This document shows positions 1-64,000 of a DNA stretch of 64,000 bases, one piece after another. The notes beneath the pieces were generated by a model, which did not search any database, was not told the origin of the DNA, and saw nothing but the letters and a program-made list of their open reading frames with translations. A program made the position numbers and the translations under genes. The stretch's first letter is position 1, and each line of letters starts with the position of its first letter. The stretch comes from Synechococcus sp. C9 (GTDB taxonomy: Bacteria > Cyanobacteriota > Cyanobacteriia > Gloeomargaritales > Gloeomargaritaceae): the NCBI RefSeq assembly GCF_022984075.1, contig NZ_JALAAD010000001.1:62001-126000 (forward strand), written 5' to 3'.

Positions 1-566
1 AACAGGGGATCAGCGACCTGGAATTTTTCCAACAACGGATTGATAGCACGGTTTTGGACACGGCACAGAATATCATCCAACAACCCTTTGCCCGGTTGAG
101 CTATACGGAAGCGATTGAGCAATTACAAAAATCAGGAAAATCTTTTGAGTATCCGGTAAAATGGGGGATGGATTTACAATCAGAACATGAGCGATATTTG
201 GCGGAAGAATTGTACAAAAAACCGGTGATTGTGTATAACTATCCGATGGAAATCAAAGCCTTTTATATGCGGTTGAATGAGGATGAAAAAACCGTTGCCG
301 CTATGGATGTTTTGGTTCCCAGGGTTGGGGAATTGATTGGGGGTTCCCAACGGGAAGAACGCTACGATGTATTATTAAAACGGTTAGAAAATCAGGGTTT
401 AGACCCCCAGACCTATTGGTGGTATTTGGATTTACGCCGTTATGGTACGGTGCCCCATGCGGGCTTTGGTTTGGGGTTTGAGCGGTTGATTCAATTTATG
501 ACGGGGATGGGTAATATTCGGGATGTGATTCCCTTCCCTCGCACGCCGGATGGGATTGATTTTTAG
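1..566 (+). CDS. asnS: Asparagine-tRNA ligase, C-terminal part
   Basis: The gene enters from the left edge; codons are in phase from base 3, so the start lies outside the window. The product charges tRNA-Asn with asparagine in the cytosol. The fragment carries the class II synthetase core: an acidic stretch with [16 protein letters not shown] that matches the AsnRS/AspRS active-site region, a dimer-side [12 protein letters not shown] segment, and the motif 3 sequence [13 protein letters not shown] that binds ATP. It ends [11 protein letters not shown], the usual AsnRS C-terminus, so this end is intact. It converges with mrp, leaving only 11 bases between the two stops. Assignment to AsnRS rather than AspRS rests on the C-terminal PFPR motif and the lack of an AspRS insertion. 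Confidence 0.95.
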
Positions 567-577
567 CAGGTTTTTAA

Positions 578-1654
578 TTAATCCGTGGTCAAGGCTAAAA
601 CGGACACTCGCGCCGCCACCCGCCCCGCCAGTTCCCGCAGAGCCACCGCTGAGGCTAATTCCGGTTGGGCAACCACCACTGGCATTCCCGCATCCCCCCC
701 CGTGCGTACCGGCAGTTCCAGGGGAATTTGCCCCAACAGGGGTACCCCCAAACTTTGTGCCAACTGGGTGCCGCCGCCTTCCCCAAAAATGGCATAGCGT
801 CGCTCCGGGGCATCGGGCGGGATAAAGTAGCTCATGTTTTCCACCACCCCCAGGATGGGTACCCCCAACTGGCGGAACATTTCCAACCCCCGGCGGGCAT
901 CGGCGACCGATACGGTTTGGGGTGTCGTGACAATGACTGCCCCCGCCATCGGCACCGCCTGCGCCAAGGTCAACTGGGCATCCCCGGTACCGGGGGGTAA
1001 ATCCACCAGCAAGTAATCCAATTCCCCCCACTGCACCTGGTAAAGGAATTGGCGAATCACCCCGTTGAGCATCGGTCCCCGCCAAATGATGGGTTGCGCC
1101 GGAGTGACCAAAAAAGCCATAGACACCAGCTTGACCCCATGATTTTCCGCCGGGGTGAGTACCTCCCCCTGGGGACTGTCCGCCACCACCAGCCGCTGTT
1201 GACTGACGCCCAACATGAGCGGGTCATTGGGACCATAAATATCCGCATCCAATAACCCCACCCTCGCCCCGGTTTGCGCCAAGGCTACCGCCACATTCAC
1301 CGCCACAGTGCTTTTGCCGACCCCGCCCTTACCGCTGGCAATCGCCACGATATTCCGTACCCCCGGTACCCCCTGGCGCTGGGGAAGGGACTTTTGCTGG
1401 GGGGTTTCCGCCGTCGTGACAATTTCCACCTGCTTGATCCCCGGCAAGCTCAAGACTGCCTGACGACAGTCATCCTCGATCAATTGGCGCAGGGGACACG
1501 CTGGGGTGGTCAAAACCAGATTAAACGACACCCGCCCCGCCTGTATCTGCACCTGGCGGATCATATTCAGTTCCACCAAACTCCGGCGCAGTTCCGGGTC
1601 TTGCACCGGGCGCAACACATCCAACACCTGCTGGGGGGTGACCGTCTGGCTCAT
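578..1654 (-). CDS. mrp: Mrp/ApbC family iron-sulfur carrier ATPase
   Basis: A 358-residue P-loop ATPase of the Mrp/NBP35 family, thought to carry Fe-S clusters to apoproteins in the cytosol. Residues 8-80 form a DUF59/MIP18 domain. Residues 107-116 hold the deviant Walker A, SGKGGVGKST, followed by the DADIYGPN switch region. The family's CxxC cluster motif after ENMSY is missing: here the sequence reads ENMSYFIPPDAPERR, as I recall for other cyanobacterial Mrp proteins. I chose the ATG at 1654 over upstream in-frame codons because MSQTVTPQQVLDVL is the family start and a GAGAGAAC stretch precedes it. The HEAT-repeat gene lies just upstream on the same strand, so the two may be co-transcribed. 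Confidence 0.93.
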   Translation of the reverse strand: MSQTVTPQQVLDVLRPVQDPELRRSLVELNMIRQVQIQAGRVSFNLVLTTPACPLRQLIEDDCRQAVLSLPGIKQVEIVTTAETPQQKSLPQRQGVPGVRNIVAIASGKGGVGKSTVAVNVAVALAQTGARVGLLDADIYGPNDPLMLGVSQQRLVVADSPQGEVLTPAENHGVKLVSMAFLVTPAQPIIWRGPMLNGVIRQFLYQVQWGELDYLLVDLPPGTGDAQLTLAQAVPMAGAVIVTTPQTVSVADARRGLEMFRQLGVPILGVVENMSYFIPPDAPERRYAIFGEGGGTQLAQSLGVPLLGQIPLELPVRTGGDAGMPVVVAQPELASAVALRELAGRVAARVSVLALTTD

Positions 1655-1691
1655 AAAGTTCTCTCGTTCTCTCTCCATTGGGCATGGTAAC

Positions 1692-2330
1692 TCACTTATC
1701 CCGTCGGTGCAGGCTAAATTGGGCACGGGCTTGTACCACCGGGTCACTATCCTGGGTGAAATGTTGCAGCAGGGCATCCAAACGAGGGCGCAAAGGTGCA
1801 GGTACATTCCCCGATTGCCACCACAATTCCACAGCCACAATCACCGCATACCGAATCCCCCAGTCCCCATCCCGGCTCACTGCCTCTAGGGTCTGTAGCA
1901 CCTGGGTTTGCGCCGCCTCCGGTTGGGGGAGACTATCCCAAACCATGCTCCCCAATCCCCGCAAAGCCGCCCGCCGTACACTGGGGGCAAAATCCGCACG
2001 GGCCGCCTCCTCCAGCACATCCAACGCCCGGGGGTCGCCAATCTGCGCCAAAACCCGTATGGCATAGGCTCGTGCCCCGTAGTTGTACCCATCCAACCGT
2101 TGCAGCAGCTCCGGCACCGCCCGCCGTCCCGCCCGCAGTAACCCCCCCATCGCCACCTGCGCCACCCTGGGGTTGTTGTACCCCAAGACCCCGATCAGCA
2201 GGGGAATCACCTCCGGTTGGTCGCCGTATGCGCTCAACCCCTGCACCGCCGCCAACAGTTCCCCCGGTTCAGCCGCCCGGTTCAGCCGTTGTTTTAACTG
2301 TTCTAGGGATTCTGGTTCGGGAACATCCAT
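1692..2330 (-). CDS. HEAT-repeat protein, CpcF/IaiH-like
   Basis: This 212-residue protein is built of five or six HEAT/PBS-lyase repeats. The most diagnostic segment is residues 81-127, with GYNYGARAYAIRVLAQIGDP followed by DFAPSVRRAALRGLG, the signature of phycobilin lyase subunits CpcE/CpcF and relatives (NblB, IaiH). The length fits CpcF (about 205-215 residues), which with CpcE attaches phycocyanobilin to the phycocyanin alpha subunit. No cpcE or phycocyanin genes are visible nearby. An IaiH-like role in Fe-S assembly is an alternative, and its position directly upstream of mrp on the same strand is compatible with that. Family membership is firm; the exact role is inference. Confidence 0.72.
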   Translation of the reverse strand: MDVPEPESLEQLKQRLNRAAEPGELLAAVQGLSAYGDQPEVIPLLIGVLGYNNPRVAQVAMGGLLRAGRRAVPELLQRLDGYNYGARAYAIRVLAQIGDPRALDVLEEAARADFAPSVRRAALRGLGSMVWDSLPQPEAAQTQVLQTLEAVSRDGDWGIRYAVIVAVELWWQSGNVPAPLRPRLDALLQHFTQDSDPVVQARAQFSLHRRDK

Positions 2331-2430
2331 CGCTGATTGTGCGGTGTCATGGGTATTTTTAGGGATAACCAGGGACTAGATTCTCCCCCAGCCAGGGATG
2401 GTTTAAGATCAGCCGTGGGGGTTCGGGAAA

Positions 2431-3675
2431 ATGCAGATGCCAGTGGGAACAACTAATATCTCTATCTTGATTGTGGATGATGACCCCATCACCCTGAATT
2501 TGTTACAAAAATATCTTAGCGGGCAGGGGTATCATGTCCGTACCTGTACCGACCCGGAAACTGCCCTGACCGTCCTCGGGGAACAGGTTTGGGACATGGT
2601 GCTTCTGGACTGGCTACTGCCCAGCATGACCGGCTTACAACTGTTGCAACGCCTGCGCCAAACCTACCCACCGGGGGTACTACCAGTGATGATGATTACC
2701 GCCCGGGAGGACACGGGGGATATGGTCACGGCACTCCAGGCAGGGGCGAACGACTACATCACCAAACCCTTGAATTTGCCAGTCGTGGTGGCACGCATCC
2801 AAGCCCAACTCGCCACCGTGCGGAGTCTTGTCCCTCGCACTGCTGACCTGTTGGGGGGGCGTTACCAGTTGCAAGAGGTCCTGGGGGAAGGGGGGTTTGG
2901 GCGCACCTATCTTGCCCAGGATTGGCACCGTCCAGGCGCACCCTTGTGTGTGGTGAAAAAACTACTCTCCATTCCGGCGCACGAACCGGAAAAACTCCTG
3001 CGGGCGAGGCACCTGTTTCAACGGGAAGCGCAGGCATTGGAAACCCTGGGGCACCACAAACATATCCCCCGGTTATTGGCTTATTTTGAGCAGGACGGGG
3101 AATTTTATTTAGTGGAAGAATTTATCCCAGGTCCCTCCCTCAAGGAACAATTTGCCAATGGTCAACCCTGGCGACCGAAAGAGGTATTTAGCTTGCTCAA
3201 ACATCTGTTGAAAACCCTCAAATTTATCCACCGTCATCTGGTCATTCATCGGGATATTAAACCGGATAATATTATTTTTTCCCCAGTCAGAAAAGACTAT
3301 ATTTTGATTGATTTTGGAGCCGTGCGGGAAGTTCTCCCCCAGGCAGACCCTTTGGTCGCCACCCTCTCCATTGGCACCCGTGGCTATGCGCCCCTGGAAC
3401 AGTTGATGGGTTATCCCGAATTTAGTAGCGACCTCTACGCCCTGGGCATGGTGGCACTGCAAGCCCTGACCGGCTTACCCCCGACGGAACTGCCCTGGGA
3501 TCACAACACGGGGGAATTGGATTGTAGCACTTGGCTGACCCCCCAAACCACCCATCTCTTGTCCATCCTCACCGGCATGACCCGTTATTACCCCCAAGAC
3601 CGCTATCCCTCGGCGGCGGCAGTGTTGAAGGATTTACAAAAACTAGAGCCAGTCATCCTCAGTTTAATAGAGTAG
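2431..3675 (+). CDS. Response-regulator receiver fused to Ser/Thr protein kinase
   Basis: A 414-residue fusion. Residues 10-128 are a CheY-like receiver with acidic pair DDD (16-18), phosphoacceptor D60 and K112. A short linker leads to a Hanks-type kinase from about residue 145: glycine loop GEGGFGRTY (152-160), lysine near 176, catalytic HRDIKPDN (273-280), DFG (294-296) and an activation-segment GTRGYAPLEQ typical of cyanobacterial Spk kinases. All key catalytic residues are present, so kinase activity is plausible. The layout suggests a two-component phosphorelay acting directly on a Ser/Thr kinase. No partner histidine kinase is adjacent. There is no membrane segment, so it should be cytosolic. 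The ATG follows TCGGGAAA; the ribosome site is not strong. Confidence 0.92.
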   Translation: MQMPVGTTNISILIVDDDPITLNLLQKYLSGQGYHVRTCTDPETALTVLGEQVWDMVLLDWLLPSMTGLQLLQRLRQTYPPGVLPVMMITAREDTGDMVTALQAGANDYITKPLNLPVVVARIQAQLATVRSLVPRTADLLGGRYQLQEVLGEGGFGRTYLAQDWHRPGAPLCVVKKLLSIPAHEPEKLLRARHLFQREAQALETLGHHKHIPRLLAYFEQDGEFYLVEEFIPGPSLKEQFANGQPWRPKEVFSLLKHLLKTLKFIHRHLVIHRDIKPDNIIFSPVRKDYILIDFGAVREVLPQADPLVATLSIGTRGYAPLEQLMGYPEFSSDLYALGMVALQALTGLPPTELPWDHNTGELDCSTWLTPQTTHLLSILTGMTRYYPQDRYPSAAAVLKDLQKLEPVILSLIE

Positions 3676-3719
3676 GGCATCCCCATCCAGCGGGTCAGGA
3701 TTCATAGTAAATTGCCGAT

Positions 3720-4574
3720 TCAGGACGCAGTTTGGGGGGTCGCCGTCGCCTGGTTCACCCACAGCCGCACCCGTTGCGCCACCAGTTCCGGGTACTCCAA
3801 CATGGCAAAATGACCGCAATTGGGCAATTCCCAGACAATCTCCTCCCCAGCGCGAAACCGGGGATGGAAACTCGCCAAATGCCGCACATACAAACAGGGC
3901 ATGATCTCATCCCGTTGCCCCCCCACCAGGTACAAAGGTTGGGACAAATTACTGACAATTTGCGGCAAACGATGCACTTCTGCCTCCGTGGTCGAGGTGA
4001 GCAAGGTGCCCTGAGCCGCCTGGGGACAAGCATTCAGCCAATCCTGCAAGCGTTGTTTGCCCCACTTTATCTCCAAGGGCTTGACCACACTACTGCGGGC
4101 AAAGAGCCAACTCCAAAAGGGCAAAAATTGTAACCACCGGGGACGCAACCGCACCAACTGCACTCCCACCTGGCGAAATCGGTCAAATTCTGGCTGGAGA
4201 TAAATGCCCCCGCCCGCATTCACCCCAATCACCCCCGCCACCCGATCCGGCAATTGCGCCGCCGCCAGCAGCGCCAAACTCCCCCCCAAGGAATGCCCCA
4301 CCAACCAACAGTGATTGATCCCCAAATGGGTTAATAATTCTGCCAAATCTTCCACATAGCTATCCAGGGTAAATTCAGCCGTTTTAATGGTGGGTTGGGA
4401 TGCACCAAAGCCCCGTAAATCATAACTTAAACAAGTAAAATCAGTTTTTAATAAATCAATCAAGGGTTGCCAATAATGACGGCTCAAAAGCCAGCCGTGT
4501 AGAAATACCAAAACCGTACCCTCACCCACTAAATCATACTGATGAGGCACGCCTCGAATGCTAATAATTGGCAT
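3720..4574 (-). CDS. Alpha/beta hydrolase
   Basis: A 284-residue alpha/beta-hydrolase-fold enzyme. The oxyanion HGW is at residues 26-28, the nucleophile elbow GHSLGG has Ser95, and the C-terminal catalytic histidine lies in NCGHFAMLEYP. A helical cap (about 140-200, rich in Arg/Trp/Phe) separates the core halves. Substrate unknown; haloperoxidase/esterase-like members are usual. I prefer the ATG at 4574 to the in-frame TTG at 4592 because the fold begins immediately (MPIISIRGVPHQYD). It converges with the receiver-kinase gene and is not obviously in an operon. Confidence 0.85.
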   Translation of the reverse strand: MPIISIRGVPHQYDLVGEGTVLVFLHGWLLSRHYWQPLIDLLKTDFTCLSYDLRGFGASQPTIKTAEFTLDSYVEDLAELLTHLGINHCWLVGHSLGGSLALLAAAQLPDRVAGVIGVNAGGGIYLQPEFDRFRQVGVQLVRLRPRWLQFLPFWSWLFARSSVVKPLEIKWGKQRLQDWLNACPQAAQGTLLTSTTEAEVHRLPQIVSNLSQPLYLVGGQRDEIMPCLYVRHLASFHPRFRAGEEIVWELPNCGHFAMLEYPELVAQRVRLWVNQATATPQTAS

Positions 4575-4619
4575 GGGAACAGGATTTACCAAATTACATT
4601 TAGGACAGCTCTGTTTATT

Positions 4620-4682
4620 CAGAACCAGAGACGAAGGCTCAACCCCTGCAATCTCCTATTCAATGAATAGAGGTGCCCTTTA
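4620..4682. repeat. Degenerate copy of the TTAA-ended repeat family
   Basis: The stretch contains AGAACCAGAGACGAAGG, CCCCTGC and AATAGAGGTGCCCTTTA, three landmarks in the same order as the better-preserved copies at 16.8, 31.3 and 57.3 kb. The rest of the 267-base gap between the hydrolase and rpsN shows no gene; it includes a 14-base perfect palindrome at 4798-4811. Confidence 0.5.
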
Positions 4683-4841
4683 GTATCATGATCCAGTTTA
4701 TCCCATAGCAATCGCTTTCAATACTACTGGTGGCGAAACGATTAAGCGAACAAAGATTTAGAAAAACTAAATTTTGAAATTGTGCGCCTGGGATCGCCTA
4801 TCAATTGATAGATGTACTAACAAAGCTATTGTCCCTAAATC

Positions 4842-5144
4842 CTACCAACTGGACTTGGTAATCCCAGGGAGCAAGCCCTGATGCGCCATTTCCCGCAGGG
4901 CATTCCGGCACAGACCAAAATCCCGGAAATAGCCCCGGGGACGACCGGTTGCCCAACAGCGATTCCGCAGACGGTTGGGGGCACTGTTGCGGGGCAGGCG
5001 TTGCAGTTGGCGGTGCAGTTCTAGCCGCTCTTCCCAGGTTTCCGCTACGGTAAACTCAAATTTGAGTTGTTCCCGCCGCTCCCGGTACTTATCTACCAGC
5101 TTTTGCCGCCGCTTTTCCCGCTCGACCATGCTTTTTTTTGCCAT
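4842..5144 (-). CDS. rpsN: 30S ribosomal protein S14
   Basis: A 100-residue S14 protein of the long, zinc-free type: [17 protein letters not shown] at the start, and the conserved [20 protein letters not shown] segment near residues 62-80 that contacts 16S rRNA in the small-subunit head. Full length for the family. It is a lone gene here, away from the ribosomal spc operon, as is common in cyanobacteria and plastids. It is divergent from sipA with about 120 bases between the starts. Confidence 0.97.
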
Positions 5145-5267
5145 AACCCCGCCGTTATTATCAAAATCACATTTTTCAATCTTATATAAACTAATTGCTT
5201 ACCGTCAAGAGTCTGAGTGAGGCGGAAATGGTTGTACCCTAGATTAGAGAGTGGAACGACCTGATTC

Positions 5268-5486
5268 ATGGCGACGTTTCGGACTGGTCAACGGGTGCGG
5301 ATTGTGCGTTTGCCTGCCTATGTGAAAACGGCGGAACCCATGCCCATGTTGCGTCCACCCAGCGTGATTGCCTTGGGGGAGGAGGGGGTGATTTTGGCGT
5401 ACAACCCCGGTGGGGATTGGAGTGTGCGGTGTCAGCGGGGTGCCTTTTTGCTGGGAGAAGCCTATCTGGAGGCGGTGGAACCATGA
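5268..5486 (+). CDS. sipA: SipA, NblS-interacting regulatory protein (DUF3148)
   Basis: A 72-residue protein matching the SipA/DUF3148 family: TGQRVRIV, the PAYVKTAEPMPMLRPPSVI core, LGEEGVI, GGDWSVRCQRGAFLLGEAYLEAVE. SipA is an SH3-like-fold protein that binds the NblS (Hik33) histidine kinase and modulates its signalling to RpaB and high-light genes. It opens a four-gene unit: its stop overlaps the DUF3288 start by four bases. An hli gene, a typical NblS-RpaB target, lies in the same window at 62 kb. The start ATG gives a full-length family member. Confidence 0.88.
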   Translation: MATFRTGQRVRIVRLPAYVKTAEPMPMLRPPSVIALGEEGVILAYNPGGDWSVRCQRGAFLLGEAYLEAVEP

Positions 5487-5767
5487 ATGCGGGGAAAGAC
5501 CAAAGCCATCCGCTTTACCATACGGATCGGCAGGTGGTGGATCAATTGCTAATCAGCGAACCCAGCGACCACGCCCTCGCCGAGTGGGCACGCCTGCAAA
5601 TTCGTTACCAACATTTCCCCGGTGCCCGGGACATTCAGCGGGATTTGACCGCCACTTTGACTCGGTGGGGACTCTCTCAGGAGGAGGTATTTCAACGTAC
5701 CCGTGCCATTCACCGCCAGGGCAAGGTCTATCGCAGTCGCGTCGTCAGCCAAGAGGACTGGAATTAG
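5483..5767 (+). CDS. DUF3288 family protein
   Basis: A 94-residue protein of the cyanobacterial DUF3288 family: KDQSHPLYHTDRQVVDQLL near the N-terminus, then NLAELARL-like AEWARLQIRYQHFPGARDIQRD and a C-terminal EDWN. Function unknown. The ATG at 5483 overlaps the sipA stop, and cbiT begins five bases after its stop, so it is very probably translationally coupled within the sipA unit. The start is chosen by that overlap and by family length; an upstream extension in this frame runs through sipA and is not real. Confidence 0.85.
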   Translation: MNAGKDQSHPLYHTDRQVVDQLLISEPSDHALAEWARLQIRYQHFPGARDIQRDLTATLTRWGLSQEEVFQRTRAIHRQGKVYRSRVVSQEDWN

Positions 5768-5772
5768 GTCCT

Positions 5773-6363
5773 ATGACGTGGGCTTACGTTACCGCCGGGA
5801 TTCCTGATGATGCCTTCGAGCGACTTCCAGGGATTCCCATGAGCAAACGGGAGTCCCGTGTCCTGATTTTGTCCCAACTTTGTCTGAAAAAAAACTCGAT
5901 TCTCTGGGACATTGGGGCGGGTACAGGTACGGTGGCGGTGGAGTCAGCATTATTTTGTACAGAAGGTCAAGTCATTGCCATCGAGCGGGATGAGGAGGTG
6001 GTGGGCTTAATTCAGCGCAATGGCGAGCGATTTGCGGTCAAGAATATGTCCATTATTGCCGGTCATGCGCCGGACTGTTTGCCAGGGATTATGCCCCGTC
6101 CGGATCGGATTTTTTTGGAGGGGGGGCGACCGGTGGAGGTGGTACTGCGAGCCGCTTGGGATTGCCTGCAGGATGGGGGTCGGTTGGTGACGGCGACCAA
6201 TAGTTTGGAAAATTTTTATGGAATGATCCAAACCTTGGGGGCACTGCAAGCCCGCAAAATTGAGGTGATTCAATCGGCGGTCAATCGGTTAGAAACCCGT
6301 GGGATGCAACAGGTTTTGGTGGCACTTGACCCGATTTTTATCCTCAGTGGTGAAAAACCATGA
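5773..6363 (+). CDS. cbiT: Precorrin-6Y/cobalt-precorrin-6B C15-methyltransferase (decarboxylating), CbiT
   Basis: A 196-residue class I SAM methyltransferase. Motif I is DIGAGTGTVAVE at residues 46-57, preceded by the MSKRESRVLIL segment typical of CbiT/CobL C-terminal domains. CbiT methylates C15 and decarboxylates the acetate at C12 in anaerobic cobalamin synthesis. CbiE is not adjacent, so the bifunctional CobL arrangement is split here. The ATG at 5773 directly follows the DUF3288 stop. Its own stop overlaps the next gene's ATG by four bases. A further cobalamin gene (cbiG-cobJ) lies at 35 kb. Confidence 0.9.
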   Translation: MTWAYVTAGIPDDAFERLPGIPMSKRESRVLILSQLCLKKNSILWDIGAGTGTVAVESALFCTEGQVIAIERDEEVVGLIQRNGERFAVKNMSIIAGHAPDCLPGIMPRPDRIFLEGGRPVEVVLRAAWDCLQDGGRLVTATNSLENFYGMIQTLGALQARKIEVIQSAVNRLETRGMQQVLVALDPIFILSGEKP

Positions 6364-9300
6364 ATGGGCGGGATAAAATTCAGGCTCTACTTACAAAAAT
6401 CAGCCGTCTGCAATACCCGGAACGATACGAGTTAAACACCTGGCAAATCGCCCCTGAAGACCAACCAGGTAATTTGCAAGATATAACAATACCCACAGCT
6501 TGGGGCGGCTATGATCAAACCATTTGGTGGTATAAAAAAGTAACTTTGCCACAAACCTGGACGAATCAAAAAATCGCACTCCGTATGGATATACCGGAAG
6601 GTTTAGTATTCATCAATAATCGAGCATATCATGGAATTGATATAAATCATCCAGAAATTATTTTACCTACAGAGATTTTCCCGGAATTTACCATCCAAAT
6701 TCAAGCCTATAGCGGGCGCAAACAGGAGCCAAATTTATGCCAGTTTAGCGAATTGGTCAGAGTCTGTCCAGAAGCTGAAAAAATTTATACCTGGTTAGAA
6801 CATTTACTTACCATGAGTGATGAGCATACCTGGGTGGAAAAGGGGTTAGAAAATTTAGCCAATTGTAACCCTGAGAAGGAATTAAATCTCTCGGAATTAA
6901 GTGCCCAATTATGCCATAATTTACGCATCAATTCAGGACCAGAACCTACACCACAAATTTATTTAATAGGACATTCGCATATTGATATTGTTTGGTTGTG
7001 GACGCTCAAAGAAACCCGCCGTAAACTCGCTCGCACCTTCACAACTGCACTGCATCTGATCCAGGAGTTCCCTGATTTTAGTTTCATGCAAGGGCAAGTC
7101 CAACTCTATGTTTATCTTAAACAAGATTATCCTGAACTTTATCAACACATTCAAACCCAAGTAAGATTAAAAAAATGGCACATTGAAGGAGCCGTATGGG
7201 TTGAACCAGATGGTAATTTAATCAATGGGGAATCTTGGGTCAGACAACTTGTTTATGGTAAAAGATTTTTTCAGCAGGAATTTAATACCAATTGCCAAAT
7301 TCTTTGGTTGCCCGATACCTTTGGCTATCAGGGTAATTTACCTCAAATACTACAACAAGCGGGAGTAAATTACTTTTTTACAACCAAACTGAATTGGAAT
7401 GATACGGGTGAATTTCCCTTGGATTCTTTTTGGTGGGAAGGTATTGACGGTACGCAAGTGTTAGCCCATCAACCGCCCGTAGGACTAGAAGGGTTATTGA
7501 GTATCAAAGATTTGGATAAAATGGGTCGTCAATATCAACAAAAAAGTGTAGCACCGGTGGTTTTACAAACCTTTGGCTATGGGGATGGCGGTGGCGGTGT
7601 CACTCGTAAACATCTGCAAATTTATGAATTAACTCAACCATTAAATCTACCATTTCCCCACCATATTTCTCACCCAATCGAATTTTTTCAGGCATTAGAG
7701 CAATATGGGGAGCATTTGCCAATTTGGCGGGGAGAACTATACTTAGAAAAACATCGGGGTACTTATACTACTCATAGTCGAACTAAGCAACTCCACCGGC
7801 AAGCTGAACGGGAGTTATATATCACTGAATTACTGGCAACATTAAGCTGGTTGCGTGGTGAACCATATCCTCGTGAATTGCTGGAAGATACTTGGAAATT
7901 GCTACTCCTGCAACAGTTCCATGATATTTTGCCTGGTACATTTATCCCAGATGCCTATCCCCAAATTCTTCGGGATTTTGAGCGGATTTTTGAGCAGTTA
8001 TCATTGATTCGTGAAGAGGTTTGGAAGCACTTAAAAATTCACCCATCCCAACCCAATACATGGACAGTTTTTAATCCCATTCATGCCCAGGAAAATGTTT
8101 ATGTGATTTTAACCTTACCGGAATCGGATTTAGAACCTATCGTCAATCAAATTTTATTGAAGATCGATGGTCAAGCAATTCCCCATCAACTATTACATGA
8201 ATCGAGTCCAATTCCCAGTTTATATTCAAAGGGTAATCAAGCTAGAAATATACTATGTTGCCTACCTAGATTAGAGGCGTTTAGCTTTGCAGAAATTAAA
8301 CTTGAAGTTACCCATCAATTAGCCATTAATCATGGGGAATTACAAGTACAACTGAATAAGCTAGAAAATAATTCCCTAAAATTAGTTTTAGATTCCCAAG
8401 GTAATTTGACTGAACTATGGGATAAACGTTTAGAAAAAAATCTTTTATCTCCAGAGCAAACAGGTGGGGAACTAAAGATATTTCTTGACCGACCAAAACA
8501 ATGGGAAGCCTGGGATATAGATGCGAATTACGCTACCTATCCATCCCCGGATATAAAATTAGTTTCTACCCAAATTATTGAACAAGGTATATTACGCTGT
8601 GGCATTGAGTTTAGTTACACAGTTCAGAATGACATAGGTTTATCATGCCAGATTAGCAAATCCATTTATTTATATCACGATTCCCCATTTGTAGAATTTT
8701 TTATTGATGTGGATTTAACGAATAACCAATACGCTCCATTTATCATGAAAATTTTATTTCCCTTAGCATTAAACTGCGAACAAGCCAGGTTTGATATTCC
8801 CTTTGGACTGATTCAACGTTCGACCAGTAACCCCGTTCAATTTGAAGTTCCCGCACTCAGTTGGGCAGATTTATCTATCAATGACTGGGGGGTGAGTTTA
8901 CTAAGTCGTGATAAATATGGGTTTAACGTTACTTCTAATACGCTGGGGTTAACCTTACTGCGAGTCGCCCATTATCCTCATCCCATTGAGCCTTGGCATT
9001 TAACTGATACCGAGATTACTGATGTGGGCATTCATCAATTTTGTTTCCGTTTGTACCCTCATCCTGGTGGTATTAATACTGCTCAAACGATACATAAAGC
9101 TCAAGAATTTCTCTATCCGCCCCTAGTCTTTCCAGGTAGTTTACAGCAAAGCATTCCCCAAATCATTCGCTTTAATGCCCCTAATCTAGTAGTTGGTTGT
9201 GTGAAAAAAGCGATGGATTGTGATGGTATGATTATCCGTATTTATGAAGCGTATGGGGAGGCAGTTCGTGCAGAAATTCAACCCCAATTCCGTGTACGAG

Positions 9301-9413
9301 AAACTTGGGAATGTGACCTACTCGAAAATCGTTTAAATTTGCTACCAAATCCTGAATTATTTACAGTAAATTTCACACCCTTTATGCTCAAGACTTTTTT
9401 ACTCATTCCCTGA
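6360..9413 (+). CDS. Glycoside hydrolase family 38 alpha-mannosidase
   Basis: A 1017-residue GH38 enzyme. After an N-terminal beta-domain (about 1-195), the catalytic domain opens with GHSHIDIVWLW at 204-214, where H207 and D209 would bind zinc. The WLPDTFGYQGNLPQI motif supplies the nucleophile D319, and HDILPG near residue 521 is another conserved GH38 segment. The C-terminal half is the usual beta-sandwich region. No signal peptide or membrane segment is seen, so it should act in the cytosol on alpha-mannosides, perhaps oligosaccharide turnover. It overlaps cbiT by ATGA. Its DNA is visibly more AT-rich than cbiT and sipA, hinting at a different history. It converges on the DUF3370 gene with a 15-base overlap. 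Confidence 0.93.
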   Translation: MNGRDKIQALLTKISRLQYPERYELNTWQIAPEDQPGNLQDITIPTAWGGYDQTIWWYKKVTLPQTWTNQKIALRMDIPEGLVFINNRAYHGIDINHPEIILPTEIFPEFTIQIQAYSGRKQEPNLCQFSELVRVCPEAEKIYTWLEHLLTMSDEHTWVEKGLENLANCNPEKELNLSELSAQLCHNLRINSGPEPTPQIYLIGHSHIDIVWLWTLKETRRKLARTFTTALHLIQEFPDFSFMQGQVQLYVYLKQDYPELYQHIQTQVRLKKWHIEGAVWVEPDGNLINGESWVRQLVYGKRFFQQEFNTNCQILWLPDTFGYQGNLPQILQQAGVNYFFTTKLNWNDTGEFPLDSFWWEGIDGTQVLAHQPPVGLEGLLSIKDLDKMGRQYQQKSVAPVVLQTFGYGDGGGGVTRKHLQIYELTQPLNLPFPHHISHPIEFFQALEQYGEHLPIWRGELYLEKHRGTYTTHSRTKQLHRQAERELYITELLATLSWLRGEPYPRELLEDTWKLLLLQQFHDILPGTFIPDAYPQILRDFERIFEQLSLIREEVWKHLKIHPSQPNTWTVFNPIHAQENVYVILTLPESDLEPIVNQILLKIDGQAIPHQLLHESSPIPSLYSKGNQARNILCCLPRLEAFSFAEIKLEVTHQLAINHGELQVQLNKLENNSLKLVLDSQGNLTELWDKRLEKNLLSPEQTGGELKIFLDRPKQWEAWDIDANYATYPSPDIKLVSTQIIEQGILRCGIEFSYTVQNDIGLSCQISKSIYLYHDSPFVEFFIDVDLTNNQYAPFIMKILFPLALNCEQARFDIPFGLIQRSTSNPVQFEVPALSWADLSINDWGVSLLSRDKYGFNVTSNTLGLTLLRVAHYPHPIEPWHLTDTEITDVGIHQFCFRLYPHPGGINTAQTIHKAQEFLYPPLVFPGSLQQSIPQIIRFNAPNLVVGCVKKAMDCDGMIIRIYEAYGEAVRAEIQPQFRVRETWECDLLENRLNLLPNPELFTVNFTPFMLKTFLLIP

Positions 9414-10751
9414 ATTTGGCTCAGTTAAAATGGTCAACATTTGGGGGGGCGTGGCATCGGGGGGATAGAGTAAACTCACCTGCACGAGACGTTTCTGCCC
9501 CGGAGCGATATTCATGGTTACCAAAGGTTCCGCCTTTTGCCCTCGCTGTAAAACCAAGTGACTATCCCGTACTCTCGGCAGTCCCGTATCGTCAATGTAG
9601 CGCACTCGTACTGTACCCCGAAAAAAAATCTGGCGAGCCGGTGGTTGCCAAAACCGTAACCCGCCCTCATTGACATCCGTTTTTAGGGGGGATTCCAACC
9701 CCACCACGACCCGTTGGGTTGCTGACTGGCGATTCACCAGCGGCAAGGTTAAACTGTACTGTATAATGTAATTACCATGACTGCGGTAAGCAGTGTCGGG
9801 ATAGCGCACCAGCATGGGGGCGGTTTGGTCTTGTCCTGTGCCCATACGTCCCCGTACCAGCAAGCTGATCCCATAGGAAATTGCCCTGCCCGGTGCCGGA
9901 ATTGCCAGGGTATTTTGAGCAGGGTCGGTTAAATTTGCCTGCCAACGGGTGCCCAACGCTACCCCACTCACCCGCCCGTAGCGGAACTGTCCAGGGGGGA
10001 CATCGAGGGGAGTCGGAGCCAAATCCCGAGGACCAGCCAAATTGCCTTGCCGCAGTATATTTTGCCAACGTTGTAAGCTGGGGGGTGTCTCGGTACCATC
10101 CGGCTCAAGGGTGGCGAACAAGCCCAAGCTGGCGGCATAAACTGGTTGATCCGCATACAAACGCAGGACAACGGAGCGGGCATTGCGGGTCACTCCTACC
10201 TTTTGGGTGGGAATGGGTTGGTTCAGCAGTACCCGTTCGGTGCCGGGGGGAATGGTCAGGGAGGTCAGCCCCAAATCTTGCCGCCCACCCCGGAGCAGGA
10301 AATCCGTCAGACGACTACCGGGACCGCTATACACCCAGCCCAGGGGATTGGGCACCAGGTCGGGGAGGGTGATGAATCCGGCATCGGGACGGGTCAAAAA
10401 ACTAGCGGCTTGGCGTACCGTTACAGTGGCAGGGCGCTTGCCGGGATTGCCAACGATAAAACCTAAATAAAATGTGCGGTCATCTTTGGCACCGATGGAA
10501 TCAGCCAAATGGTGCAAAAAAACAGCAAATTCCCCATGAAACTGATAATTCAAATGCGCCTGGGGGTTTTGCATCCCTTGGGGTGGAAATGTGGATAATA
10601 AAATACCTTCAGTAAAGACCAATTCCGGGCTATTGCTATTAAATAAAGGCACTTGGTTTAATCGTCCAGGTAAGGGTCGCACTTCCTGGGGACGGAATAA
10701 TTCCTGTACCGTTGGGGCTTGGGCAATGATCGGCAAAAACAACGCAACCAC
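9399..10751 (-). CDS. DUF3370 family secreted-type protein
   Basis: A 450-residue protein resembling the cyanobacterial DUF3370 family, with a short hydrophobic N-terminus (MVALFLPIIAQA) that looks like a signal peptide, then LFRPQEVRPLPGRLNQVPLFNSNSPE. The middle contains SRLTDFLLRGG and the region FHGEFAVFLHHL; the fold appears all-beta. Function unknown; family members are predicted envelope or periplasmic proteins. The start is GTG at 10751: an in-frame TAG lies five codons upstream and no ATG is available between. The gene is separated from the cellulose-synthase gene by a MITE copy. Confidence 0.75.
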   Translation of the reverse strand: MVALFLPIIAQAPTVQELFRPQEVRPLPGRLNQVPLFNSNSPELVFTEGILLSTFPPQGMQNPQAHLNYQFHGEFAVFLHHLADSIGAKDDRTFYLGFIVGNPGKRPATVTVRQAASFLTRPDAGFITLPDLVPNPLGWVYSGPGSRLTDFLLRGGRQDLGLTSLTIPPGTERVLLNQPIPTQKVGVTRNARSVVLRLYADQPVYAASLGLFATLEPDGTETPPSLQRWQNILRQGNLAGPRDLAPTPLDVPPGQFRYGRVSGVALGTRWQANLTDPAQNTLAIPAPGRAISYGISLLVRGRMGTGQDQTAPMLVRYPDTAYRSHGNYIIQYSLTLPLVNRQSATQRVVVGLESPLKTDVNEGGLRFWQPPARQIFFRGTVRVRYIDDTGLPRVRDSHLVLQRGQKAEPLVTMNIAPGQKRLVQVSLLYPPDATPPQMLTILTEPNSGNE

Positions 10752-10859
10752 TCCAGGATGTCTCTATGAATTTAGAATATAACAATCTCAGACGATTTAT
10801 GTAAATAATGGATACAAGACCCCTCAGAACTAATGCGGGGCAGGGTTCTTTCAAGATTA

Positions 10860-10981
10860 TATAGCAAGCCTAAATGAGAATGGGATAGAGGTCGCAGGGG
10901 CACCGCCCCCGTACTTGGTTCTGGGGAATTTTTGTATGTCCACGGAACGCAAGTTAACGTTAATCAAGTAGGATTGCCATA
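10860..10981 (+). repeat. MITE-like repeat, family A (TATAGC ends)
   Basis: The element begins TATAGCAAGCCTAAATGAGA and ends TCAAGTAGGATTGCCATA, imperfect inverted termini, around the core GGTCGCAGGGGCACCGCCCC and TTGGTTCTGG. About 22 extra bases (around 10938-10959) sit in the right arm compared with other copies. It is non-coding and fills most of the gap between the DUF3370 and cellulose-synthase genes. Related copies lie at 23.7, 38.8, 41.8, 45.2, 45.3 and 63.2 kb. Confidence 0.8.
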
Positions 10982-10995
10982 GCCTATTTATGAAA

Positions 10996-13161
10996 TCAAA
11001 ACAATTTACCTCTGGCTGTCAAGGGATAAAAGCGAACTACGGATAACAACATAGCCCATAAGGTTTGAATTTCGGGAACTTTTACTTCCTGCCATTGATA
11101 CGGCTGGCAATATAAGTAGGGGATTAACCAGCGCATGGTTGCAATATCCCACTGGGTAAATTTTAGACCTATTTTAGCTCTGCCTTCATGGTCGTGATAA
11201 ATACGTGTGGGTTTAGCCATGAAGCTGAGACCGGCAATGGGGCTAGGCTGAATAAACTCCAATCTTCCAGAGGAGAAATAACGATAGGGAAAATGCTCTA
11301 CAAAAATTAAAGCTCCACCTTCAGAAATATTCATCGTCATGCCTAAAAATATTTCATCGTTGATGATTAACCGACAAGGCTCTTGCCGAGGGAAACGAAC
11401 ATGACCTCTTTGGGGAACATCAATAGCTGACATAATACAAATCATTAATAGTATTGAGTTATATGTAACCCAAACAATATTAATCGCTAAACTGTCTGGA
11501 TTAACATTGGTATCTCTAAAATTCATGATATGTCTAAGCAGACCCAGAACCGATAGAATGATTACGGCTAGAAGAGGACGGATCAAAATCCAGTTAATGC
11601 GTATTTTATTGGGATCAGTATTGCCTTTTGGGGTCACCTTGAACGGCTTATTATAGGGATTGATTAAAGTCGTAACAATAGTAATTGCTAAGGGCAGACA
11701 TATTAAGGTTTCATAGACATCTGACCAGAACACAGACCGGCGATTTTCAGTCAGCCAAGAAAAACACATCACCCCGCTAATCCAGTAGGGTAAATAAAAG
11801 AACAAAATTTCATTAATCGTAGCCCGTAGAGGGGCAATATCAAATAATAAGTAAGCTAAAGGGAAAAAGAGAAACATCACCCGGGGGATGGAGAGTAACC
11901 AATAGATAATGCCCAGGGAGTGGGAGATTCTTTGCCACCATTTTAGGTTGGGAATTGTAAAAAAATTCCACCGAGAAAATACCAACTGCAAAGTGCCCTG
12001 ACACCAGCGCAATCTCTGACTAACAAATGCCCCAATTGTTTCAGGAGCTAAACCTGCCGAAAGAGCTTCATTCAAGTACTTTACTTTGTACCCAAGTGCC
12101 TGCATTTTCAAACCCGTGAAATAATCCTCGGTAATGCTATCCGTAGGAATGCCACCAATTTCATCCAAAGCAGAGCGACGTACTACAAAGCAACTGCCAC
12201 AGCAAACCACAGAATCAAGAAAATCTCGACTGGGTTGGATATACCGAAAAAATAAGGTTTGTTCATTGTTGACAATTCCCTCTAAGCCGAGATTGACCGA
12301 AATGGGGTCTTCATTAAAAAAATTCTGGGGAGTTTGTAACAAGGCGGTCTTGGGGTCTTGGAAAAAGCCAACAGTGCGTTGTAAAAAATTCGTACAAGGC
12401 ACAAAATCCGCATCAAATACAGCGACTAGCTCACCATGAACACTCGGAAGTGCATGATTGATATTGCCAGCTTTGGCATGACGATTATCAGGGCGGTCAC
12501 GATACCCGCAACCTAAATCCTTAGCCAATTGCCGAACCTCTGGTCGCCTGGTATCATCAAGTAAATAAATTTTTTTATTCGGATAATCCATTGCCTGACA
12601 ACCAATCACGGTTCTTCTTAAAATTTCTACCCCTTCATTATAAGTGGGGATCAATACATCCACTGAAGGTAAATAACGACCTTCTAAAACGGCTTTGCTC
12701 CACTGATCGGCTTCCTGGGAGCGGTCAATTTGGAAAATGTTGTGTAGGTAAAAAAAGATGGAATTGAGCAGTGATAAACATTCACCAAAAAATAGAGTAA
12801 TGGAGAGGGATGTGGTCAGAGCATCATCCAGATTCAAGCTCCCAAAGAATCGCCAGAGTAAGTAACGTAAGCCCCAAAAAGCTGTTACCAAACTAACGAT
12901 GGCTCTACTGAGAGTATTGGGCTTAGGAAATAGCTCTTTTAATAAAAAAGTAAAAGATAGCCATACTAGAGCGGGCAGTAATAGTGATTCCAAAGCAGAG
13001 CTACTTGGACGAAAAATGATCATCCCTCCCTGCCAAATATCAAGCCATTTTGATAAAAGGATATTGAAGTCAAAACTGAAAAGTAATACGGCTACCAGAC
13101 TGATAAAACCGAGAAGTAGTAAATAACTATCCAACTTATCTAAATTAAAGATATTTTTCAT
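10996..13161 (-). CDS. Cellulose synthase-like GT2 with C-terminal PilZ domain
   Basis: A 721-residue processive glycosyltransferase. Membrane segments span about 12-135; the GT2 domain follows with DVLIPTYNE (168-176), DD (202-203), DAD (250-252), TED (344-346) and QRLRW (382-386), the D,D,D,QxxRW set of UDP-glucose cellulose synthases. Further membrane helices lie at about 410-580. A PilZ domain (about 583-690) has QRGHVRFPR and NISEGG, the c-di-GMP-binding pattern, so synthesis is probably switched on by c-di-GMP. The upstream hlyD gene ends five bases away on the same strand, forming a synthesis/export pair; in Thermosynechococcus a HlyD-like protein also serves cellulose export. No BcsB, BcsZ or BcsC homologue is adjacent. 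Confidence 0.92.
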   Translation of the reverse strand: MKNIFNLDKLDSYLLLLGFISLVAVLLFSFDFNILLSKWLDIWQGGMIIFRPSSSALESLLLPALVWLSFTFLLKELFPKPNTLSRAIVSLVTAFWGLRYLLWRFFGSLNLDDALTTSLSITLFFGECLSLLNSIFFYLHNIFQIDRSQEADQWSKAVLEGRYLPSVDVLIPTYNEGVEILRRTVIGCQAMDYPNKKIYLLDDTRRPEVRQLAKDLGCGYRDRPDNRHAKAGNINHALPSVHGELVAVFDADFVPCTNFLQRTVGFFQDPKTALLQTPQNFFNEDPISVNLGLEGIVNNEQTLFFRYIQPSRDFLDSVVCCGSCFVVRRSALDEIGGIPTDSITEDYFTGLKMQALGYKVKYLNEALSAGLAPETIGAFVSQRLRWCQGTLQLVFSRWNFFTIPNLKWWQRISHSLGIIYWLLSIPRVMFLFFPLAYLLFDIAPLRATINEILFFYLPYWISGVMCFSWLTENRRSVFWSDVYETLICLPLAITIVTTLINPYNKPFKVTPKGNTDPNKIRINWILIRPLLAVIILSVLGLLRHIMNFRDTNVNPDSLAINIVWVTYNSILLMICIMSAIDVPQRGHVRFPRQEPCRLIINDEIFLGMTMNISEGGALIFVEHFPYRYFSSGRLEFIQPSPIAGLSFMAKPTRIYHDHEGRAKIGLKFTQWDIATMRWLIPYLYCQPYQWQEVKVPEIQTLWAMLLSVVRFYPLTARGKLF

Positions 13162-13166
13162 GGTCG

Positions 13167-14417
13167 CTAAGGGAAAATCACCTCAACACTCTGCCCCACA
13201 CTACAAAACCTCCCTCCGGCAAGTGCCTCACCATGGTCATCTAAAGTGACTTGTACTTCTAGCTCATTTCTCACGAATTCGTCTGGCGGTACAGCCACAT
13301 CCGCACCTGCCGTAATCCTGCCGACCCCGCCCCGAATCGAGCGCACCCATCCCCGATAAATCCTATTGGAACCATCCAAAAGTCTTACTTCTGCGGGCTG
13401 TCCTAAGCGTAGTTTGCGATTCGCTCGTTCTGAAACCAAGGCAGTTGCCCAAACCTCATGACAATCGAGCAATTGCAAAATAGCCGTTCCCGTATTGACA
13501 GGCACGCCCAATTCTCCGGTACGAATATTTACAGACCAAACAACTGCCCTAACTGGGCTTTCCAATTTGGCTGACCGTTGCAAATTTAATTGCAGTTGAG
13601 CCTTGCGTAATTCTTGCTCCAAAGTCAGGACAGAAACTTCTAGTTGACGCTTTTCTTGGATTAAATCCGTAATTTCCTGTTGCAGGTCTAATAAGCGAAT
13701 CTGGGGAAAACTAAACGTGCGGGCGGAATCGAGTTGTAAACCCTGCTGTATTGCGGTGAGGGCACTTAGGCTTCGATCTACCTCAGCTTGGCGACTGGCG
13801 ACTAGGGCTGAGGCAGCTTTCATTTCGGCAAGGGCTTGATCGGCTCTCTGCTGGGAAACCGCCCCTTCTTCAGCCAGACGGGTAAATCTTTGGGCTTCTT
13901 TACGGGCTAGTTCTAAATTAGCCTGCGCTTGCTTTAGTTCACTACGGGCACGCTCTACATTGGCACGAAAAAAATCAATATCTAAGCTGATTTGACTCTG
14001 AGTTTTTTTAGTTAAAAAATCAGCAAGTCTTTGGCGGGCGTTCAGGCGCTCATTCACAGATTTCAGTTGATTTTGAGTGAGTCGTAATCTGCTGTTTAAG
14101 TTCTCCACATCAATGGCGATTTGGGGATTCCGTTCATTGGTAATTGAGCCAATTAAGAAACCCTTGGGTAGTACACTACCTACATTAATTCGCTCTAAAT
14201 GGAGGGTGCCAGTAATCGGTGCATAGATGGTAATCAGTTCAGCGTTGATATAACCGACACGACTAATGACTCTGGTTTGTCTCTGCCAGAATAAATAACC
14301 GGCAAATATCATCAGTCCTGCACCAAAGAGAATGCGAAACCAACGAAAAAATTTACGCCGTAGATTGTTTTCGACAGCAGTTTCTTGCGGTTTATTCTGA
14401 AACAGGGTTGGTGGCAT
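13167..14417 (-). CDS. HlyD-family membrane fusion protein
   Basis: A 416-residue periplasmic adaptor. One transmembrane helix lies at about 29-46 after a basic N-terminus, then a lipoyl-like half motif (YAPITGTLHLERINVGSVLPKG), a long alpha-helical coiled coil at about 100-290 rich in Gln, Ala, Arg and Glu, and a returning lipoyl/beta-barrel part (LESPVRAVVWSVN, LVSERANRKLRLGQPAEV). It should bridge an inner-membrane system to an outer-membrane channel. It sits five bases upstream of the cellulose-synthase gene in the same direction, so export of the glucan is the simplest role. No TolC-like gene is nearby. The 269 bases upstream hold no gene. Confidence 0.88.
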   Translation of the reverse strand: MPPTLFQNKPQETAVENNLRRKFFRWFRILFGAGLMIFAGYLFWQRQTRVISRVGYINAELITIYAPITGTLHLERINVGSVLPKGFLIGSITNERNPQIAIDVENLNSRLRLTQNQLKSVNERLNARQRLADFLTKKTQSQISLDIDFFRANVERARSELKQAQANLELARKEAQRFTRLAEEGAVSQQRADQALAEMKAASALVASRQAEVDRSLSALTAIQQGLQLDSARTFSFPQIRLLDLQQEITDLIQEKRQLEVSVLTLEQELRKAQLQLNLQRSAKLESPVRAVVWSVNIRTGELGVPVNTGTAILQLLDCHEVWATALVSERANRKLRLGQPAEVRLLDGSNRIYRGWVRSIRGGVGRITAGADVAVPPDEFVRNELEVQVTLDDHGEALAGGRFCSVGQSVEVIFP

Positions 14418-14686
14418 CTGATGTTAATAGTTTTGGAGAGGACACAATCGAAGCGATGAAAACAAAACTCTGGAACTGTGGCTCAGTACAGGACCAAAAA
14501 TAAGCGAACCGCTGATCAATTTGTTTATACTAGCCCATTTCGCTCAAGGTGACAACCCGTATAGGGATTACAGATGATTCATGTGATTCAAAGGGTTATT
14601 AACAACCAGAATAAAGTTATTATTCCCCTAACCAATAACTCCTTAAACATAAAGTTTTTCTCACAATTCATATAAAAATTTAATGA

Positions 14687-15079
14687 CTAACTTGAAGGAA
14701 GTATGGCAATTGCATCAATTTCGACCCGGGCATCTTTAGGCAAACGGGCGACCTGCACACAGGCTCTGGCGGGGGCATATCCATCAGAAAAATATTCCCC
14801 GTACACTTGATTCACGGCACTAAAATCCCCTAAATCTACTAAATAAATCGTGGTTTTTACCACCTGTTGCCAACCACAACCCGCCGCTTTCAAGACCGCC
14901 CCTAAATTTTCCATCACCTGTCGGGTTTGCAGGGTAATCTCATCCCCCACCATTTGCCCCTGGCTATTGAGGGGAATTTGCCCGGATAGAAATACGAATG
15001 TTCCCTGGGCTTGAATCGCTTGCCGATAGGGACCAATGGGAAGGGGGGCAGTAGGGGTTTGAATGGGTTGGGGGTTCAT
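14687..15079 (-). CDS. ridA: RidA family enamine/imine deaminase
   Basis: A 130-residue Rid/YjgF/YER057c protein. It has GPYRQAIQ, the [11 protein letters not shown] strand, and the C-terminal signature [22 protein letters not shown] with the active-site arginine. RidA proteins hydrolyse reactive 2-aminoacrylate-type enamines released by PLP enzymes; they work as cytosolic trimers. The ATG overlaps the upstream Nudix stop by four bases, so the two are coupled. Full length for the family. Confidence 0.93.
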
Positions 15080-15507
15080 GGTTGGGGGGCAATACCGTAG
15101 TAACGAAATTGGTAATAATCGTGCAGGATTTGGCTGTGGTCAAAGCAGAGGGGATGGGGTAGTTCCCAGGGTAAAAAAATCCCCACGTTTTTGGCATCGT
15201 CTCCCGCTTGGGGCGCACCGGTGGCAGTGGCAATAAATACGGTGGCAATCGTGTGTTGGCGGGGGTCCCGTTGGGGGTCCGAATAGGTGTGAAATTGGCG
15301 AACCAACTGCACCGTTAAACCCGTTTCTTCCTGGGCTTCCCGCCGAGCCGCCTGCGCTAGGGTTTCCCCGTAGTCCACAAATCCGCCGGGGATGGCCCAA
15401 CCCAAGGGTTCGTAGTGTCGTTCCACCAAGACGAGGGGGCGGTGGGGACGGTCCAGCAATTCGATCAGGATGTCCACCGTGGGGGCGGGGTTGCGGGGCG
15501 GGGTCAC
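15076..15507 (-). CDS. Nudix hydrolase
   Basis: A 143-residue Nudix enzyme. The Nudix box occupies residues 41-64 ([24 protein letters not shown] begins there), with all catalytic glutamates of the REAQEE core. GW(A/S)[10 protein letters not shown] is typical of ADP-ribose or nucleoside-diphosphate-sugar pyrophosphatases, so hydrolysis of an NDP-linked compound is likely; substrate cannot be fixed. Overlaps ridA by four bases and follows the small acidic gene with a two-base gap, suggesting a three-gene unit. Confidence 0.88.
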
Positions 15508-15509
15508 GC

Positions 15510-15716
15510 CTATTCCTCCTGCATATCCACATAAAGTTGGCGCAGTTGGTCGGTCAATTCTTGCCCCATCTGGTCAATAAATTCCCCGGCTTGGTTTTCG
15601 TCCATCCCATACCGTTCGCTCACATCCGGGTCGAGGAGATAGTCCCGCAGGCTTTCTAGCATAATTTCCGCCATTTCCTCCGCAAATTGATCCGCTGTGT
15701 TGGTATAGGGTGCCAT
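15510..15716 (-). CDS. Small acidic hypothetical protein
   Basis: A 68-residue, strongly acidic protein (many Glu and Asp, few Lys/Arg), predicted mostly helical: [20 protein letters not shown], then [21 protein letters not shown] do not recognise the family. Support for it being real comes from its tight packing upstream of the Nudix gene and a plausible ATG. It diverges from hisIE, the two starts being about 40 bases apart. Confidence 0.6.
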
Positions 15717-15754
15717 ACAGTAGAAGGAGTAAACATCATCTTTTTATTGTTACC

Positions 15755-16396
15755 ATGCCCCAGCAGTTCCGCCTATCCTTGGATGTGATTAAGTTTAATG
15801 AACAGGGCTTGGTGCCAGCGATTATCCAGGACTACTTGGACGGGGTGGTGCTGATGTTTGCCTGGATGAACCGGGAATCTCTGCAAAAAACCCTGGAAAC
15901 CGGGCGCACTTGGTTCTACAGCCGTTCCCGCCAAGCCCTCTGGCCCAAGGGGGAAACCTCCGGTCACGTCCAATGGGTGCGGTGGTGGCGCTATGACTGT
16001 GACCACGATGCCCTGTTAATCGGTGTCGAACAGGTGGGGGATATTGCATGCCACAAGGGGGAACGCAGTTGTTTCCATCTGATTGACGAACCCCATGCGC
16101 CTGCCCATCTACCGCCGGGGGATATGGTTGCCCAACTGTACGAGGTGATTTGCCAGCGCCGGGATCAACCCCAGGAGGGTTCCTACACCAGCCATCTGTT
16201 CACGGGGGGGGACAACCGGATTTTGAAAAAATTGGGGGAAGAAACCGCCGAATTGATCATGGCGTGTAAAGACCGGGAACCAGAAGCGATTGCCAGTGAA
16301 TGTGCGGATGTGCTGTACCATACCCTGGTGGCTTTGGCGGCGTATCAGGTGCCCTGGCGGGCGGTTTTGCAGGAGTTGCAGCGGCGCCGTCGGTGA
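15755..16396 (+). CDS. hisIE: Bifunctional phosphoribosyl-AMP cyclohydrolase / phosphoribosyl-ATP pyrophosphatase
   Basis: A 213-residue fusion for steps two and three of histidine synthesis. The HisI half (about 1-110) has [28 protein letters not shown], and zinc/magnesium ligands in DCDHDALL and CHKGERSCF. The HisE half (about 115-213) has the [12 protein letters not shown] and [10 protein letters not shown] helices of the MazG-like fold. The ATG at 15755 is preferred over an in-frame start at 15710 that adds unrelated residues. Standalone here. Confidence 0.96.
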
Positions 16397-16438
16397 TACA
16401 GTAGGCAAGTAATTTCCCTTTTTTCTGAGGAGTGTCCC

Positions 16439-16816
16439 ATGTTGCGTCATCTGCTTCCCTTCCTGCCGGTTGTTTTCACGAGTACCGTGGCTGTTGCCCA
16501 ACCCCGTACCTTCAATGTGCCGGTGCAACGGGGCATCACGGTGAGCCTGACGAATAATACGGGTCAGCCGGTGAGCATCGAGGTGCCTGGGCGGATTGGT
16601 GCCCGTACGTTACCAAACCGTGCCGCCCTCACCCTGCTTCTTAAACCCAATGAGAGTGTGCTTTACACAACCACGGGGAATTTCCTGATCCGTGCCGCCG
16701 CCAGTTTCAATGCTCCCCGCAACACGTTGAATTTGGTTCTAACCGAAACCCGCTCGATTGGGCAGGACACCCGCAGTGTGTTCATTGACCCCAGGAACCA
16801 GATATTGATTTTCTAA
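16439..16816 (+). CDS. Hypothetical exported protein
   Basis: A 125-residue protein with a clear signal peptide (MLRHLLPFLPVVFTSTVAVA, cleavage probably near residue 20-21 before QPRTF). The mature part looks like a small beta-rich domain with many Thr, Asn and Val. A TGAGGAG ribosome site lies just before the ATG. Family not recognised. It follows hisIE by 42 bases on the same strand, but an own promoter is possible. Confidence 0.65.
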   Translation: MLRHLLPFLPVVFTSTVAVAQPRTFNVPVQRGITVSLTNNTGQPVSIEVPGRIGARTLPNRAALTLLLKPNESVLYTTTGNFLIRAAASFNAPRNTLNLVLTETRSIGQDTRSVFIDPRNQILIF

Positions 16817-16823
16817 ATTTGCT

Positions 16824-16920
16824 AATGGGCGCTTCTAAAAATAGGTCGCAGGGGTGTAGCCCCCGTCGGGTATGCCAGCGAGATAAACTTCAATGGGTGC
16901 CAATCAATAGAGGTACCCTT
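16824..16920 (+). repeat. MITE-like repeat, family C (TTAA-type ends)
   Basis: Begins AATGGGCGCTTCTAAAAATA, holds GGTCGCAGGGG and ATGCCAGCGAGATAAACTTC, and ends CAATAGAGGTACCCTTAA. The ends are imperfect inverted repeats. A close relative at 57.3 kb shares the internal CCAGCGAGATAA block. It separates the hypothetical exported protein from glcE. Confidence 0.75.
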
Positions 16921-16923
16921 AAT

Positions 16924-18066
16924 CTAATCCCACAACCAACGCCCGGGGTTGAACCGATGCTGGGGGTCTAATTGGTCTTTGACCCGGCGCATTAACGCCA
17001 AACTATTGCCCCGCACATCCCAACGGTTGGGAATCGCTGGACCGCACACCACACTCACAAAGCCTTCAGGGTAAACAAATTGCCGGATTTTGGTGACCAG
17101 GGCTTCCACATCGGCGGGTAGTGGTGTTAGGACAGCCCACCCCAACCCCACCCCACTGTGCATTTGTACCCAGGCGTGGGGGGCAATCTGCTGGAGATAA
17201 GTCACCAGGGCAACGGTACGGGTGGGCAATACGCCAATTTTTAGTAAAAGCTGGGGTTGCGTCCCCGGCAGGCTGAGATGACGGGTTAACTGTTCCCCCG
17301 TCGCCGGGTCAAGTTCCTGCACCGCCGCCCCGGTCAACACCTGGGGCAATCGTGCCACCTGTTCCGCCACCGCCACGGCTGTCCCCCGCAGTTCCAACCA
17401 CAAACCCATCTGCGCCGGATAGCCCAATTGCGCCACCAGAGGGGCGGAGAGCACATCCCAAGCCGTGGGTTGCAACGCCGAGTCCAACAGCCCCTGCCGC
17501 CATTGCTCCAAGTCCTCCCCCTGGATGAGAAAACTCCGGGTCACGGGGGGAAGGGGATACAGACGCAAGGTCGCCTGGGTAATACAGCCCAAGGTGCCCC
17601 AGGAGCCGGTCAGCAGTTTCATCAGGTCGTAACCCGCCACATTTTTCACCACCTGCCCCCCCGCTTTGGTCTGGGCACCGTCCGGGCGCACCCAGCGAAT
17701 CCCCAATACCCCATCCCGCACCCCGCCATACCGTTGCCGCCACGCCCCCGCATCCGCCGTCGCCATAATGCCCCCAACCGTCGCCTGGTCTGGGTACAGG
17801 GGTTGCACCGCCCAAAACTGCCCCTGCGCCGCCAACACGCTCCGTAAATCTACCCACTTCACCCCCACTTCCACCGTCACGACCAAATCCGCCACCTCGT
17901 AATTTAGAATACGATTTAATGCGGCTGTACTAATGGTTATCCCCACCGAATCTCGCTGATTACCCCAATGGGCTTTGCTGTTTTGCCCTGCCAAGTGTAC
18001 CGCCTGCGCCCCGGATTGCCGCAAAATTTCCCCCAGTTCCGCCCCGCTCGCCGGTCGCATCGTCAC
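16924..18066 (-). CDS. glcE: Glycolate dehydrogenase FAD-binding subunit
   Basis: A 380-residue FAD-linked oxidoreductase subunit of the GlcE type. The FAD-binding PCMH-like region runs about 1-175, with ATVGGIMATADAGAWRQRYGG, RWVRPDGAQTKAGGQVVKNVAGYDLMKL and GSWGTLGCITQATLRLYPLP. It ends QHRFNPGRWLWD, the family C-terminus. GlcDEF oxidises glycolate in photorespiration; GlcD and GlcF are not in the window. Start either GTG 18066 or ATG 18060, two codons apart. Its 5' end borders the DnaA-box cluster. Confidence 0.9.
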   Translation of the reverse strand: MTMRPASGAELGEILRQSGAQAVHLAGQNSKAHWGNQRDSVGITISTAALNRILNYEVADLVVTVEVGVKWVDLRSVLAAQGQFWAVQPLYPDQATVGGIMATADAGAWRQRYGGVRDGVLGIRWVRPDGAQTKAGGQVVKNVAGYDLMKLLTGSWGTLGCITQATLRLYPLPPVTRSFLIQGEDLEQWRQGLLDSALQPTAWDVLSAPLVAQLGYPAQMGLWLELRGTAVAVAEQVARLPQVLTGAAVQELDPATGEQLTRHLSLPGTQPQLLLKIGVLPTRTVALVTYLQQIAPHAWVQMHSGVGLGWAVLTPLPADVEALVTKIRQFVYPEGFVSVVCGPAIPNRWDVRGNSLALMRRVKDQLDPQHRFNPGRWLWD

Positions 18067-18100
18067 ACGAATTGTAATAATTTTTCACATTTTGCCCAGG

Positions 18101-18206
18101 TTATCCCCAGGTTATCCCCAGTTATCCCCAAGTTATCCACAGGTTGTCCCCAGTTATCCACAGGCTCTAGCGTTATTATCCCCATTCCAGCCCCCCCTGT
18201 GGATAA
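18101..18206 (+). other. Phased DnaA-box cluster, possible replication origin or DnaA-binding locus
   Basis: Two perfect consensus DnaA boxes TTATCCACA (18133-18141, 18154-18162) and one in reverse, TGTGGATAA (18198-18206), lie with four TTATCCCCA near-matches (18101, 18112, 18122, 18176) and TTGTCCCCA (18144). Start-to-start spacing is 11, 10, 11, 11, 10 and 22 bases, i.e. one helical turn, so the boxes face the same side of the helix. An AT-rich stretch (18211-18385, with TTTGTAAAAAATTTGTAACG) follows, as expected of an unwinding element. The gap (18067-18392) has divergent genes. No dnaA or dnaN is visible nearby, so oriC status is inference; a DnaA-titration or DnaA-regulated promoter region is the alternative. 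Confidence 0.7.
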
Positions 18207-18392
18207 CTTTTCCCTGTAACGGAATGTAACAAAAATCCGCCTCAAACCCCGTGTTCTCGTTAAGCATTGAGAATTATTACAAAACCGGATGATTGAGCGA
18301 ATTTGACAGCCTGGCTTGGTTTCGGCTGAAATAGCTTCAGGTAAGAGCCGTCGAATTTGTAAAAAATTTGTAACGTTACGGGGCAAAGAATT

Positions 18393-18593
18393 ATGAGTGG
18401 TCGGGTGGTGGTGCGGGCGGAGATTCCGGGGGAATTGCATGAGAGTTTGGAGGGGTATTTAGCCAAGCATCCCGATTGGGATGTGCATCGGGTGTGCAGT
18501 GCGGCATTGTCCCTGTTTTTACTTCAGAATGCGGAGAGTGACCGGCGGGTGGCGCGGGTTTATTTGGATACCCTATTTCGGGTGCCCCGGTAG
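18393..18593 (+). CDS. DUF2811 family protein
   Basis: A 66-residue protein matching the cyanobacterial DUF2811 family: AEIPGELHESLEGYLAKHPDWD, then AALSLFLLQN and RRVARVYLDTLF. It resembles a small ribbon-helix-helix-like or helical domain; function unknown. It is the first gene right of the DnaA-box cluster, on the opposite strand to glcE. The GT9 gene follows about 40 bases downstream. Confidence 0.8.
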   Translation: MSGRVVVRAEIPGELHESLEGYLAKHPDWDVHRVCSAALSLFLLQNAESDRRVARVYLDTLFRVPR

Positions 18594-18634
18594 GCGGGGT
18601 ATAACTGGAGTGGTGTCTGCGGAGCCTAAAGACC

Positions 18635-19504
18635 ATGTTGCGATTTCTGGTATTATCGCCGGGTACGAGCGTTGAGCAGTTGTGGCTGTTTCCCCTGTTA
18701 CGCAGTTTGAGTCAAACCCCGGCGCAGGTGGATGTGGTGGTGGCTCCGGCGGTCATGTCCCTGTACCAGCTTTGCCCTTGGGTGACCCGGGGGTTGCCCT
18801 ACGAGTACGGTAGCCGCAACAGTCTCACCGAGTGGGTGAATTTGTTGGGGATGGTGCGGGATGGTTATTACGATGGGGTGGTGCTGACCCGTCCCAGTGC
18901 CAATTTGAGTTTTTTGCTGTGGCTGAGTGGGGTGCGGGAGCGGGTGGGGTTTGCCGGGGCGGGACAACGGTGGTTGACCCAGGTGGTGACCCCGAAGCCG
19001 GAGCAATATCCCCCGGAGTATTACCACGATTTGACGAGGGGGTTGGGGTTGCAGGTGTCCTGTGGGGAACTGGCGGTACAAATTCCCGGGGCGGCGGTGG
19101 CTTGGGCGGAACAGCAACAGCGGCAGTTGGGTATCGAAGCCGGGTATGTCCTGCTGGTGGCGGACTCTGCCTATCCCCATTGGGGGCAGGTGGCGGCGCA
19201 GTTGCAACAGCAACAACCGGATTTACCCCTGGTGGCGTTGGGGGGGGCGATGGATATTCCCACCCTGGTGCCAGAGGATGAGAGCCAACAAGCCGCCCTT
19301 TTGGCGGGGGCAACCCTGGTGCTGGTCAGCGAAGCCCAACCCCTGCTTTTGCAATTGGCGGTGGCGGTGCAAACCCCGGTGGTGGCTTTGTTATCGGCGG
19401 CAACACCCGAGCGGTTTTTGCCAACCTCGGAACTGTGTATTCCCCTGCGGGCGGGCACTTTGGCGGCAATTTCCCCGCAACAGGTGGTGCAGGCGTTGGG
19501 ATAG
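18635..19504 (+). CDS. Glycosyltransferase family 9 (heptosyltransferase-like)
   Basis: A 289-residue GT-B protein of the ADP-heptose:LPS heptosyltransferase family. N-terminal half: LVLSPGTSVEQLWLFPLLRSL, DVVVAPAVMSLYQLCPWV, YDGVVLTRPSANLSFLLWLSG, VGFAG. The C-terminal half is shorter than usual and has ALLAGATLVLVSEAQPLLL-type nucleotide-sugar region, then PVVALLSAATPERFLP. It would add a sugar to an envelope glycan; donor and acceptor are unknown. Cyanobacteria usually lack heptose in LPS, so the sugar may differ. Confidence 0.82.
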   Translation: MLRFLVLSPGTSVEQLWLFPLLRSLSQTPAQVDVVVAPAVMSLYQLCPWVTRGLPYEYGSRNSLTEWVNLLGMVRDGYYDGVVLTRPSANLSFLLWLSGVRERVGFAGAGQRWLTQVVTPKPEQYPPEYYHDLTRGLGLQVSCGELAVQIPGAAVAWAEQQQRQLGIEAGYVLLVADSAYPHWGQVAAQLQQQQPDLPLVALGGAMDIPTLVPEDESQQAALLAGATLVLVSEAQPLLLQLAVAVQTPVVALLSAATPERFLPTSELCIPLRAGTLAAISPQQVVQALG

Positions 19505-19508
19505 ATTT

Positions 19509-19973
19509 TTATAAATCAAAGGGTCCATCCACAATCACCGTCCCATCCCCACAGGCAATTTGCCCCTTGCGGGTGGTGGGGTCCGCCCCGGGACGAAAGA
19601 CTGGGTCGGCGGGGCGAAAACGCCCTGGGGTGCGGGCTTCACAGACCACCATCGTCATATTGTTGGGACCAGCGGCGGCTTGGTCAATAAAAATGGCACT
19701 CACCAGGGGACGGCGGGCTGGGGTCGTGGGAATGCCGTAAATAAACGCCCCCCGCACCGTTGTCCGAATCGCATAGGTGTACCCGGATACCAAGCGCACC
19801 CCCGCAATCTGCTCCAGGGGGGAAAACGCCGCCGTAAACCTGCCATTACGCTGGTGATAGGTCTTTTGCGCCCGGGTGATGGCACTCAGGGGTCGCCAAG
19901 GGACGGGTTGCGCCTGAACCGCACCAGCAATCACCGCACTGCCCATGATGCCCCACACCACTCCGATTTTCAT
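19509..19973 (-). CDS. Type IV pilin-like / GspH-like exported protein
   Basis: A 154-residue protein with an N-terminal signal (MKIGVVWGIMGSAVIAGAVQAQP). The mature part follows the cyanobacterial pilin G/H-like globular domain: ITRAQKTYHQRNGRFTAAF, then LVSGYTYAIRTTVRGAFIYGIPT and a C-terminal CGDGT. There is no class III prepilin leader, so it would be exported rather than assembled by PilD processing. It converges with the GT9 gene, five bases separating the stops. Confidence 0.72.
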   Translation of the reverse strand: MKIGVVWGIMGSAVIAGAVQAQPVPWRPLSAITRAQKTYHQRNGRFTAAFSPLEQIAGVRLVSGYTYAIRTTVRGAFIYGIPTTPARRPLVSAIFIDQAAAGPNNMTMVVCEARTPGRFRPADPVFRPGADPTTRKGQIACGDGTVIVDGPFDL

Positions 19974-20110
19974 CAGCCTGTCCCCTTGACCGCTTGCACC
20001 CCCAGTAAATCACAGGCAATGCCCCCAACACCAGAAGTCATGTGGCAAAAATGCGCCGCTCATATTAAAAGGTAAATGGCAGGTCACTAAAAATCACGGA
20101 GGTAACGGTC

Positions 20111-20392
20111 ATGGCAGCATTGCTCACCCCAGAAGAGATCAATACCCAGGCGGCGGAGTTAACCGGCTGGACCGTCGAAGGCAAGACCCTCAAGTGGGAA
20201 CATCGGTTTGTGGATTTCTTGGCGGCGATGAAATTTGTCAATTCCCTGGTCGAACCGGCGGAACAAATGGGGCATCACCCCGATATTTTCATCTCCTACA
20301 ACCGGGTGGTCATCACCCTCACCACCCACGACGCTGGCGGCTTGACCCAAAAAGATTTTGATCTGGCAAAACAAATTAGCCAATTACTTTGA
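20111..20392 (+). CDS. phhB: 4a-hydroxytetrahydrobiopterin dehydratase (PCD/DCoH)
   Basis: A 93-residue pterin-4a-carbinolamine dehydratase. The active site EQMGHHPDIFISYNRVVITLTTHDAGGLT contains the HH and H residues of the family. It recycles hydroxytetrahydropterin; in cyanobacteria without phenylalanine hydroxylase it may serve another pterin pathway. A GGAGGTAACGGTC ribosome site precedes the ATG. Monocistronic by context. Confidence 0.93.
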   Translation: MAALLTPEEINTQAAELTGWTVEGKTLKWEHRFVDFLAAMKFVNSLVEPAEQMGHHPDIFISYNRVVITLTTHDAGGLTQKDFDLAKQISQLL

Positions 20393-20561
20393 AAGTGGCA
20401 AGCTTTTGGCGAAAATGTATCGGATTTTACCATTTTAACCTATTGTCAAGGGGGATAAACTTGTCTTAAACTAATGTCTATGCTGTTCATGCGTTGTTCC
20501 GTCCAAGGTTCAGCATTGACCTGTGGTTCATCTATCGTTTGTTCTGGTGTGAGGGTAAACC

Positions 20562-22280
20562 ATGTCTCAGAAATTGCTGTTCAAGTTGTTGGCGACGGGT
20601 TCCCTGGCGATGGGGGTTTCTTTAGCGATGGCTGGGGAAGCACAAGCCCAAACCGCCACGAGAAGTTCTCGGGAGTCGATCAATCAAGTCCGGGAGTACA
20701 TTCGGGAACTCAAGGAAGATAACGAGTTAGGGCAAGTCACTTCGGTTTCCGAGTTTGTGGATGTGAAGCCGACGGATTGGGCGTTTTTGGCGTTGCAATC
20801 CTTGGTGGAACGGTATGGCTGTATCGTCGGTCTGCCCACCAATCCCCCCACGTATCAAGGGCGCAGGGCGACGACCCGTTATGAGTTTGCCGCCGGTTTG
20901 AATGCCTGCTTAGACCGGATTAATGAATTGATTGCCGCCTCGGTGGAAAACCTGGTCACCAAGGAGGATATGAGGCTCATCCAACGCCTGCAAGAGGAAT
21001 TTGCCGCCGAACTGGCACTGTTGCGGGGACGGGTGGACACCTTGGAAGCTCGCACAGCCACCTTGGAAGCGCAACAATTTTCCACCACGACCAAGTTGAC
21101 GGGTCAGGTGATCTTGGCGGCACAAGGAGCCTTTGGGGCGGCGAATCAAGCAGTACCCAAGGGGACACCTCAAGGAACTTTTGGGAACATCCAGGATGCC
21201 ACCACCTTCGGCTATCGGGTTAACTTGAACTTCAACACCAGCTTTACGGGTAAAGACCTGTTGTTGACCACGATCCAGATGGATGATGTGACCCTGGGGG
21301 CGGGGGCGGCGGCGGTGACAGGCACCAATAGTTCCGCTTTGAGCTACAGCTTTTTGAACCGGGCGGGCGGGGGAACTGCGGGTCTCTGGTACCTCAGCTA
21401 TAGTTTCCCGGTGTTGGCGGACAAGGGCAAAATCTTCATCACGGGCTATGGCGGTGGGGTGAATGATTATGTGGATACCCTCAGCCCCTTGAATGATGAC
21501 GGTCAGGGTGCCCTGTCTGCCTTTGGTCTGCGCAACCCGTTGTACAACCAAAACTTGGCTTTGGGGGTAGGGGCTGGCTTTGGTTATGACTTCTTTGATG
21601 GCAAACTCAATTTCTCCATCGGTTATTTAGCCAATGGTAATGCGGGTTTGGGAGCCTTCACTCCGGCGGCGGGTGGGGGTACCGAGGGGCTGTTTGGTTC
21701 CTCCTTCAATGCCTATGCCCAGTTGACCGGTTATCCTCTGGAGAATCTGGGCTTGAGCTTGCTGTACATTCGCAGTGGGAGTGATATAGACTCCGGGTTG
21801 CCACTGAACTTCGGCGGTGGTGTTGGTACTGCCTCTGTGGATGCCTTGAATGGGGTAGTAGCTACTGAAGCGGATAACCTCGGTTTTCAATTCAAATGGC
21901 AACCCTTCAAAAACTTCATCCTGGGGGGGTGGTTTGGGGTGACTTGGTTCAATGACGTGGTGGCGGGGCTGAATGCTTCCGGTACGGCGTTGAACTATGC
22001 CCTGGTGTTTGCTTTCCCGGATGTGGGGACGAAAGGTTCCCAAGCGCAAATTGTGGTGGGTGCGCCCCCCTACTTGAGTAGTAGTACCGGATTGGTGGCA
22101 AATGGCTTGACGGGTGCGGCGGCAGATGATGTCCCCATCCTCGTGGAGGCTTCCTACCGGTTCAAATTCACTGAATACCTCTCCATTACTCCTGGCGTGA
22201 TTGCCATCTTTAACCCGGAAGGTAACAGTGCCAATAATACGGTGTTTGTGGGTGTCATCCGTTCCACCTTTAGCTTTTAA
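20562..22280 (+). CDS. Iron-uptake-type porin with SLH domain
   Basis: A 572-residue outer-membrane protein of the cyanobacterial SLH-porin family (SomA/SomB-like). Signal peptide 1-30 (cleavage after AQAQ), an SLH domain at about 60-125 (DVKPTDWAFLALQSLVERYGCI, RATTRYEFAAGLNACLDRI), a coiled-coil linker (about 140-172, LRGRVDTLEARTATLEAQQ), then an OprB-like beta barrel to the C-terminal aromatic residue (VIRSTFSF). The SLH domain binds peptidoglycan-linked polysaccharide, anchoring the barrel. It should pass inorganic ions or small nutrients. It is followed at once by a strong terminator, so it is transcribed alone; heavy expression is likely from the codon pattern. Confidence 0.93.
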   Translation: MSQKLLFKLLATGSLAMGVSLAMAGEAQAQTATRSSRESINQVREYIRELKEDNELGQVTSVSEFVDVKPTDWAFLALQSLVERYGCIVGLPTNPPTYQGRRATTRYEFAAGLNACLDRINELIAASVENLVTKEDMRLIQRLQEEFAAELALLRGRVDTLEARTATLEAQQFSTTTKLTGQVILAAQGAFGAANQAVPKGTPQGTFGNIQDATTFGYRVNLNFNTSFTGKDLLLTTIQMDDVTLGAGAAAVTGTNSSALSYSFLNRAGGGTAGLWYLSYSFPVLADKGKIFITGYGGGVNDYVDTLSPLNDDGQGALSAFGLRNPLYNQNLALGVGAGFGYDFFDGKLNFSIGYLANGNAGLGAFTPAAGGGTEGLFGSSFNAYAQLTGYPLENLGLSLLYIRSGSDIDSGLPLNFGGGVGTASVDALNGVVATEADNLGFQFKWQPFKNFILGGWFGVTWFNDVVAGLNASGTALNYALVFAFPDVGTKGSQAQIVVGAPPYLSSSTGLVANGLTGAAADDVPILVEASYRFKFTEYLSITPGVIAIFNPEGNSANNTVFVGVIRSTFSF

Positions 22281-22309
22281 CTTCTCAACCTGAACTCCAT
22301 GTGTCTTTG

Positions 22310-22332
22310 CCCCTCGTTCTGAGGGGTTTTTT
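22310..22332 (+). terminator. Rho-independent terminator after the porin gene
   Basis: Perfect six-base-pair stem CCCCTC / GAGGGG around a GTTCT loop, followed by six T residues. It lies 30 bases after the porin stop, and the T-run reaches the stop of the convergent Uma2 gene. Confidence 0.92.
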
Positions 22333-22978
22333 ATTGCCTTTGAATTTGACCCATAAACCAAGTGGTAACGGCGGCTTGATGTTCGGTGCGACTCCGTTGC
22401 AAAGCCTGTTCCAGTAAATTTAATCCCAATCCGGGCAATACCTGGGAGGTACGAATACGGCGACTACTGCCATCCGGGCTAATGGCAAAACCAAAAATTT
22501 GCTGAATTTCCACCGCCACAATCCAATACTCAGGAATCCCCAAATCCTCGTACTGCAAGCGTTTGGCACCCAGGTCATCCCCCAGGGACGTATCGCTGAT
22601 TTCAATGACTAAATCGGGTAGGGGATAGGTGTCCACATCCACCACCCGTGTCCCCCAGGGAATCCGATTGGCATTTTCCCCCACATAAACGGAAATATCC
22701 GGTTGGAATTCATTGCGCCCCGCTTGCCGATAGGAACAGGCATCCTTGACCGTGGCTAATAGGTGCCTTTGCCCGACCCAAAACGTGAGCATAAATAAAA
22801 GCAGGGCATGGTCATTGGCATGGTCAGAGCCGGTGGACATGGGTTCAAAACGATAGTGCCCTTGGTAATAATACCCCTTGAGTTTGCTATTTTTGGGGTC
22901 GTCACTCATGGACACAAATTCATCCCAATTGGCTCTTTGCCAAGTATTTAAGGGGGTTTGGGTCACACTCAAAGTCAT
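22331..22978 (-). CDS. Uma2 family PD-(D/E)XK nuclease, copy 1
   Basis: A 215-residue Uma2 (DUF820) protein. The nuclease core is DLVIEISDTSLGDDLGAKRLQYEDLGIPEYWIV, with the D...E.S..D and lysine pattern. These are cyanobacterial, often transposon-associated nucleases of unknown role. It is about 90 percent or more identical by eye to the neighbouring copy 2 over both ends, but residues about 63-85 differ completely (LLLFMLTFWVGQRHLLA against the other copy's VLVGLFAALRGIA). The ATG at 22978 matches copy 2's start. Confidence 0.85.
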   Translation of the reverse strand: MTLSVTQTPLNTWQRANWDEFVSMSDDPKNSKLKGYYYQGHYRFEPMSTGSDHANDHALLLFMLTFWVGQRHLLATVKDACSYRQAGRNEFQPDISVYVGENANRIPWGTRVVDVDTYPLPDLVIEISDTSLGDDLGAKRLQYEDLGIPEYWIVAVEIQQIFGFAISPDGSSRRIRTSQVLPGLGLNLLEQALQRSRTEHQAAVTTWFMGQIQRQ

Positions 22979-22983
22979 GGGTT

Positions 22984-23643
22984 TTAGGGGTGATTCAATT
23001 GATGTTTTACCTGTTCCATAAACCAAGCAGTAACGGCGGCTTGATGTTCGGTGCGACTCCGTTGCAAAGCCTGTTCCAGTAAATTTAACGCTAATCCGGG
23101 CAATACCTGGGAGGTACGAATACGGCGACTACTGCCATCGGGGCTAATGGCAAAACCAAAAATTTGCTGAATTTCCACCGCCACAATCCAATACTCAGGA
23201 ATCCCCAAATCCTCATACTGCAAGCGTTTGGCGCCCAGGTCATCCCCCAGGGACGTATCGCTGATTTCAATGACTAAATCGGGCAGGGGATAGGTGTCCA
23301 CATCCACCACCCGTGTCCCCCAGGGAATCCGATTGGCATTTTCCCCCACATAAACGGAAATATCCGGTTGGAATTCATTGCGCCCCAACTGCCGATAGGA
23401 ACAGGCATCATGGGCATTCATGGCAATACCCCGCAGGGCGGCAAAGAGACCGACCAAAACGCTAATCGTCATGTGGTCTTTAGAATGGTCGGAGCCGGTG
23501 GACATGGGTTCAAAACGGTAGTGCCCTTGGTAATAATACCCCTTGAGTTTGCTATTTTTGGAGTCGTCGCTCATGGACACAAATTCATCCCAATTGGCTC
23601 TTTGCCAAGTATTTAAGGGGGGTTGGGTCACACTCAAAGTCAT
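22984..23643 (-). CDS. Uma2 family PD-(D/E)XK nuclease, copy 2
   Basis: A 219-residue Uma2 protein in tandem with copy 1 (stop-to-start gap five bases). Start, C-terminal nuclease core and even the flanking bases are near-identical to copy 1, showing a recent duplication. The central variable segment differs (HMTISVLVGLFAALRGIAMNAH). The C-terminus diverges slightly (VKHQLNHP). The pair is followed upstream by a MITE of family A. The two copies span a repeat of roughly 0.66 kb that could recombine. Confidence 0.85.
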   Translation of the reverse strand: MTLSVTQPPLNTWQRANWDEFVSMSDDSKNSKLKGYYYQGHYRFEPMSTGSDHSKDHMTISVLVGLFAALRGIAMNAHDACSYRQLGRNEFQPDISVYVGENANRIPWGTRVVDVDTYPLPDLVIEISDTSLGDDLGAKRLQYEDLGIPEYWIVAVEIQQIFGFAISPDGSSRRIRTSQVLPGLALNLLEQALQRSRTEHQAAVTAWFMEQVKHQLNHP

Positions 23644-23719
23644 GGGAATTATGCCAATCGCTATCGCAATTTTAACCGATGAGCAAACCGCTATTCAAAA
23701 TAATTAAGGATGGGAACCA

Positions 23720-23820
23720 TATAGCAGTCCTATTTGATTTACAAACAAAAATTTTCCAGAACCAAGGACGGGGGCGGTGCCCCTGCGACCCCTATTCTAT
23801 TCTCATTTAGGATTGCTATA
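23720..23820 (-). repeat. MITE-like repeat, family A
   Basis: A full 101-base copy: TATAGCAGTCC at one end and GGATTGCTATA at the other, around CCAGAACCAAGGACGGGG and GCCCCTGCGACC. The orientation is opposite to the 10.9-kb copy. It lies just upstream of the duplicated Uma2 genes. Confidence 0.85.
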
Positions 23821-23835
23821 ACAACTGTCATCGAA

Positions 23836-23888
23836 TTGTAGGCACTCCCCTGCGACCGCTAACTTTGAATTGATAGAGGTGCCCTAAT
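23836..23888 (-). repeat. Partial family C repeat
   Basis: Only the right half is present: CCCCTGCGACCGCTAACTTT then AATTGATAGAGGTGCCCTAA. It abuts the family A copy, so the two repeats lie side by side between Uma2 and the Trp-rich gene. Confidence 0.65.
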
Positions 23889-23922
23889 GTGACTAATTCT
23901 AACGAACGAATTTACTGCTAAT

Positions 23923-24147
23923 TTATTGAGAATGCCGGGGTTGCCAGCCGGGTTGCCAAAGTTCCCGATCCGCCAGTTGCTGGGCATTCAGCCAAAAACG
24001 TACCTTGGGGTCACACACCGCCACCAATTCCACAAAGGTAAACTGCGCCTGACGTTTGATATTTTTGACCTGAAAGTGCCGCCACCCCCAGGTAGTCTGC
24101 CGGGCTGTCCACTGGGAACCCAGGCGAGGGATTAACCGCTTGGGCAT
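23923..24147 (-). CDS. Small tryptophan-rich protein (TIGR02450 family)
   Basis: A 74-residue Trp-rich protein: MPKRLIPRLGSQWTARQTTWGWRHFQV, then VELVAVCDPKVRFWL and two further Trp near the C-terminus. The family occurs in cyanobacteria and some proteobacteria; function unknown. The ATG at 24147 overlaps the DRTGG gene's stop by 16 bases on the same strand, so the two are coupled. An upstream in-frame start would add only four residues. Confidence 0.85.
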   Translation of the reverse strand: MPKRLIPRLGSQWTARQTTWGWRHFQVKNIKRQAQFTFVELVAVCDPKVRFWLNAQQLADRELWQPGWQPRHSQ

Positions 24148-25202
24148 GGGGAACCCCAACCGCTGAGCAGTCGTTCCATGTCCAGGTATTGCGCCATCAT
24201 CTGTTGCACGTATTGAATTTTCACCGGCTCCCGCAGTCGTACCTGCTCAAAGGTGCGTTCGATGGTTTCCACCGCCGTCAGCGTGTCCATGTCCACCATC
24301 AGGATGGGAATTTCCATTTCCTCGGCACGGCTCAAAACCATGGGGCTGGGGGGATTCGGACCAGTTAACACCAGGCATTGGGTCGAGGCTTCCAGGGCGG
24401 CGAGTTGAATGTCCGTGCGACCACTGCCGGTGATCACCACCATATTCACCCCCTGGCGGAAGTAATCCAGGGCGGCATTGACGCTCATGGCACCGATGGA
24501 GAGATGTTCGACCAGTAAATCCATCCGTTCGGGACAACAGACCACCTGCGCCTGCAAATGGTGCGCCAATTCCCCCACCGGCACACTGCGTAAGAGGCGA
24601 CTGCGGGGCAAAACCCCCAATACCGGTATCCCCCGTTGTTCCAGCATGGGCACCAGAATTTCCTGCACCGGTTGGTCCGCCGGTACCGCATTCAGCAAAA
24701 CCCCCCGCAACCGTTCCCCCAGATGCGCCTGCGCCATGAGCAATTCATCCAGCACCAGCAGGGACTGGCACCGCACCACCAGGACAACGCCCGCCTCCAG
24801 AACCGCCGCCATGTGCGCCAACCCCAAACCAAACAAATGCCCCTCGGAGAGATTGGCGGGGGCTTCCAAAAGCATCAGGTCGGGAACGGTGAGATTTCTA
24901 TACGACTCCAATGCCGCCGTCAGGGGGGTCGCCTGGGGCAATAAATCCGGTTGTTTCAGCCAATCTTCCCAAAAAACCAGGGTGGGGGCGAGGCAGTCTG
25001 GCGGTAATTTCAACACCTGCGCCGCCAATTGCCCATCCGCATCCAGGGGCACGGGGTCGCTGGTGACCCGCTCGGTGCCTACGGGTTTCCCATAACCAAT
25101 GCGGTAGTGACGGGCTTGGAGTTGTTGGGCAATCCCCAGGGTGGCGGTGGACTTGCCACTATACGCCTGGGTGGAACCGATAAACAAAAAACGGCTGGTC
25201 AC
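24132..25202 (-). CDS. BioD-like P-loop and DRTGG domain protein
   Basis: A 356-residue protein like the N-terminal regulatory half of phosphate acetyltransferases. Residues 6-19 hold a P-loop (IGSTQAYSGKST) of the dethiobiotin-synthetase/CobQ type; the DRTGG domain occupies about 215-320 (LSIGAMSVNAALDYFRQG, VVITGSGRTDIQLAAL). The Pta catalytic domain is absent. Such stand-alone proteins are conserved in cyanobacteria; a ligand-sensing role is likely but unproven. Its 5' end overlaps the MBL gene's stop by four bases. Confidence 0.8.
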   Translation of the reverse strand: MTSRFLFIGSTQAYSGKSTATLGIAQQLQARHYRIGYGKPVGTERVTSDPVPLDADGQLAAQVLKLPPDCLAPTLVFWEDWLKQPDLLPQATPLTAALESYRNLTVPDLMLLEAPANLSEGHLFGLGLAHMAAVLEAGVVLVVRCQSLLVLDELLMAQAHLGERLRGVLLNAVPADQPVQEILVPMLEQRGIPVLGVLPRSRLLRSVPVGELAHHLQAQVVCCPERMDLLVEHLSIGAMSVNAALDYFRQGVNMVVITGSGRTDIQLAALEASTQCLVLTGPNPPSPMVLSRAEEMEIPILMVDMDTLTAVETIERTFEQVRLREPVKIQYVQQMMAQYLDMERLLSGWGSPCPSG

Positions 25203-25873
25203 TGCCTCACCTGTTGGACGTGGGAAGAAATCCGCCCCATAATTTCATCATACCAGTCCTCCCCTGGCTCTGGGCGCACCCACCCCTGTCCCCGCAGAAA
25301 GCCCGTATTGGCACCGGGGCAAAAATAGGTGACCGGGCGTTCCCCCAGCCAGGTTTTGAGCCATGCCATACTGCGTTGTTGCCGCAACCAATGGAAAGTC
25401 TTGCGGGTGGCGAGTAGGCTGAGTTTCCCTTGGGGGTTGGGGAGCAAATGCCGCCCGGTGAACAGCACCCCCCCCCACCGTTCCAGGTAGATGCAACTAC
25501 TGCCGGGGCTATACCCTGGGGTCCAAATCATGGTCACGCCTGGCACCACGGTCAGGGTTTGGGCGAAGGGATGCACCCACACCCCCGGATAGAGGTAGGC
25601 TTCCTGTTGCTGGGTGACAATGGGGCAGTCAAATGCTTGTTGCCATTGGGGAATGCGGTCGGCACCGTCCCGGTGGGTCAGGAGTAACTGCTGGATGCCT
25701 CCTTGGCTGTGACACCAGGGGTGAAAGTCCCAGGCGGGGCAGTCAATGAGGAGATTCCCCGCCAGCCCCAGGGTCTCCCCTACAATGAAATAGCTGGTAC
25801 CGCCCAGGGTGTGCCGTTGGGGGGGAAAGGCAAAAATTCCGTCCAGTATGGGTTTCGGGGCTAGGGATGACAT
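25199..25873 (-). CDS. Metallo-beta-lactamase-fold protein
   Basis: A 224-residue MBL-fold protein with TSYFIVGETLGLAGNLLIDCP, LLLTHRDGAD, and GYSPGSSCIYLE, VLFTGRHL. The usual HxHxDH motif is reduced to THRDGAD, as in a cyanobacterial subgroup, so metal binding is uncertain. The ATG at 25873 is chosen because the family begins near SSLAPKPILDGIFAFPPQR; the longer in-frame sequence upstream is shadow of the divergent gene. The start overlaps the divergent S2P-like start by seven bases. Confidence 0.78.
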   Translation of the reverse strand: MSSLAPKPILDGIFAFPPQRHTLGGTSYFIVGETLGLAGNLLIDCPAWDFHPWCHSQGGIQQLLLTHRDGADRIPQWQQAFDCPIVTQQQEAYLYPGVWVHPFAQTLTVVPGVTMIWTPGYSPGSSCIYLERWGGVLFTGRHLLPNPQGKLSLLATRKTFHWLRQQRSMAWLKTWLGERPVTYFCPGANTGFLRGQGWVRPEPGEDWYDEIMGRISSHVQQVRQ

Positions 25874-27207
25874 GGGTGACGTTGGGGGTATTGGCGTTGA
25901 CCACCTTTCTTCTAGTGTGGCATCATGCCCGCTATCTGAGCCGCACCCCTTGGTGGTTGCTGTGGTTGGTGCTGATGTTGCCGGGGTTGGTGGTGGGGGT
26001 ATGGGTGTGGTTCCACGGGGAAGAACAGGCGATGCCTGCGGTGCTGGTGGTGATGCCCTTCCTGTTGAGTGGCGTGTTTTATTTCCTGCTGGTACGGCAA
26101 GGGGGGGGCGTACCCCGGCTGTTGACCGAAACTTTACCGGCTCCTCTGACCCCGGCGGAAATGACCCACCTGCACCAATGCTTTCCCTGGGAACTTTATG
26201 CCCTGCAAAGGATTGACCAACGGGAAGGGGTGGTGGTCTGTGCGGGTCGGTTACGGGGGAATGCCGCAACAGCCTACCAGGTGGTGGCGCAAAACATCCA
26301 GGCCCAATTGGGGCAACGGTTTTGGCTGATCCTGGCACCGAACGCTGACCAAAAACCCTATTTTGCCCTGGTGCCCCGGCGGATGCCTGCCCCCCGTCCC
26401 GATGGCTGGGTGATTGGGGTCACCAGTCTGGGGCTGGGGTTGTGGATCACCCGGACGGTCACGGCACCCTACCTGGGCATTGCCCAACCCCTGGGCTGGG
26501 GGTATGGGGTGGGGGTGTTGGCGATTCTGCTGGCACGGGAGGTGGGACAACGGTGGGGTCTGCGTTCCTGGGGGGGCAAAAGCGGCTGGCCGTGGCTGAT
26601 TCCATTGCCCTGCTGGCCGGGGGTCTTGGGCACCTACAGCGGGATCACCGAACCGCTACCGGATCGGCGGGCGTTGGTGGATCGCACCTGGCTCGGTGTG
26701 GGGTTGGCCTTGGCGGTGACCCTGGGTCTGTTGCTGTGGGGGTTGGGGCATTCGCCGCTCACCCCTGGGGGATTTTTGCCCCACCATTCCTACCTGCTGT
26801 GGGTGGTCAGCCGTTGGGTGTGGGGGGATGCAATGACGGCGGGCATGGGGTTGCACCTGCATCCGGTGGCGTGGGCGGGGGTTGTGGGTTTGGGACTGCT
26901 GGGGATACAGTTGACCCCGGTAGGGCGGTTGGATGGGGGATGCCTATTGCACGCCCTGGTGGGACGGCGGGGGGCGCAACGATGGGGCTGGGTGACCAAA
27001 GCCCTGGTTCTCCTGCTGGGTTGGCAGGTACAACCCTGGTTGCGGGGGTGGGGGGTTTTGTTGTTGTTCATCCCGACTATGCCGCCGCTGGTGCTGAATG
27101 AGGTGACGGAACTGGACTCTAAACGGGATGGGTTGGGACTGCTGGGTTTGGGCTTGTTCCTGGCAATTATCCTGCCCGCACCTGGTTTTTTGCCCAGGGT
27201 TGGGTAG
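25867..27207 (+). CDS. Site-2-protease (M50/EGY-like) homologue lacking zinc histidines
   Basis: A 446-residue integral membrane protein with about eight hydrophobic segments. It aligns in pattern with cyanobacterial M50 proteases: a soluble domain (about 90-180, LTPAEMTHLHQCFPWEL), a helix where HExxH is expected, P-x-GxxGTYSGITEPLPDRRALVD, and a C-terminal LTPVGRLDGGCLLHALVGRR. But the expected HELGH is REVGQ at residues 224-228: both zinc histidines are lost while the Glu and the LDGG aspartate remain. It is therefore probably an inactive protease, like plant EGY3. Its 3' end overlaps the convergent dehydrogenase by 41 bases. Confidence 0.8.
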   Translation: MTWVTLGVLALTTFLLVWHHARYLSRTPWWLLWLVLMLPGLVVGVWVWFHGEEQAMPAVLVVMPFLLSGVFYFLLVRQGGGVPRLLTETLPAPLTPAEMTHLHQCFPWELYALQRIDQREGVVVCAGRLRGNAATAYQVVAQNIQAQLGQRFWLILAPNADQKPYFALVPRRMPAPRPDGWVIGVTSLGLGLWITRTVTAPYLGIAQPLGWGYGVGVLAILLAREVGQRWGLRSWGGKSGWPWLIPLPCWPGVLGTYSGITEPLPDRRALVDRTWLGVGLALAVTLGLLLWGLGHSPLTPGGFLPHHSYLLWVVSRWVWGDAMTAGMGLHLHPVAWAGVVGLGLLGIQLTPVGRLDGGCLLHALVGRRGAQRWGWVTKALVLLLGWQVQPWLRGWGVLLLFIPTMPPLVLNEVTELDSKRDGLGLLGLGLFLAIILPAPGFLPRVG

Positions 27208-28270
27208 TGGTTTGCATGGCCGCTAGGACTGCGGTGGGGGTCACCGGAAAGGGCAAACGGTGGATGTCACTCCCAGGGCGGCAGATCACCTCCGCCAGTT
27301 GGGCTAATTCTGCGGCGGGCAATCCCCCCAACCCCAAATCAGCTAGGGTGCAAGGCAAATGAATCTGTTGATACAACGTGAGTAACTGCGCCCGGGCCAC
27401 TCCCGCCAAGGGATACCCCTGGGCTTCCTCTAAGCGCAACTGCACCAAAATCCCAAACGCCACCTTTTCCCCGTGGAGCCACGCATGGGTCTGGGGCCAA
27501 TGGGTGAGGCCATTATGCACCGCATGGGCGGCCACCGTCCGGCATTGGGCACCCCCCACCCCACCAATCAACCCCGCCATCAAGACCGTGGCATCCACCA
27601 CCTCCTGCCAAGTCAGACTCCCCGGTGTCGCCAGGGCTGGTACCGCTTTTTGCAGTAAAATGTCCCGCAAAATTCTGGCCTGTTGCACCGCCATCACCAC
27701 GGGGGTATCCGTGGATTCACCATTGCTAATAGCGGCTTCGTACCATTTGGCCAAGGCATCCCCAATCCCTGATGCGAGGGTGCGGGGAGGGGCGGTTTGC
27801 ACCAGGTCATAGTCCAAAAGTAATAATTCCGGGCAGTGGCGCAGGGGTACATCGTACTGAAAGGCCCCCGCCGGGGAATAGATATTGCTCAAGGCCGTCC
27901 AAGCGGCACAGGTCGCACCGGTGGTGGGAATGGTGATCACTGGTAACTGGGCATCATGGGCGGCGAGTTTTCCCGCATCCAGGGCTTTGCCTCCCCCACA
28001 GGCCAGCACCCCGCCGACCCGGTGGGCACGCATCGCCTCGCTAAGTTCCTGGCGCAGGGCTGTCGTACATTCCCGCAGGGGTACCACCTGCACCGGCTCA
28101 ATTCCCACCGCCCGCAGTCGGGGCAACACCAAATCACTACTTGTCTGCCCCCCCACCAACAGCCAACGTTGGGTGATGGCGGTCAACCGTTCCGGGTACT
28201 GGGAAATTAAATCCCGCCCCCGCAGTACCGACTGGGGGCTAATCACCAACTCGGACATGAACTGAATCAC
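27167..28270 (-). CDS. Iron-containing alcohol dehydrogenase family (glycerol-dehydrogenase-like)
   Basis: A 367-residue type III dehydrogenase. NAD-binding region VLACGGGKALDAGKLAAH; metal-site segments ASGIGDALAKWYEA, AHAVHNGL and WLHGEKVAFGILVQL give the Asp and two His ligands. The closest match by motif is glycerol dehydrogenase (GldA), which oxidises glycerol to dihydroxyacetone; other polyols or glycerol-1-phosphate are possible. The first ATG is 28270; MSELVISP at 28258 is an alternative. The next gene upstream, ycf51, ends five bases away. Confidence 0.83.
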   Translation of the reverse strand: MIQFMSELVISPQSVLRGRDLISQYPERLTAITQRWLLVGGQTSSDLVLPRLRAVGIEPVQVVPLRECTTALRQELSEAMRAHRVGGVLACGGGKALDAGKLAAHDAQLPVITIPTTGATCAAWTALSNIYSPAGAFQYDVPLRHCPELLLLDYDLVQTAPPRTLASGIGDALAKWYEAAISNGESTDTPVVMAVQQARILRDILLQKAVPALATPGSLTWQEVVDATVLMAGLIGGVGGAQCRTVAAHAVHNGLTHWPQTHAWLHGEKVAFGILVQLRLEEAQGYPLAGVARAQLLTLYQQIHLPCTLADLGLGGLPAAELAQLAEVICRPGSDIHRLPFPVTPTAVLAAMQTTTQPWAKNQVRAG

Positions 28271-28274
28271 CGGG

Positions 28275-28868
28275 TTAATTTTTTTCTGAATCAGGGGATG
28301 CCCGTTCTAAGCGAGCCAACGCCTGGGAATCCAATTCTACCACCATCCCAGGGTCTTGCCGCTGGCGCAGGGAACGGCGCACCTGTCCCAGATAGAGGGG
28401 TTCTGTCACCCCCGGTTCCGGGTGGAGCAACGTGCGGGCCCGTACCGTCAACACCGCATCCCCCGTCGCCAAACGACCATAGGAAAATAAATCATTCGCC
28501 GCCTGTTGCAGGGTCGCCGTCAGTTGTTCTGGGGTGAGATGCCCCGACACGGCAATCACCGCCTGGGTGCCCCCCCCATCGTACACGGTGGTATAACGGC
28601 TGGCATTGGGCAGAACCGTGCGGGTCACAGGGGTCAATCCCAGGGCAAACAAGCCCCCGGTGAGAACCGCCATAAAGCCGGTAATCCCCACCAACCGGAA
28701 GCGGATGCCCCAGCGCCAGCCAAAGCCCACCAGCGTCACCAGGGCACACAGGAGCGTCAAGCCCCCCATCACCCGCGCCGCCTGGGCAAATTCCGCCACA
28801 CTGGGAACCGCCAGGAAAACGGGGCTGGTCAGGAGTAAATGCGAAACCTCAGGAACAGTCATGCTCAT
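28275..28868 (-). CDS. ycf51: Ycf51 family protein (DUF2518)
   Basis: A 197-residue Ycf51 protein: two membrane helices at about 28-75 (WGIRFRLVGITGFMAVLTGG), then YTTVYDGGGTQAVIAVSGHL, ANDLFSYGRL and RARTLLHPEPGVTEPLYLGQVRRSLRQR. Conserved in cyanobacteria and some algal plastids; function unknown. The ATG at 28868 overlaps the PilH-like stop by four bases, giving a pilG-pilH-ycf51 coupled unit. Confidence 0.85.
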   Translation of the reverse strand: MSMTVPEVSHLLLTSPVFLAVPSVAEFAQAARVMGGLTLLCALVTLVGFGWRWGIRFRLVGITGFMAVLTGGLFALGLTPVTRTVLPNASRYTTVYDGGGTQAVIAVSGHLTPEQLTATLQQAANDLFSYGRLATGDAVLTVRARTLLHPEPGVTEPLYLGQVRRSLRQRQDPGMVVELDSQALARLERASPDSEKN

Positions 28869-29245
28869 TGCACAAATTGTTGGACCACGGACACCAATTC
28901 CTTGGGGGCAAAAGGCTTGGTGATGTAGGCATTTCCCCCCTGGCGCATCGCCCAAAACCGGTCAAATTCTTGATTTTTGGAGGTGCAAAAGACAATCGGT
29001 ATCTGGCTAAATTCTGGGCGGGCCCGGATCATCCGGCAGAGGTCCAACCCACTTTGCCCCGACATGACAATATCCAACAACACCAACGCCGGGGTATGCT
29101 CCAACAACCACGCCCAGGCGGGTTCCACCCCCTCAAAGGCTACCACCTCAAACCCCATCTGGGAGAGCAAACCCGTGATCAATTGTTTTTCGGCTCGCCC
29201 ATCTTCTACCAAGAGGATCGTCTTTGTGGCGGTCAATTCAGCCAT
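28865..29245 (-). CDS. PilH/PixH-type single-domain response regulator
   Basis: A 126-residue receiver-only protein: LVEDGRAEKQLITGLL, phosphoacceptor Asp in VLLDIVMSGQSGLDLC, and K in YITKPFAPKEL. This fits PilH/CheY2-type regulators of twitching and phototaxis. I start it at ATG 29245 (MAELTATKT), behind AAGGGCAAGGA; a start at 29269 adds eight residues. It follows the PatA-type regulator and overlaps ycf51. The CheW, MCP and CheA genes usual in such clusters are absent. Confidence 0.88.
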   Translation of the reverse strand: MAELTATKTILLVEDGRAEKQLITGLLSQMGFEVVAFEGVEPAWAWLLEHTPALVLLDIVMSGQSGLDLCRMIRARPEFSQIPIVFCTSKNQEFDRFWAMRQGGNAYITKPFAPKELVSVVQQFVQ

Positions 29246-29268
29246 TCCTTGCCCTTTGAAAATTTCCA

Positions 29269-30429
29269 CTACGAGCTTATCCCATTTGCGGAGGGGGAGG
29301 GGCGCAATTTCTGCACCGCCTGGGTCAATTGCTCCGGGGCAAAGGGTTTCGTCAGATAGGAATTTGCCCCCACCAACTGCGCCCGCAGGCGGTCAATCAA
29401 CCCATCTCGCCCGGTCAACATCACAATCGGCACATCCTGCAACTGGCGGGACTGACGCAACATCCGGCACAACTCATACCCATCGATATCCGGCATATTA
29501 ATATCCAACAAAATCACCTCCGGGCGGCGGCGTACCAGAGTAGTCAAGGCCCGTGCCGGTTCCGTAATCGCCACAATGTCATAACCCTCCAACTCCAGGG
29601 TCATCTGCACCTGCCGCTGTACCGCCTTGCTGTCATCAATACAGGCAATCACCGGTTTGGGTTGGGGGGGATGCTCGGGAGCCGCCACCGGCGCCGCAAA
29701 GGGTAAACTCACCAACGTGCCCGCCCCCACCAAGCCCCGCACCCGAGTCGCCAATTCCAAAGGGGCAACCCGCACCCGGGACGCAAATTCATAAACACAA
29801 AGTTTTTGCCCAAACATCTGAATCCAGGTTGCCAAGGTTTGCCGTCCCCAGAATTTCTCGTACTCCGGCGTGCCCTGAATCTGCTCCCAAAAATCGCAAA
29901 ACGCCCCCACCTGCCCCATATCCAGGTACAGGCGACTCAGGGGGGACAAACCCTGCCCCCGCACCAACTGCCACCCATACACCTGTTGCCGCACCGCCGC
30001 CAGCAAATCCTGCCAAGGGGGCGTGATCAAAATCGGGTCAGGTTGCACATTGCGCTGAAAATGCATCGGAGCCTTGGGAATCGCCACCGCCTGTACCAGG
30101 GCTTCCTGGCTCAACCGGGTCACCACCTGGCGCAACTCCCCCAAGGGCAATGCCTGTCTCTGCCACCACTCCCGCAACCACGCCGGTTCCGACTCTAAAG
30201 CCCCCAGGGAAGGCCACTCCAAATCCGGGCGCAGACGGGACAAAATGCTGGTGAGCCGTTCCCTCTGTCCTGCAATACTACTGGCATAGTACAGCCGTTG
30301 CCCACCCAGATACACGCACCAACCCGCTCCCTCCACCTGGGGGTCATAGATGGTCAGAGAACCGGTTAAATCCCGGGCGGCTAATTCTCGGAGGGCTTTG
30401 TAGGGAGAGGCGACTGTTTTCATCACCAT
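29269..30429 (-). CDS. PatA/PilG-type response regulator (DUF4388 + receiver)
   Basis: A 386-residue two-domain protein. Residues 10-250 match PatA-N/DUF4388 (LTGSLTIYDP, GWCVYLGGQRLYYASSIAGQR, RERLTSILSRL, EYEKFWG). A receiver follows at about 262-380: IDDSKAVQRQVQMTLELEGYD, Asp in VILLDINMPDIDGYELC, K in YLTKPFAPEQL. PatA-type regulators (PilG, PixG) control pilus-driven motility or cell patterning. It heads the pilH-ycf51 unit with a 23-base gap and, unlike known clusters, no CheA/MCP partner is adjacent. Confidence 0.88.
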   Translation of the reverse strand: MVMKTVASPYKALRELAARDLTGSLTIYDPQVEGAGWCVYLGGQRLYYASSIAGQRERLTSILSRLRPDLEWPSLGALESEPAWLREWWQRQALPLGELRQVVTRLSQEALVQAVAIPKAPMHFQRNVQPDPILITPPWQDLLAAVRQQVYGWQLVRGQGLSPLSRLYLDMGQVGAFCDFWEQIQGTPEYEKFWGRQTLATWIQMFGQKLCVYEFASRVRVAPLELATRVRGLVGAGTLVSLPFAAPVAAPEHPPQPKPVIACIDDSKAVQRQVQMTLELEGYDIVAITEPARALTTLVRRRPEVILLDINMPDIDGYELCRMLRQSRQLQDVPIVMLTGRDGLIDRLRAQLVGANSYLTKPFAPEQLTQAVQKLRPSPSANGISS

Positions 30430-30520
30430 TGTTTAACGTCATGTTAATTATGCCCACAACCTCTCCAAACCCAGATGTAGCCTATGTAACCAAAATCCCC
30501 CGTTGGGCATCCTGGTGGGG

Positions 30521-31213
30521 CTAGTAGCGGATTTCCAGCTTCACTTGGGCTTGGACGGTCTGGTCGCCGCCGAGGATGGGGGTACTGGCACGGACTTCCG
30601 CCAATGCAAAACTGCGGGGAATTGGGGTACTGCTTCCTAAAATGGTGACCCCCACCACCTCCTTGGGGGTGAGTTGGAGGGCTTGGAGAACTATCTGGGC
30701 TTGTTTTTGGGCATCCTGCACCGCCGCTTGCAGTGCTTGTATCCGTCCTTGTTCCAGAGCCGATTCAGTGGCGACAAAACTGAGGCGGTTAATCTGATTT
30801 GCCCCTTGGCTGACCAATTGATCCAGCACCGCCCCGGTTTGGCTGATGGGCAGTTGAAACCGCACCGTATTCCGCCCCGTAAACCCGAGCAATTGTTGCC
30901 GTTCCCCGTAGATGGGAAAAAGCTGTACCCCAGTGGTGGTGAGTTTTTCGGCGGATTTTTGCCGCAGGGTGCTGATGATTTTATCCAGCCGTTGGGCAAT
31001 TTCCATCTGTACTTGGTTGGCGTTGTTGCCCCGGATTTCCACCCCAACTTCCACCTCAGCCAATTGGGCGGGTAGGGTAATCACGCCCTGACCAGTGACC
31101 TGGAGTACCCGTTCTGACCCCCGTTCTTGGGCAAGGGCAACGGGCATGACTGACCACCAACTGACGACCACCAATACCCCGACCCACCCACGGGCTTTTC
31201 GGATTTGACCCAT
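30521..31213 (-). CDS. SIMPL domain (DUF541) exported protein
   Basis: A 230-residue periplasmic-type protein. N-terminal signal peptide 1-28 (VLVVVSWWSVMPVALA then QERG), then the SIMPL core VLQVTGQGVITLPAQLAEVEVGV, GVQLFPIYGERQQLLGF, DAQKQAQIVLQAL and C-terminal QVKLEIRY. Related to BP26/YggE, which protect against oxidative stress or form oligomeric channels; role here unknown. It ends 92 bases before the PatA-type gene's start and may be separate. Confidence 0.85.
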   Translation of the reverse strand: MGQIRKARGWVGVLVVVSWWSVMPVALAQERGSERVLQVTGQGVITLPAQLAEVEVGVEIRGNNANQVQMEIAQRLDKIISTLRQKSAEKLTTTGVQLFPIYGERQQLLGFTGRNTVRFQLPISQTGAVLDQLVSQGANQINRLSFVATESALEQGRIQALQAAVQDAQKQAQIVLQALQLTPKEVVGVTILGSSTPIPRSFALAEVRASTPILGGDQTVQAQVKLEIRY

Positions 31214-31322
31214 ACCGCCTCACACCTCAATTTTCATCAGTTCCCAAGTAAGATGGCACAATTCCCCCAGAGGTTCCCGCATGGGGAGCGTGTTTAACCA
31301 GGGCATCCCCACACCAGTTGAG

Positions 31323-31450
31323 TTAAGGGCATCTCTATTTATTTGAGCCAGTCATAAATCTCATCGTTGGCATACTAAATATTACCCAGAACCAAGGGCG
31401 GGGGATACCCCCTGCGACCGCTAACTTTGAATTTATAGAAGTGCCCTTAA
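31323..31450 (-). repeat. MITE-like repeat, family C, most complete copy
   Basis: Bounded by TTAAGGGCATCTCTA at the left and TAGAAGTGCCCTTAA at the right, near-perfect inverted ends, each including TTAA. The inside carries CCAGAACCAAGGGCGGGGG and CCCCTGCGACCGCTAACTTT, blocks shared with family A. It fills the 285-base gap between the SIMPL gene and the divergent Uma2 gene; nothing else is seen there. Confidence 0.82.
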
Positions 31451-31498
31451 ATCGTTCCGTAATCATCTAAAATTTTAGTAAAGCCCAGCGCAAAACCT

Positions 31499-32239
31499 AT
31501 GGTTTCGATTATTCAGCCCCCCGTTGAACCCGCCGTTCCGGTACCATTACCCCCGGATAACCTGATTTTTGATGATGGAGAACCCTTGGAAAGTAATCGC
31601 CATCGCATTGCCATGAATGTGCTGATTCGTTCCGCCCAGCAGGCACTTTCGCACCGCTCGGATGTGTTTATCGGCGGCAATATGTTTGTGTACTTCAGCC
31701 GGGAACAGGCGATGAATCGGAATGTGCGTGGCCCCGATGTTCTGATGGTGTTGGGGGTTCCCCCTCGCCCACGGCAAGGTTGGGTGGTCTGGGAGGAAGG
31801 GGGGCGGTATCCCGATGTGATTGTAGAATTACTTTCCCCCAGTACGGCGGCTTTTGACCGAGGCGCCAAAAAAGATTTGTATGAGCAGGTTTTTCGCACC
31901 CCCTACTATTTTGTGTTTGACCCGTTTGCACCGGAGTCGTTGGCGGGGTGGCGGTTGAACGCCAGTGAGGGTTATCAGCCCTTAGTGGCGAATGAACGGG
32001 GGTGGCTGTGGTGCGACTTGTTGGGCTTGTGGTTGGGAGTGTGGGAGGGAGTGATTGACCGCGAAGGTCCCTGCAGTTGGCTAAGGTTGTACACGCCCGC
32101 AGGAGATTTGGCACTGTTACCGGAGGAAGCGGCGCAACAACGAGCCGAACAGGAAAAACAACGAGCCGAGCAGGAAAAACAACGGGCTGACCGATTGGCG
32201 GCTAAACTGCGGGAGTTAGGTGTGGAGGTAGAAGATTAA
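31499..32239 (+). CDS. Uma2 family nuclease with C-terminal coiled coil
   Basis: A 246-residue Uma2 (DUF820) protein unlike the tandem pair at 22-23 kb: core YPDVIVELLSPSTAAFDRGAKKDLYEQV then PYYFVFDPF. The C-terminus (about 207-246) is a Glu/Gln/Arg heptad coiled coil with three copies of AEQEKQR. This tail, of variable repeat number, is common in cyanobacterial Uma2 proteins. Preceded by a family C repeat. Confidence 0.86.
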   Translation: MVSIIQPPVEPAVPVPLPPDNLIFDDGEPLESNRHRIAMNVLIRSAQQALSHRSDVFIGGNMFVYFSREQAMNRNVRGPDVLMVLGVPPRPRQGWVVWEEGGRYPDVIVELLSPSTAAFDRGAKKDLYEQVFRTPYYFVFDPFAPESLAGWRLNASEGYQPLVANERGWLWCDLLGLWLGVWEGVIDREGPCSWLRLYTPAGDLALLPEEAAQQRAEQEKQRAEQEKQRADRLAAKLRELGVEVED

Positions 32240-32283
32240 ATCAGCACCTGATTCAAATTTGCATCTTACCCACCCCGCTCCTG

Positions 32284-33195
32284 CTAATTTTTTGCCGTTG
32301 GGGCATTCTGATTCATTAGTTCTAAATAAATATGTTCTAGGCGCACGGGTTGGCGGGCAATGGAGGTGAGGGAAATCCCGGAAAACAGGTTCATAATTTG
32401 GTTTAATTCTAGTGCTTCCGGCACCCAGAATAGTAAATCCTGATTGTAGTTGCGAATCGCCCAACCCAATGTCTGCGCCCGTTGCATTGCGATTTCCGGG
32501 GTAGGGGTTTGAATCGTTAAAACTTCCGCCGCCGGAATCAGGGTTTTCAGAGAATCTAAAGTCCCTTCAGCAACTAACCTTCCCTGTTTTAAGATACCAA
32601 TTCGGTCGCACATCCGTTCCGCCTCTTCCAGTAAATGGGTGGTGAGTAATAGGGTCATGCCCTGCCGTTGACATTGGCGAATCAACTGCCACACTTCAAA
32701 GCGAGATTCAATATCCAAACTCGCAGTCGGTTCATCCAAAATTAACAGTTTTGGTTGATGAATTAAGGCAATGGCAATGTTCAACCGCCTTTGCATCCCC
32801 CCGCTGAGATTTTCAGCCAGACTATCCGCCCGCAATTCCAATCCCACCAGCCGGAGACATTGCTGGACTCGCTGAGCCAATTCCCGCTCCGCCACCCCAT
32901 AAATACGCCCAAAAAAATACAGATGTTCCGCACAGGTTAAACTCTGATAGAGTAAATCTTTTTGCGGGGCAACCCCCAGGAGATAACGGTGGCTCGGTCG
33001 CCAGGATTGACCAGCAATATATACCTGCCCTTGGTCAGGATTCAAGAGGTGGCAAATGATATTAATTAAAGTGGTTTTACCCGCCCCATTGGGTCCCAGG
33101 AGTCCATAAATTTCTCCCGATTTGATCTCTAAATTAATTCCCTGGAGAACCGGGCGGTTGGGATAACTCTTGTATAGCTGTTCAACTTTTAGCAC
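32284..33195 (-). CDS. ABC transporter ATP-binding protein
   Basis: A 303-residue ABC ATPase. Walker A GPNGAGKT (34-41), Q-loop in VAPQKDLLYQSL, signature LSGGMQRRL, Walker B KLLILDEPTASLD, and the H-loop in LLLTTHLLEEAERM. The CcmA/NatA-like layout with a C-terminal extension (about 220-303) fits an ABC-2-type exporter. No permease gene lies next to it, so its partner and substrate are unknown. Confidence 0.9.
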   Translation of the reverse strand: MLKVEQLYKSYPNRPVLQGINLEIKSGEIYGLLGPNGAGKTTLINIICHLLNPDQGQVYIAGQSWRPSHRYLLGVAPQKDLLYQSLTCAEHLYFFGRIYGVAERELAQRVQQCLRLVGLELRADSLAENLSGGMQRRLNIAIALIHQPKLLILDEPTASLDIESRFEVWQLIRQCQRQGMTLLLTTHLLEEAERMCDRIGILKQGRLVAEGTLDSLKTLIPAAEVLTIQTPTPEIAMQRAQTLGWAIRNYNQDLLFWVPEALELNQIMNLFSGISLTSIARQPVRLEHIYLELMNQNAPTAKN

Positions 33196-33287
33196 AGGAC
33201 ACGGGGGAAAATGAATTTACATAGCCATCTTAGTGGAATTTAGATGGAATTTAGAAAACCATGATCCCAGCGACATCGCCAACAGAT

Positions 33288-34202
33288 TTACTTTCCTAAT
33301 CTTGAGGTCGCTTCCTGTTCCAATTCCTGCACCAATTGTTCCAGGTGATTGCGTTGGGCACGAAACACGGAACTACAAAAATGGCAGGTGATTTCCGCCC
33401 CGTCATCTTGGTGAATCATGCTTTGCAATTCCCCAACCCCCAACATTTTCAACGCCCCCAAAACCCGGTCAAAATTGCACCCACAATGGAATCGCACCAA
33501 CTGGGTTTCGGGAAACACCGTTAAATCCATATCCCCCAGCAACTCTTGAAACATATCCCCCAACTGCCGACCTGCCAATAGCAACGGGGTAAACCCGGAC
33601 AGTGCCGACACCCGAGATTCCAACACGCTGATCAATTCCTCGTCCGCCGCCGCCTTGGGCAAAATCTGTAATAACAAACCACCCGCCGCCTGCACCTGCC
33701 CCCCTTCCAGATAAACCCCCAAAGCCAATGCCGATGGGGTCTGTTCCGAAGTGCTCAAGTAATAGGTGATGTCTTCCCCCACCTCCCCGGACACCAGTTC
33801 CACTGTACTGGCATAGGGATAGCCGTAACCGTTGTCCCGCAGGACATAGAGATACCCCTGGGAACCCACCGCCTGACTCACATCCAATTTGCCCCGGGCA
33901 TTGGGCGGCAATTCCACCCCCGGCTGGTCCACATAACCCCGCACGGTGCCGTCCCGTCCCGCATCCACAAATACGGTACCCAAGGGACCATTGCCCTGAA
34001 ACCGGATATTCACCCGTGCCGATTGGCGTTTCATGTTGGACGCCAGCAGTAACCCAGCACTCATGGTGCGCCCCAAAGCCGCCGTTGCCACATAGGATAA
34101 CCCGTGCCGCTGTCGAGCCTCCGCCACCAATCGGGTCGTGATCACCCCCACCGCCCGAATCGCTCCACCCGCCGCCGTTGCCCGCACCAACTGGTCCACC
34201 AT
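33288..34202 (-). CDS. hslO: Hsp33 redox-activated chaperone
   Basis: A 304-residue Hsp33. The redox switch is intact: C240-x-C242 and C273-x-x-C276, with 30 residues between, the family spacing, to bind zinc when reduced. Chaperone core: [29 protein letters not shown]. It protects unfolding proteins in oxidative stress. Start at ATG 34202 (MVDQLVRA); another ATG two codons upstream is possible. It diverges from deoC by about 50 bases. Confidence 0.95.
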
Positions 34203-34255
34203 ACCCATTTCCCGAACAATATCTCTATGATGGTATCGTGTTTCTCCCAGAACCG

Positions 34256-34924
34256 ATGCCCTCCCCCTTGCCCGACATTGCCACCGTGATTGAACACGCC
34301 CTTTTGCAACCGGGGATCACTCCTGATGCCGTCCAACAGGGTTGTTACGAAGCAGACCGGTATCAATTTCCGGTGGTCTGTGTCTATCCAAGCGCAGTAC
34401 AACAATGCGTGGAACTCCTGCATCAATCTCCCTGTCGGGTCTGTGCCGTGATTGGTTTTCCCAGTGGTGCTACAACTTCAGCAGTGAAATACTACGAAGC
34501 GATGGAAGCGGTAGAATCTGGTGCTAAAGAGTTGGATGTGGTCATTAATTTGGGTTGGCTCAAAGGGGGTAAAACCAAAGCAGTCTATGAAGAAATTGCC
34601 CAGATTGTCAGTGAAACCAAACAAACCGTTAAAGCCATTTTAGAAATGAATATCCTCACCCAAGAGGAACAGAAATTAGCCGCTGAAATCTGTTTAGATG
34701 CGGGTGTACATTATCTCAAAACTGGTACCGGCTGGTTCGGGGGAGCAACGGTAGAACAGGTCAGCTTTTTACAAAAAATTGGCAATAATCGGGTGGGGAT
34801 CAAAGCCTCCGGTGGAATTAAAACCATCACTCAAGCTCAGGAATTACTGTTAGCCGGAGCCACCCGCATCGGCACTTCCCGAGGGGTAGATTTGGTCAAA
34901 CAACAGGCGGAATTAAATGCCTAA
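34256..34924 (+). CDS. deoC: Deoxyribose-phosphate aldolase
   Basis: A 222-residue class I aldolase. It has the [12 protein letters not shown] barrel strand, [20 protein letters not shown] with the Schiff-base lysine, and [10 protein letters not shown]. It cleaves 2-deoxyribose-5-phosphate to acetaldehyde and glyceraldehyde-3-phosphate. The ATG at 34256 gives family length; upstream in-frame sequence overlaps hslO's divergent promoter region. The stop overlaps the cobJ start by eight bases. Confidence 0.93.
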
Positions 34925-36776
34925 CCCAGGGGATTTTTGGCAGGAATTTCAACCCATTGCTTGGATTGCCACCACACCGGTTAGTCAAAACCGTTTGTTA
35001 CCCCTCGCCCAAAGTTCCCAGAGCATTTTATGGTGTTCCCCTCACTTAGAAACTCATCCTCATTGCCAAAGATATAACAATTCCTTGCGAGAACATTTAA
35101 CCGCCATTTGGTCAGATCAAAAAGCACTCATTTTTAGTTTAACTTTGGGGGCAGTGGTACGTTTGATCGCCCCTTTTTTAAGCGATAAATACCGTGACCC
35201 AATTGTGCTGTGCATCCCGGAATCAGGGGAATATGTGATTACTGTTTGCGGCGGACATCAGCATCAGGGCGACCGACTTTGTGAACAGATTGCCCATTTA
35301 TTGGGAATGAAACCGGTGATTACCGATGCCGCTACTGCCCACGAGATGCCTGGGGTAGATACCTGGGGAATGCCCTGGGGTTGGCGCAAAGGGGCGGGGG
35401 ACTGGACGGGTATAGCGAGTGCGGTGATTCGGGGAGAACCCGTTGCAATTATTCAAGAATCAGGAACTACCCTATGGCGGCAAACCATTACATCAAAAAC
35501 CAATTTAATTTTCACCGATAAACCGGATGCTCATGCTCAAACCATCTGGATTACCCATCGGGAACTTACACCCTCCCAACCGGGTCAGATTGTTTGGCAT
35601 CCCCGCACACTTTGGGTAGGCATTGGTTGTGAACGGGGCACTTCTGAAACTAAACTATATGAGGCGATTCAAACGGTTTTTAATGCCCACCAATTATCCT
35701 TAAACGCCATCGCCGGGATTGCCAGTTTAGATATTAAAAAAAATGAAATTGGCTTAGTCAATTTAGCCCAATCGCAAGGGTGGCAGTTGGTGACTTTTTC
35801 GGCGGAAACTTTGCGGGCAATTCCAGTTCCCAATCCATCCCCGATTGTCGCCCAAACGGTGGGAACCGCCAGCGTTGCCGAAGCCAGTGCCATTCAAGCG
35901 TCCCAAGGCACTTTATTAGTTCCCAAACACATCCTGGGTGCCGTGACCGTAGCGGTAGCCCTATCCCCGCAGGAATGGCTGGATCGGTCGGGAACCCTGT
36001 ACTTGGTGGGCATGGGACCGGGGGATTTAGCCCATCTGACCCCTGCCGCTCGCAATGCCATCAGACAGGCAGATGTGGTCATTGGCTATAATTTATACTT
36101 ACAACTACTTAACGGGATCAAACATCCCAGTCAGATTTGGGAACCTTACCCGATTGGCGAGGAAACCCGGCGGGCAGAACGGGCGATTGAATTAGCTCGC
36201 TGGGGGTTAACCGTAGCGGTGGTATCCTCTGGGGATTGTGGCATTTATGGCATGGCGGGTGTGGTGATGGAACTGTTACAAAAACAAAGTAATATCCACC
36301 CAGAATTTAATGTACAAATCATCCCTGGCATTTCCGCTTTGCAGTCTGCCGCGAGTCGGGTGGGAGTGCCCTTGATGCAGGATTTTTGTGCGATTAGTTT
36401 AAGTGATTTACACGTGCCTTGGGAGATCATTACCCAACGGGTTACGCACGCCGCCCAAGGGGATTTTGTCACCATTTTTTACAATCCTTGTTCCCAACAA
36501 CGAACTTGGCAATTGCCCACAGCCCAGGCGATTTTCTTGCAATATCGTGACCCGCAAACCCCGGTAGCAATTGTGCGGCAAGCCTACCGTAAAGATGAAC
36601 AGATTTGGTACACTAATTTAGAGAATTTAACCAAACAACCCATTGATATGTTTTGCACAATTATCATTGGCAATTCTCGCACTTATCCAACTAAATATGG
36701 TCTAATTACCCCTCGGAATTACCCACTAAAATCGCCCCATTTTGACCCCCAAAACCAAAACTTAAATTCAGAATAG
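34917..36776 (+). CDS. cobJ: Fused CbiG - precorrin-3B C17-methyltransferase
   Basis: A 619-residue fusion of cobalamin synthesis. Residues about 10-345 match Cbi[41 protein letters not shown] (mid domain), and [17 protein letters not shown] plus [16 protein letters not shown]. Residues about 355-600 match CobJ/Cbi[22 protein letters not shown] (SAM-binding GxGPGD), [36 protein letters not shown]. It performs ring contraction in the anaerobic-type pathway. This CbiGH fusion is usual in cyanobacteria. Its stop falls inside the convergent ketoacyl synthase gene (71-base overlap). Confidence 0.92.
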
Positions 36777-37818
36777 AGCGAAGTTTTTTATCCTGCTTAA
36801 CCCGTACAAAATTTGCTGAAAAATCCGGTTCAGTCAACCCCACACAAGGGGGTAAAACCTGGTCTTTTATGGCTAATAAAGAAAAAATGATATTAACAAT
36901 CCCGGAGGCTCCTAAACTGTGCCCCGTTGCCCCTTTGGTTGCCAAAATTGGTATATCATCAGGGAATAAACGCTGTATGATCCGAATTTCTCGTTCATCA
37001 TTGCGTAGGGTTCCTGTGCCGTGCGTGTGGATAGCGGAACATTGATTGAAGGTTAAATTATTCGCTTTGAAACAGTTATCAATCGCCGTAATTGCCGCCT
37101 CTATATCCCGACTGGGTAGCACAGGATTATCCGCATCACACGTGCATCCCCAACCCAGGATCGAACCATATTTTGATTGAGCATGATTTGGCTTTTCCAG
37201 TAATAGCACTCCTGCCGCTTCTCCTAATACAAACCCTTGCCGTTTTTGATCAAAAGGGAAACAGCCCTGTTTGGCTAAAGCACCCATCTGGCTAAATCCC
37301 GCCAGGGTCAAGGGCGTAATCGGCGCATCCACCGCCCCTACAATCACCTGCGAGCATTGTCCTTGGCGTAGCCACTCCACCCCCGTCGCCACCGCCCATG
37401 CCCCAGTTGCACACGCCGCCATCGGTGCTGATACTAAACTTTTTGTGCCTACTTTAGCGGCAACTACACGGGCAAAACTACCCGGCAAATGTTCTAACCA
37501 TGTATGGTAATCATCCCGCTGATGGGTTAACCATTGTTCCCATAGATATTGCGCTCCCCGGCTCGAACCAATGACCACACCGCAATTGGGTAAAGGTAAT
37601 TCCCATCCGGCATCCTGTAATGCTTCTGTCAAGGCAGTAAGTAATAACATTGTCGGATCGCTAGGTACGGATGCGATCATGGCGAGAGGTATGGGGGATA
37701 CATGGGCAAAAGGTTGCTGTATTTTGATAGGACAATGACCCGCCAATAAATTTTGCCAACACGTCTGTTTATCCTTACCCAATGGGGATACCAGCCCCAT
37801 ACCTACCACATGAACCAT
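36706..37818 (-). CDS. Beta-ketoacyl-ACP synthase (FabF-like paralogue)
   Basis: A 370-residue KAS II-fold condensing enzyme. The Cys-His-His triad is present: C136 in APMAACATGAWAVA, His in IHTHGTGTLRND and His in KGATGHSLGASG. Sequence and length (about 40 residues shorter than FabF) suggest a divergent paralogue, perhaps for a specialised acyl chain. The ATG at 37818 is chosen; a TTG at 37824 would overlap the trmB stop. It lies directly behind trmB, so the two may be co-transcribed. The 3' end overlaps cobJ. Confidence 0.85.
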   Translation of the reverse strand: MVHVVGMGLVSPLGKDKQTCWQNLLAGHCPIKIQQPFAHVSPIPLAMIASVPSDPTMLLLTALTEALQDAGWELPLPNCGVVIGSSRGAQYLWEQWLTHQRDDYHTWLEHLPGSFARVVAAKVGTKSLVSAPMAACATGAWAVATGVEWLRQGQCSQVIVGAVDAPITPLTLAGFSQMGALAKQGCFPFDQKRQGFVLGEAAGVLLLEKPNHAQSKYGSILGWGCTCDADNPVLPSRDIEAAITAIDNCFKANNLTFNQCSAIHTHGTGTLRNDEREIRIIQRLFPDDIPILATKGATGHSLGASGIVNIIFSLLAIKDQVLPPCVGLTEPDFSANFVRVKQDKKLRSILNLSFGFGGQNGAILVGNSEG

Positions 37819-37820
37819 TG

Positions 37821-38447
37821 TCAATCTGCCCGTCGCCGCAGGAAAAAACGATAGACTGGCAAGCCCCGTCGGAGCACAGACTGTTCACGCTCGGTGGGAA
37901 TGCCCAAGGGATTTTCTGCTAAAAATTCACCTTGCGTTTGAAACTGAGGATGACGTTGAAAATGGTGATACATATCGAGGGCAACATCCAAAACATCAGA
38001 TTGTAAAAACACGTCTCCTCCTGGTTGCAAATAATCTGCAATCACTGCTACTAAATCCGGTTTTACTACTCGTCGTTTCTGCTGTTTTCGTTTGAACCAG
38101 GGGTCAGGAAATTGGATTGTGACCCGTTGTAAGACTTGAATAGGAAAACTAGCAAGAATTCCAGCGAGGTGTACATTCGCCTGTGCCAGGAGAAAGTAAA
38201 GATTGCTCAAATTATGATTGATTCTCAATGCGTTGGCTTGATGGACAAGTGGCTCTCGAATTTCTAACCCCAAAAAGTTCCAATTGGGTAACTGCTCAGC
38301 CATTCTCAATAAAAACTGTCCCCTAGCAGAACCAATATCTAAATGTAAAGGCTGTTGTACCTGCCCATAAATTAACTGCCAATCCGGGAGTTGCAAGGGT
38401 TGGGCAAACTGGTGACTGAGGGGATTAACGTGTTGTCGCACCCGCAT
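37821..38447 (-). CDS. trmB: tRNA (guanine-N7-)-methyltransferase
   Basis: A 208-residue SAM enzyme that makes m7G46 in tRNA. The SAM loop is DIGSARGQFLLRMAE, the family pattern LGLEIREPLVHQA follows, and IQFPDPWFKRKQQKRRVV is the TrmB hallmark. It ends FFLRRRAD. ATG at 38447 is taken; an upstream TTG would add five residues. tRNA-Val lies just beyond on the opposite strand. Confidence 0.94.
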   Translation of the reverse strand: MRVRQHVNPLSHQFAQPLQLPDWQLIYGQVQQPLHLDIGSARGQFLLRMAEQLPNWNFLGLEIREPLVHQANALRINHNLSNLYFLLAQANVHLAGILASFPIQVLQRVTIQFPDPWFKRKQQKRRVVKPDLVAVIADYLQPGGDVFLQSDVLDVALDMYHHFQRHPQFQTQGEFLAENPLGIPTEREQSVLRRGLPVYRFFLRRRAD

Positions 38448-38496
38448 TGGTAACCTGTTCAATCGGAGACGCTAATGCTAATATAAAAGACTACCG

Positions 38497-38570
38497 GGAC
38501 GCATAGCTCAGTTGGTTAGAGCACCACGTTGACATCGTGGGGGTCACTGGTTCGAGTCCAGTTGTGTCCA
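38497..38570 (+). tRNA. tRNA-Val (GAC)
   Basis: A 74-base cloverleaf: acceptor GGACGCA / TGTGTCC with one G-T pair, D arm GCTC...GAGC, anticodon stem CCACG / CGTGG with loop TTGACAT (anticodon GAC), T arm ACTGG TTCGAGT CCAGT, discriminator A. No encoded CCA. Confidence 0.95.
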
Positions 38571-38756
38571 TGCCGATTACAAGCCCCTTTCCCCCGCTAC
38601 ATCACGCATTCCACCGTTTCCCCCATTAGTACACATCGTCTAAGTTAGTATCAGTTTGGGTGGTGTTAGGGTATCTTGGAAGTGTAAAAACTGGCTAAAA
38701 ACTGGATCAGGGAAATGGAGTTAGTACAGGCGGGCGGCAAGGGTAAGGTGGCGATA
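38571..38756. other. Gap after tRNA-Val with a possible decayed coding fragment
   Basis: No intact gene. One frame, from 38683 up to the MITE at 38757, reads KLAKNWIREMELVQAGGKGKVAIYS and then enters the MITE; this looks like a coding remnant of an unidentified protein cut by the insertion. Identity not recognised. Confidence 0.3.
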
Positions 38757-38847
38757 TATAGCAATCCTACTTGATTTATAAACAAAAAGTTTCCAGAACC
38801 AAGTACGGGGGCGGTGCCCCTGCGACCTATTTTTAGAAGTGCCCTTA
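38757..38847 (-). repeat. Chimeric MITE: family A left end, family C right end
   Basis: The left side is family A (TATAGCAATCCTACTTGATT, then CCAGAACCAAGTACGGGGGC), but after GCCCCTGCGACC it switches to TATTTTTAGAAGTGCCCTTAA, the terminus of family C. The switch lies in the shared core. Confidence 0.78.
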
Positions 38848-38960
38848 AGACATTTCCTTCACCCCTTAATCCTATCCCGGAGGGTTAAGACAACCCCAAA
38901 AGTGTCTCCTTTTTTTCTCTGAAATGACTACAATAGATATAATATACTTATAAATTAAGG

Positions 38961-39057
38961 GATGCAAAAAGCCTTGATTATTCTAAAAGCTCAACTTGAT
39001 GAGCCTACGGCAAGTGGAATTCTAACTGTTTCCTATAATAACACAAAAGACTGTAAC
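38961..39057 (+). pseudogene. Remnant of an IS related to the element at the window end
   Basis: This stretch (GGATGCAAAAAGCCTTGATT, ATTCTAAAAGCTCAACTTGA, CCTACGGCAAGTGGAATTCT, AAAAGACTGTAA) matches base for base, with scattered changes, the start of the IS5-type element on the minus strand at about 63.9-64.0 kb. Homology stops near the AAAGACTGTAA block. A short frame encoding MQKALIILKAQLDEPTASGI remains open. It is therefore a 5' scar of the same IS family. Confidence 0.7.
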
Positions 39058-39078
39058 TGCTATGGTAGAAATTAGGGC

Positions 39079-39108
39079 TTGACAATGGTTGGAAAAAAGC
39101 AATATTCT
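39079..39108 (+). promoter_or_regulatory. Sigma-70-type promoter for rfbA
   Basis: A -35 box TTGACA (39079-39084) and a -10 box TATTCT (39103-39108) are separated by 18 bases, about 80 bases before the rfbA start. It drives rfbA-rfbC-rfbD, which have overlapping ends. Confidence 0.6.
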
Positions 39109-39190
39109 AGTTAGCTAATCTACCCTAAAAAACTAATGCAATTCTCAACGTTATGAAGGGTTGGGTAACGAAAAATTACGGAGATAGGGT

Positions 39191-40069
39191 GTGAAAGGCG
39201 TAATTTTGTCCGGGGGGCTAGGCACAAGACTCTACCCGGTGACTATTCCCGTGAATAAGCAACTGCTTCCAATTTATGATAAGCCTATGGTTTATTATCC
39301 ACTTTCCGTATTAATGTTAGGTGGAATTGTAGAGATATTGTTAATTTCGTCGGCAGAATACCTGCCCCTATATCAAAAAGTTTTGCAAGACGGTCAGCAA
39401 TGGGGCATCCGGATCGAGTATGCTGTGCAATCAGAGCCGAAAGGTATTGCCCAGGCATTAACTATAGCCGAAAATTTTATTGCCGGTGATGCAGTTTGCT
39501 TGATCTTAGGGGATAATTTCTTTTATGGTCACGGTTTGGTTGATATTTTAACTGAATGTACGAAGTTACAACAGGGGGCTAAAATTTTTGCTTATAGGGT
39601 AGCGGAGCCTCAGCACTATGGTGTTGTAGAGTTTGATGGGAATCAGCGGGTAATTTCTATAGAAGAAAAGCCAAGACATCCCAAGTCAAACTATGCTATT
39701 CCCGGTATTTATTTTTTTGATAATTGTGCGGTAGAAATTGCGAAAAAAATTGCCCCCTCTAACCGGGGTGAACTGGAAATCACAGATGTACTCAAATACT
39801 ACTTACTCCATCAAAATTTATCCGTAGAGGTTTTAGGAAGAGGTTTTGCGTGGTTAGATACAGGCACCCATGATACCCTATTGCAGGCCGCTAACTTTGT
39901 CCAAGCGATGGAGGTAAGACAGGGGTTAAAAATTGCTTGCATCGAAGAAATTGCCTACAGGAATGGCTATATTAATGCGGAACAATTAAAGAATCTAGCC
40001 CAAAGGTTAGGCAAAAGTAACTACGGCAAATACCTTGAGGATATTCTCCATGAAAGTCATCCCTACTAA
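39191..40069 (+). CDS. rfbA: Glucose-1-phosphate thymidylyltransferase
   Basis: A 292-residue RmlA. Nucleotide loop GGLGTRLYPVT, KQLLPIYDKPMVYYPL, then LILGDNFFYG, EEKPRHPKSNYAIPGIYFFD and WLDTGTHD. It makes dTDP-glucose, first step to dTDP-L-rhamnose. The start is GTG (39191) after GGAGATAGG. The coding DNA is more AT-rich than its GC-rich neighbours. It overlaps rfbC by 20 bases. rfbB (dTDP-glucose 4,6-dehydratase) is not in the window and must be elsewhere for the pathway to work. Confidence 0.96.
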   Translation: MKGVILSGGLGTRLYPVTIPVNKQLLPIYDKPMVYYPLSVLMLGGIVEILLISSAEYLPLYQKVLQDGQQWGIRIEYAVQSEPKGIAQALTIAENFIAGDAVCLILGDNFFYGHGLVDILTECTKLQQGAKIFAYRVAEPQHYGVVEFDGNQRVISIEEKPRHPKSNYAIPGIYFFDNCAVEIAKKIAPSNRGELEITDVLKYYLLHQNLSVEVLGRGFAWLDTGTHDTLLQAANFVQAMEVRQGLKIACIEEIAYRNGYINAEQLKNLAQRLGKSNYGKYLEDILHESHPY

Positions 40070-40595
40070 AATTCCTGATGTATGGGTAATTGAGCCAACG
40101 GTCTATTCTGACCATCGGGGGTGGTTTTATGAAAGTTTTAATCATCAGAAATTTTCTGAATTGCTTAGCCTTGATGTTCTATTTGTGCAGGATAACCATT
40201 CCCTATCGCACAGAAATACGCTGAGAGGGCTACATTATCAGTTAATCCGTCCCCAAGGAAAATTAGTTAGAGTTTTGGCAGGGGAAATACTTGATGTAGC
40301 TGTTGATATTCGCAGAAGTTCATCTTACTTTGGACAATATGTGGCATATAAACTCAGTGCAGAAAATAAACATCAATTATGGATTCCAGTTGGATTCGCC
40401 CACGGGTTCTTGACACTAACTGAAACCGCCGAAGTGATGTATAAAACTACGGATTATTACTATCCCCAAGGAGATAGAACCATTTTATGGTGTGATCAAG
40501 ACTTAGCTATTGATTGGCAACTTGATTCAGAGCCAATTTTGTCTGAGAAGGACAGATTTGCTAAACCTCTGAAGGATGCGGAGTTATTTGCATGA
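40050..40595 (+). CDS. rfbC: dTDP-4-dehydrorhamnose 3,5-epimerase
   Basis: A 181-residue RmlC cupin. It has YSDHRGWFYESFNHQKF, QDNHSLSHRNTLRGLHYQ with catalytic His, AVDIRRSSSYFGQY and PVGFAHGFLTL. ATG at 40050 fits family length and lies inside the rfbA 3' end. Its stop overlaps rfbD's ATG by four bases, giving a fully coupled operon. Confidence 0.95.
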   Translation: MKVIPTKIPDVWVIEPTVYSDHRGWFYESFNHQKFSELLSLDVLFVQDNHSLSHRNTLRGLHYQLIRPQGKLVRVLAGEILDVAVDIRRSSSYFGQYVAYKLSAENKHQLWIPVGFAHGFLTLTETAEVMYKTTDYYYPQGDRTILWCDQDLAIDWQLDSEPILSEKDRFAKPLKDAELFA

Positions 40596-41461
40596 CCAAA
40601 ATTCTTTTACTGGGGGCAAACGGACAGGTTGGGTGGGAGTTACACCGGTGTTTGATGACGATAGGGGAGGTGATTCCTACAACTCGTAAGGAAATTGATT
40701 TAGCTAATGACCAAAACATCGTTGATGCGATTTCAGCCATCCGTCCAGACCTGCTGATCAATGCCGCCGCCTATACGGCTGTGGAAAAAGCAGAAGATGA
40801 ACCAGAACTGGCTAATCAAGTCAATGGCTACGCTTTGGAAGCGATTAGTCAATGTGCTAAGAAGTATCATTTCCCCCTGATTCACTACTCTACGGATTAT
40901 GTATTTGATGGTACAAAAGGGGAGCCTTACACCGAAAAAGATACACCAAATCCGATTAACGCCTACGGGCGGAGTAAACTATTGGGTGAACAAATTCTCC
41001 AAGTTAGTGGTGTGCCCTATCTCATTTTTCGGACAAGTTGGATTTATGGCATGAGGGGTAAAAATTTTCTGCTCACGATGTTAAAATTAGCACAAGAATG
41101 CACGGAAATTAAAGTAGTAAATGATCAGTATGGCATACCAACATGGAGTAGGTTTGTGGCACAGGTTACGGCTGATGTATTAGTGAGAGGGATTGACGAC
41201 TTAAACAATTATTTTGAGTCCCATGCCGGGGTGTACCACCTCACGCCATCTGGAGCCACGACTTGGTATGAATTCGCAAAGGCGATCTTTGCTGTTGCTC
41301 GTCATAATTTAATTCAGGTATTGCCAATATCCTCAGATGAATATCCTACCAAAGCAAAGCGACCGAAATTTTCCGTGCTAAAACCTAATTTTCAGAAGCT
41401 ATATTCAGGTGGAGATTGTCTTGACTGGTTAGCAGTTGTTAAGCTGGTTATAGAAGCTTAG
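40592..41461 (+). CDS. rfbD: dTDP-4-dehydrorhamnose reductase
   Basis: A 289-residue RmlD short-chain dehydrogenase. NAD(P) loop GANGQVGWEL, INAAAYTAVEKAEDEPELA, catalytic HYSTDYVFDG with Tyr, then PINAYGRSKLLGEQ with the YxxxK motif. It makes dTDP-L-rhamnose for surface polysaccharide. Last gene of the rfbACD set; the 535 bases that follow contain repeats only. Confidence 0.95.
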   Translation: MTKILLLGANGQVGWELHRCLMTIGEVIPTTRKEIDLANDQNIVDAISAIRPDLLINAAAYTAVEKAEDEPELANQVNGYALEAISQCAKKYHFPLIHYSTDYVFDGTKGEPYTEKDTPNPINAYGRSKLLGEQILQVSGVPYLIFRTSWIYGMRGKNFLLTMLKLAQECTEIKVVNDQYGIPTWSRFVAQVTADVLVRGIDDLNNYFESHAGVYHLTPSGATTWYEFAKAIFAVARHNLIQVLPISSDEYPTKAKRPKFSVLKPNFQKLYSGGDCLDWLAVVKLVIEA

Positions 41462-41530
41462 TGATCTGTTTTTCTCATTACAGGATATAAGTATTCCAGA
41501 GGCAGTAGAGAGGGATATGCCAACTCATTC

Positions 41531-41625
41531 GTGGGCACCTCTATCAATTCAAAGTTAGCGGTCGCAGGGGGGTATCTGGGTAATAGGGGCATTCCCACGA
41601 TGGGATTGATGATTGGTTCAAAAGT
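41531..41625 (+). repeat. Family C repeat, right end lost
   Basis: Begins GGGCACCTCTATCAATTCAA, continues AGTTAGCGGTCGCAGGGGGG and TATCTGGGTAATA, matching the 31.3-kb copy on the other strand with an internal deletion. The terminal inverted end is not found on the right. The remaining bases to 41.66 kb show nothing else. Confidence 0.68.
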
Positions 41626-41661
41626 TGCATTCTCTAATTAGAAAAAATTATCACTCTAAAT

Positions 41662-41846
41662 CTAGGAGAGCCATTGAGTTTATAAAAGTATAGCTAAACA
41701 TACAAAGGTTGACATGATATGGGTCGCTGGGCGTAGCCCCACATTGGTTTCCCATAGCTTGCGTGGCGTAGCCATGAATCTTAAGGCGACAACCTTAACC
41801 TACCTAGCTATAGGAGAGCCATTGAGTTTATAAGTTTATAAAAGTA
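41662..41846 (+). repeat. Direct repeat flanking the 41.7-kb MITE
   Basis: TAGGAGAGCCATTGAGTTTA plus TAAAAGTA occurs at about 41663-41690 and again at 41811-41846, the second copy with eight extra bases (AGTTTATA). The 124-base family B element lies exactly between the two. This is far longer than a normal target duplication. Confidence 0.72.
41689..41812 (+). repeat. MITE-like repeat, family B (124 bases), copy 1
   Basis: Imperfect terminal inverted repeats of about 25 bases start TATAGCTAAACATAC on the left and run to CCTACCTAGCTATA on the right, around GGGTCGCTGGGCGTAGCCCC and GCTTGCGTGGCGTAGCC. Non-coding. A near-identical copy lies inverted at 45.1 kb. Confidence 0.85.
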
Positions 41847-41996
41847 GTCGCAGGGCACCGCCCCGTCCTTGGTTCTTAGTTCACATAAATAGATGATTTG
41901 AAATTACTACCTACATGATGCCAAACCCATTCAACTTTATCTATTTGTTCTCTAATTTTTTTCTACTTTTATTGTTGGTTATTGTGGTGATAAACC
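41847..41996. other. Gap with a family A core fragment
   Basis: GTCGCAGGGCACCGCCCCGT and CTTGGTTCTTAG (41847-41880) are the central block of family A without either terminal repeat. The remaining AT-rich bases up to the epimerase stop hold no gene or clear hairpin. Confidence 0.55.
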
Positions 41997-42890
41997 CTAG
42001 TTAGCGTTGAGAATATTCCTCAAAGCTGGTGCCAAAGTGGGGTATTGGTACGAAAAACCCATCGCCTCCACCCGTCGGGGCAACACCTGCTGACCCGTGA
42101 GAATTACCTGCGCCGCATCCCCCAAAAGCAGTTCCAACACCATCCCCGGCACCGGCAACCAGGACGGTCGGTCAAGTACCTGCCCCAGGGTGCTACACAG
42201 TTCCGCCATCCGCACTGGCTGGGGCGCCGTAGCATTGTACACCCCAACCCAAGCGGGATCGGTCAAAGCCGTAAGAATCAGATGAACCATATCCTCCTGG
42301 TGAATCCAGGCAAACCACTGGCGACCGGAACCAATTGGTCCACCGAGAAACACCCGAAACGGGGGCAAAATCCGCTCCAGTGCGCCCCCCCGACCCAACA
42401 CAATCCCAATCCGAAAAATCACCAGGCGTACCCCCAAGTCCTGCACCGGTTGCGCCGCCTGCTCCCAATCCCGACACACCTGAGCGAGGAAATCCGTTCC
42501 CGGTGGACTCTCTTCCGTAAACACCGCCGTTTCACTCGCCCCGTAATACCCAATCGCCGAAGCATTCACCAGCACCTGGGGACGCACCTGCGCCTGGGCA
42601 ATCGCTTGCACCAACCGTTCCGTTCCCCCCGCCCGGCTGGCTTGAATCATCTGCTTGCGCTGGGCAGTCCACCGCCCAATAATCGGCTCCCCCGCCAGAT
42701 TCACCACCCCGGTACAGCCTTCAACCGCCTCCGCCAGAGCCACCACCGGGAAAACCTGCGCCTGGGGAAACCTTTGCCTTGCCCGTTGGGGGTTACGGGT
42801 CACAATCCGCACCCGCTCCCCCCGCTCCTGCAAGCCAGCCACCAGTCGGGAGCCAATAAATCCCGTCGCCCCCGTGACCAATACCTCCAT
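41997..42890 (-). CDS. TIGR01777 family NAD-dependent epimerase (SulA/YfcH-like)
   Basis: A 297-residue extended SDR. Rossmann loop VTGATGFIGSRLV, VVNLAGEPIIGRWTAQRKQ, SAIGYYGASETAVFTEESPPG, RIGIVLGRGGALE, FAWIHQEDM, and the C-terminal DUF1731 part (GDAAQVILTGQQVLPRRVEAMGF). The family is conserved in cyanobacteria and plants (SulA affects division) but its substrate is unknown. Its ATG touches the DUF1400 gene's stop, so the two are probably in one unit. Confidence 0.87.
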   Translation of the reverse strand: MEVLVTGATGFIGSRLVAGLQERGERVRIVTRNPQRARQRFPQAQVFPVVALAEAVEGCTGVVNLAGEPIIGRWTAQRKQMIQASRAGGTERLVQAIAQAQVRPQVLVNASAIGYYGASETAVFTEESPPGTDFLAQVCRDWEQAAQPVQDLGVRLVIFRIGIVLGRGGALERILPPFRVFLGGPIGSGRQWFAWIHQEDMVHLILTALTDPAWVGVYNATAPQPVRMAELCSTLGQVLDRPSWLPVPGMVLELLLGDAAQVILTGQQVLPRRVEAMGFSYQYPTLAPALRNILNAN

Positions 42891-43448
42891 CTAGCGACCC
42901 AGACCGCCCCCGAGGATTTTTTGGATGTCAAAGCCCTGTTGTCCCAACCGCAACATCGCCGGTACATCCATATTCATCTCCGCCGCTGGGTAGGCTTCCA
43001 GGATATTCACCAACCCAAACCCATCCTTGTCCCGAAAGCCCCCTTTGTCCCGGGGAATGGAGGCGAGAATTACCGCCCCTTTCATCCCTGGCAGTACCGA
43101 AGGCGCTTGGTTCGGCAAAAATAAGGGGGGAATCTGTCCCAACGCCGCTTCCACCGCCGGGGAATCCACCAACCGCACCACTCGGCGGGTATCCAAAGGC
43201 AGTTTGAACCGTAAAACCTGCTCAAACCCCTGCCGGTCTTTTTCCGGTAAAAGGCGCAGGGTTCTTTGTAAACGGGGTGAAACCTCATTTTTATCCACAA
43301 ACCGCCGCAAATCCGGCACGGAAATGTTCACCACTTCCAGGATATTGAACCAAAAATTGACCGAACGTGCCGCCTGGGCTGGTTGTGCCATGCCTAAGCT
43401 CAACGCCAGGAACCCCCATCCCCACACCCATGATTTGCTCCGCATCAT
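42891..43448 (-). CDS. DUF1400 domain exported protein
   Basis: A 185-residue protein with a signal peptide (MMRSKSWVWGWGFLALSLGM, cleavage near AQAA) followed by the DUF1400 pattern ARSVNFWFNILEVVNISVPDLRRFVDK and RLLPEKDRQGFEQVLRFKLP. In many cyanobacteria this domain precedes an alpha/beta hydrolase; here it stands alone with a short tail. Function unknown. The epimerase gene follows without a gap. Confidence 0.75.
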   Translation of the reverse strand: MMRSKSWVWGWGFLALSLGMAQPAQAARSVNFWFNILEVVNISVPDLRRFVDKNEVSPRLQRTLRLLPEKDRQGFEQVLRFKLPLDTRRVVRLVDSPAVEAALGQIPPLFLPNQAPSVLPGMKGAVILASIPRDKGGFRDKDGFGLVNILEAYPAAEMNMDVPAMLRLGQQGFDIQKILGGGLGR

Positions 43449-43608
43449 TTACCTCACTCCACTGAAATTAACTGGATAGTTACCCATACCTCACACCGTA
43501 GGTAAATTCATCATACCCTACAATTATCCTACCCGCTGGGGAAATTAATGCTTAACGCAAGTAAAAAGGTGGGCACACCCCGGCGATGGCTCATTGTTAC
43601 ATGAATTT

Positions 43609-43869
43609 CTAGCCGGTGTTGGGCGGCAAGGCATTAATTGACCGAAGAATTGCTCGTGCAATTGCCTCTCTTTTGTGAAGGTCCGCCATTCTTTTGGGTG
43701 TATCAATATTCAATGCAAAAAAAACTGGACCTGTCGGCTACTCAACCCAGCCGACCCACCAGCCAATGCGACCTTCCCATCCGGTTTTGGCACGCAATAT
43801 CCAGTCACGCCCAGCTTCAACAATCATTAGGTCTTTAACCAAACGCTGGTGTTCTACATGAAATGGGAG
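43609..43869 (-). pseudogene. Class D beta-lactamase, C-terminal remnant with internal stop
   Basis: Read on the minus strand from 43869, one frame gives LPFHVEHQRLVKDLMIVEAG, then RAKTGWEGRIGWWVGWVE, a TAG stop (43738-43740), then PTGPVFFALNIDTPKRMADL and HKREAIARAILRSINALPP. The KTG box followed by GWWVGWVE is diagnostic of OXA-type class D enzymes, and the rest matches their C-terminus. The stop replaces the expected Gln (CAG to TAG). The upstream two-thirds, including the SxxK serine, is missing, and the break coincides with the end of the tnpB element. Confidence 0.8.
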
Positions 43870-43886
43870 TTCATTTCGTTGACACT

Positions 43887-43907
43887 CCCCGACCTAAAGG
43901 TGCGGGG
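43887..43907 (-). ncRNA. Right-end hairpin, putative 3' part of an omega RNA
   Basis: CCCCGACC / GGTGCGGGG forms an eight-pair stem with one bulged G and a TAAA loop. The tnpB stop codon (43894-43896) is inside it, so the last codons overlap the structure. In IS605-type elements this region of transcript guides TnpB; the guide would continue into the beta-lactamase remnant. Role is inferred from the family. Confidence 0.6.
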
Positions 43908-45111
43908 ATTCTTGGTTCAACGAGATGACTTGCTTCAAGCAATTCTCATTGCTCAAAGTAGCGGTCAAGCTCTCCCCAAGCGTTAAGTTTCCCACTGCCC
44001 GTGGGTACTTTTCAGAGGCTAATTTCAATCCCTTTTGCAAGATTACTCGGGCGGCATTAACATCGCGACATTCAGAATAGCCGCATTTAGGACAAGTATG
44101 AGTACGGGTGCTTAAAGTCTTTGGAACTCGATACCCGCAGTTTGCACAGTCTTGGCTAGTATATTGCGGTGGTACAGGCACAACGATTTTGCCAGATACC
44201 TGCCCAAAATATTTCAGCCACTCTACAAACACACTCCAACTTGCATCAGAAATTGATTTAGCTAATGAATGATTCTTAACCATGTTCCGCACTTGCAAAT
44301 CTTCATAGGCAATCAGGTCGTGAGACAAGATTAGCGTTCTTGCAGTTTTTACTGCAAAATCTTTCCGCCGCCTACTTACTTGCAAGTGCTTTTTCGCTAG
44401 TCGCTTCCTAGCTTTGATGCGGTTCTTTGACCCTTTTTGCTTGCGGGATACTCGCCGCTGTAAACGTTTGATTGCTTGCTCAGACTTCTGCAAACATCGA
44501 GGATTTTCGACCGTTTGCCCATCCGAACTAGCCAGAAAGTATTTTAATCCCAAGTCTATTCCTATGGCTTTGCCTGTTGGCTCAGTGACAATATTACGCT
44601 CAACAGCAATGCAAAATTGGCAGTAGTAGCCATCTGCCCGTTTCACAATCCGCACCCGCTTAATTTGATTGGGCGAATAGAAGTTAAGGTCACGACTGCC
44701 AATGAGCTTAAAACTGCCTATCCCAAAACCATCGGTAAAGGTAATTACCTTACGGTCTGGAGAGAGTTTCCATCCAGAGGTTTTATACTCTACGGAACGA
44801 TTATCTTTTTGAAACTTGGGGTATCCTTTTTTGCCAGAAATAGCCTTTTTGCAATTTTCAAAGAACTTAGCAATTGCTGTCCATGCCCTTTCTGCCGCCG
44901 CTTGCCTTGCTTGAGAATTGAGCTTTTTCGCCCACTCAAACTCTTTGGCTAAGACTGCACAGTACTTGTTCAAGTCGTATTGCGATTTGCCCTGCCCGTC
45001 CGCCCAAAACCGCAAGGCTTTATTCCGCACAAACTGAACGGTACGGATGGCTTCATCCACCAACCGAAATTGTTCGTCTTTCCCTTTTAGTTTGGCTGAT
45101 ACAATTAGCAT
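43894..45111 (-). CDS. tnpB: TnpB RNA-guided nuclease (IS200/IS605 OrfB)
   Basis: A 405-residue, apparently intact TnpB. RuvC residues are D186 in IGIDLGLKYF, E270 in LIAYEDLQVRNM and D350 in CRDVNAARVIL. A zinc ribbon lies between the last two: C322, C325, C340, C343. The N-terminal helical part is complete. TnpB uses the element's 3' RNA to cut DNA and help retain the element. The start codon follows AAGAGT and lies ten bases from a MITE end, so an external promoter may be lost. No frameshift is seen. Confidence 0.93.
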   Translation of the reverse strand: MLIVSAKLKGKDEQFRLVDEAIRTVQFVRNKALRFWADGQGKSQYDLNKYCAVLAKEFEWAKKLNSQARQAAAERAWTAIAKFFENCKKAISGKKGYPKFQKDNRSVEYKTSGWKLSPDRKVITFTDGFGIGSFKLIGSRDLNFYSPNQIKRVRIVKRADGYYCQFCIAVERNIVTEPTGKAIGIDLGLKYFLASSDGQTVENPRCLQKSEQAIKRLQRRVSRKQKGSKNRIKARKRLAKKHLQVSRRRKDFAVKTARTLILSHDLIAYEDLQVRNMVKNHSLAKSISDASWSVFVEWLKYFGQVSGKIVVPVPPQYTSQDCANCGYRVPKTLSTRTHTCPKCGYSECRDVNAARVILQKGLKLASEKYPRAVGNLTLGESLTATLSNENCLKQVISLNQESPHL

Positions 45112-45121
45112 ACTCTTATGT

Positions 45122-45245
45122 TATAGCTAGGTAGGTTAAGGTTGTCGCCTTAAGATTCATGGCTACGCCACGCAAGCTATGGGGAACCAATGTGGGGCTA
45201 CGCCCAGCGACCCATATCATGTCAACCTTTGTATGCTTAGCTATA
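45122..45245 (-). repeat. MITE-like repeat, family B, copy 2
   Basis: The 124-base element in inverted orientation to the 41.7-kb copy: TATAGCTAGGTAGGTTAAGG at left, CTTAGCTATA at right, with few differences. It ends on the TATA that starts the next element. Confidence 0.86.
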
Positions 45246-45344
45246 GCAGTCCTACTTAATTAGTGAGCAGAAATTCCCCAGAACCAAATACGGGGGCGGT
45301 GCCCCTGCGACCCCTATTCTATTCTCATTTAGTGTTGCTGTATA
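45242..45344 (-). repeat. MITE-like repeat, family A (first of tandem pair)
   Basis: TATAGCAGTCCTACTTAATT to TTTAGTGTTGCTGTATA with the usual GAACCAAATACGGGGGCGG core. Its first four bases are the last four of the family B element and its last four are the first of the next copy. Confidence 0.86.
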
Positions 45345-45442
45345 GCAATACTACTTGATTAACCAACACAAATTCTCCAGAACCAAATACGGGGGCGGTG
45401 CCCCTGTGACCCCTATTCTATTCTTACTTAGTGTTGGAATAT
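45341..45442 (-). repeat. MITE-like repeat, family A (second of tandem pair)
   Basis: TATAGCAATACTACTTGATT through GAACCAAATACGGGGGCGG to CTTAGTGTTGGAATATA. The right terminus has decayed. The following 177 bases (45443-45619) show no gene. Confidence 0.84.
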
Positions 45443-45619
45443 AATTCACAATAATTGAGAACATCCCCCGGATGACTGACAATTGATAGGCAAATAAATG
45501 GGGCTTTTAGATGCTCCGTGTAAGTGCAAAAATTCATAAAATGAACGGTTCTAAATTCAGTGGGAATTGCCCTATTTGCCCCCTTAACTAAGGTGCCATA
45601 ATCTGCTCATCAAGCGCAT

Positions 45620-45650
45620 AAAAACGGGCTGGTTCAGGGGAACCAACCCG
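45620..45650 (-). terminator. Rho-independent terminator of the ycf46-ycf35 operon
   Basis: On the minus strand, CGGGTTGGTTC pairs with GAACCAGCCCG (one G-T pair) around a CCCT loop and is followed by TTTTTATG. It lies 28 bases after the ycf35 stop. Confidence 0.93.
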
Positions 45651-45677
45651 CAACACCATTGGGAACGCAAAAGGTGT

Positions 45678-46031
45678 TTACTTTTGCACCACCAGTTTCA
45701 CATTGGCGTTTTGCAGACCAGGCCGCTTCACTTCCGCCAGGGTTTTGTTGATGGCGTACTTCTGGTTGATGGAATTGATCAACTCAGTTTGGTTGTACTT
45801 TTTGGCCACCCCCCACAGGTCAGCGATCAGGTCGAAGCTCCCGTCGGCGTTGCGAGACCAGCCCAGGTCGTATTCACCTTCCAGAACGGCCACGATGTCA
45901 GCCCGCACGCGTTGCCCGTTGTAGCCACGCACATCGGCGTTGGTCTTGACTTGCAAGCCCAGGTCGCGCAGGGAGTTTTTCAGAACTTCGGCTTCGGTAA
46001 CCTTGGTCCGCAGGGTGCTGAAGTGAGACAT
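45678..46031 (-). CDS. ycf35: Ycf35 family protein (DUF1257)
   Basis: A 117-residue protein strongly conserved in cyanobacteria and red-lineage plastids: MSHFSTLRTKVTEAEVLKNSL, VRGYNGQRVRADIVAVLEGE, DLGWSRNADGSFDLIADLW. Biochemical function unknown. An AGGAGGATAA ribosome site precedes the ATG. It is the last gene of the set with the Ycf46-type ATPase and the RHH protein; a similar set in Synechocystis (slr0373-slr0374-slr0376, from memory) is stress-responsive. Its strong terminator follows. Confidence 0.93.
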   Translation of the reverse strand: MSHFSTLRTKVTEAEVLKNSLRDLGLQVKTNADVRGYNGQRVRADIVAVLEGEYDLGWSRNADGSFDLIADLWGVAKKYNQTELINSINQKYAINKTLAEVKRPGLQNANVKLVVQK

Positions 46032-46116
46032 GAGATTATCCTCCTGAGAGTGTCTTGGTTTGAGATGAACTGCTCGTTAGAAACGAGCCTTCTGACCCGG
46101 TGAGGTCAAAAGCCTG

Positions 46117-47631
46117 TTAAAACTCCAGCCGCTGATATTCAGCCACTGAAGCCGCCGCCGGCCGCGCCCGCTGTTTCGCCCAATCCCGCAGAGCCGTCAC
46201 CTGCTCCGTCATCGTCCGGGACAAGGGTAGGGTCGCCTTCACCGCCGCAATAATGTCCAACTGGGTAAATTCCCGGTCTTGGGCAAAGGCATCGTACATC
46301 GCCGCAATCACCGCCTGCTCAATCTCCGCCCCGGAAAACCCATCGGAAACCTTCGCCAATTGCTCCAAATCAAACCGGTCAATGTCAGGACGACGGCGGG
46401 TCAAATGGATGCGGAAAATTTCCCGCCGTTCCTCTAGGTTGGGCAAATCCACAAAGAAAATTTCATCAAACCGACCTTTCCGCAGAAATTCCCCCGGCAA
46501 TTTGTCCACCCGGTTCGCCGTCGCCATCACAAACACCGGCGAGGTTTTATCCTGCATCCAGGTCAAGAAACTGCCAAAAATCCGGGAAGACGTACCCCCA
46601 TCACTATCCGCCGACCCCGCCGACCCGGCAAACGCCTTGTCCAATTCATCAATAAATAAAATCACCGGGGCAATGGACTCCGCCGTCTTCAGGGCACTGC
46701 GTAAATTCGCCTCCGACCGCCCCACCGTCGAACCGTCATAAATCCGCCCCATATCCAACCGCAACAGGGGCAACTCCCACAACCGGGACGTGGTTTTGGC
46801 AATCAGGGATTTCCCACACCCCGGCACCCCCAGGATCAACATCCCCTTCGGCTGGGGCAATCCGTACTGCCGCGCCCGCTCCGTAAACGCCTGGGAACGT
46901 TGCCGCAACCAGCGTTTCAACTCCTCCAACCCCCCCACCTGCTCCAGGGTGGCTTCCTCCTCGATGTACTCCAAAATGCCATTGCGCCGGATGAGTTGCT
47001 TTTTCTCCGCAGTCACCACCGCCACTTCCGCCTCCGTCAACCGCCCGGAGAGCACCTGCGCCTTGCGAAAGACCTTTTCCGCCTCATCCTGAGTTAACCC
47101 TTGGGCGGCGGCAATCAATTTTTCCCGCACACTGCGCTCCAAGCGGGTCTGCTTCACCTGCGCCAACTGCTGATTCAAAACTTCCCCCAGCTGTGCCGCC
47201 GAAGGTAGGGCAAAATCCAACACCACCACCTCTTTTTCCAACTCCACCGGCACCTGCAACACCGGCGAGAGCAAAATAATCGTCTTGCGGGTGCCCCGGA
47301 AACTCGCCACCGCATCCCGCAACCAACGATTCACCGCCGGGGAGTCCGTAAACGGGTGCAAGTCCTTGAAAATAAAGACCCCAGGCTCCTTGTGCCGAAT
47401 CACCCAGTCCAACGCCGTCTCCGGGGAAACCGTGTTGTGGTGCTGGCTGTGGTTGCGGGGATGCCCGTACTCCAACAGTCCGTGGGTCACCGTCCAGGTA
47501 AAGACTCGGGGCGCCACCCGGGATTCCTGAGCGGATTGCACAATCCATTGCTCCGCCCGCTCCTCCTCCGGGGTGACCACGTAGATCAACGGGTACTGCG
47601 CCTTAATTAATGTGACCAACTCATCGGACAT
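46117..47631 (-). CDS. ycf46: Ycf46-type AAA+ ATPase
   Basis: A 504-residue protein with an N-terminal domain (about 1-230: YPLIYVVTPEEERAEQW, GVFIFKDLHPFT) and an AAA+ module (about 245-490): Walker A GVPGCGKS, Walker B ILFIDELDKAF, sensor ATANRVDKLPGEFLRKGRFDE. Ycf46 homologues are linked to regulation of photosynthesis and inorganic carbon use in Synechocystis (Slr0374). Cytosolic by sequence. Lies between the RHH gene and ycf35, 24 and about 85 bases away. Confidence 0.92.
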   Translation of the reverse strand: MSDELVTLIKAQYPLIYVVTPEEERAEQWIVQSAQESRVAPRVFTWTVTHGLLEYGHPRNHSQHHNTVSPETALDWVIRHKEPGVFIFKDLHPFTDSPAVNRWLRDAVASFRGTRKTIILLSPVLQVPVELEKEVVVLDFALPSAAQLGEVLNQQLAQVKQTRLERSVREKLIAAAQGLTQDEAEKVFRKAQVLSGRLTEAEVAVVTAEKKQLIRRNGILEYIEEEATLEQVGGLEELKRWLRQRSQAFTERARQYGLPQPKGMLILGVPGCGKSLIAKTTSRLWELPLLRLDMGRIYDGSTVGRSEANLRSALKTAESIAPVILFIDELDKAFAGSAGSADSDGGTSSRIFGSFLTWMQDKTSPVFVMATANRVDKLPGEFLRKGRFDEIFFVDLPNLEERREIFRIHLTRRRPDIDRFDLEQLAKVSDGFSGAEIEQAVIAAMYDAFAQDREFTQLDIIAAVKATLPLSRTMTEQVTALRDWAKQRARPAAASVAEYQRLEF

Positions 47632-47655
47632 GACACCAGCCTCGCACGAGCGAAC

Positions 47656-47964
47656 TTAACAGGGAATCAACACTTCACGGGGGGCAAAATTCGGCACCGG
47701 GTCGGGTAAAACCGCCTCCGTAGCATCCCGCAAAGAGACTAACTGCCCTTCACGCAACACCACCGCTGTTTCACACTCGGGACAGTGATGCACCACATGG
47801 GTGTGACCACATTGCCCTGCCACCACCTGGGGATGGGAGAGATAAAACGCCACCGCTTGCTCCACCATCGCCGACATGGGTTCCGACTCCACCGCCGACC
47901 GAATCTTTAATTGGCGGTGCAACTCTGGAGATAGATAAATCGTAACCTTGTGTTTGTCTGACAT
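47656..47964 (-). CDS. Ribbon-helix-helix protein with CxxC motif
   Basis: A 102-residue protein: MSDKHKVTIYLSPELHRQLKIR, an RHH-type DNA-binding N-terminus, then ESEPMSAMVEQAVAFYLSHP and a CGHTHVVHHCPEC segment that could bind a metal, before the C-terminal NFAPREVLIPC. It resembles cyanobacterial Slr0373-like proteins. ATG 47964 gives the conserved MSDKHK start; the longer form adds 12 residues without homology. It is the first gene of the operon and a candidate regulator of it. Confidence 0.78.
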   Translation of the reverse strand: MSDKHKVTIYLSPELHRQLKIRSAVESEPMSAMVEQAVAFYLSHPQVVAGQCGHTHVVHHCPECETAVVLREGQLVSLRDATEAVLPDPVPNFAPREVLIPC

Positions 47965-48058
47965 AGGGAACTCATACCCGGGTGACCCTACTGTAATCAA
48001 CCGTTCCCCCCACCGTCAAGCTGGTATGCTGGTTTGACGCTATTTTTGTTACAAAACT

Positions 48059-48742
48059 TTATTTTCTGGCGGAGTGGGGGCGTTGGGAGGCGAGTTTATG
48101 GGCCCAGCGGGTGGTTTCCGGCAGGCGGTAACGGCGGGTGCAATTCAAAACATAGGCGAGGCTCGTTTCTAAGCTGACCCGGTGACCGGGGGAAATGTAG
48201 AGTAGGTTGGTGCCGGGACGGGTACGCAGGGCGGCGCCGATAGTTTCGTTTTTATCCCGCAAGGGTTGCCAGTCGCCCCGGTTTTCTCCTACAGGGGCAT
48301 GGTGGCCGACCAGACGGGATTTGGCGACCCCAATGGTGGGAATGCCGGTTAATAATCCCAAATGGCAGGCAATGCCACAGCGGCGGGGATGCGCCAGTCC
48401 CTGCCCGTCACACAGGAGCAAATCTGGCAGGTGGTGTAGTTGGTTGAGGGCGTGCAGGAGCACGGGGATTTCCCGAAAGGAGAGCAAACCGGGGACATAG
48501 GGAAAGGTGACGGGCAGGTAGGCAACGCTTTGGTCGTGCAGGCGCAACTCCGGGTAACTCAGAACCGCAATCGCCGCCCGAGCCACCCGATTGCCCTCAA
48601 TCAAGCCCACATCCACCCCAGCGACATAGTGAATGGGGGGCAGGTCGTCAATGGTTTGCACCTGGGTTGCTAACTGGGCTTGCAGGGCTTGGGCGGCGGG
48701 GATGGTGGTTGGCCAGTCCGCTGGTAGGGAAAACGAGGGCAT
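48059..48742 (-). CDS. nfi: Endonuclease V
   Basis: A 227-residue EndoV that cuts next to deaminated bases, chiefly hypoxanthine, in DNA repair. Catalytic Asp in HYVAGVDVG, the SFREIPVLLHAL region, Asp in LLCDGQGLAHPRRCG, and GVAKSRLVG are all present. ATG 48742 is used; the frame extends further upstream without family similarity. It diverges from the TVP38-like gene by 64 bases. Confidence 0.94.
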   Translation of the reverse strand: MPSFSLPADWPTTIPAAQALQAQLATQVQTIDDLPPIHYVAGVDVGLIEGNRVARAAIAVLSYPELRLHDQSVAYLPVTFPYVPGLLSFREIPVLLHALNQLHHLPDLLLCDGQGLAHPRRCGIACHLGLLTGIPTIGVAKSRLVGHHAPVGENRGDWQPLRDKNETIGAALRTRPGTNLLYISPGHRVSLETSLAYVLNCTRRYRLPETTRWAHKLASQRPHSARK

Positions 48743-48806
48743 GGTTTCTCTACAATCAAATCCAACGGCAACAGAATGACACAATTATTTTTATTTTCAA
48801 GATGAA

Positions 48807-49355
48807 ATGGTCGGGAATCTAACCGAGCATCTGACCCACTGGGTTGAGCAAACGGGAACCTGGGGGGCGGGGCTGTATATCCTCGTGTACCTGGTCACGA
48901 CCTTAGCCCTGTTGCCGACCACACCCTTGAATCTGACCGCTGGGTTGCTGTTTGGGCCGGGCTGGGGATTGCTCTGGAGCGTGGTGGGGGCTATGTTGGC
49001 GGCGGTGGTGGGGTTTGCCCTGGCACGGGGGGTGGGGCAGGGTTGGGTAAAACGGCGGTTGGGACGGCACTGGGGTCGTTTACAAAAGCATTTGCACCGG
49101 CGGGGGGGGTGGGTGCTCTTTTGGGTACGCCTCCTGCCGATTTTCCCCTACGGCTTGGTGAACTACGGGGCGGGGCTGGTGGGCATCTCCTGGCGGGATT
49201 ATCTTTTAACTTTGGTGCCGGGAACGGTGGTGGGGGTGGCACCGGTGGTGTGGCTGGGGAGTGGCCTCCAAACCGGGGGCAGTGGGTGGCTGGGGCTGGG
49301 TTTGGCCTTGGCAGGACTGCTCTGGTGGGGGGGGCGGGCATGGTCACGCCGTTAA
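48807..49355 (+). CDS. TVP38/TMEM64 (DedA-like) membrane protein
   Basis: A 182-residue integral membrane protein with about five hydrophobic segments. Signature TTPLNLTAGLLFGPGWGLLW, and the conserved FWVRLLPIFPYGLVNYGAGLVGIS with proline and glycine of the VTT domain. Likely a lipid scramblase/flippase-type or transporter of unknown substrate in the plasma or thylakoid membrane. The last 40 residues are Gly/Trp-rich. The 205-base gap to pilM shows no gene. Confidence 0.85.
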   Translation: MVGNLTEHLTHWVEQTGTWGAGLYILVYLVTTLALLPTTPLNLTAGLLFGPGWGLLWSVVGAMLAAVVGFALARGVGQGWVKRRLGRHWGRLQKHLHRRGGWVLFWVRLLPIFPYGLVNYGAGLVGISWRDYLLTLVPGTVVGVAPVVWLGSGLQTGGSGWLGLGLALAGLLWWGGRAWSRR

Positions 49356-49560
49356 ATCCCGGGCGGGGGGCTTTACAGCATCCGCACGTTTGGTGTAATA
49401 ATAAAGCTAATTTCAGTCGTTCCTAAAATTTAGACCATTACCTATTGCCTGTACGCTATCCGGTGGGCAGTGCAAATGTGGGCGGTAGCACAATGCCCTA
49501 GGTTCCTAACCTCACACAGCGTGGATGTTAAATTATTAACGATACCTAAGGCTGAGGCTT

Positions 49561-50640
49561 ATGACAGGGTTTTTTCAAGGGGGTGCCCAGGGGGTGGGGA
49601 TAGAATTGACCCCCATGCGGTTGCAGGTTGCCCAGATTCAAAAAAAGAAGCAGAATCTTAGATTGGTCGCCCTGGCCTCGGCGGAGATGCCAGAGGGTTT
49701 GGTGGAGGATGGTCAAATCCTTGACCGGGATGGGGTCGCAGAGCTGATCAAAAATTTAATGCAGGAGCATAAAATCAAGGCCAAGCGGGCGGCGTTGGCG
49801 ATTCCTTCCCATCGGGCGGTGACCCGGTTGGTGAAGCTCCCGGCGGAGTTGGATGATGCGGAATTGCGGGAGAACGTGGAAAATGAGCAGGCGGCCTTGT
49901 TCCTGCCCTACCCCCGGGAGGAGGCGGATTTAGATTTTCAAAAATTGGGGCTGTCCCGGGGTGACGACGACCAGGAGCAGATTGAGGTGCTGTTGGCCGC
50001 CACCCGTAAGGAGACTACGGACAGTTACATTGAAATGGCCCAAAAGGCGGGTTTAACCCCTCGCAGTGTGGAAATTAGCAGTTTTGCCCTTCTGCGTACC
50101 CTGCGGGAGCAACTGCGCCAGACCTTTACGGACAGGGAAGCGGCGGCGGTGGTGGATATTGGCTATGACAACACGGAGATCAGCATTGTGGTGGATGGGA
50201 TTCCCCACTTTACCCGGGATGTGCCCATCGGGGTGCTGGAGATGCAAAATGCGGTGAGTCGGGCGGCGAGTATGCCCGTGAGTCGCAATCCCAATTGGGC
50301 GCAAACCATGACGGTGCCGGAGGAGGGGGATGCCACTGCGCCCACCAACCGTCCGGGGGTGGCTCTGATCCGGGTACTGCAGGAATTGGGGGATGAACTG
50401 CGCCGCTCGATTGATTTCTATCGGGATCAGCCGGATTCGGTGGAGGTGGTGCAGATTTTGTTGGCCGGGCCGGGGGCAGGCATGGGCGGACTGGACGAAT
50501 ACATGAGCAATCGGCTGGGGATTGCCGCCAGTTGTGTTGACCCGGTACGGAGCCTCAACCTGGAACTCTCCCAGGATATTCCCCAGGAACAGCGCTCCGG
50601 TTTGGGGGTGGTACTTGGACTGGCATTACGGGAGGCCTAA
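49561..50640 (+). CDS. pilM: Type IV pilus assembly protein PilM
   Basis: A 359-residue actin-like ATPase of the inner-membrane pilus alignment complex. It has GVGIELTPMRLQVAQIQKKK, the KRAALAIPSHRAVTRLVKLP segment and VVDIGYDNTEISIVVDGIP, the phosphate-loop-like DxGxxxT pattern. PilM binds PilN's cytoplasmic tail. First gene of the pilMNOQ operon; pilN begins five bases after its stop. Confidence 0.94.
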   Translation: MTGFFQGGAQGVGIELTPMRLQVAQIQKKKQNLRLVALASAEMPEGLVEDGQILDRDGVAELIKNLMQEHKIKAKRAALAIPSHRAVTRLVKLPAELDDAELRENVENEQAALFLPYPREEADLDFQKLGLSRGDDDQEQIEVLLAATRKETTDSYIEMAQKAGLTPRSVEISSFALLRTLREQLRQTFTDREAAAVVDIGYDNTEISIVVDGIPHFTRDVPIGVLEMQNAVSRAASMPVSRNPNWAQTMTVPEEGDATAPTNRPGVALIRVLQELGDELRRSIDFYRDQPDSVEVVQILLAGPGAGMGGLDEYMSNRLGIAASCVDPVRSLNLELSQDIPQEQRSGLGVVLGLALREA

Positions 50641-50645
50641 CGGTT

Positions 50646-51392
50646 ATGTATGGGGTAGAGATTAACTTTTTACGGGATCGGGCGCCCCAGGGGCAACCCT
50701 ATACGGAGGAGGAGGACAGCCCCCTTCCTTTGGTGTTGGGGATTGCGGTGGGGGTGATTGCCCTGGTCGGTGCCGGGGGGTTGTGGGGTTTTACGGCAAT
50801 GCGGAAGCAAGCCTTGGAACAGGAGAAGGTGCAGGGGGAAGCCCGGTTGAATCCCCTGCGGCAGCAGTTGGCGGAACTGGACAAGCTCAAGGAGCGGGTG
50901 GCACAAATCCGCAAGGAAACTGAGGAACTCGCCAATGTGGTGGAACGGGTTACCCCTTGGTCGGCGGTGGTGCAGGATTTGGGCAACCGTACCCTGCCGG
51001 GGATTCAGTTGGGCAAGGTTGACCAGTCGGGCAGTAATTTGAAAATCACTGGGCAGGCCAATGAATTCAGCACGGTGAATGATTTTCTGCTGGTGTTGGC
51101 GCGGTCGCCATTTCTCAAGGGCACACCCCCCAGCGACCCCCGGTTGCTCGATTCTAAACGGGCGGCGATCACGGGGGAACAGGACACCCAGCCCCTGGTA
51201 CAGTACGAGGTACAGGTGACCCTGGCTACGGATAAAAAACTGTCGGAAAATTTAGCCAACCTGAAGCGTACCGGGGCGGTGGGCTTGGAGACCCGGATTG
51301 AGATTTTGCGGGAATTGGGGATATTGAAAGAGCGACCCACGACCCCCCCGGCGACCAAGGATGAACCCCAGGAGAAGGAGGCAGGACAATGA
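50646..51392 (+). CDS. pilN: Type IV pilus assembly protein PilN
   Basis: A 248-residue bitopic membrane protein. N-terminal INFLRDRAPQG is the PilM-binding motif; the helix at about 28-50 (LPLVLGIAVGVIALVGAGGLWGF) anchors it, followed by a coiled coil and a ferredoxin-like periplasmic domain. The C-terminus is extended and charged (PPATKDEPQEKEAGQ). The stop overlaps pilO by four bases. Confidence 0.92.
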   Translation: MYGVEINFLRDRAPQGQPYTEEEDSPLPLVLGIAVGVIALVGAGGLWGFTAMRKQALEQEKVQGEARLNPLRQQLAELDKLKERVAQIRKETEELANVVERVTPWSAVVQDLGNRTLPGIQLGKVDQSGSNLKITGQANEFSTVNDFLLVLARSPFLKGTPPSDPRLLDSKRAAITGEQDTQPLVQYEVQVTLATDKKLSENLANLKRTGAVGLETRIEILRELGILKERPTTPPATKDEPQEKEAGQ

Positions 51393-52159
51393 CCCTCAGC
51401 GGTGCGTTTGACCAACCCAAGGTGGCTGGTTCCCAAAAAATTCTTGGCATGAGTCCGTTTCTCCTCTACGGTCTCCTGGCCGGGGTGGTAGGAATCGGCG
51501 GGGCGGCGGCCATCTATTTCACCCAGGTACAGCCTACCTCCTTGCAGGTGGCGCAACTCCAGAGCGAAGTGGAGGCGATTAACAACGAAATCCGCCAGAA
51601 AGAGGCCGCCCTGCGGGACCGAGACAAGGTGGAAGCAGAACTGAAGCAGGCGGAAGAGCAACGGGCGAAGTTGGAAACCATTTTTGGGAACCAGCAGGAC
51701 TTGCAAGTTGCCCTGTTGATGATTGATCAGCAAATCAGAGACAGCGGTGCCAACCTGCGCTCCTTCAAACCCGGTGCGGTGGCGACTGCGGGGCAGGTGG
51801 ACGAGCAAACCCCCGGCACGGAGCAGAAAAAACCCACCCAGGCCAAGGCTCCGGCGGAGCAGACGATGGGGTTGCTGAAAAAAGTCACCTACGACGTGGA
51901 ATTTCAAGGTACCTATCCCCAGACCATAGCCGTCCTGCGGAATATCGAACGCCTGCGGTTATTGCTGAATATCACCAAGTTTTCCATGTCTGCTCCCACA
52001 TCTCGCAGTGAAGATGGGGAAACCCCCCGTCTGACCACTAAATTCACGCTGGAAGCCTTTGTGCCCCTCACACCGGAGGAACTGGCCGCCCGCAAGCAAG
52101 CCAGCCAACCCAAGGATGCCAAGGGCAAAACCCCGGCCACCCAGCAAAAATCGCAGTAA
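51389..52159 (+). CDS. pilO: Type IV pilus assembly protein PilO
   Basis: A 256-residue membrane protein. One helix at about 24-45 (LLYGLLAGVVGIGGAAAIYF), a coiled coil at about 50-95 rich in Gln/Glu/Lys, and a periplasmic domain from about 140 (YDVEFQGTYPQTIAVLRNIER). It forms a heterodimer with PilN. The usual next gene, pilP, is missing; the secretin gene comes 66 bases downstream. Confidence 0.9.
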   Translation: MTLSGAFDQPKVAGSQKILGMSPFLLYGLLAGVVGIGGAAAIYFTQVQPTSLQVAQLQSEVEAINNEIRQKEAALRDRDKVEAELKQAEEQRAKLETIFGNQQDLQVALLMIDQQIRDSGANLRSFKPGAVATAGQVDEQTPGTEQKKPTQAKAPAEQTMGLLKKVTYDVEFQGTYPQTIAVLRNIERLRLLLNITKFSMSAPTSRSEDGETPRLTTKFTLEAFVPLTPEELAARKQASQPKDAKGKTPATQQKSQ

Positions 52160-52224
52160 TGTTCCGGTGCAACCACCGGCAACAGCATCAACCCCAACAT
52201 CACGTGACTGGAGGAGTGAACAAT

Positions 52225-54429
52225 ATGCGTCAATGGTTACCAGGTACATCTTTAGGGCTGGGTGCCGCCCTGGTGGTGCTTGCCCAACCTGCCCTGGCGG
52301 GTACGGCCAAAATTACCGATGTGGAACTCAAGCCGGTGGGGAACAACCTTGCCATCGTCTTGAAAACCCAAGGGGGCAAGCAGATGCAGGTTTTGGGGAG
52401 TCGCCAGGGCAATACCTGGGTGGCGGAAATTCCCAACGCCCAACTGCAACTGCCCCAGGGGAATTTTCAACAGGAGCGTCCTATCCCTGGGATTGACTCG
52501 GTGCGGGTAGCTCCCCTGAGTGATGGGGGTGTGCGGGTGACGGTGGCCGGGAGTGGTAAAAATCTGGCCGGTCGCATCGGGCAACGCACGGATGACCAGG
52601 TGAGTTTTTTGATTGAACCCCAGCGGGTGGCCCAAGCCAATCCCACCGTAGCCCAGGCGGAAGCCACCGACCCCACCCCCCGGCCAGGGACGGGTTCCCC
52701 CCGGACGATTCCCCCCAATTTACCCCAGGGGCCGAACCCTGTGCCTCCGGTCTTGCCGCGGGCGGTTGCCCCGCCAGTGGGGGATATTGCCGTCGGACAG
52801 GTGAATGTGTCTGCCGAAATCATTGACCTGGGTCCGAAGGGTGCGACCCGGATTCCCCGGTTGGTACTGCGGGATGCGCCGGTGCGGGAAGTCCTGACCC
52901 TGTTGGCGCGGGCGGCGGGGATGAACCTGGTCTATGTACCGGATACGGAAAAAACGACGGTGCGGGAAACCGAGTTGCAGGAAATCACGGGCGGGTTCCG
53001 GTTGCAGACCAAGGGTGAAGCCACAGTGGAACGGGAAATTGGGCAAACCACTGTTTCTCTGGATATTGAAAACGAGGCCGCCCAAAATGTGTTGAACTAC
53101 GTCCTGCGGGTGGCACGTCTGCGGGCGAATCGGGTGGGCAATACCCTGTTTGTGGGGCGGAACTTGCCTGCTGAAGCGGACAATGTGATCAGCCGTACCC
53201 TCCGGATCAACCAAGCCCAAGCGGCGGGGGTAGCGGCTCATTTAGCCTCCCAAGGTGCCGAGGTCTATCGGACGATTGTGGAAACCGTGTTGGTGACCAA
53301 CCAAGTGGTGGCTTCCCCCGGTTCGCCGCCAGTGGTGCAGAGTTTTCCCCAGGAGCAGGTGCGGGTGGAACGAATTGCGGCTCCGGCAGGGATTTCCAAT
53401 GCGGTCTTAACGGGACTGCGGGCGGTGGTGGATGCCCGTACCAATGCTGTCACTCTGACTGGGCCAGCCCGCTTGGTGGAAATCGCCAGTGCGACGGCGG
53501 CGCAGTTGGATGTGCGGAAACGGCAGGCAATGGTGAATGTGAAGGTGATTGATGTGGTGTTGAACAATACCCAGGCGCAGGGGTTCAGCTTCTCCTTTGG
53601 TGCCAACCAAACCTTCTTCCGGTTTGACAATGGGGCAGCCGTGATCAATTTTGGTGCCAGTCCCCTAACCGGCGTTGGGAGTTTAATTCCAGGGGGATTT
53701 CCGCCTGGCATCGGCACACCTTCCCAACCCCAGCCGTTTAGCCAGACCTTCTTTGCCGCATTGCAAGCCCAGATCGCCCAAAACAATGCCAAAGTCCTCA
53801 CCGACCCTACCCTGTTGATCCAGGAGGGGGAACTGGCGACGGTGCAATTGACAGCGGAGGTGGTGACGAATGTGCGGGTGACCCCCTCTGCCACTGAGGG
53901 ACAGCCGCCTACCATCACGGTGGAGCGTGATCCGGCGGGCTTACTCCTATCTATCAATGTGGAGCGGATTGATGACAACGGGTTTATTACCCTATCGGCA
54001 AGCCCCGATTTGAGTGCCCCCTCTGGAACCTTTACGCTCACCACCCCGGGGCCAGTGGGTCAAGGGAATGCGGTTAACACCATTACCCTGTTGTCCCGGC
54101 GCCGGGTGACTACGGGGCGGGTGCGGTTGCGGGATGGACAACCCCTGGTCTTGAGCGGTGTGATCCAGGACAGCGACCGGGTGCAGGCATCCAAAGTGCC
54201 GATTTTGGGCGATATTCCTATCCTGGGTGCCCTATTCCGCTCCACCAGTAAAATTAATCAGCGCAACGAGGTAATCGTGGTACTCACCCCGCAGATTGTC
54301 AACGATAACGATGCCGCCACCTTCAACTACACCCCGGTGCCGACCAACCCTGGCCCCCGCAGTGCGGTTCCGGGGCAACCAGTGAGCCAGAATGCCCCCG
54401 TGTTGGATGCCACCGGCGGTCAACGTTAA
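52225..54429 (+). CDS. pilQ: Type IV pilus secretin PilQ
   Basis: A 734-residue outer-membrane secretin. Signal peptide 1-24 (ending QPALAG), an AMIN domain at about 25-130 that binds peptidoglycan, a Pro/Thr-rich linker with TPRPGTGSPRTIPPNLPQGP, an N0-type domain (VPDTEKTTVRETELQ), and the secretin core with VNVKVIDVVLNNTQAQGF and KVPILGDIPILGALFRSTSK. It forms the pilus exit pore. ATG 52225 has a GGAGGAGTGA site; upstream in-frame codons lack similarity. Terminator follows at 54458. Confidence 0.94.
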   Translation: MRQWLPGTSLGLGAALVVLAQPALAGTAKITDVELKPVGNNLAIVLKTQGGKQMQVLGSRQGNTWVAEIPNAQLQLPQGNFQQERPIPGIDSVRVAPLSDGGVRVTVAGSGKNLAGRIGQRTDDQVSFLIEPQRVAQANPTVAQAEATDPTPRPGTGSPRTIPPNLPQGPNPVPPVLPRAVAPPVGDIAVGQVNVSAEIIDLGPKGATRIPRLVLRDAPVREVLTLLARAAGMNLVYVPDTEKTTVRETELQEITGGFRLQTKGEATVEREIGQTTVSLDIENEAAQNVLNYVLRVARLRANRVGNTLFVGRNLPAEADNVISRTLRINQAQAAGVAAHLASQGAEVYRTIVETVLVTNQVVASPGSPPVVQSFPQEQVRVERIAAPAGISNAVLTGLRAVVDARTNAVTLTGPARLVEIASATAAQLDVRKRQAMVNVKVIDVVLNNTQAQGFSFSFGANQTFFRFDNGAAVINFGASPLTGVGSLIPGGFPPGIGTPSQPQPFSQTFFAALQAQIAQNNAKVLTDPTLLIQEGELATVQLTAEVVTNVRVTPSATEGQPPTITVERDPAGLLLSINVERIDDNGFITLSASPDLSAPSGTFTLTTPGPVGQGNAVNTITLLSRRRVTTGRVRLRDGQPLVLSGVIQDSDRVQASKVPILGDIPILGALFRSTSKINQRNEVIVVLTPQIVNDNDAATFNYTPVPTNPGPRSAVPGQPVSQNAPVLDATGGQR

Positions 54430-54457
54430 ATTTGGCAGTTTTAACCTCCAGTGTGTT

Positions 54458-54488
54458 GCCCTCTACCAGGGATGGTGGGGGGCTTTTT
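54458..54488 (+). terminator. Terminator after pilQ
   Basis: GCCCTCTACCA pairs with TGGTGGGGGGC (two G-T pairs) around a GGGA loop, followed by TTTTT. It lies 29 bases after the pilQ stop and may also stop the convergent ftsH transcript. Confidence 0.88.
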
Positions 54489-54516
54489 GCACTCGATTCC
54501 CTTTGCATTTTTTCAT

Positions 54517-56364
54517 TCACCCCACCGGTAGGCTTTGATTGGTGTAGTGACGCACCAGGGCATAAAATTCTTCCCCTTCGATGGTTTCCTGTTCTAATAA
54601 ACGCTCTACCAACTGGTCCATCAGGGGGCGGTGGGCACGCAGTAGGCGGCGGGCTTCCTGATAGGCTCGCTCAGTCATGGTACGCACCAAATGATCCACC
54701 TGATTCGCCAGTTCATCGGAATAGGTAGGGCGTTGCCACCACTCGGTTGTCTCCTCCAAACTCACCAATCCCAACTCGGACATCCCGTAACGGGTGACCA
54801 TTTCCCGCGCCAATCCCGTGACCATTTGGAGGTCATTACTGGCACCCACGGTGATTTCACTGTCCCCAAATACCTCCGCTTCGGCGGCCCGCCCCCCCAG
54901 GGTAGCAATGATCTGGTTCTCCATCCAACTGCGGGTGTAGAGACCGCTGTCCACCCGTTCTTCATTAAAAATCTGCTGGCTAAAACCGCCAATCCCCCCG
55001 GAGCGGGGAATAATCGTCACTTTATTGAGCGGGTCCGTGTCCGGCAGAAGCGCAATCAGCAGGGCATGGCCGATTTCGTGGTAGGCGATCAAACGCTTTT
55101 TTTTGCTGTCCAGCAGGGGATTGAGCGTCAGGCCAATCGTCACCCGGTCAATGGCATCTTCAATTTCCGCTGGCGTCATGGCTTCCTTGCGGCGACGGGC
55201 CGTGAGAATAGCCGCTTCGTTGAGCAAATTCGCCAAGGCGGCCCCGGAAAACCCCGGCGTGCGGCGAGCCACCGTTTCCAGCGAGACCTCCGGTGCCAAT
55301 TTTTTGTCCCGGGCGTGTACCCGCAAAATTCCCAACCGCCCCTGAAAGGTGGGCAAATCCACCATCACCTGCCGGTCAAACCGCCCTGGGCGCAGGAGTG
55401 CCCCATCCAACACATCCGGGCGATTGGTGGCCGCAATCACGATCACCCCCGTATTCCCCTCAAACCCGTCCATTTCCGTCAAAAGTTGGTTGAGGGTTTG
55501 CTCCCGCTCATCATTGCCGCCGCCGATGCCTACCCCCCGCTGGCGACCCACCGCATCAATTTCATCAATAAATACAATACAGGGTGCCTGTTCTTTGGCT
55601 TTGCGGAACAAATCCCGCACCCGGGACGCCCCCACCCCCACAAACAATTCCACAAACTCCGAACCGGAAATACTCAAAAATGGCACCCCCGCCTCCCCCG
55701 CAATCGCCTTGGCCAACAGGGTTTTCCCCGTCCCCGGCGGCCCCACCAACAACACCCCCCGGGGAATTCGAGCCCCAATCGCCGTAAACCGCTCTGGATA
55801 CTTGAGGAAGGTCACCACCTCCTGCAACTCTTCCTTGGCTTCCTCAATCCCCGCCACATCGTCAAACTTGACCCCAGTTTTAGCGGCCACCTGGAACCGG
55901 GCCCGGGACTGCCCAAAACTCAGGGCTTGCCCCGGCCCCCCCGGCGCATTACTCAACCGCCGCAACAGGGCAATCAGCAACAGCAACAGCACCAAACCCA
56001 ACAGCAGATTCGCCAGCAACCCCATCACCGCCTGATTGTTGGGCTGATCCAGCACGGTTAATTTGACCTTGGCCTGACGAATCTGGCGCAGGAGTTCCGG
56101 GTTTTGCTCAAACAACTGCACCTCCAGGGGCGGCTCATTGGCGGGACGGTCTTTCAAGCGCACCCGTGCCACCTGGTTTTGCCGGTTGATGGCAATTTCC
56201 GATACCTGGTTCTGCTGAATTTTTTGTAGCAATTCCGTATAGCTCAAGCTCAAATCCGCCGGTTGCCGCACCTGTGCCAGCCCCGGTGTCGCCGTCGTCA
56301 GTGCCAGACTGAGTACCGCCGCCGAGAACCAACGGTGGGGTCGGACGCTGTCTTTTGCCCTCAT
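54517..56364 (-). CDS. ftsH: ATP-dependent zinc metalloprotease FtsH
   Basis: A 615-residue membrane AAA protease. Signal/first helix about 12-30, periplasmic loop to 112, second helix about 113-134. Then AAA: Walker A GPPGTGKT (208-215), Walker B IVFIDE (263-268), and [12 protein letters not shown]. Zinc site HEIGH (429-433). FtsH proteases in cyanobacteria degrade damaged photosystem II D1 and other membrane proteins. Sequence features fit a thylakoid/plasma-membrane FtsH; which of the usual four paralogues cannot be told. Its start is about 30 bases from the stop of the upstream Crp-type gene. Confidence 0.95.
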
Positions 56365-56395
56365 ATCGCCTCGAATGCCAGACCTTTATCCTATC

Positions 56396-57076
56396 CTAGC
56401 TTGGGAGCCGCTCCTCCCTAGCACTGGGCATGGCATGGGTGACCAACAGATGCCGGTCCGTGCCCCAGTCCACCCAGCCCCAGGTGTGAAACCGCCCCAA
56501 CAACCGGGTACAGGTTACCCGACTGGTGCCAATCGCATTCGCCAAACTCTGGTGGGTCAGCCGCACCTGCAAGCGCACCCCCCGGGGCACCGGTTCCCCC
56601 ACCTCCTGCGCCAACAGCAACAGCAAATGCCGCAACCGATCCTCCACCCGTCGTTGCCCCGCCGTAATTGCCAACAACGCCTCAGTTTGCCGCAACCGCC
56701 GCATCAATGGGAAAAACAACGCCTGCGCCAATGCACTCGAACGCTCTAATTCCGTCAAACTCAGCCACAGGCAGTACACATCCGTCAACGCCCGCGCTTG
56801 GTAGGACACCAACCCGGTCAAGGGCATTCCCAAAGGCATCCCCGGCCCCGCCAACCCCACCAACACCTCATCCCCATTGCTCTGAGCGGTGCTCAACTGC
56901 ACCACCCCCTGGCTCACCTGCCACAACCCATCCCCCTCCAGGGGCAACAGCTCATTGCGGGGAAAAAAACGCCCGTGCCGCACCCTGCCGGTCAGTTCCA
57001 ACGCAGAACCCACCAGCTCCCGCCAACTCGTTTCCAGGGCAAAAACGCCGGAATCCCCCCGCATGGTCACGGTCAT
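56396..57076 (-). CDS. Crp/Fnr family transcriptional regulator
   Basis: A 226-residue regulator with an N-terminal cNMP-binding-like beta roll (about 30-115: GRFFPRNELLPLEGDGLWQVSQG, then VLVGLAGPGMPLG), a dimer helix (ALFFPLMRRLRQTEALLAI) and a C-terminal helix-turn-helix (VRLTHQSLANAIGTSRVTCTRLL). It resembles NtcA in size and layout but the effector-binding residues differ, so it is not clearly NtcA. Its target is unknown; ftsH downstream may be co-transcribed. ATG 57076; 57064 is an alternative. Confidence 0.85.
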   Translation of the reverse strand: MTVTMRGDSGVFALETSWRELVGSALELTGRVRHGRFFPRNELLPLEGDGLWQVSQGVVQLSTAQSNGDEVLVGLAGPGMPLGMPLTGLVSYQARALTDVYCLWLSLTELERSSALAQALFFPLMRRLRQTEALLAITAGQRRVEDRLRHLLLLLAQEVGEPVPRGVRLQVRLTHQSLANAIGTSRVTCTRLLGRFHTWGWVDWGTDRHLLVTHAMPSAREERLPS

Positions 57077-57276
57077 GGCGTACCCCCTACCGAGGCTTGA
57101 TACCTGTCACTTTACTCCCCCAAAATCAACAATATGTAATCAAAAGGTTAGGATTTGGTTAAGGACATCTTGATTGGCATGGGCAGAAATTTACGTTCCT
57201 GGCATGACCCCATAAATGGCTAGGTTACGCAGGCTATTGAGAAGGAGAGCCGTACCCTGCGATCTTTGATTTTTGC

Positions 57277-57390
57277 AAGGGCACTTCTAAAAATTAGGTC
57301 GCAGGGGCACCATCCCCTCTTTGGTTCTCGATAGTATGGGCATTCCAGCGAGATAACCTTCAATGAGTGCAAATAAATAGAGGTGTCCTG
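57277..57390 (+). repeat. MITE-like repeat, family C
   Basis: AAGGGCACTTCTAAAAATTA at left, GGTCGCAGGGGCACCATCCC and ATTCCAGCGAGATAACCTTC inside, AAATAGAGGTGTCCT at right. The rest of the 489-base gap from 57077 shows no gene; a possible promoter for the next gene cannot be fixed. Confidence 0.8.
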
Positions 57391-57565
57391 TGAAATTATT
57401 CTACTTACAGAACGGCTCAGTTATTTTTATATCCAAAGCACCGCATAGATAATCTGAGATGGCTACATAAGTACAAAAAATAACCCATACAGGTATCCTG
57501 AAGTCATTTTTCTTGATCCCCGGCTCATCGTTGACTATTCTAAAAGCAGAGTTACCTAAAAAACC

Positions 57566-57850
57566 ATGATTCCTGAAACCCTTGGTGCCGATGCGGTGGA
57601 TGTAGCCATTGCCCAGGGCATTGACTTGGATGGCACCCCCATCCCTGCGTCACGCCTGGCACTTTACCATGAGGTGATGGCCTTGGAAGCCAACCGTCAG
57701 CGCAGTGGTGTGACCAATACCATGCGTTCTCGCATTGTTCGCATCGGTGCCAAACATTTGCCCTTAGAGACATTAAATGAAAAACTAGTGGCGGCAGATT
57801 TTGCACCCCTCAAACCGAAGGAAATTGCCTTTTACTACGGGGAAAAGTAA
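57566..57850 (+). CDS. Conserved cyanobacterial small protein (DUF4090-like)
   Basis: A 94-residue protein: MIPETLGADAVDVAIAQGID, DGTPIPASRLALYHEVMALEANRQRSGV, NTMRSRIVRIGAKH, LKPKEIAFYYGEK. I recognise the pattern from cyanobacterial genomes, and place it in DUF4090 from memory only. Function unknown. No membrane segment; helical. It stands between a repeat-filled gap and the TPR gene. Confidence 0.7.
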   Translation: MIPETLGADAVDVAIAQGIDLDGTPIPASRLALYHEVMALEANRQRSGVTNTMRSRIVRIGAKHLPLETLNEKLVAADFAPLKPKEIAFYYGEK

Positions 57851-58047
57851 ATTCCCCACCAGGGCTTTTTATGTGAATAACCAGGTGGCTTAGAACCAAA
57901 ACGGGGCTAGGCTCGGTGACCCTCAACGCTCCAAGCATAAATTTTTTTACTCACAATACAGGTGAAATTACCCTAGGGGGATACCCGTATTTTTTCCCCA
58001 ACCATGTGTGTATATTAGAAACATATTGTAATCTCACGTTGATTAGG

Positions 58048-58824
58048 ATGCGTCTGGTTGTTTGGACAGGATTGTTGGTGACTGTGGTGCTTTGGGGGCA
58101 ACCCACGCCAGCGCAACCGGGCAACCCGGAAGCCCAGATCAAATTTCAACAGGCGACTCAGTCCCTCAGCCGCAACGAAAACACCAAAGCCCTGCAGGAA
58201 TTTCAAGAAGCCCTCAAAATTAACCCCAATTTGGCTGGGGCATGGCGGGGCATGGGGGTCGCTCTGGGACGCTTGGGACGCTGGGCGGATGCCGCTCAAG
58301 CGCAGGCACGGGCAACGGCTTTGGCACCGAAACACGCCCCCGGTTGGGTGATGCGGGGCTGGGCCGAACATCGCAGTGGCAATTCCGCCTTGGGGGCACA
58401 GTGGCTCAACCATGCCCTCACCCTTGACCCCAAAAATGTGGAAGCCCACAATGCCCTGGGGGTGGTGTATTTGTTCCTCAATCAACCCCAAAAAGCGGAA
58501 GCCAGCACCCGCCGGGTCATTCAACTCGACCCCCAAAATGGCACCGCCTATTACAATCTAGGGTTAAGTTTAGACCGGCAGGGACGCTACGCCGAAGCCA
58601 TTGCCGCCCAAACCCAAGCCCAAAAATGGGAACCCCGCAACCCCCATCCTTTGCTCGCCCAAGCGGTCAGCTATCTGGGGCAAAACCAAATGTCCCAGGC
58701 GCAAACGGTGTTTCGACGTGCCTTGACCCTTGACCCCTGGTATGGGCAAGCCGCTGGGATGGATGACCTGGTGCGCGCCGGGTTTAGCCCTGCCCAAATC
58801 GCCCGGTTAAAAAAATTACTCTAA
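58048..58824 (+). CDS. TPR-repeat exported protein
   Basis: A 258-residue protein. N-terminal signal (MRLVVWTGLLVTVVLWGQPTPAQ) then five to six tetratricopeptide repeats, e.g. ALQEFQEALKINPNLAGAWRG, GWVMRGWAEHRSGNSALGAQW, AHNALGVVYLFLNQPQKAEA, AYYNLGLSLDRQGRYAEAIAA. A scaffold role at the envelope or thylakoid lumen is likely. ATG 58048 gives the signal peptide; the frame opens upstream with unrelated residues. It converges with comM. Confidence 0.85.
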   Translation: MRLVVWTGLLVTVVLWGQPTPAQPGNPEAQIKFQQATQSLSRNENTKALQEFQEALKINPNLAGAWRGMGVALGRLGRWADAAQAQARATALAPKHAPGWVMRGWAEHRSGNSALGAQWLNHALTLDPKNVEAHNALGVVYLFLNQPQKAEASTRRVIQLDPQNGTAYYNLGLSLDRQGRYAEAIAAQTQAQKWEPRNPHPLLAQAVSYLGQNQMSQAQTVFRRALTLDPWYGQAAGMDDLVRAGFSPAQIARLKKLL

Positions 58825-58825
58825 A

Positions 58826-60373
58826 TTACTGCAATCCGGTTAGGCGTTCCAGGGAGCGATACTGCACCGCTTCTTTAATATCTTCCCAATCCAAGTAGGG
58901 GCTGGTCTGCCCTCGCAAATCCGCAATGGTACGGGCGACTTTCAGTAACCGGTCCATCCCCCGCACCGACAATCCCAGCCTGCGAATTACCATTTCCAAT
59001 TTACTGCGGTTTTCCGGGGACAATTGACACCACTGGCGAATCTGGGCGGACTGCATCTGGGCATTGTGCTGAATGTGTAATGTTTGAGCAAATCGTTCCC
59101 TCGCCAATTGACGGGCGTTTTGCACCCGTTCTCGCACGGTCGCTGAATCTTCCCCCGTGGGTTGTTGTACCATTTCTTCCGGTTTGAGCCGACCCACCTG
59201 CACCTGCAAATCAATCCGGTCCAACAGGGGCCCCGACAATTTGCCCCAGTACTGCTGACGTTGATGTGGTGTACAGACACAAGCCTGCACCGAATCCCCA
59301 TAGTAACCGCAGGCGCAGGGGTTGGTGGAAGCTACCAGGGTAAAGCGAGCCGGAAACGTGACCGTCTGCCGTGCCCGGGAGACCGTGACCAGTCCATCCT
59401 CCAGGGGTTGGCGCAGAAATTCCAGCACATCCCGCTTAAATTCCGTCAGTTCATCGCAGTACAAAATTCCGTGATGCGCCAGGGACACCTCCCCCGGTTT
59501 GGGAATACTGCCCCCTCCCACCAAGGCAGGACCAGAGGCGGAGTGGTGCGGGCTACGAAAGGGACGCTGATTCACCAACGCCCCCCGTTCCGGCAGTAAA
59601 CCGGCGACGGAATAAATCTGCGTGACCTCCAGGGCTTCCTGCAGGGTCATGGTGGGCAAAATCCCAGGTAACCGCCGTGCCAGCATGGTTTTGCCACTCC
59701 CCGGCGGTCCCACCAGCAACAGGTTATGTCCCCCGGCGGCGGCAATTTCCAACGCCCGTCGAGCCAAATGTTGCCCCTTCACATCCCGCAAATCCAGTTC
59801 CATGTGCCCCGCCTGCTGATGCAATTCCTGCAATGGGTCCACTTGGGCAGGGGTAAAGCGTTCCGGGGCTTGGAGCAATGCCGCCACCTCCCGCAGATGG
59901 GCGCACCCATACACCCGTAACCCTTGGATCAGAGCCGCTTCCCGCACATTCGCCGCAGGTACAATCAGCCGAGTAATGCCCAATTTCTCCGCCGTTGCTG
60001 CCATTGGTAGCACCCCCGCCACCCCCCGCAGGGCACCATCCAGGGACAATTCCCCCAGAAACAAAGTTGTCTCCACCCCCTCCGCAGGCACCTGTTCGGA
60101 AGCCAGCAAAATCGCTACGGCAATGGGCAGGTCAAACCCCGGTCCCTCCTTGCGTAAATCCGCTGGGGTGAGATTCACCACCACCTTCCGCTGGGGCATG
60201 GCAAACCCGGAATTTTTCAACGCCACCCGCACCCGCTCCCGGGATTCCTGCACCGCACTGTCCGGCAGACCGACGACCACCAGTCCCGGCAGTCCCCCGG
60301 CAATGTCCACCTCCACGCCGACTTTCACCGCTTGAATACCCAGCAGGGCGGCACTCCAGACCCGGGTGTGCAT
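58826..60373 (-). CDS. comM: YifB/ComM-like Mg-chelatase-type AAA ATPase
   Basis: A 515-residue protein with an N-terminal Lon-like (ChlI-fold S5) domain (GIQAVKVGVEVDIAGGLPGLVVVGLPDSAV), the ATPase core VKGQHLARRALEIAAAGGHN, Walker A GPPGSGKT, Walker B ILYCDELTEFKRDVLE, and a C-terminal lid (LSVRGMDRLLKVARTIADL). ComM helps branch migration during natural transformation. ATG 60373 is used; an upstream in-frame start would add 16 residues. It diverges from crtH, 77 bases between the starts. Confidence 0.93.
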   Translation of the reverse strand: MHTRVWSAALLGIQAVKVGVEVDIAGGLPGLVVVGLPDSAVQESRERVRVALKNSGFAMPQRKVVVNLTPADLRKEGPGFDLPIAVAILLASEQVPAEGVETTLFLGELSLDGALRGVAGVLPMAATAEKLGITRLIVPAANVREAALIQGLRVYGCAHLREVAALLQAPERFTPAQVDPLQELHQQAGHMELDLRDVKGQHLARRALEIAAAGGHNLLLVGPPGSGKTMLARRLPGILPTMTLQEALEVTQIYSVAGLLPERGALVNQRPFRSPHHSASGPALVGGGSIPKPGEVSLAHHGILYCDELTEFKRDVLEFLRQPLEDGLVTVSRARQTVTFPARFTLVASTNPCACGYYGDSVQACVCTPHQRQQYWGKLSGPLLDRIDLQVQVGRLKPEEMVQQPTGEDSATVRERVQNARQLARERFAQTLHIQHNAQMQSAQIRQWCQLSPENRSKLEMVIRRLGLSVRGMDRLLKVARTIADLRGQTSPYLDWEDIKEAVQYRSLERLTGLQ

Positions 60374-60450
60374 GGTGAATCCCCCATCCTTTGCCTCCAG
60401 TGTAATCCGGGCGAAGTACACTAAAAGAGCCGAGTCAAGGGAAAACCAAA

Positions 60451-61938
60451 GTGACCGATTGGGATGCGATTGTGATTGGGGCAGGCATCGGCGGACTGGT
60501 AACCGCCAGCCAACTCGCCCGGCGGGGTGCCAAGGTTTTGGTGTTGGAAAAATATTTGATTCCTGGGGGGAGTGCAGGTTATTTCGAGCGGTCGGGCTAT
60601 CGGTTTGATGTGGGCGCTTCCATGATTTTTGGGTTTGGCACCCAGGGGACGACCAATCTTCTCACCCGTGCCCTCGCCGCTGTGGATCAAAAGTTAGAAA
60701 CCATCCCCGATCCGGTGCAAGTCCATTACCATTTGCCAGGTCATCAAGAGGTGCGGGTGCATCGGGATTATGAGCAATTTATCCAAGAATTAACCCAGAT
60801 TTTTCCCCAGGAAAAGCAAGGGATTCGCCGCTTTTATGATGAATGTTGGCGGGTGTTTCGATACCTGAACTCTATAGAACTTTTATCCCTGGAAGAACCC
60901 CGGTATCTCCTGCGGGTTTTTACCCAAAATCCCTTAGCTTGTTTGGGACTTGCCGCCTATTTACCCTGGAATGTGGGAACCATCGCCCGCAAATATATCC
61001 GTGACCCGGAATTACTCAAATTTATTGATTTAGAATGCTACATCTGGTCGGTGGTTCCCGCTAATCAAACCCCGATGATCAATGCGGGAATGGTGTTTTC
61101 CGACCGGCATTACGGGGGGATTAATTATCCCAAAGGCGGGGTGGGACAAATTGCCCAAAAATTAGTCGCTGGTCTGCAAAAGTACGGCGGTGAAATCCAC
61201 TACAAAAGTCGGGTAACCCGCATCCTTATTGAACAGGGAAAAGCGGTGGGGGTGGAATTAGCGACCGGGCAAACCTATCGAGGCAAACGGGTCATTTCCA
61301 ATGCCACCCGTTGGGATACCTTTGGCAATTTATTATCAGATATTCCCCGCTCTGAACAGCGCTGGCGCCAATGGTATCAACCCTCCCCAAGTTTCCTCAG
61401 TTTACATTTAGGAGTACGAGCGTCAGCCATTCCTGAAAATACCGATTGCCATCATGTTTTATTAGAGGATTGGGCGCAGATGGAAGCCCCCTACCAAACC
61501 CTTTTTGTTTCCATTCCCACCTTACTTGACCCGGATTTAGCCCCGGAAGGATACCACATCATTCATGCGTTTACCCCCTGTTGGTTGACGGATTGGGAAC
61601 AGTTGCCTCCTACGGAATATGAGCAAAAAAAAGAGGCAATGGCGGGGCAAATCATTACTCGGTTAATGAAATTATTCCCCCGGCTGGATCAAGATTTGGA
61701 CTACATGGAAGTGGGCACCCCCCGCACCCACCGGCGGTTTTTAGGACGGATGGACGGTTCCTATGGTCCCATGCCCCGGCGACCTCTCCCCGGACTGCTC
61801 ACCATGCCGTTTAATCGCACCAGTGTTCCAGGATTGTACTGCGTGGGGGACAGTACCTTTCCCGGTCAAGGTCTGAATGCGGTGGCTTTTTCCGGCTTTG
61901 CCTGCGCCCATCGGGTCGCTACGGATTTGAATCTTTGA
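60451..61938 (+). CDS. crtH: Carotene cis-trans isomerase CrtH (CrtISO)
   Basis: A 495-residue FAD enzyme that converts cis-carotene intermediates to all-trans lycopene. FAD loop [75 protein letters not shown] and the C-terminal [39 protein letters not shown]. Start is GTG at 60451. It is followed by the hli gene with 78 bases between. Confidence 0.95.
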
Positions 61939-61953
61939 AGCAATGTTGCGGAA

Positions 61954-61973
61954 ATGTAAAATTTTAGTTACAT
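61954..61973. promoter_or_regulatory. Palindrome upstream of the hli gene
   Basis: ATGTAA-N8-TTACAT, a perfect six-base inverted repeat, lies about 45 bases before the hli start. It resembles a dimeric regulator operator. It is not a perfect NtcA site (GTA-N8-TAC spacing is wrong) nor a complete RpaB direct repeat. Confidence 0.4.
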
Positions 61974-62016
61974 TATGGGTATAGGGATTTAGTGATGGGT
62001 CAAGCAGGAGTCAATC

Positions 62017-62169
62017 ATGGACAATCAAGATCGCAATGTTTGGAGTTGGGGTTTTACCGCCGGTGCCGAAAACTGGAATGGTCGTTTGGCGATGCTGGGC
62101 TTTGTTTCCGCTTTGATTGTGGAAGCCATTAGTGGTAAAGGTGTACTGCACTTTTTGGGGTTGATGTAG
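62017..62169 (+). CDS. High-light-inducible protein (one-helix Hlip)
   Basis: A 50-residue protein, too short for a routine length cut-off: [20 protein letters not shown] then [20 protein letters not shown] and [10 protein letters not shown]. The [12 protein letters not shown] core is the chlorophyll-binding motif of LHC-like one-helix proteins. Hlips bind chlorophyll and zeaxanthin and protect photosystem assembly under strong light. A CAGGAG ribosome site precedes the ATG. A hairpin follows the stop. Confidence 0.93.
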
Positions 62170-62179
62170 TTTTGAGCTG

Positions 62180-62205
62180 GGGGATTCTCGCAGTGGGGAG
62201 TCCCC
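62180..62205 (+). terminator. Hairpin after the hli gene
   Basis: GGGGATTCTC pairs with GGGAGTCCCC-type bases (two G-T pairs) around GCAGTG. It lacks a T-run, so it may be an attenuating or stabilising structure as much as a terminator. Confidence 0.5.
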
Positions 62206-62268
62206 TATTCCATGAAAACTAAGGCTTTAGCGTGAACATAATCTAAAGTAGTGAGATCAGGACACCTC

Positions 62269-62931
62269 ATGGCGATTTTTGGCTTTGGTAAAAAAGTGAT
62301 GCTCCCTCAGCCGGAGGAGGCTTTACCCGGTCGTCCTACCCCCATGCCCGTGCCGGAAAACCATTATGTAAATGGTTCTCGGTTGACCCCACCGTTTCCT
62401 GAGGGAATGGAATTGGCGATGTTTGGCATGGGCTGTTTTTGGGGAGCGGAGCGGAAGTTTTGGCAAATGCCGGGGGTGTACAGTACGGCGGTGGGCTATG
62501 CCGCTGGGTTTACGCCTAATCCCACCTATCAGGAAGTGTGTACGGGGATGACGGGGCACAATGAGGTGGTGCGGGTGGTCTTTGACCCCCAACAGGTCAG
62601 TTACAGCGATTTGCTCAAAACCTTCTGGGAAAGCCACAATCCCACCCAGGGGATGCGCCAAGGTAATGATGTGGGAACGCAATACCGTTCGGGTATTTAT
62701 GTGTACTCTCCCCAGCAGAGGGAATTGGCAGAACAATCTCGGGATGCTTACCAAAAGGTACTCAGTGCCGCTGGGTATGGTGCCATCACCACGGAAATTT
62801 TGGATGCCCCGGAGTTTTACTACGCCGAAGCCTACCACCAGCAATATCTAGCGAAAAATCCGGGGGGCTACTGCGGTTTGGGGGGTACGGGAATTGCTTG
62901 TCCCGTGGGTGTCACCGCCGCCCAAGGTTAA
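62269..62931 (+). CDS. msrA: Peptide-methionine (S)-S-oxide reductase MsrA
   Basis: A 220-residue MsrA. The catalytic loop GMGCFWGAE places the nucleophile at C56; conserved [21 protein letters not shown] and QYRSGIYVY follow. The C-terminal [13 protein letters not shown] gives resolving cysteines. It repairs oxidised methionine. The N-terminal 40 residues are longer than the bacterial minimum. ATG 62269 follows AGGACACC. Confidence 0.94.
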
Positions 62932-62955
62932 GCTAATATAGGAATCTGTGCGTGT

Positions 62956-63027
62956 GGCTCAGTAGCTCAGCGGTAGAGCAGGGGACTCATAAGCCCTTGG
63001 TCGCGTGTTCAAATCACGCCTGAGCCA
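62956..63027 (+). tRNA. tRNA-Met (CAT), elongator type
   Basis: Perfect acceptor stem GGCTCAG / CTGAGCC, D arm GCTC...GAGC, anticodon loop CTCATAA, T arm with TTCAAAT. The anticodon stem has one A-G mismatch and one G-T pair. Discriminator A, no CCA. The lack of three G-C pairs in the anticodon stem argues against an initiator. A tRNA-Ile (lysidine) reading of CAT cannot be excluded. Confidence 0.92.
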
Positions 63028-63180
63028 TTTCCTTATAACCCCATCATCATAAGACTCTTAGCCTTACCTATGTACTCGTAAAGTACATCGTTATTCAGAG
63101 ACCACTTCACCAAAAATAGGGGCTAGAAGGCGCAAGAATCGGCTATGGTGGACTGAAAAGTAGTCCAGATTTAGTCCAAG

Positions 63181-63255
63181 ATGGCAGAGCAGGAGACTGG
63201 AATAGAAGTCAAAATCACCGAGGTCAACCAGAGACTGAAGCTATGGCAATCCTAA
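63181..63255 (+). pseudogene. N-terminal stub of a possible phage-type integrase
   Basis: ATG at 63181 opens MAEQETGIEVKITEVNQRLK then LWQS and a stop created in the MITE. VNQRLK near the N-terminus resembles cyanobacterial tyrosine integrases that begin with a short EVNxRLK helix. It lies 154 bases behind a tRNA gene, a favoured attachment site. Identification is tentative. Confidence 0.35.
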
Positions 63256-63342
63256 TTGAGAGTGGAACAGGGGTCGCAGGGGCACCGTCCCCGTATTTGG
63301 TTCTGGAGAATTGCTGTTTGTTAATCAAGCAGGATTGCTATA
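63242..63342 (+). repeat. MITE-like repeat, family A
   Basis: TATGGCAATCCTAATTGAGA at left and CAAGCAGGATTGCTATA at right, around GGTCGCAGGGGCACCGTCCC. Its left end overlaps the integrase-like stub and its right TATA touches the IS. Confidence 0.86.
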
Positions 63343-64000
63343 TAGAACCCATTTGAGATTTCAAGGAGGAGATGCGAGACGCTTCAACATAAGGCGAATA
63401 AATTTAGTGACGGCATGGGTCAGAGTTCGTTCAAAGTTCTTGACCAGACTCTTGCACCGCTCCATCCAAGCATGGGATCGCTCAATCACCCACCTAGCTG
63501 TCACGGGCACAAAGCCTGATTTCTTTTGTTTTGACGGCTTCGTTGACATTTCAAAGCGGATTTTGGTCATAATTTGTGGATAAATCTGCCCCAATTTTTG
63601 ATTAAAAAGTTAATATGATACCCCCGGTCTAACAAAATCGTAATTTTGGGAATCGTCACCGGCTTAGCCCTGAAATAATCCATATTTAGGGTCAACATTT
63701 CCACTAATCCCACATCATCCGGTACATTGGCAGGCGTACAATGAGTGAAAAAAGGAAACCCAAGGGTATCGACAGCCAGATGTCGCTTGATACCATGAGT
63801 GGCTTTATAAAAACAATATCCTTTAGCATCAATACTCGCATTACAAGTATTTTTTACCGCTTGGGAGTCAACGATGATTAGGGTTGTCCATTGGGATTTT
63901 TTTTTACAGTCTTTTAAGTAGTTATGGGATACAGTTGAACCCCGTTTGCCGTAGGTCAATCATGCTGAGGTTTTAGAATAATCAAGACTTTTTGTATCCT
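63343..64000 (-). mobile_element. IS5-family insertion sequence, running off the window
   Basis: The right end starts near TAGAACCCATTTGAGATTTC directly after a family A MITE. The left end lies beyond base 64000 or at it. A scar of the same element is at 38.96 kb. Confidence 0.75.
63361..63959 (-). pseudogene. IS5-type transposase, frameshifted
   Basis: Two overlapping minus-strand frames together give a DDE transposase: the first part (63959-63567) has the first Asp in IIVDSQAVKNT, HGIKRHLAVDTLGFPF and the second Asp in ILLDRGYHINFL; the second (63594-63361) has TARWVIERSHAWMERC with the Glu. A shift in ATCAAAAATTGG separates them. The N-terminal part upstream of KSQWTTLIIVDSQ is also broken near an A run. 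It may be a dead gene, or use programmed frameshifting as some IS elements do. Confidence 0.82.

Follow-up and report, generated by a model that had tools for sequence, protein, structure and literature searches.

A phased DnaA-box array upstream of the DUF2811 gene is a probable DnaA-binding control region conserved across cyanobacteria

DnaA is known to act as a transcription factor, and clusters of DnaA boxes are found outside oriC at datA and DARS in Escherichia coli and at further sites in Bacillus subtilis. At the sda promoter of B. subtilis, in which eight DnaA boxes have been counted (PMC4447404), DnaA directly activates the gene for a small protein, Sda, that inhibits Spo0A activation, and ATP-DnaA is preferred in binding. 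At origins, the basal unwinding system is described as comprising a DnaA box, DnaA-trios and AT-rich DNA (PMC8287927). The role of DnaA in cyanobacteria is stated to be unclear for Synechocystis 6803, Nostoc 7120 and Synechococcus 7002, which replicate without DnaA-oriC (PMC7198777).

We analyzed a 64-kb stretch (hereafter the window; G000:C1:62001-126000) of the 2.96-Mb genome of Synechococcus sp. C9, which contains an array of DnaA boxes at C1:80101. The glcE protein encoded in the window shares 95% identity with that of Gloeomargaritales cyanobacterium VI4D9 and 65% with that of a Gloeomargarita MAG, which places the organism within or beside Gloeomargarita. Within positions 18101-18206 of the window, seven boxes have at most one mismatch to the consensus TTATCCACA and an eighth has two; boxes 4, 6 and 8 are perfect (Table 1). 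Successive boxes are 11, 10, 11, 11, 10, 22 and 22 bp apart. Compared to the seven boxes observed in 106 bp at up to one mismatch, the maximum was two across sixty simulated 64-kb windows matched to the real one in dinucleotide content. The box scan and the simulation confirm what a preliminary description of this DNA had reported, namely seven or eight boxes, three of them perfect, within 106 bases, with the final box inverted, and the coordinates bear out glcE and DUF2811 as the flanking genes. The 10- to 11-base step given there holds for the first six boxes but not afterwards, where the steps span two helical turns (22 bp). Elsewhere in the window (22331-23643), two adjacent minus-strand ORFs of 231 and 219 aa are near-identical except for a minor part of their sequence and look like the product of a recent tandem duplication.

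Table 1. Features of the array and its surroundings (positions in the window; class-wide positions are relative to the last direct box)
Feature	Position	Strand	Description
glcE	16924..18066	-	Divergent neighbor; adjoins the array only in this genus
AT-rich element	18073..18089	+	TGTAATAATTTTTCACA; upstream edge of the array; read from sequence
DnaA box 1	18101..18109	+	TTATCCCCA; class-wide position approximately -55
DnaA box 2	18112..18120	+	TTATCCCCA; class-wide position approximately -43
DnaA box 3	18122..18130	+	TTATCCCCA; class-wide position approximately -32
DnaA box 4	18133..18141	+	TTATCCACA, perfect; class-wide position -21, strongly conserved
DnaA-like box 5	18144..18152	+	TTGTCCCCA, two mismatches; weak in relatives too
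DnaA box 6	18154..18162	+	TTATCCACA, perfect; ends the phased run and anchors the class-wide array
DnaA box 7	18176..18184	+	TTATCCCCA; lineage-specific
Inverted DnaA box 8	18198..18206	-	TTATCCACA; 44 bp past box 6
HLR1-like site (RpaB type)	18215..18230	-	GTTACATTCCGTTACA; between the array and DUF2811
Putative DUF2811 promoter	18303..18332	+	TTGACA (18303-18308), 18-bp gap, TGAAAT (18327-18332)
DUF2811 gene (PF10929)	18393..18593	+	66 aa; family match E 8.9e-26; conserved partner of the array

The gene downstream of the array encodes a protein of the DUF2811 family, which we found in 377 of 390 genomes of the class and in none of 48 genomes from the same phylum outside it. Triple-box clusters are frequent upstream of DUF2811 in the wider class. 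We counted the box pattern TTWTCCMCA in the 800 bp upstream of the gene, using downstream DNA of equal length as a control, in 122 regions drawn from the best 30 DUF2811 loci, 60 chosen regions and 30 further loci across the class; regions from three dnaA-less genomes were left out of this count. At least one box was present in 121 of the 122 regions, all from dnaA-bearing cyanobacteria, and 336 of the 367 upstream boxes lie on the strand of the gene. The downstream control contained 6 boxes, and the reversed pattern occurred 7 times upstream. The sole region without a box belongs to one DUF2811 copy of a genome (G083) whose second copy has three.

The spacing of the boxes is conserved along with their presence. 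Distances between successive direct boxes cluster at 10-12 bp (41 cases), 20-22 bp (112), 31-34 bp (15), 43-44 bp (22) and 54-56 bp (6), and a direct and an inverted box are 44-46 bp apart in 23 regions. Alignment of the class on the last direct box (position 0) places the remaining direct boxes at the positions listed in Table 1 and an inverted TGGGGAT at approximately +44 to +48, which correspond one to one to boxes 1, 2, 3, 4, 6 and 8 of the window. When the 122 regions are aligned on box 6, its bases are 87-99% conserved. This class-wide register supports the helical phasing proposed in the preliminary description. Within the genus, box 7 is intact in three genomes (G002, G004 and G005) and degenerate in three others (G001, G003 and G006).

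Reduced arrays occur in the small genomes of family f2 and in a few others; most consist of a single direct box, in some cases accompanied by the inverted box, and they score lowest on the array profile. Two genomes of f31/g45 (G068 and G217) retain dnaA with a degraded array. Loss of the array in family f32, as read from single-box counts, was rejected, since in the alignment its boxes are degenerate but hold the common register. The module is present in G020 and G037. In G017 (L061 4100-4620), we observed repeated copies of TTATCCCCAATATCCACAG and one more DnaA-like box, approximately 98 bp or more apart. We read the array as a probable control region of DUF2811 that is ancient and has kept one form throughout the oxygenic cyanobacteria.

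Of the 336 genomes with a completeness of at least 90%, 13 have no real match to dnaA and 12 have no DUF2811; 10 lack both genes, 3 lack only dnaA, 2 lack only DUF2811 and 321 have both. DUF2811 is therefore missing in 10/13 dnaA-less compared to 2/323 dnaA-bearing genomes, the latter two (G033 and G150) being drafts. The Fisher p value for this co-absence, 4e-15, ignores phylogeny and so overstates the evidence, as the genomes are related. A control family, PF11347, is kept in all 13 dnaA-less genomes. By family and genus label, dnaA has been lost in approximately six lineages (f36; f42; f32/g84; f32/g87; f35/g88; f31/g147), and DUF2811 is also gone in four of them (f36, f42, f32/g84 and f32/g87).

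Three dnaA-less genomes retain DUF2811, and in two of these the array has decayed. G149 has an intact DUF2811 gene with no boxes and an array score at background; a dnaA-bearing genome of its genus, G327, has three boxes. In G355, a one-contig genome, DUF2811 (G355:C1:673943-674143; L249) contains two in-frame stops and is apparently a decaying gene, again with a background array score, and G349, of the same genus, has both dnaA and an intact array. In the third genome, G385, DUF2811 persists along with most of its array (score 72.9, one box intact), which may reflect a recent loss of dnaA. Because the array has decayed in dnaA-less genomes that retain DUF2811, with G385 as the one exception, these observations support DnaA as the ligand of the array. 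We consider it probable, on the strength of these sequence comparisons, that DnaA binds the array and thereby controls the DUF2811 gene. Weighing against this reading are the intact DUF2811 of dnaA-less G149, the largely preserved array of G385, the lack of DUF2811 in the dnaA-bearing drafts G033 and G150, and the distance between the array and the candidate promoter.

Searching the genome for other DnaA-box clusters, as the preliminary description had proposed, with a paired-box pattern revealed exactly one more, at C1:160461-160615, directly upstream of dnaN (C1:160790-161929; dnaA lies at C1:744330). This cluster, approximately 80 kb from the array, is denser, with 12 boxes and one paired box, and continues into CTACTACTA DnaA-trio triplets and then AT-rich DNA. 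The CTACTACTA trios were present in the dnaN clusters of all 8 family genomes examined. Both the array and the dnaN cluster occur in 7/7 genomes of the genus and also in a sister genus (G007). Where the genome is complete or nearly so, 80 kb to about 600 kb separate the two.

This layout would also be compatible with a site for DnaA titration or inactivation that stands in front of DUF2811 by chance, the gene itself not being controlled by DnaA. The array is dense, the genome has only one other such cluster, and the array lies well apart from dnaN. A similar, third cluster is found in some other cyanobacteria (L104, L112, L119, L120 and L130; near position 1501) near the 3′ ends of guaA and/or the gene for a cation-diffusion transporter, a location that makes a role as promoter improbable; the paired-box pattern detected no cluster of this type in Gloeomargarita. 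However, linkage to a single gene across the class and on plasmids, with strand and register constant, is unexpected for a pure titration site, as is the loss of DUF2811 together with dnaA. We regard a pure titration site as unlikely, and titration may be a second role beside promoter control.

The plasmid copies bear on which gene the array belongs to. Plasmid-borne DUF2811 was found in Acaryochloris, Nostoc, Leptolyngbya and Aulosira, and all four copies examined (from Acaryochloris and Nostoc) have DnaA boxes 338-386 bp upstream. Because these copies keep their boxes amid different neighbors, the array travels with DUF2811. Querying plasmids with the nucleotide sequence of the locus gave no match, and no DUF2811 was found in viral contigs and phages. 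The array sits between glcE and DUF2811 in each of the seven genomes of the genus, with 35 bp between box 1 and the start codon of glcE, so that in this divergent intergenic region DnaA could in principle control glcE, which encodes a glycolate oxidase subunit. Yet the sister genus keeps the array skeleton (21, 11, 21 and 44 bp) beside DUF2811 with glcE not adjacent, and glcE adjoins DUF2811 in 0/64 loci outside the genus, making control of glcE very improbable as the reason for the array.

The preliminary description had also offered the array as a possible replication origin. The sequence does not support this, given the denser 12-box cluster with CTACTACTA trios adjoining dnaN. The combination of a box, a GC-rich spacer and TAG/CTA trios that marks an oriC of the basal-unwinding type is not found at the array. 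In 20-kb stretches sampled from two Gloeomargarita genomes, GC skew follows an irregular course and points to no origin; most cyanobacterial skews are reported to be irregular (PMC7198777). Of the two findings that the preliminary description had named as counting against an origin here, the denser dnaN cluster was found and a skew-based origin elsewhere was not located. That the array is a second or alternative origin is scarcely credible: its boxes are phased and, in the window, box 6 is followed by three NTN triplets that form a permissive run, but that run is missing in G003 and G007, no CTA run follows the array boxes in the window, neither dnaN nor dnaA is at the array, and the trio-bearing cluster is at dnaN throughout the family genomes examined.

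We return to the array as a control region for DUF2811 and to the elements around it. A TTGACA lies within 260 bp upstream of DUF2811 in 93/125 regions, compared to 6 downstream. The array is approximately 100-200 bp upstream of the candidate -35 element in this genome and farther in others. The HLR1-like site, which resembles the RpaB sites described in PMC9241938, is the sole match within one mismatch in the window, and HLR1 cores occur in 18/125 upstream and no downstream regions. Related to the AT-rich element at the upstream edge, a GYAATTCTTA element occurs at the matching place in other cyanobacteria (43/125 upstream regions, none downstream). An element resembling TGTAATAATTTTT flanks both Gloeomargarita DnaA clusters (the array, and G000:C1:160461-160670, L014 near 8400-8670) and may be an accessory site common to the two.

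From the sequence we infer that DnaA binds the array, as we do the sign of DUF2811 regulation. DnaA would load on the phased direct boxes and on the inverted box 44 bp further. The resulting oligomer would occupy a single face of the DNA, ahead of a promoter of the TTGACA type, and DUF2811 expression would be switched by the amount or the ATP state of DnaA. Through the adjacent HLR1-like site, RpaB would probably add a light/redox input. Such an input beside the array would be compatible with the dependence of DnaA-oriC binding on light and photosynthesis in S. elongatus (PMC6478999).

As DUF2811 is usually lost when dnaA is lost, the protein most likely acts in the DnaA pathway and not in an unrelated process. 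We considered whether it might be a ribbon-helix-helix protein, as a sequence pattern suggested. Pfam RHH families gave no match to DUF2811 even at E 10 and the PDB profile search gave none, so that neither supports this assignment; the predicted structure has a low confidence (pLDDT 65), at which its lack of fold matches says little. A literature search, with subscription papers mostly outside its scope, returned no mention of DUF2811 and no DnaA ChIP-seq in S. elongatus.

Array and gene are usually lost together with dnaA, and the array is therefore a candidate for an unrecognized DnaA target, one that is concrete and nearly universal in cyanobacteria. It links a small uncharacterized protein to the question of what DnaA does in these organisms, and it is present in Gloeomargarita, the lineage regarded as closest to plastids among living organisms. 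More tentatively, DUF2811 could be a regulator of DnaA or of initiation that is itself under DnaA control. Such a feedback module would be as old as the oxygenic cyanobacteria, and DnaA would be kept for DUF2811 control where replication no longer needs it; we hold this fuller picture to be possible, while leaning against it.

Compared to known systems, the array has the box sequence of the cyanobacterial oriC at dnaN and, like it, combines phased direct with inverted boxes, but the paired boxes, DnaA-trios and AT-rich DNA of that oriC are not conserved in it. Like datA, DARS and the B. subtilis clusters, it is a DnaA-box cluster outside oriC, and in contrast to them it is tied to the upstream region of one gene throughout the class. 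It resembles the sda promoter in that a DnaA-box cluster, here conserved with the gene, stands upstream of a small-protein gene, and control of DUF2811 by DnaA would be analogous. DUF2811 belongs to a family unrelated to Sda that is found only in oxygenic cyanobacteria, and, unlike the sda boxes, its array holds one register, inverted box included, across the whole class.
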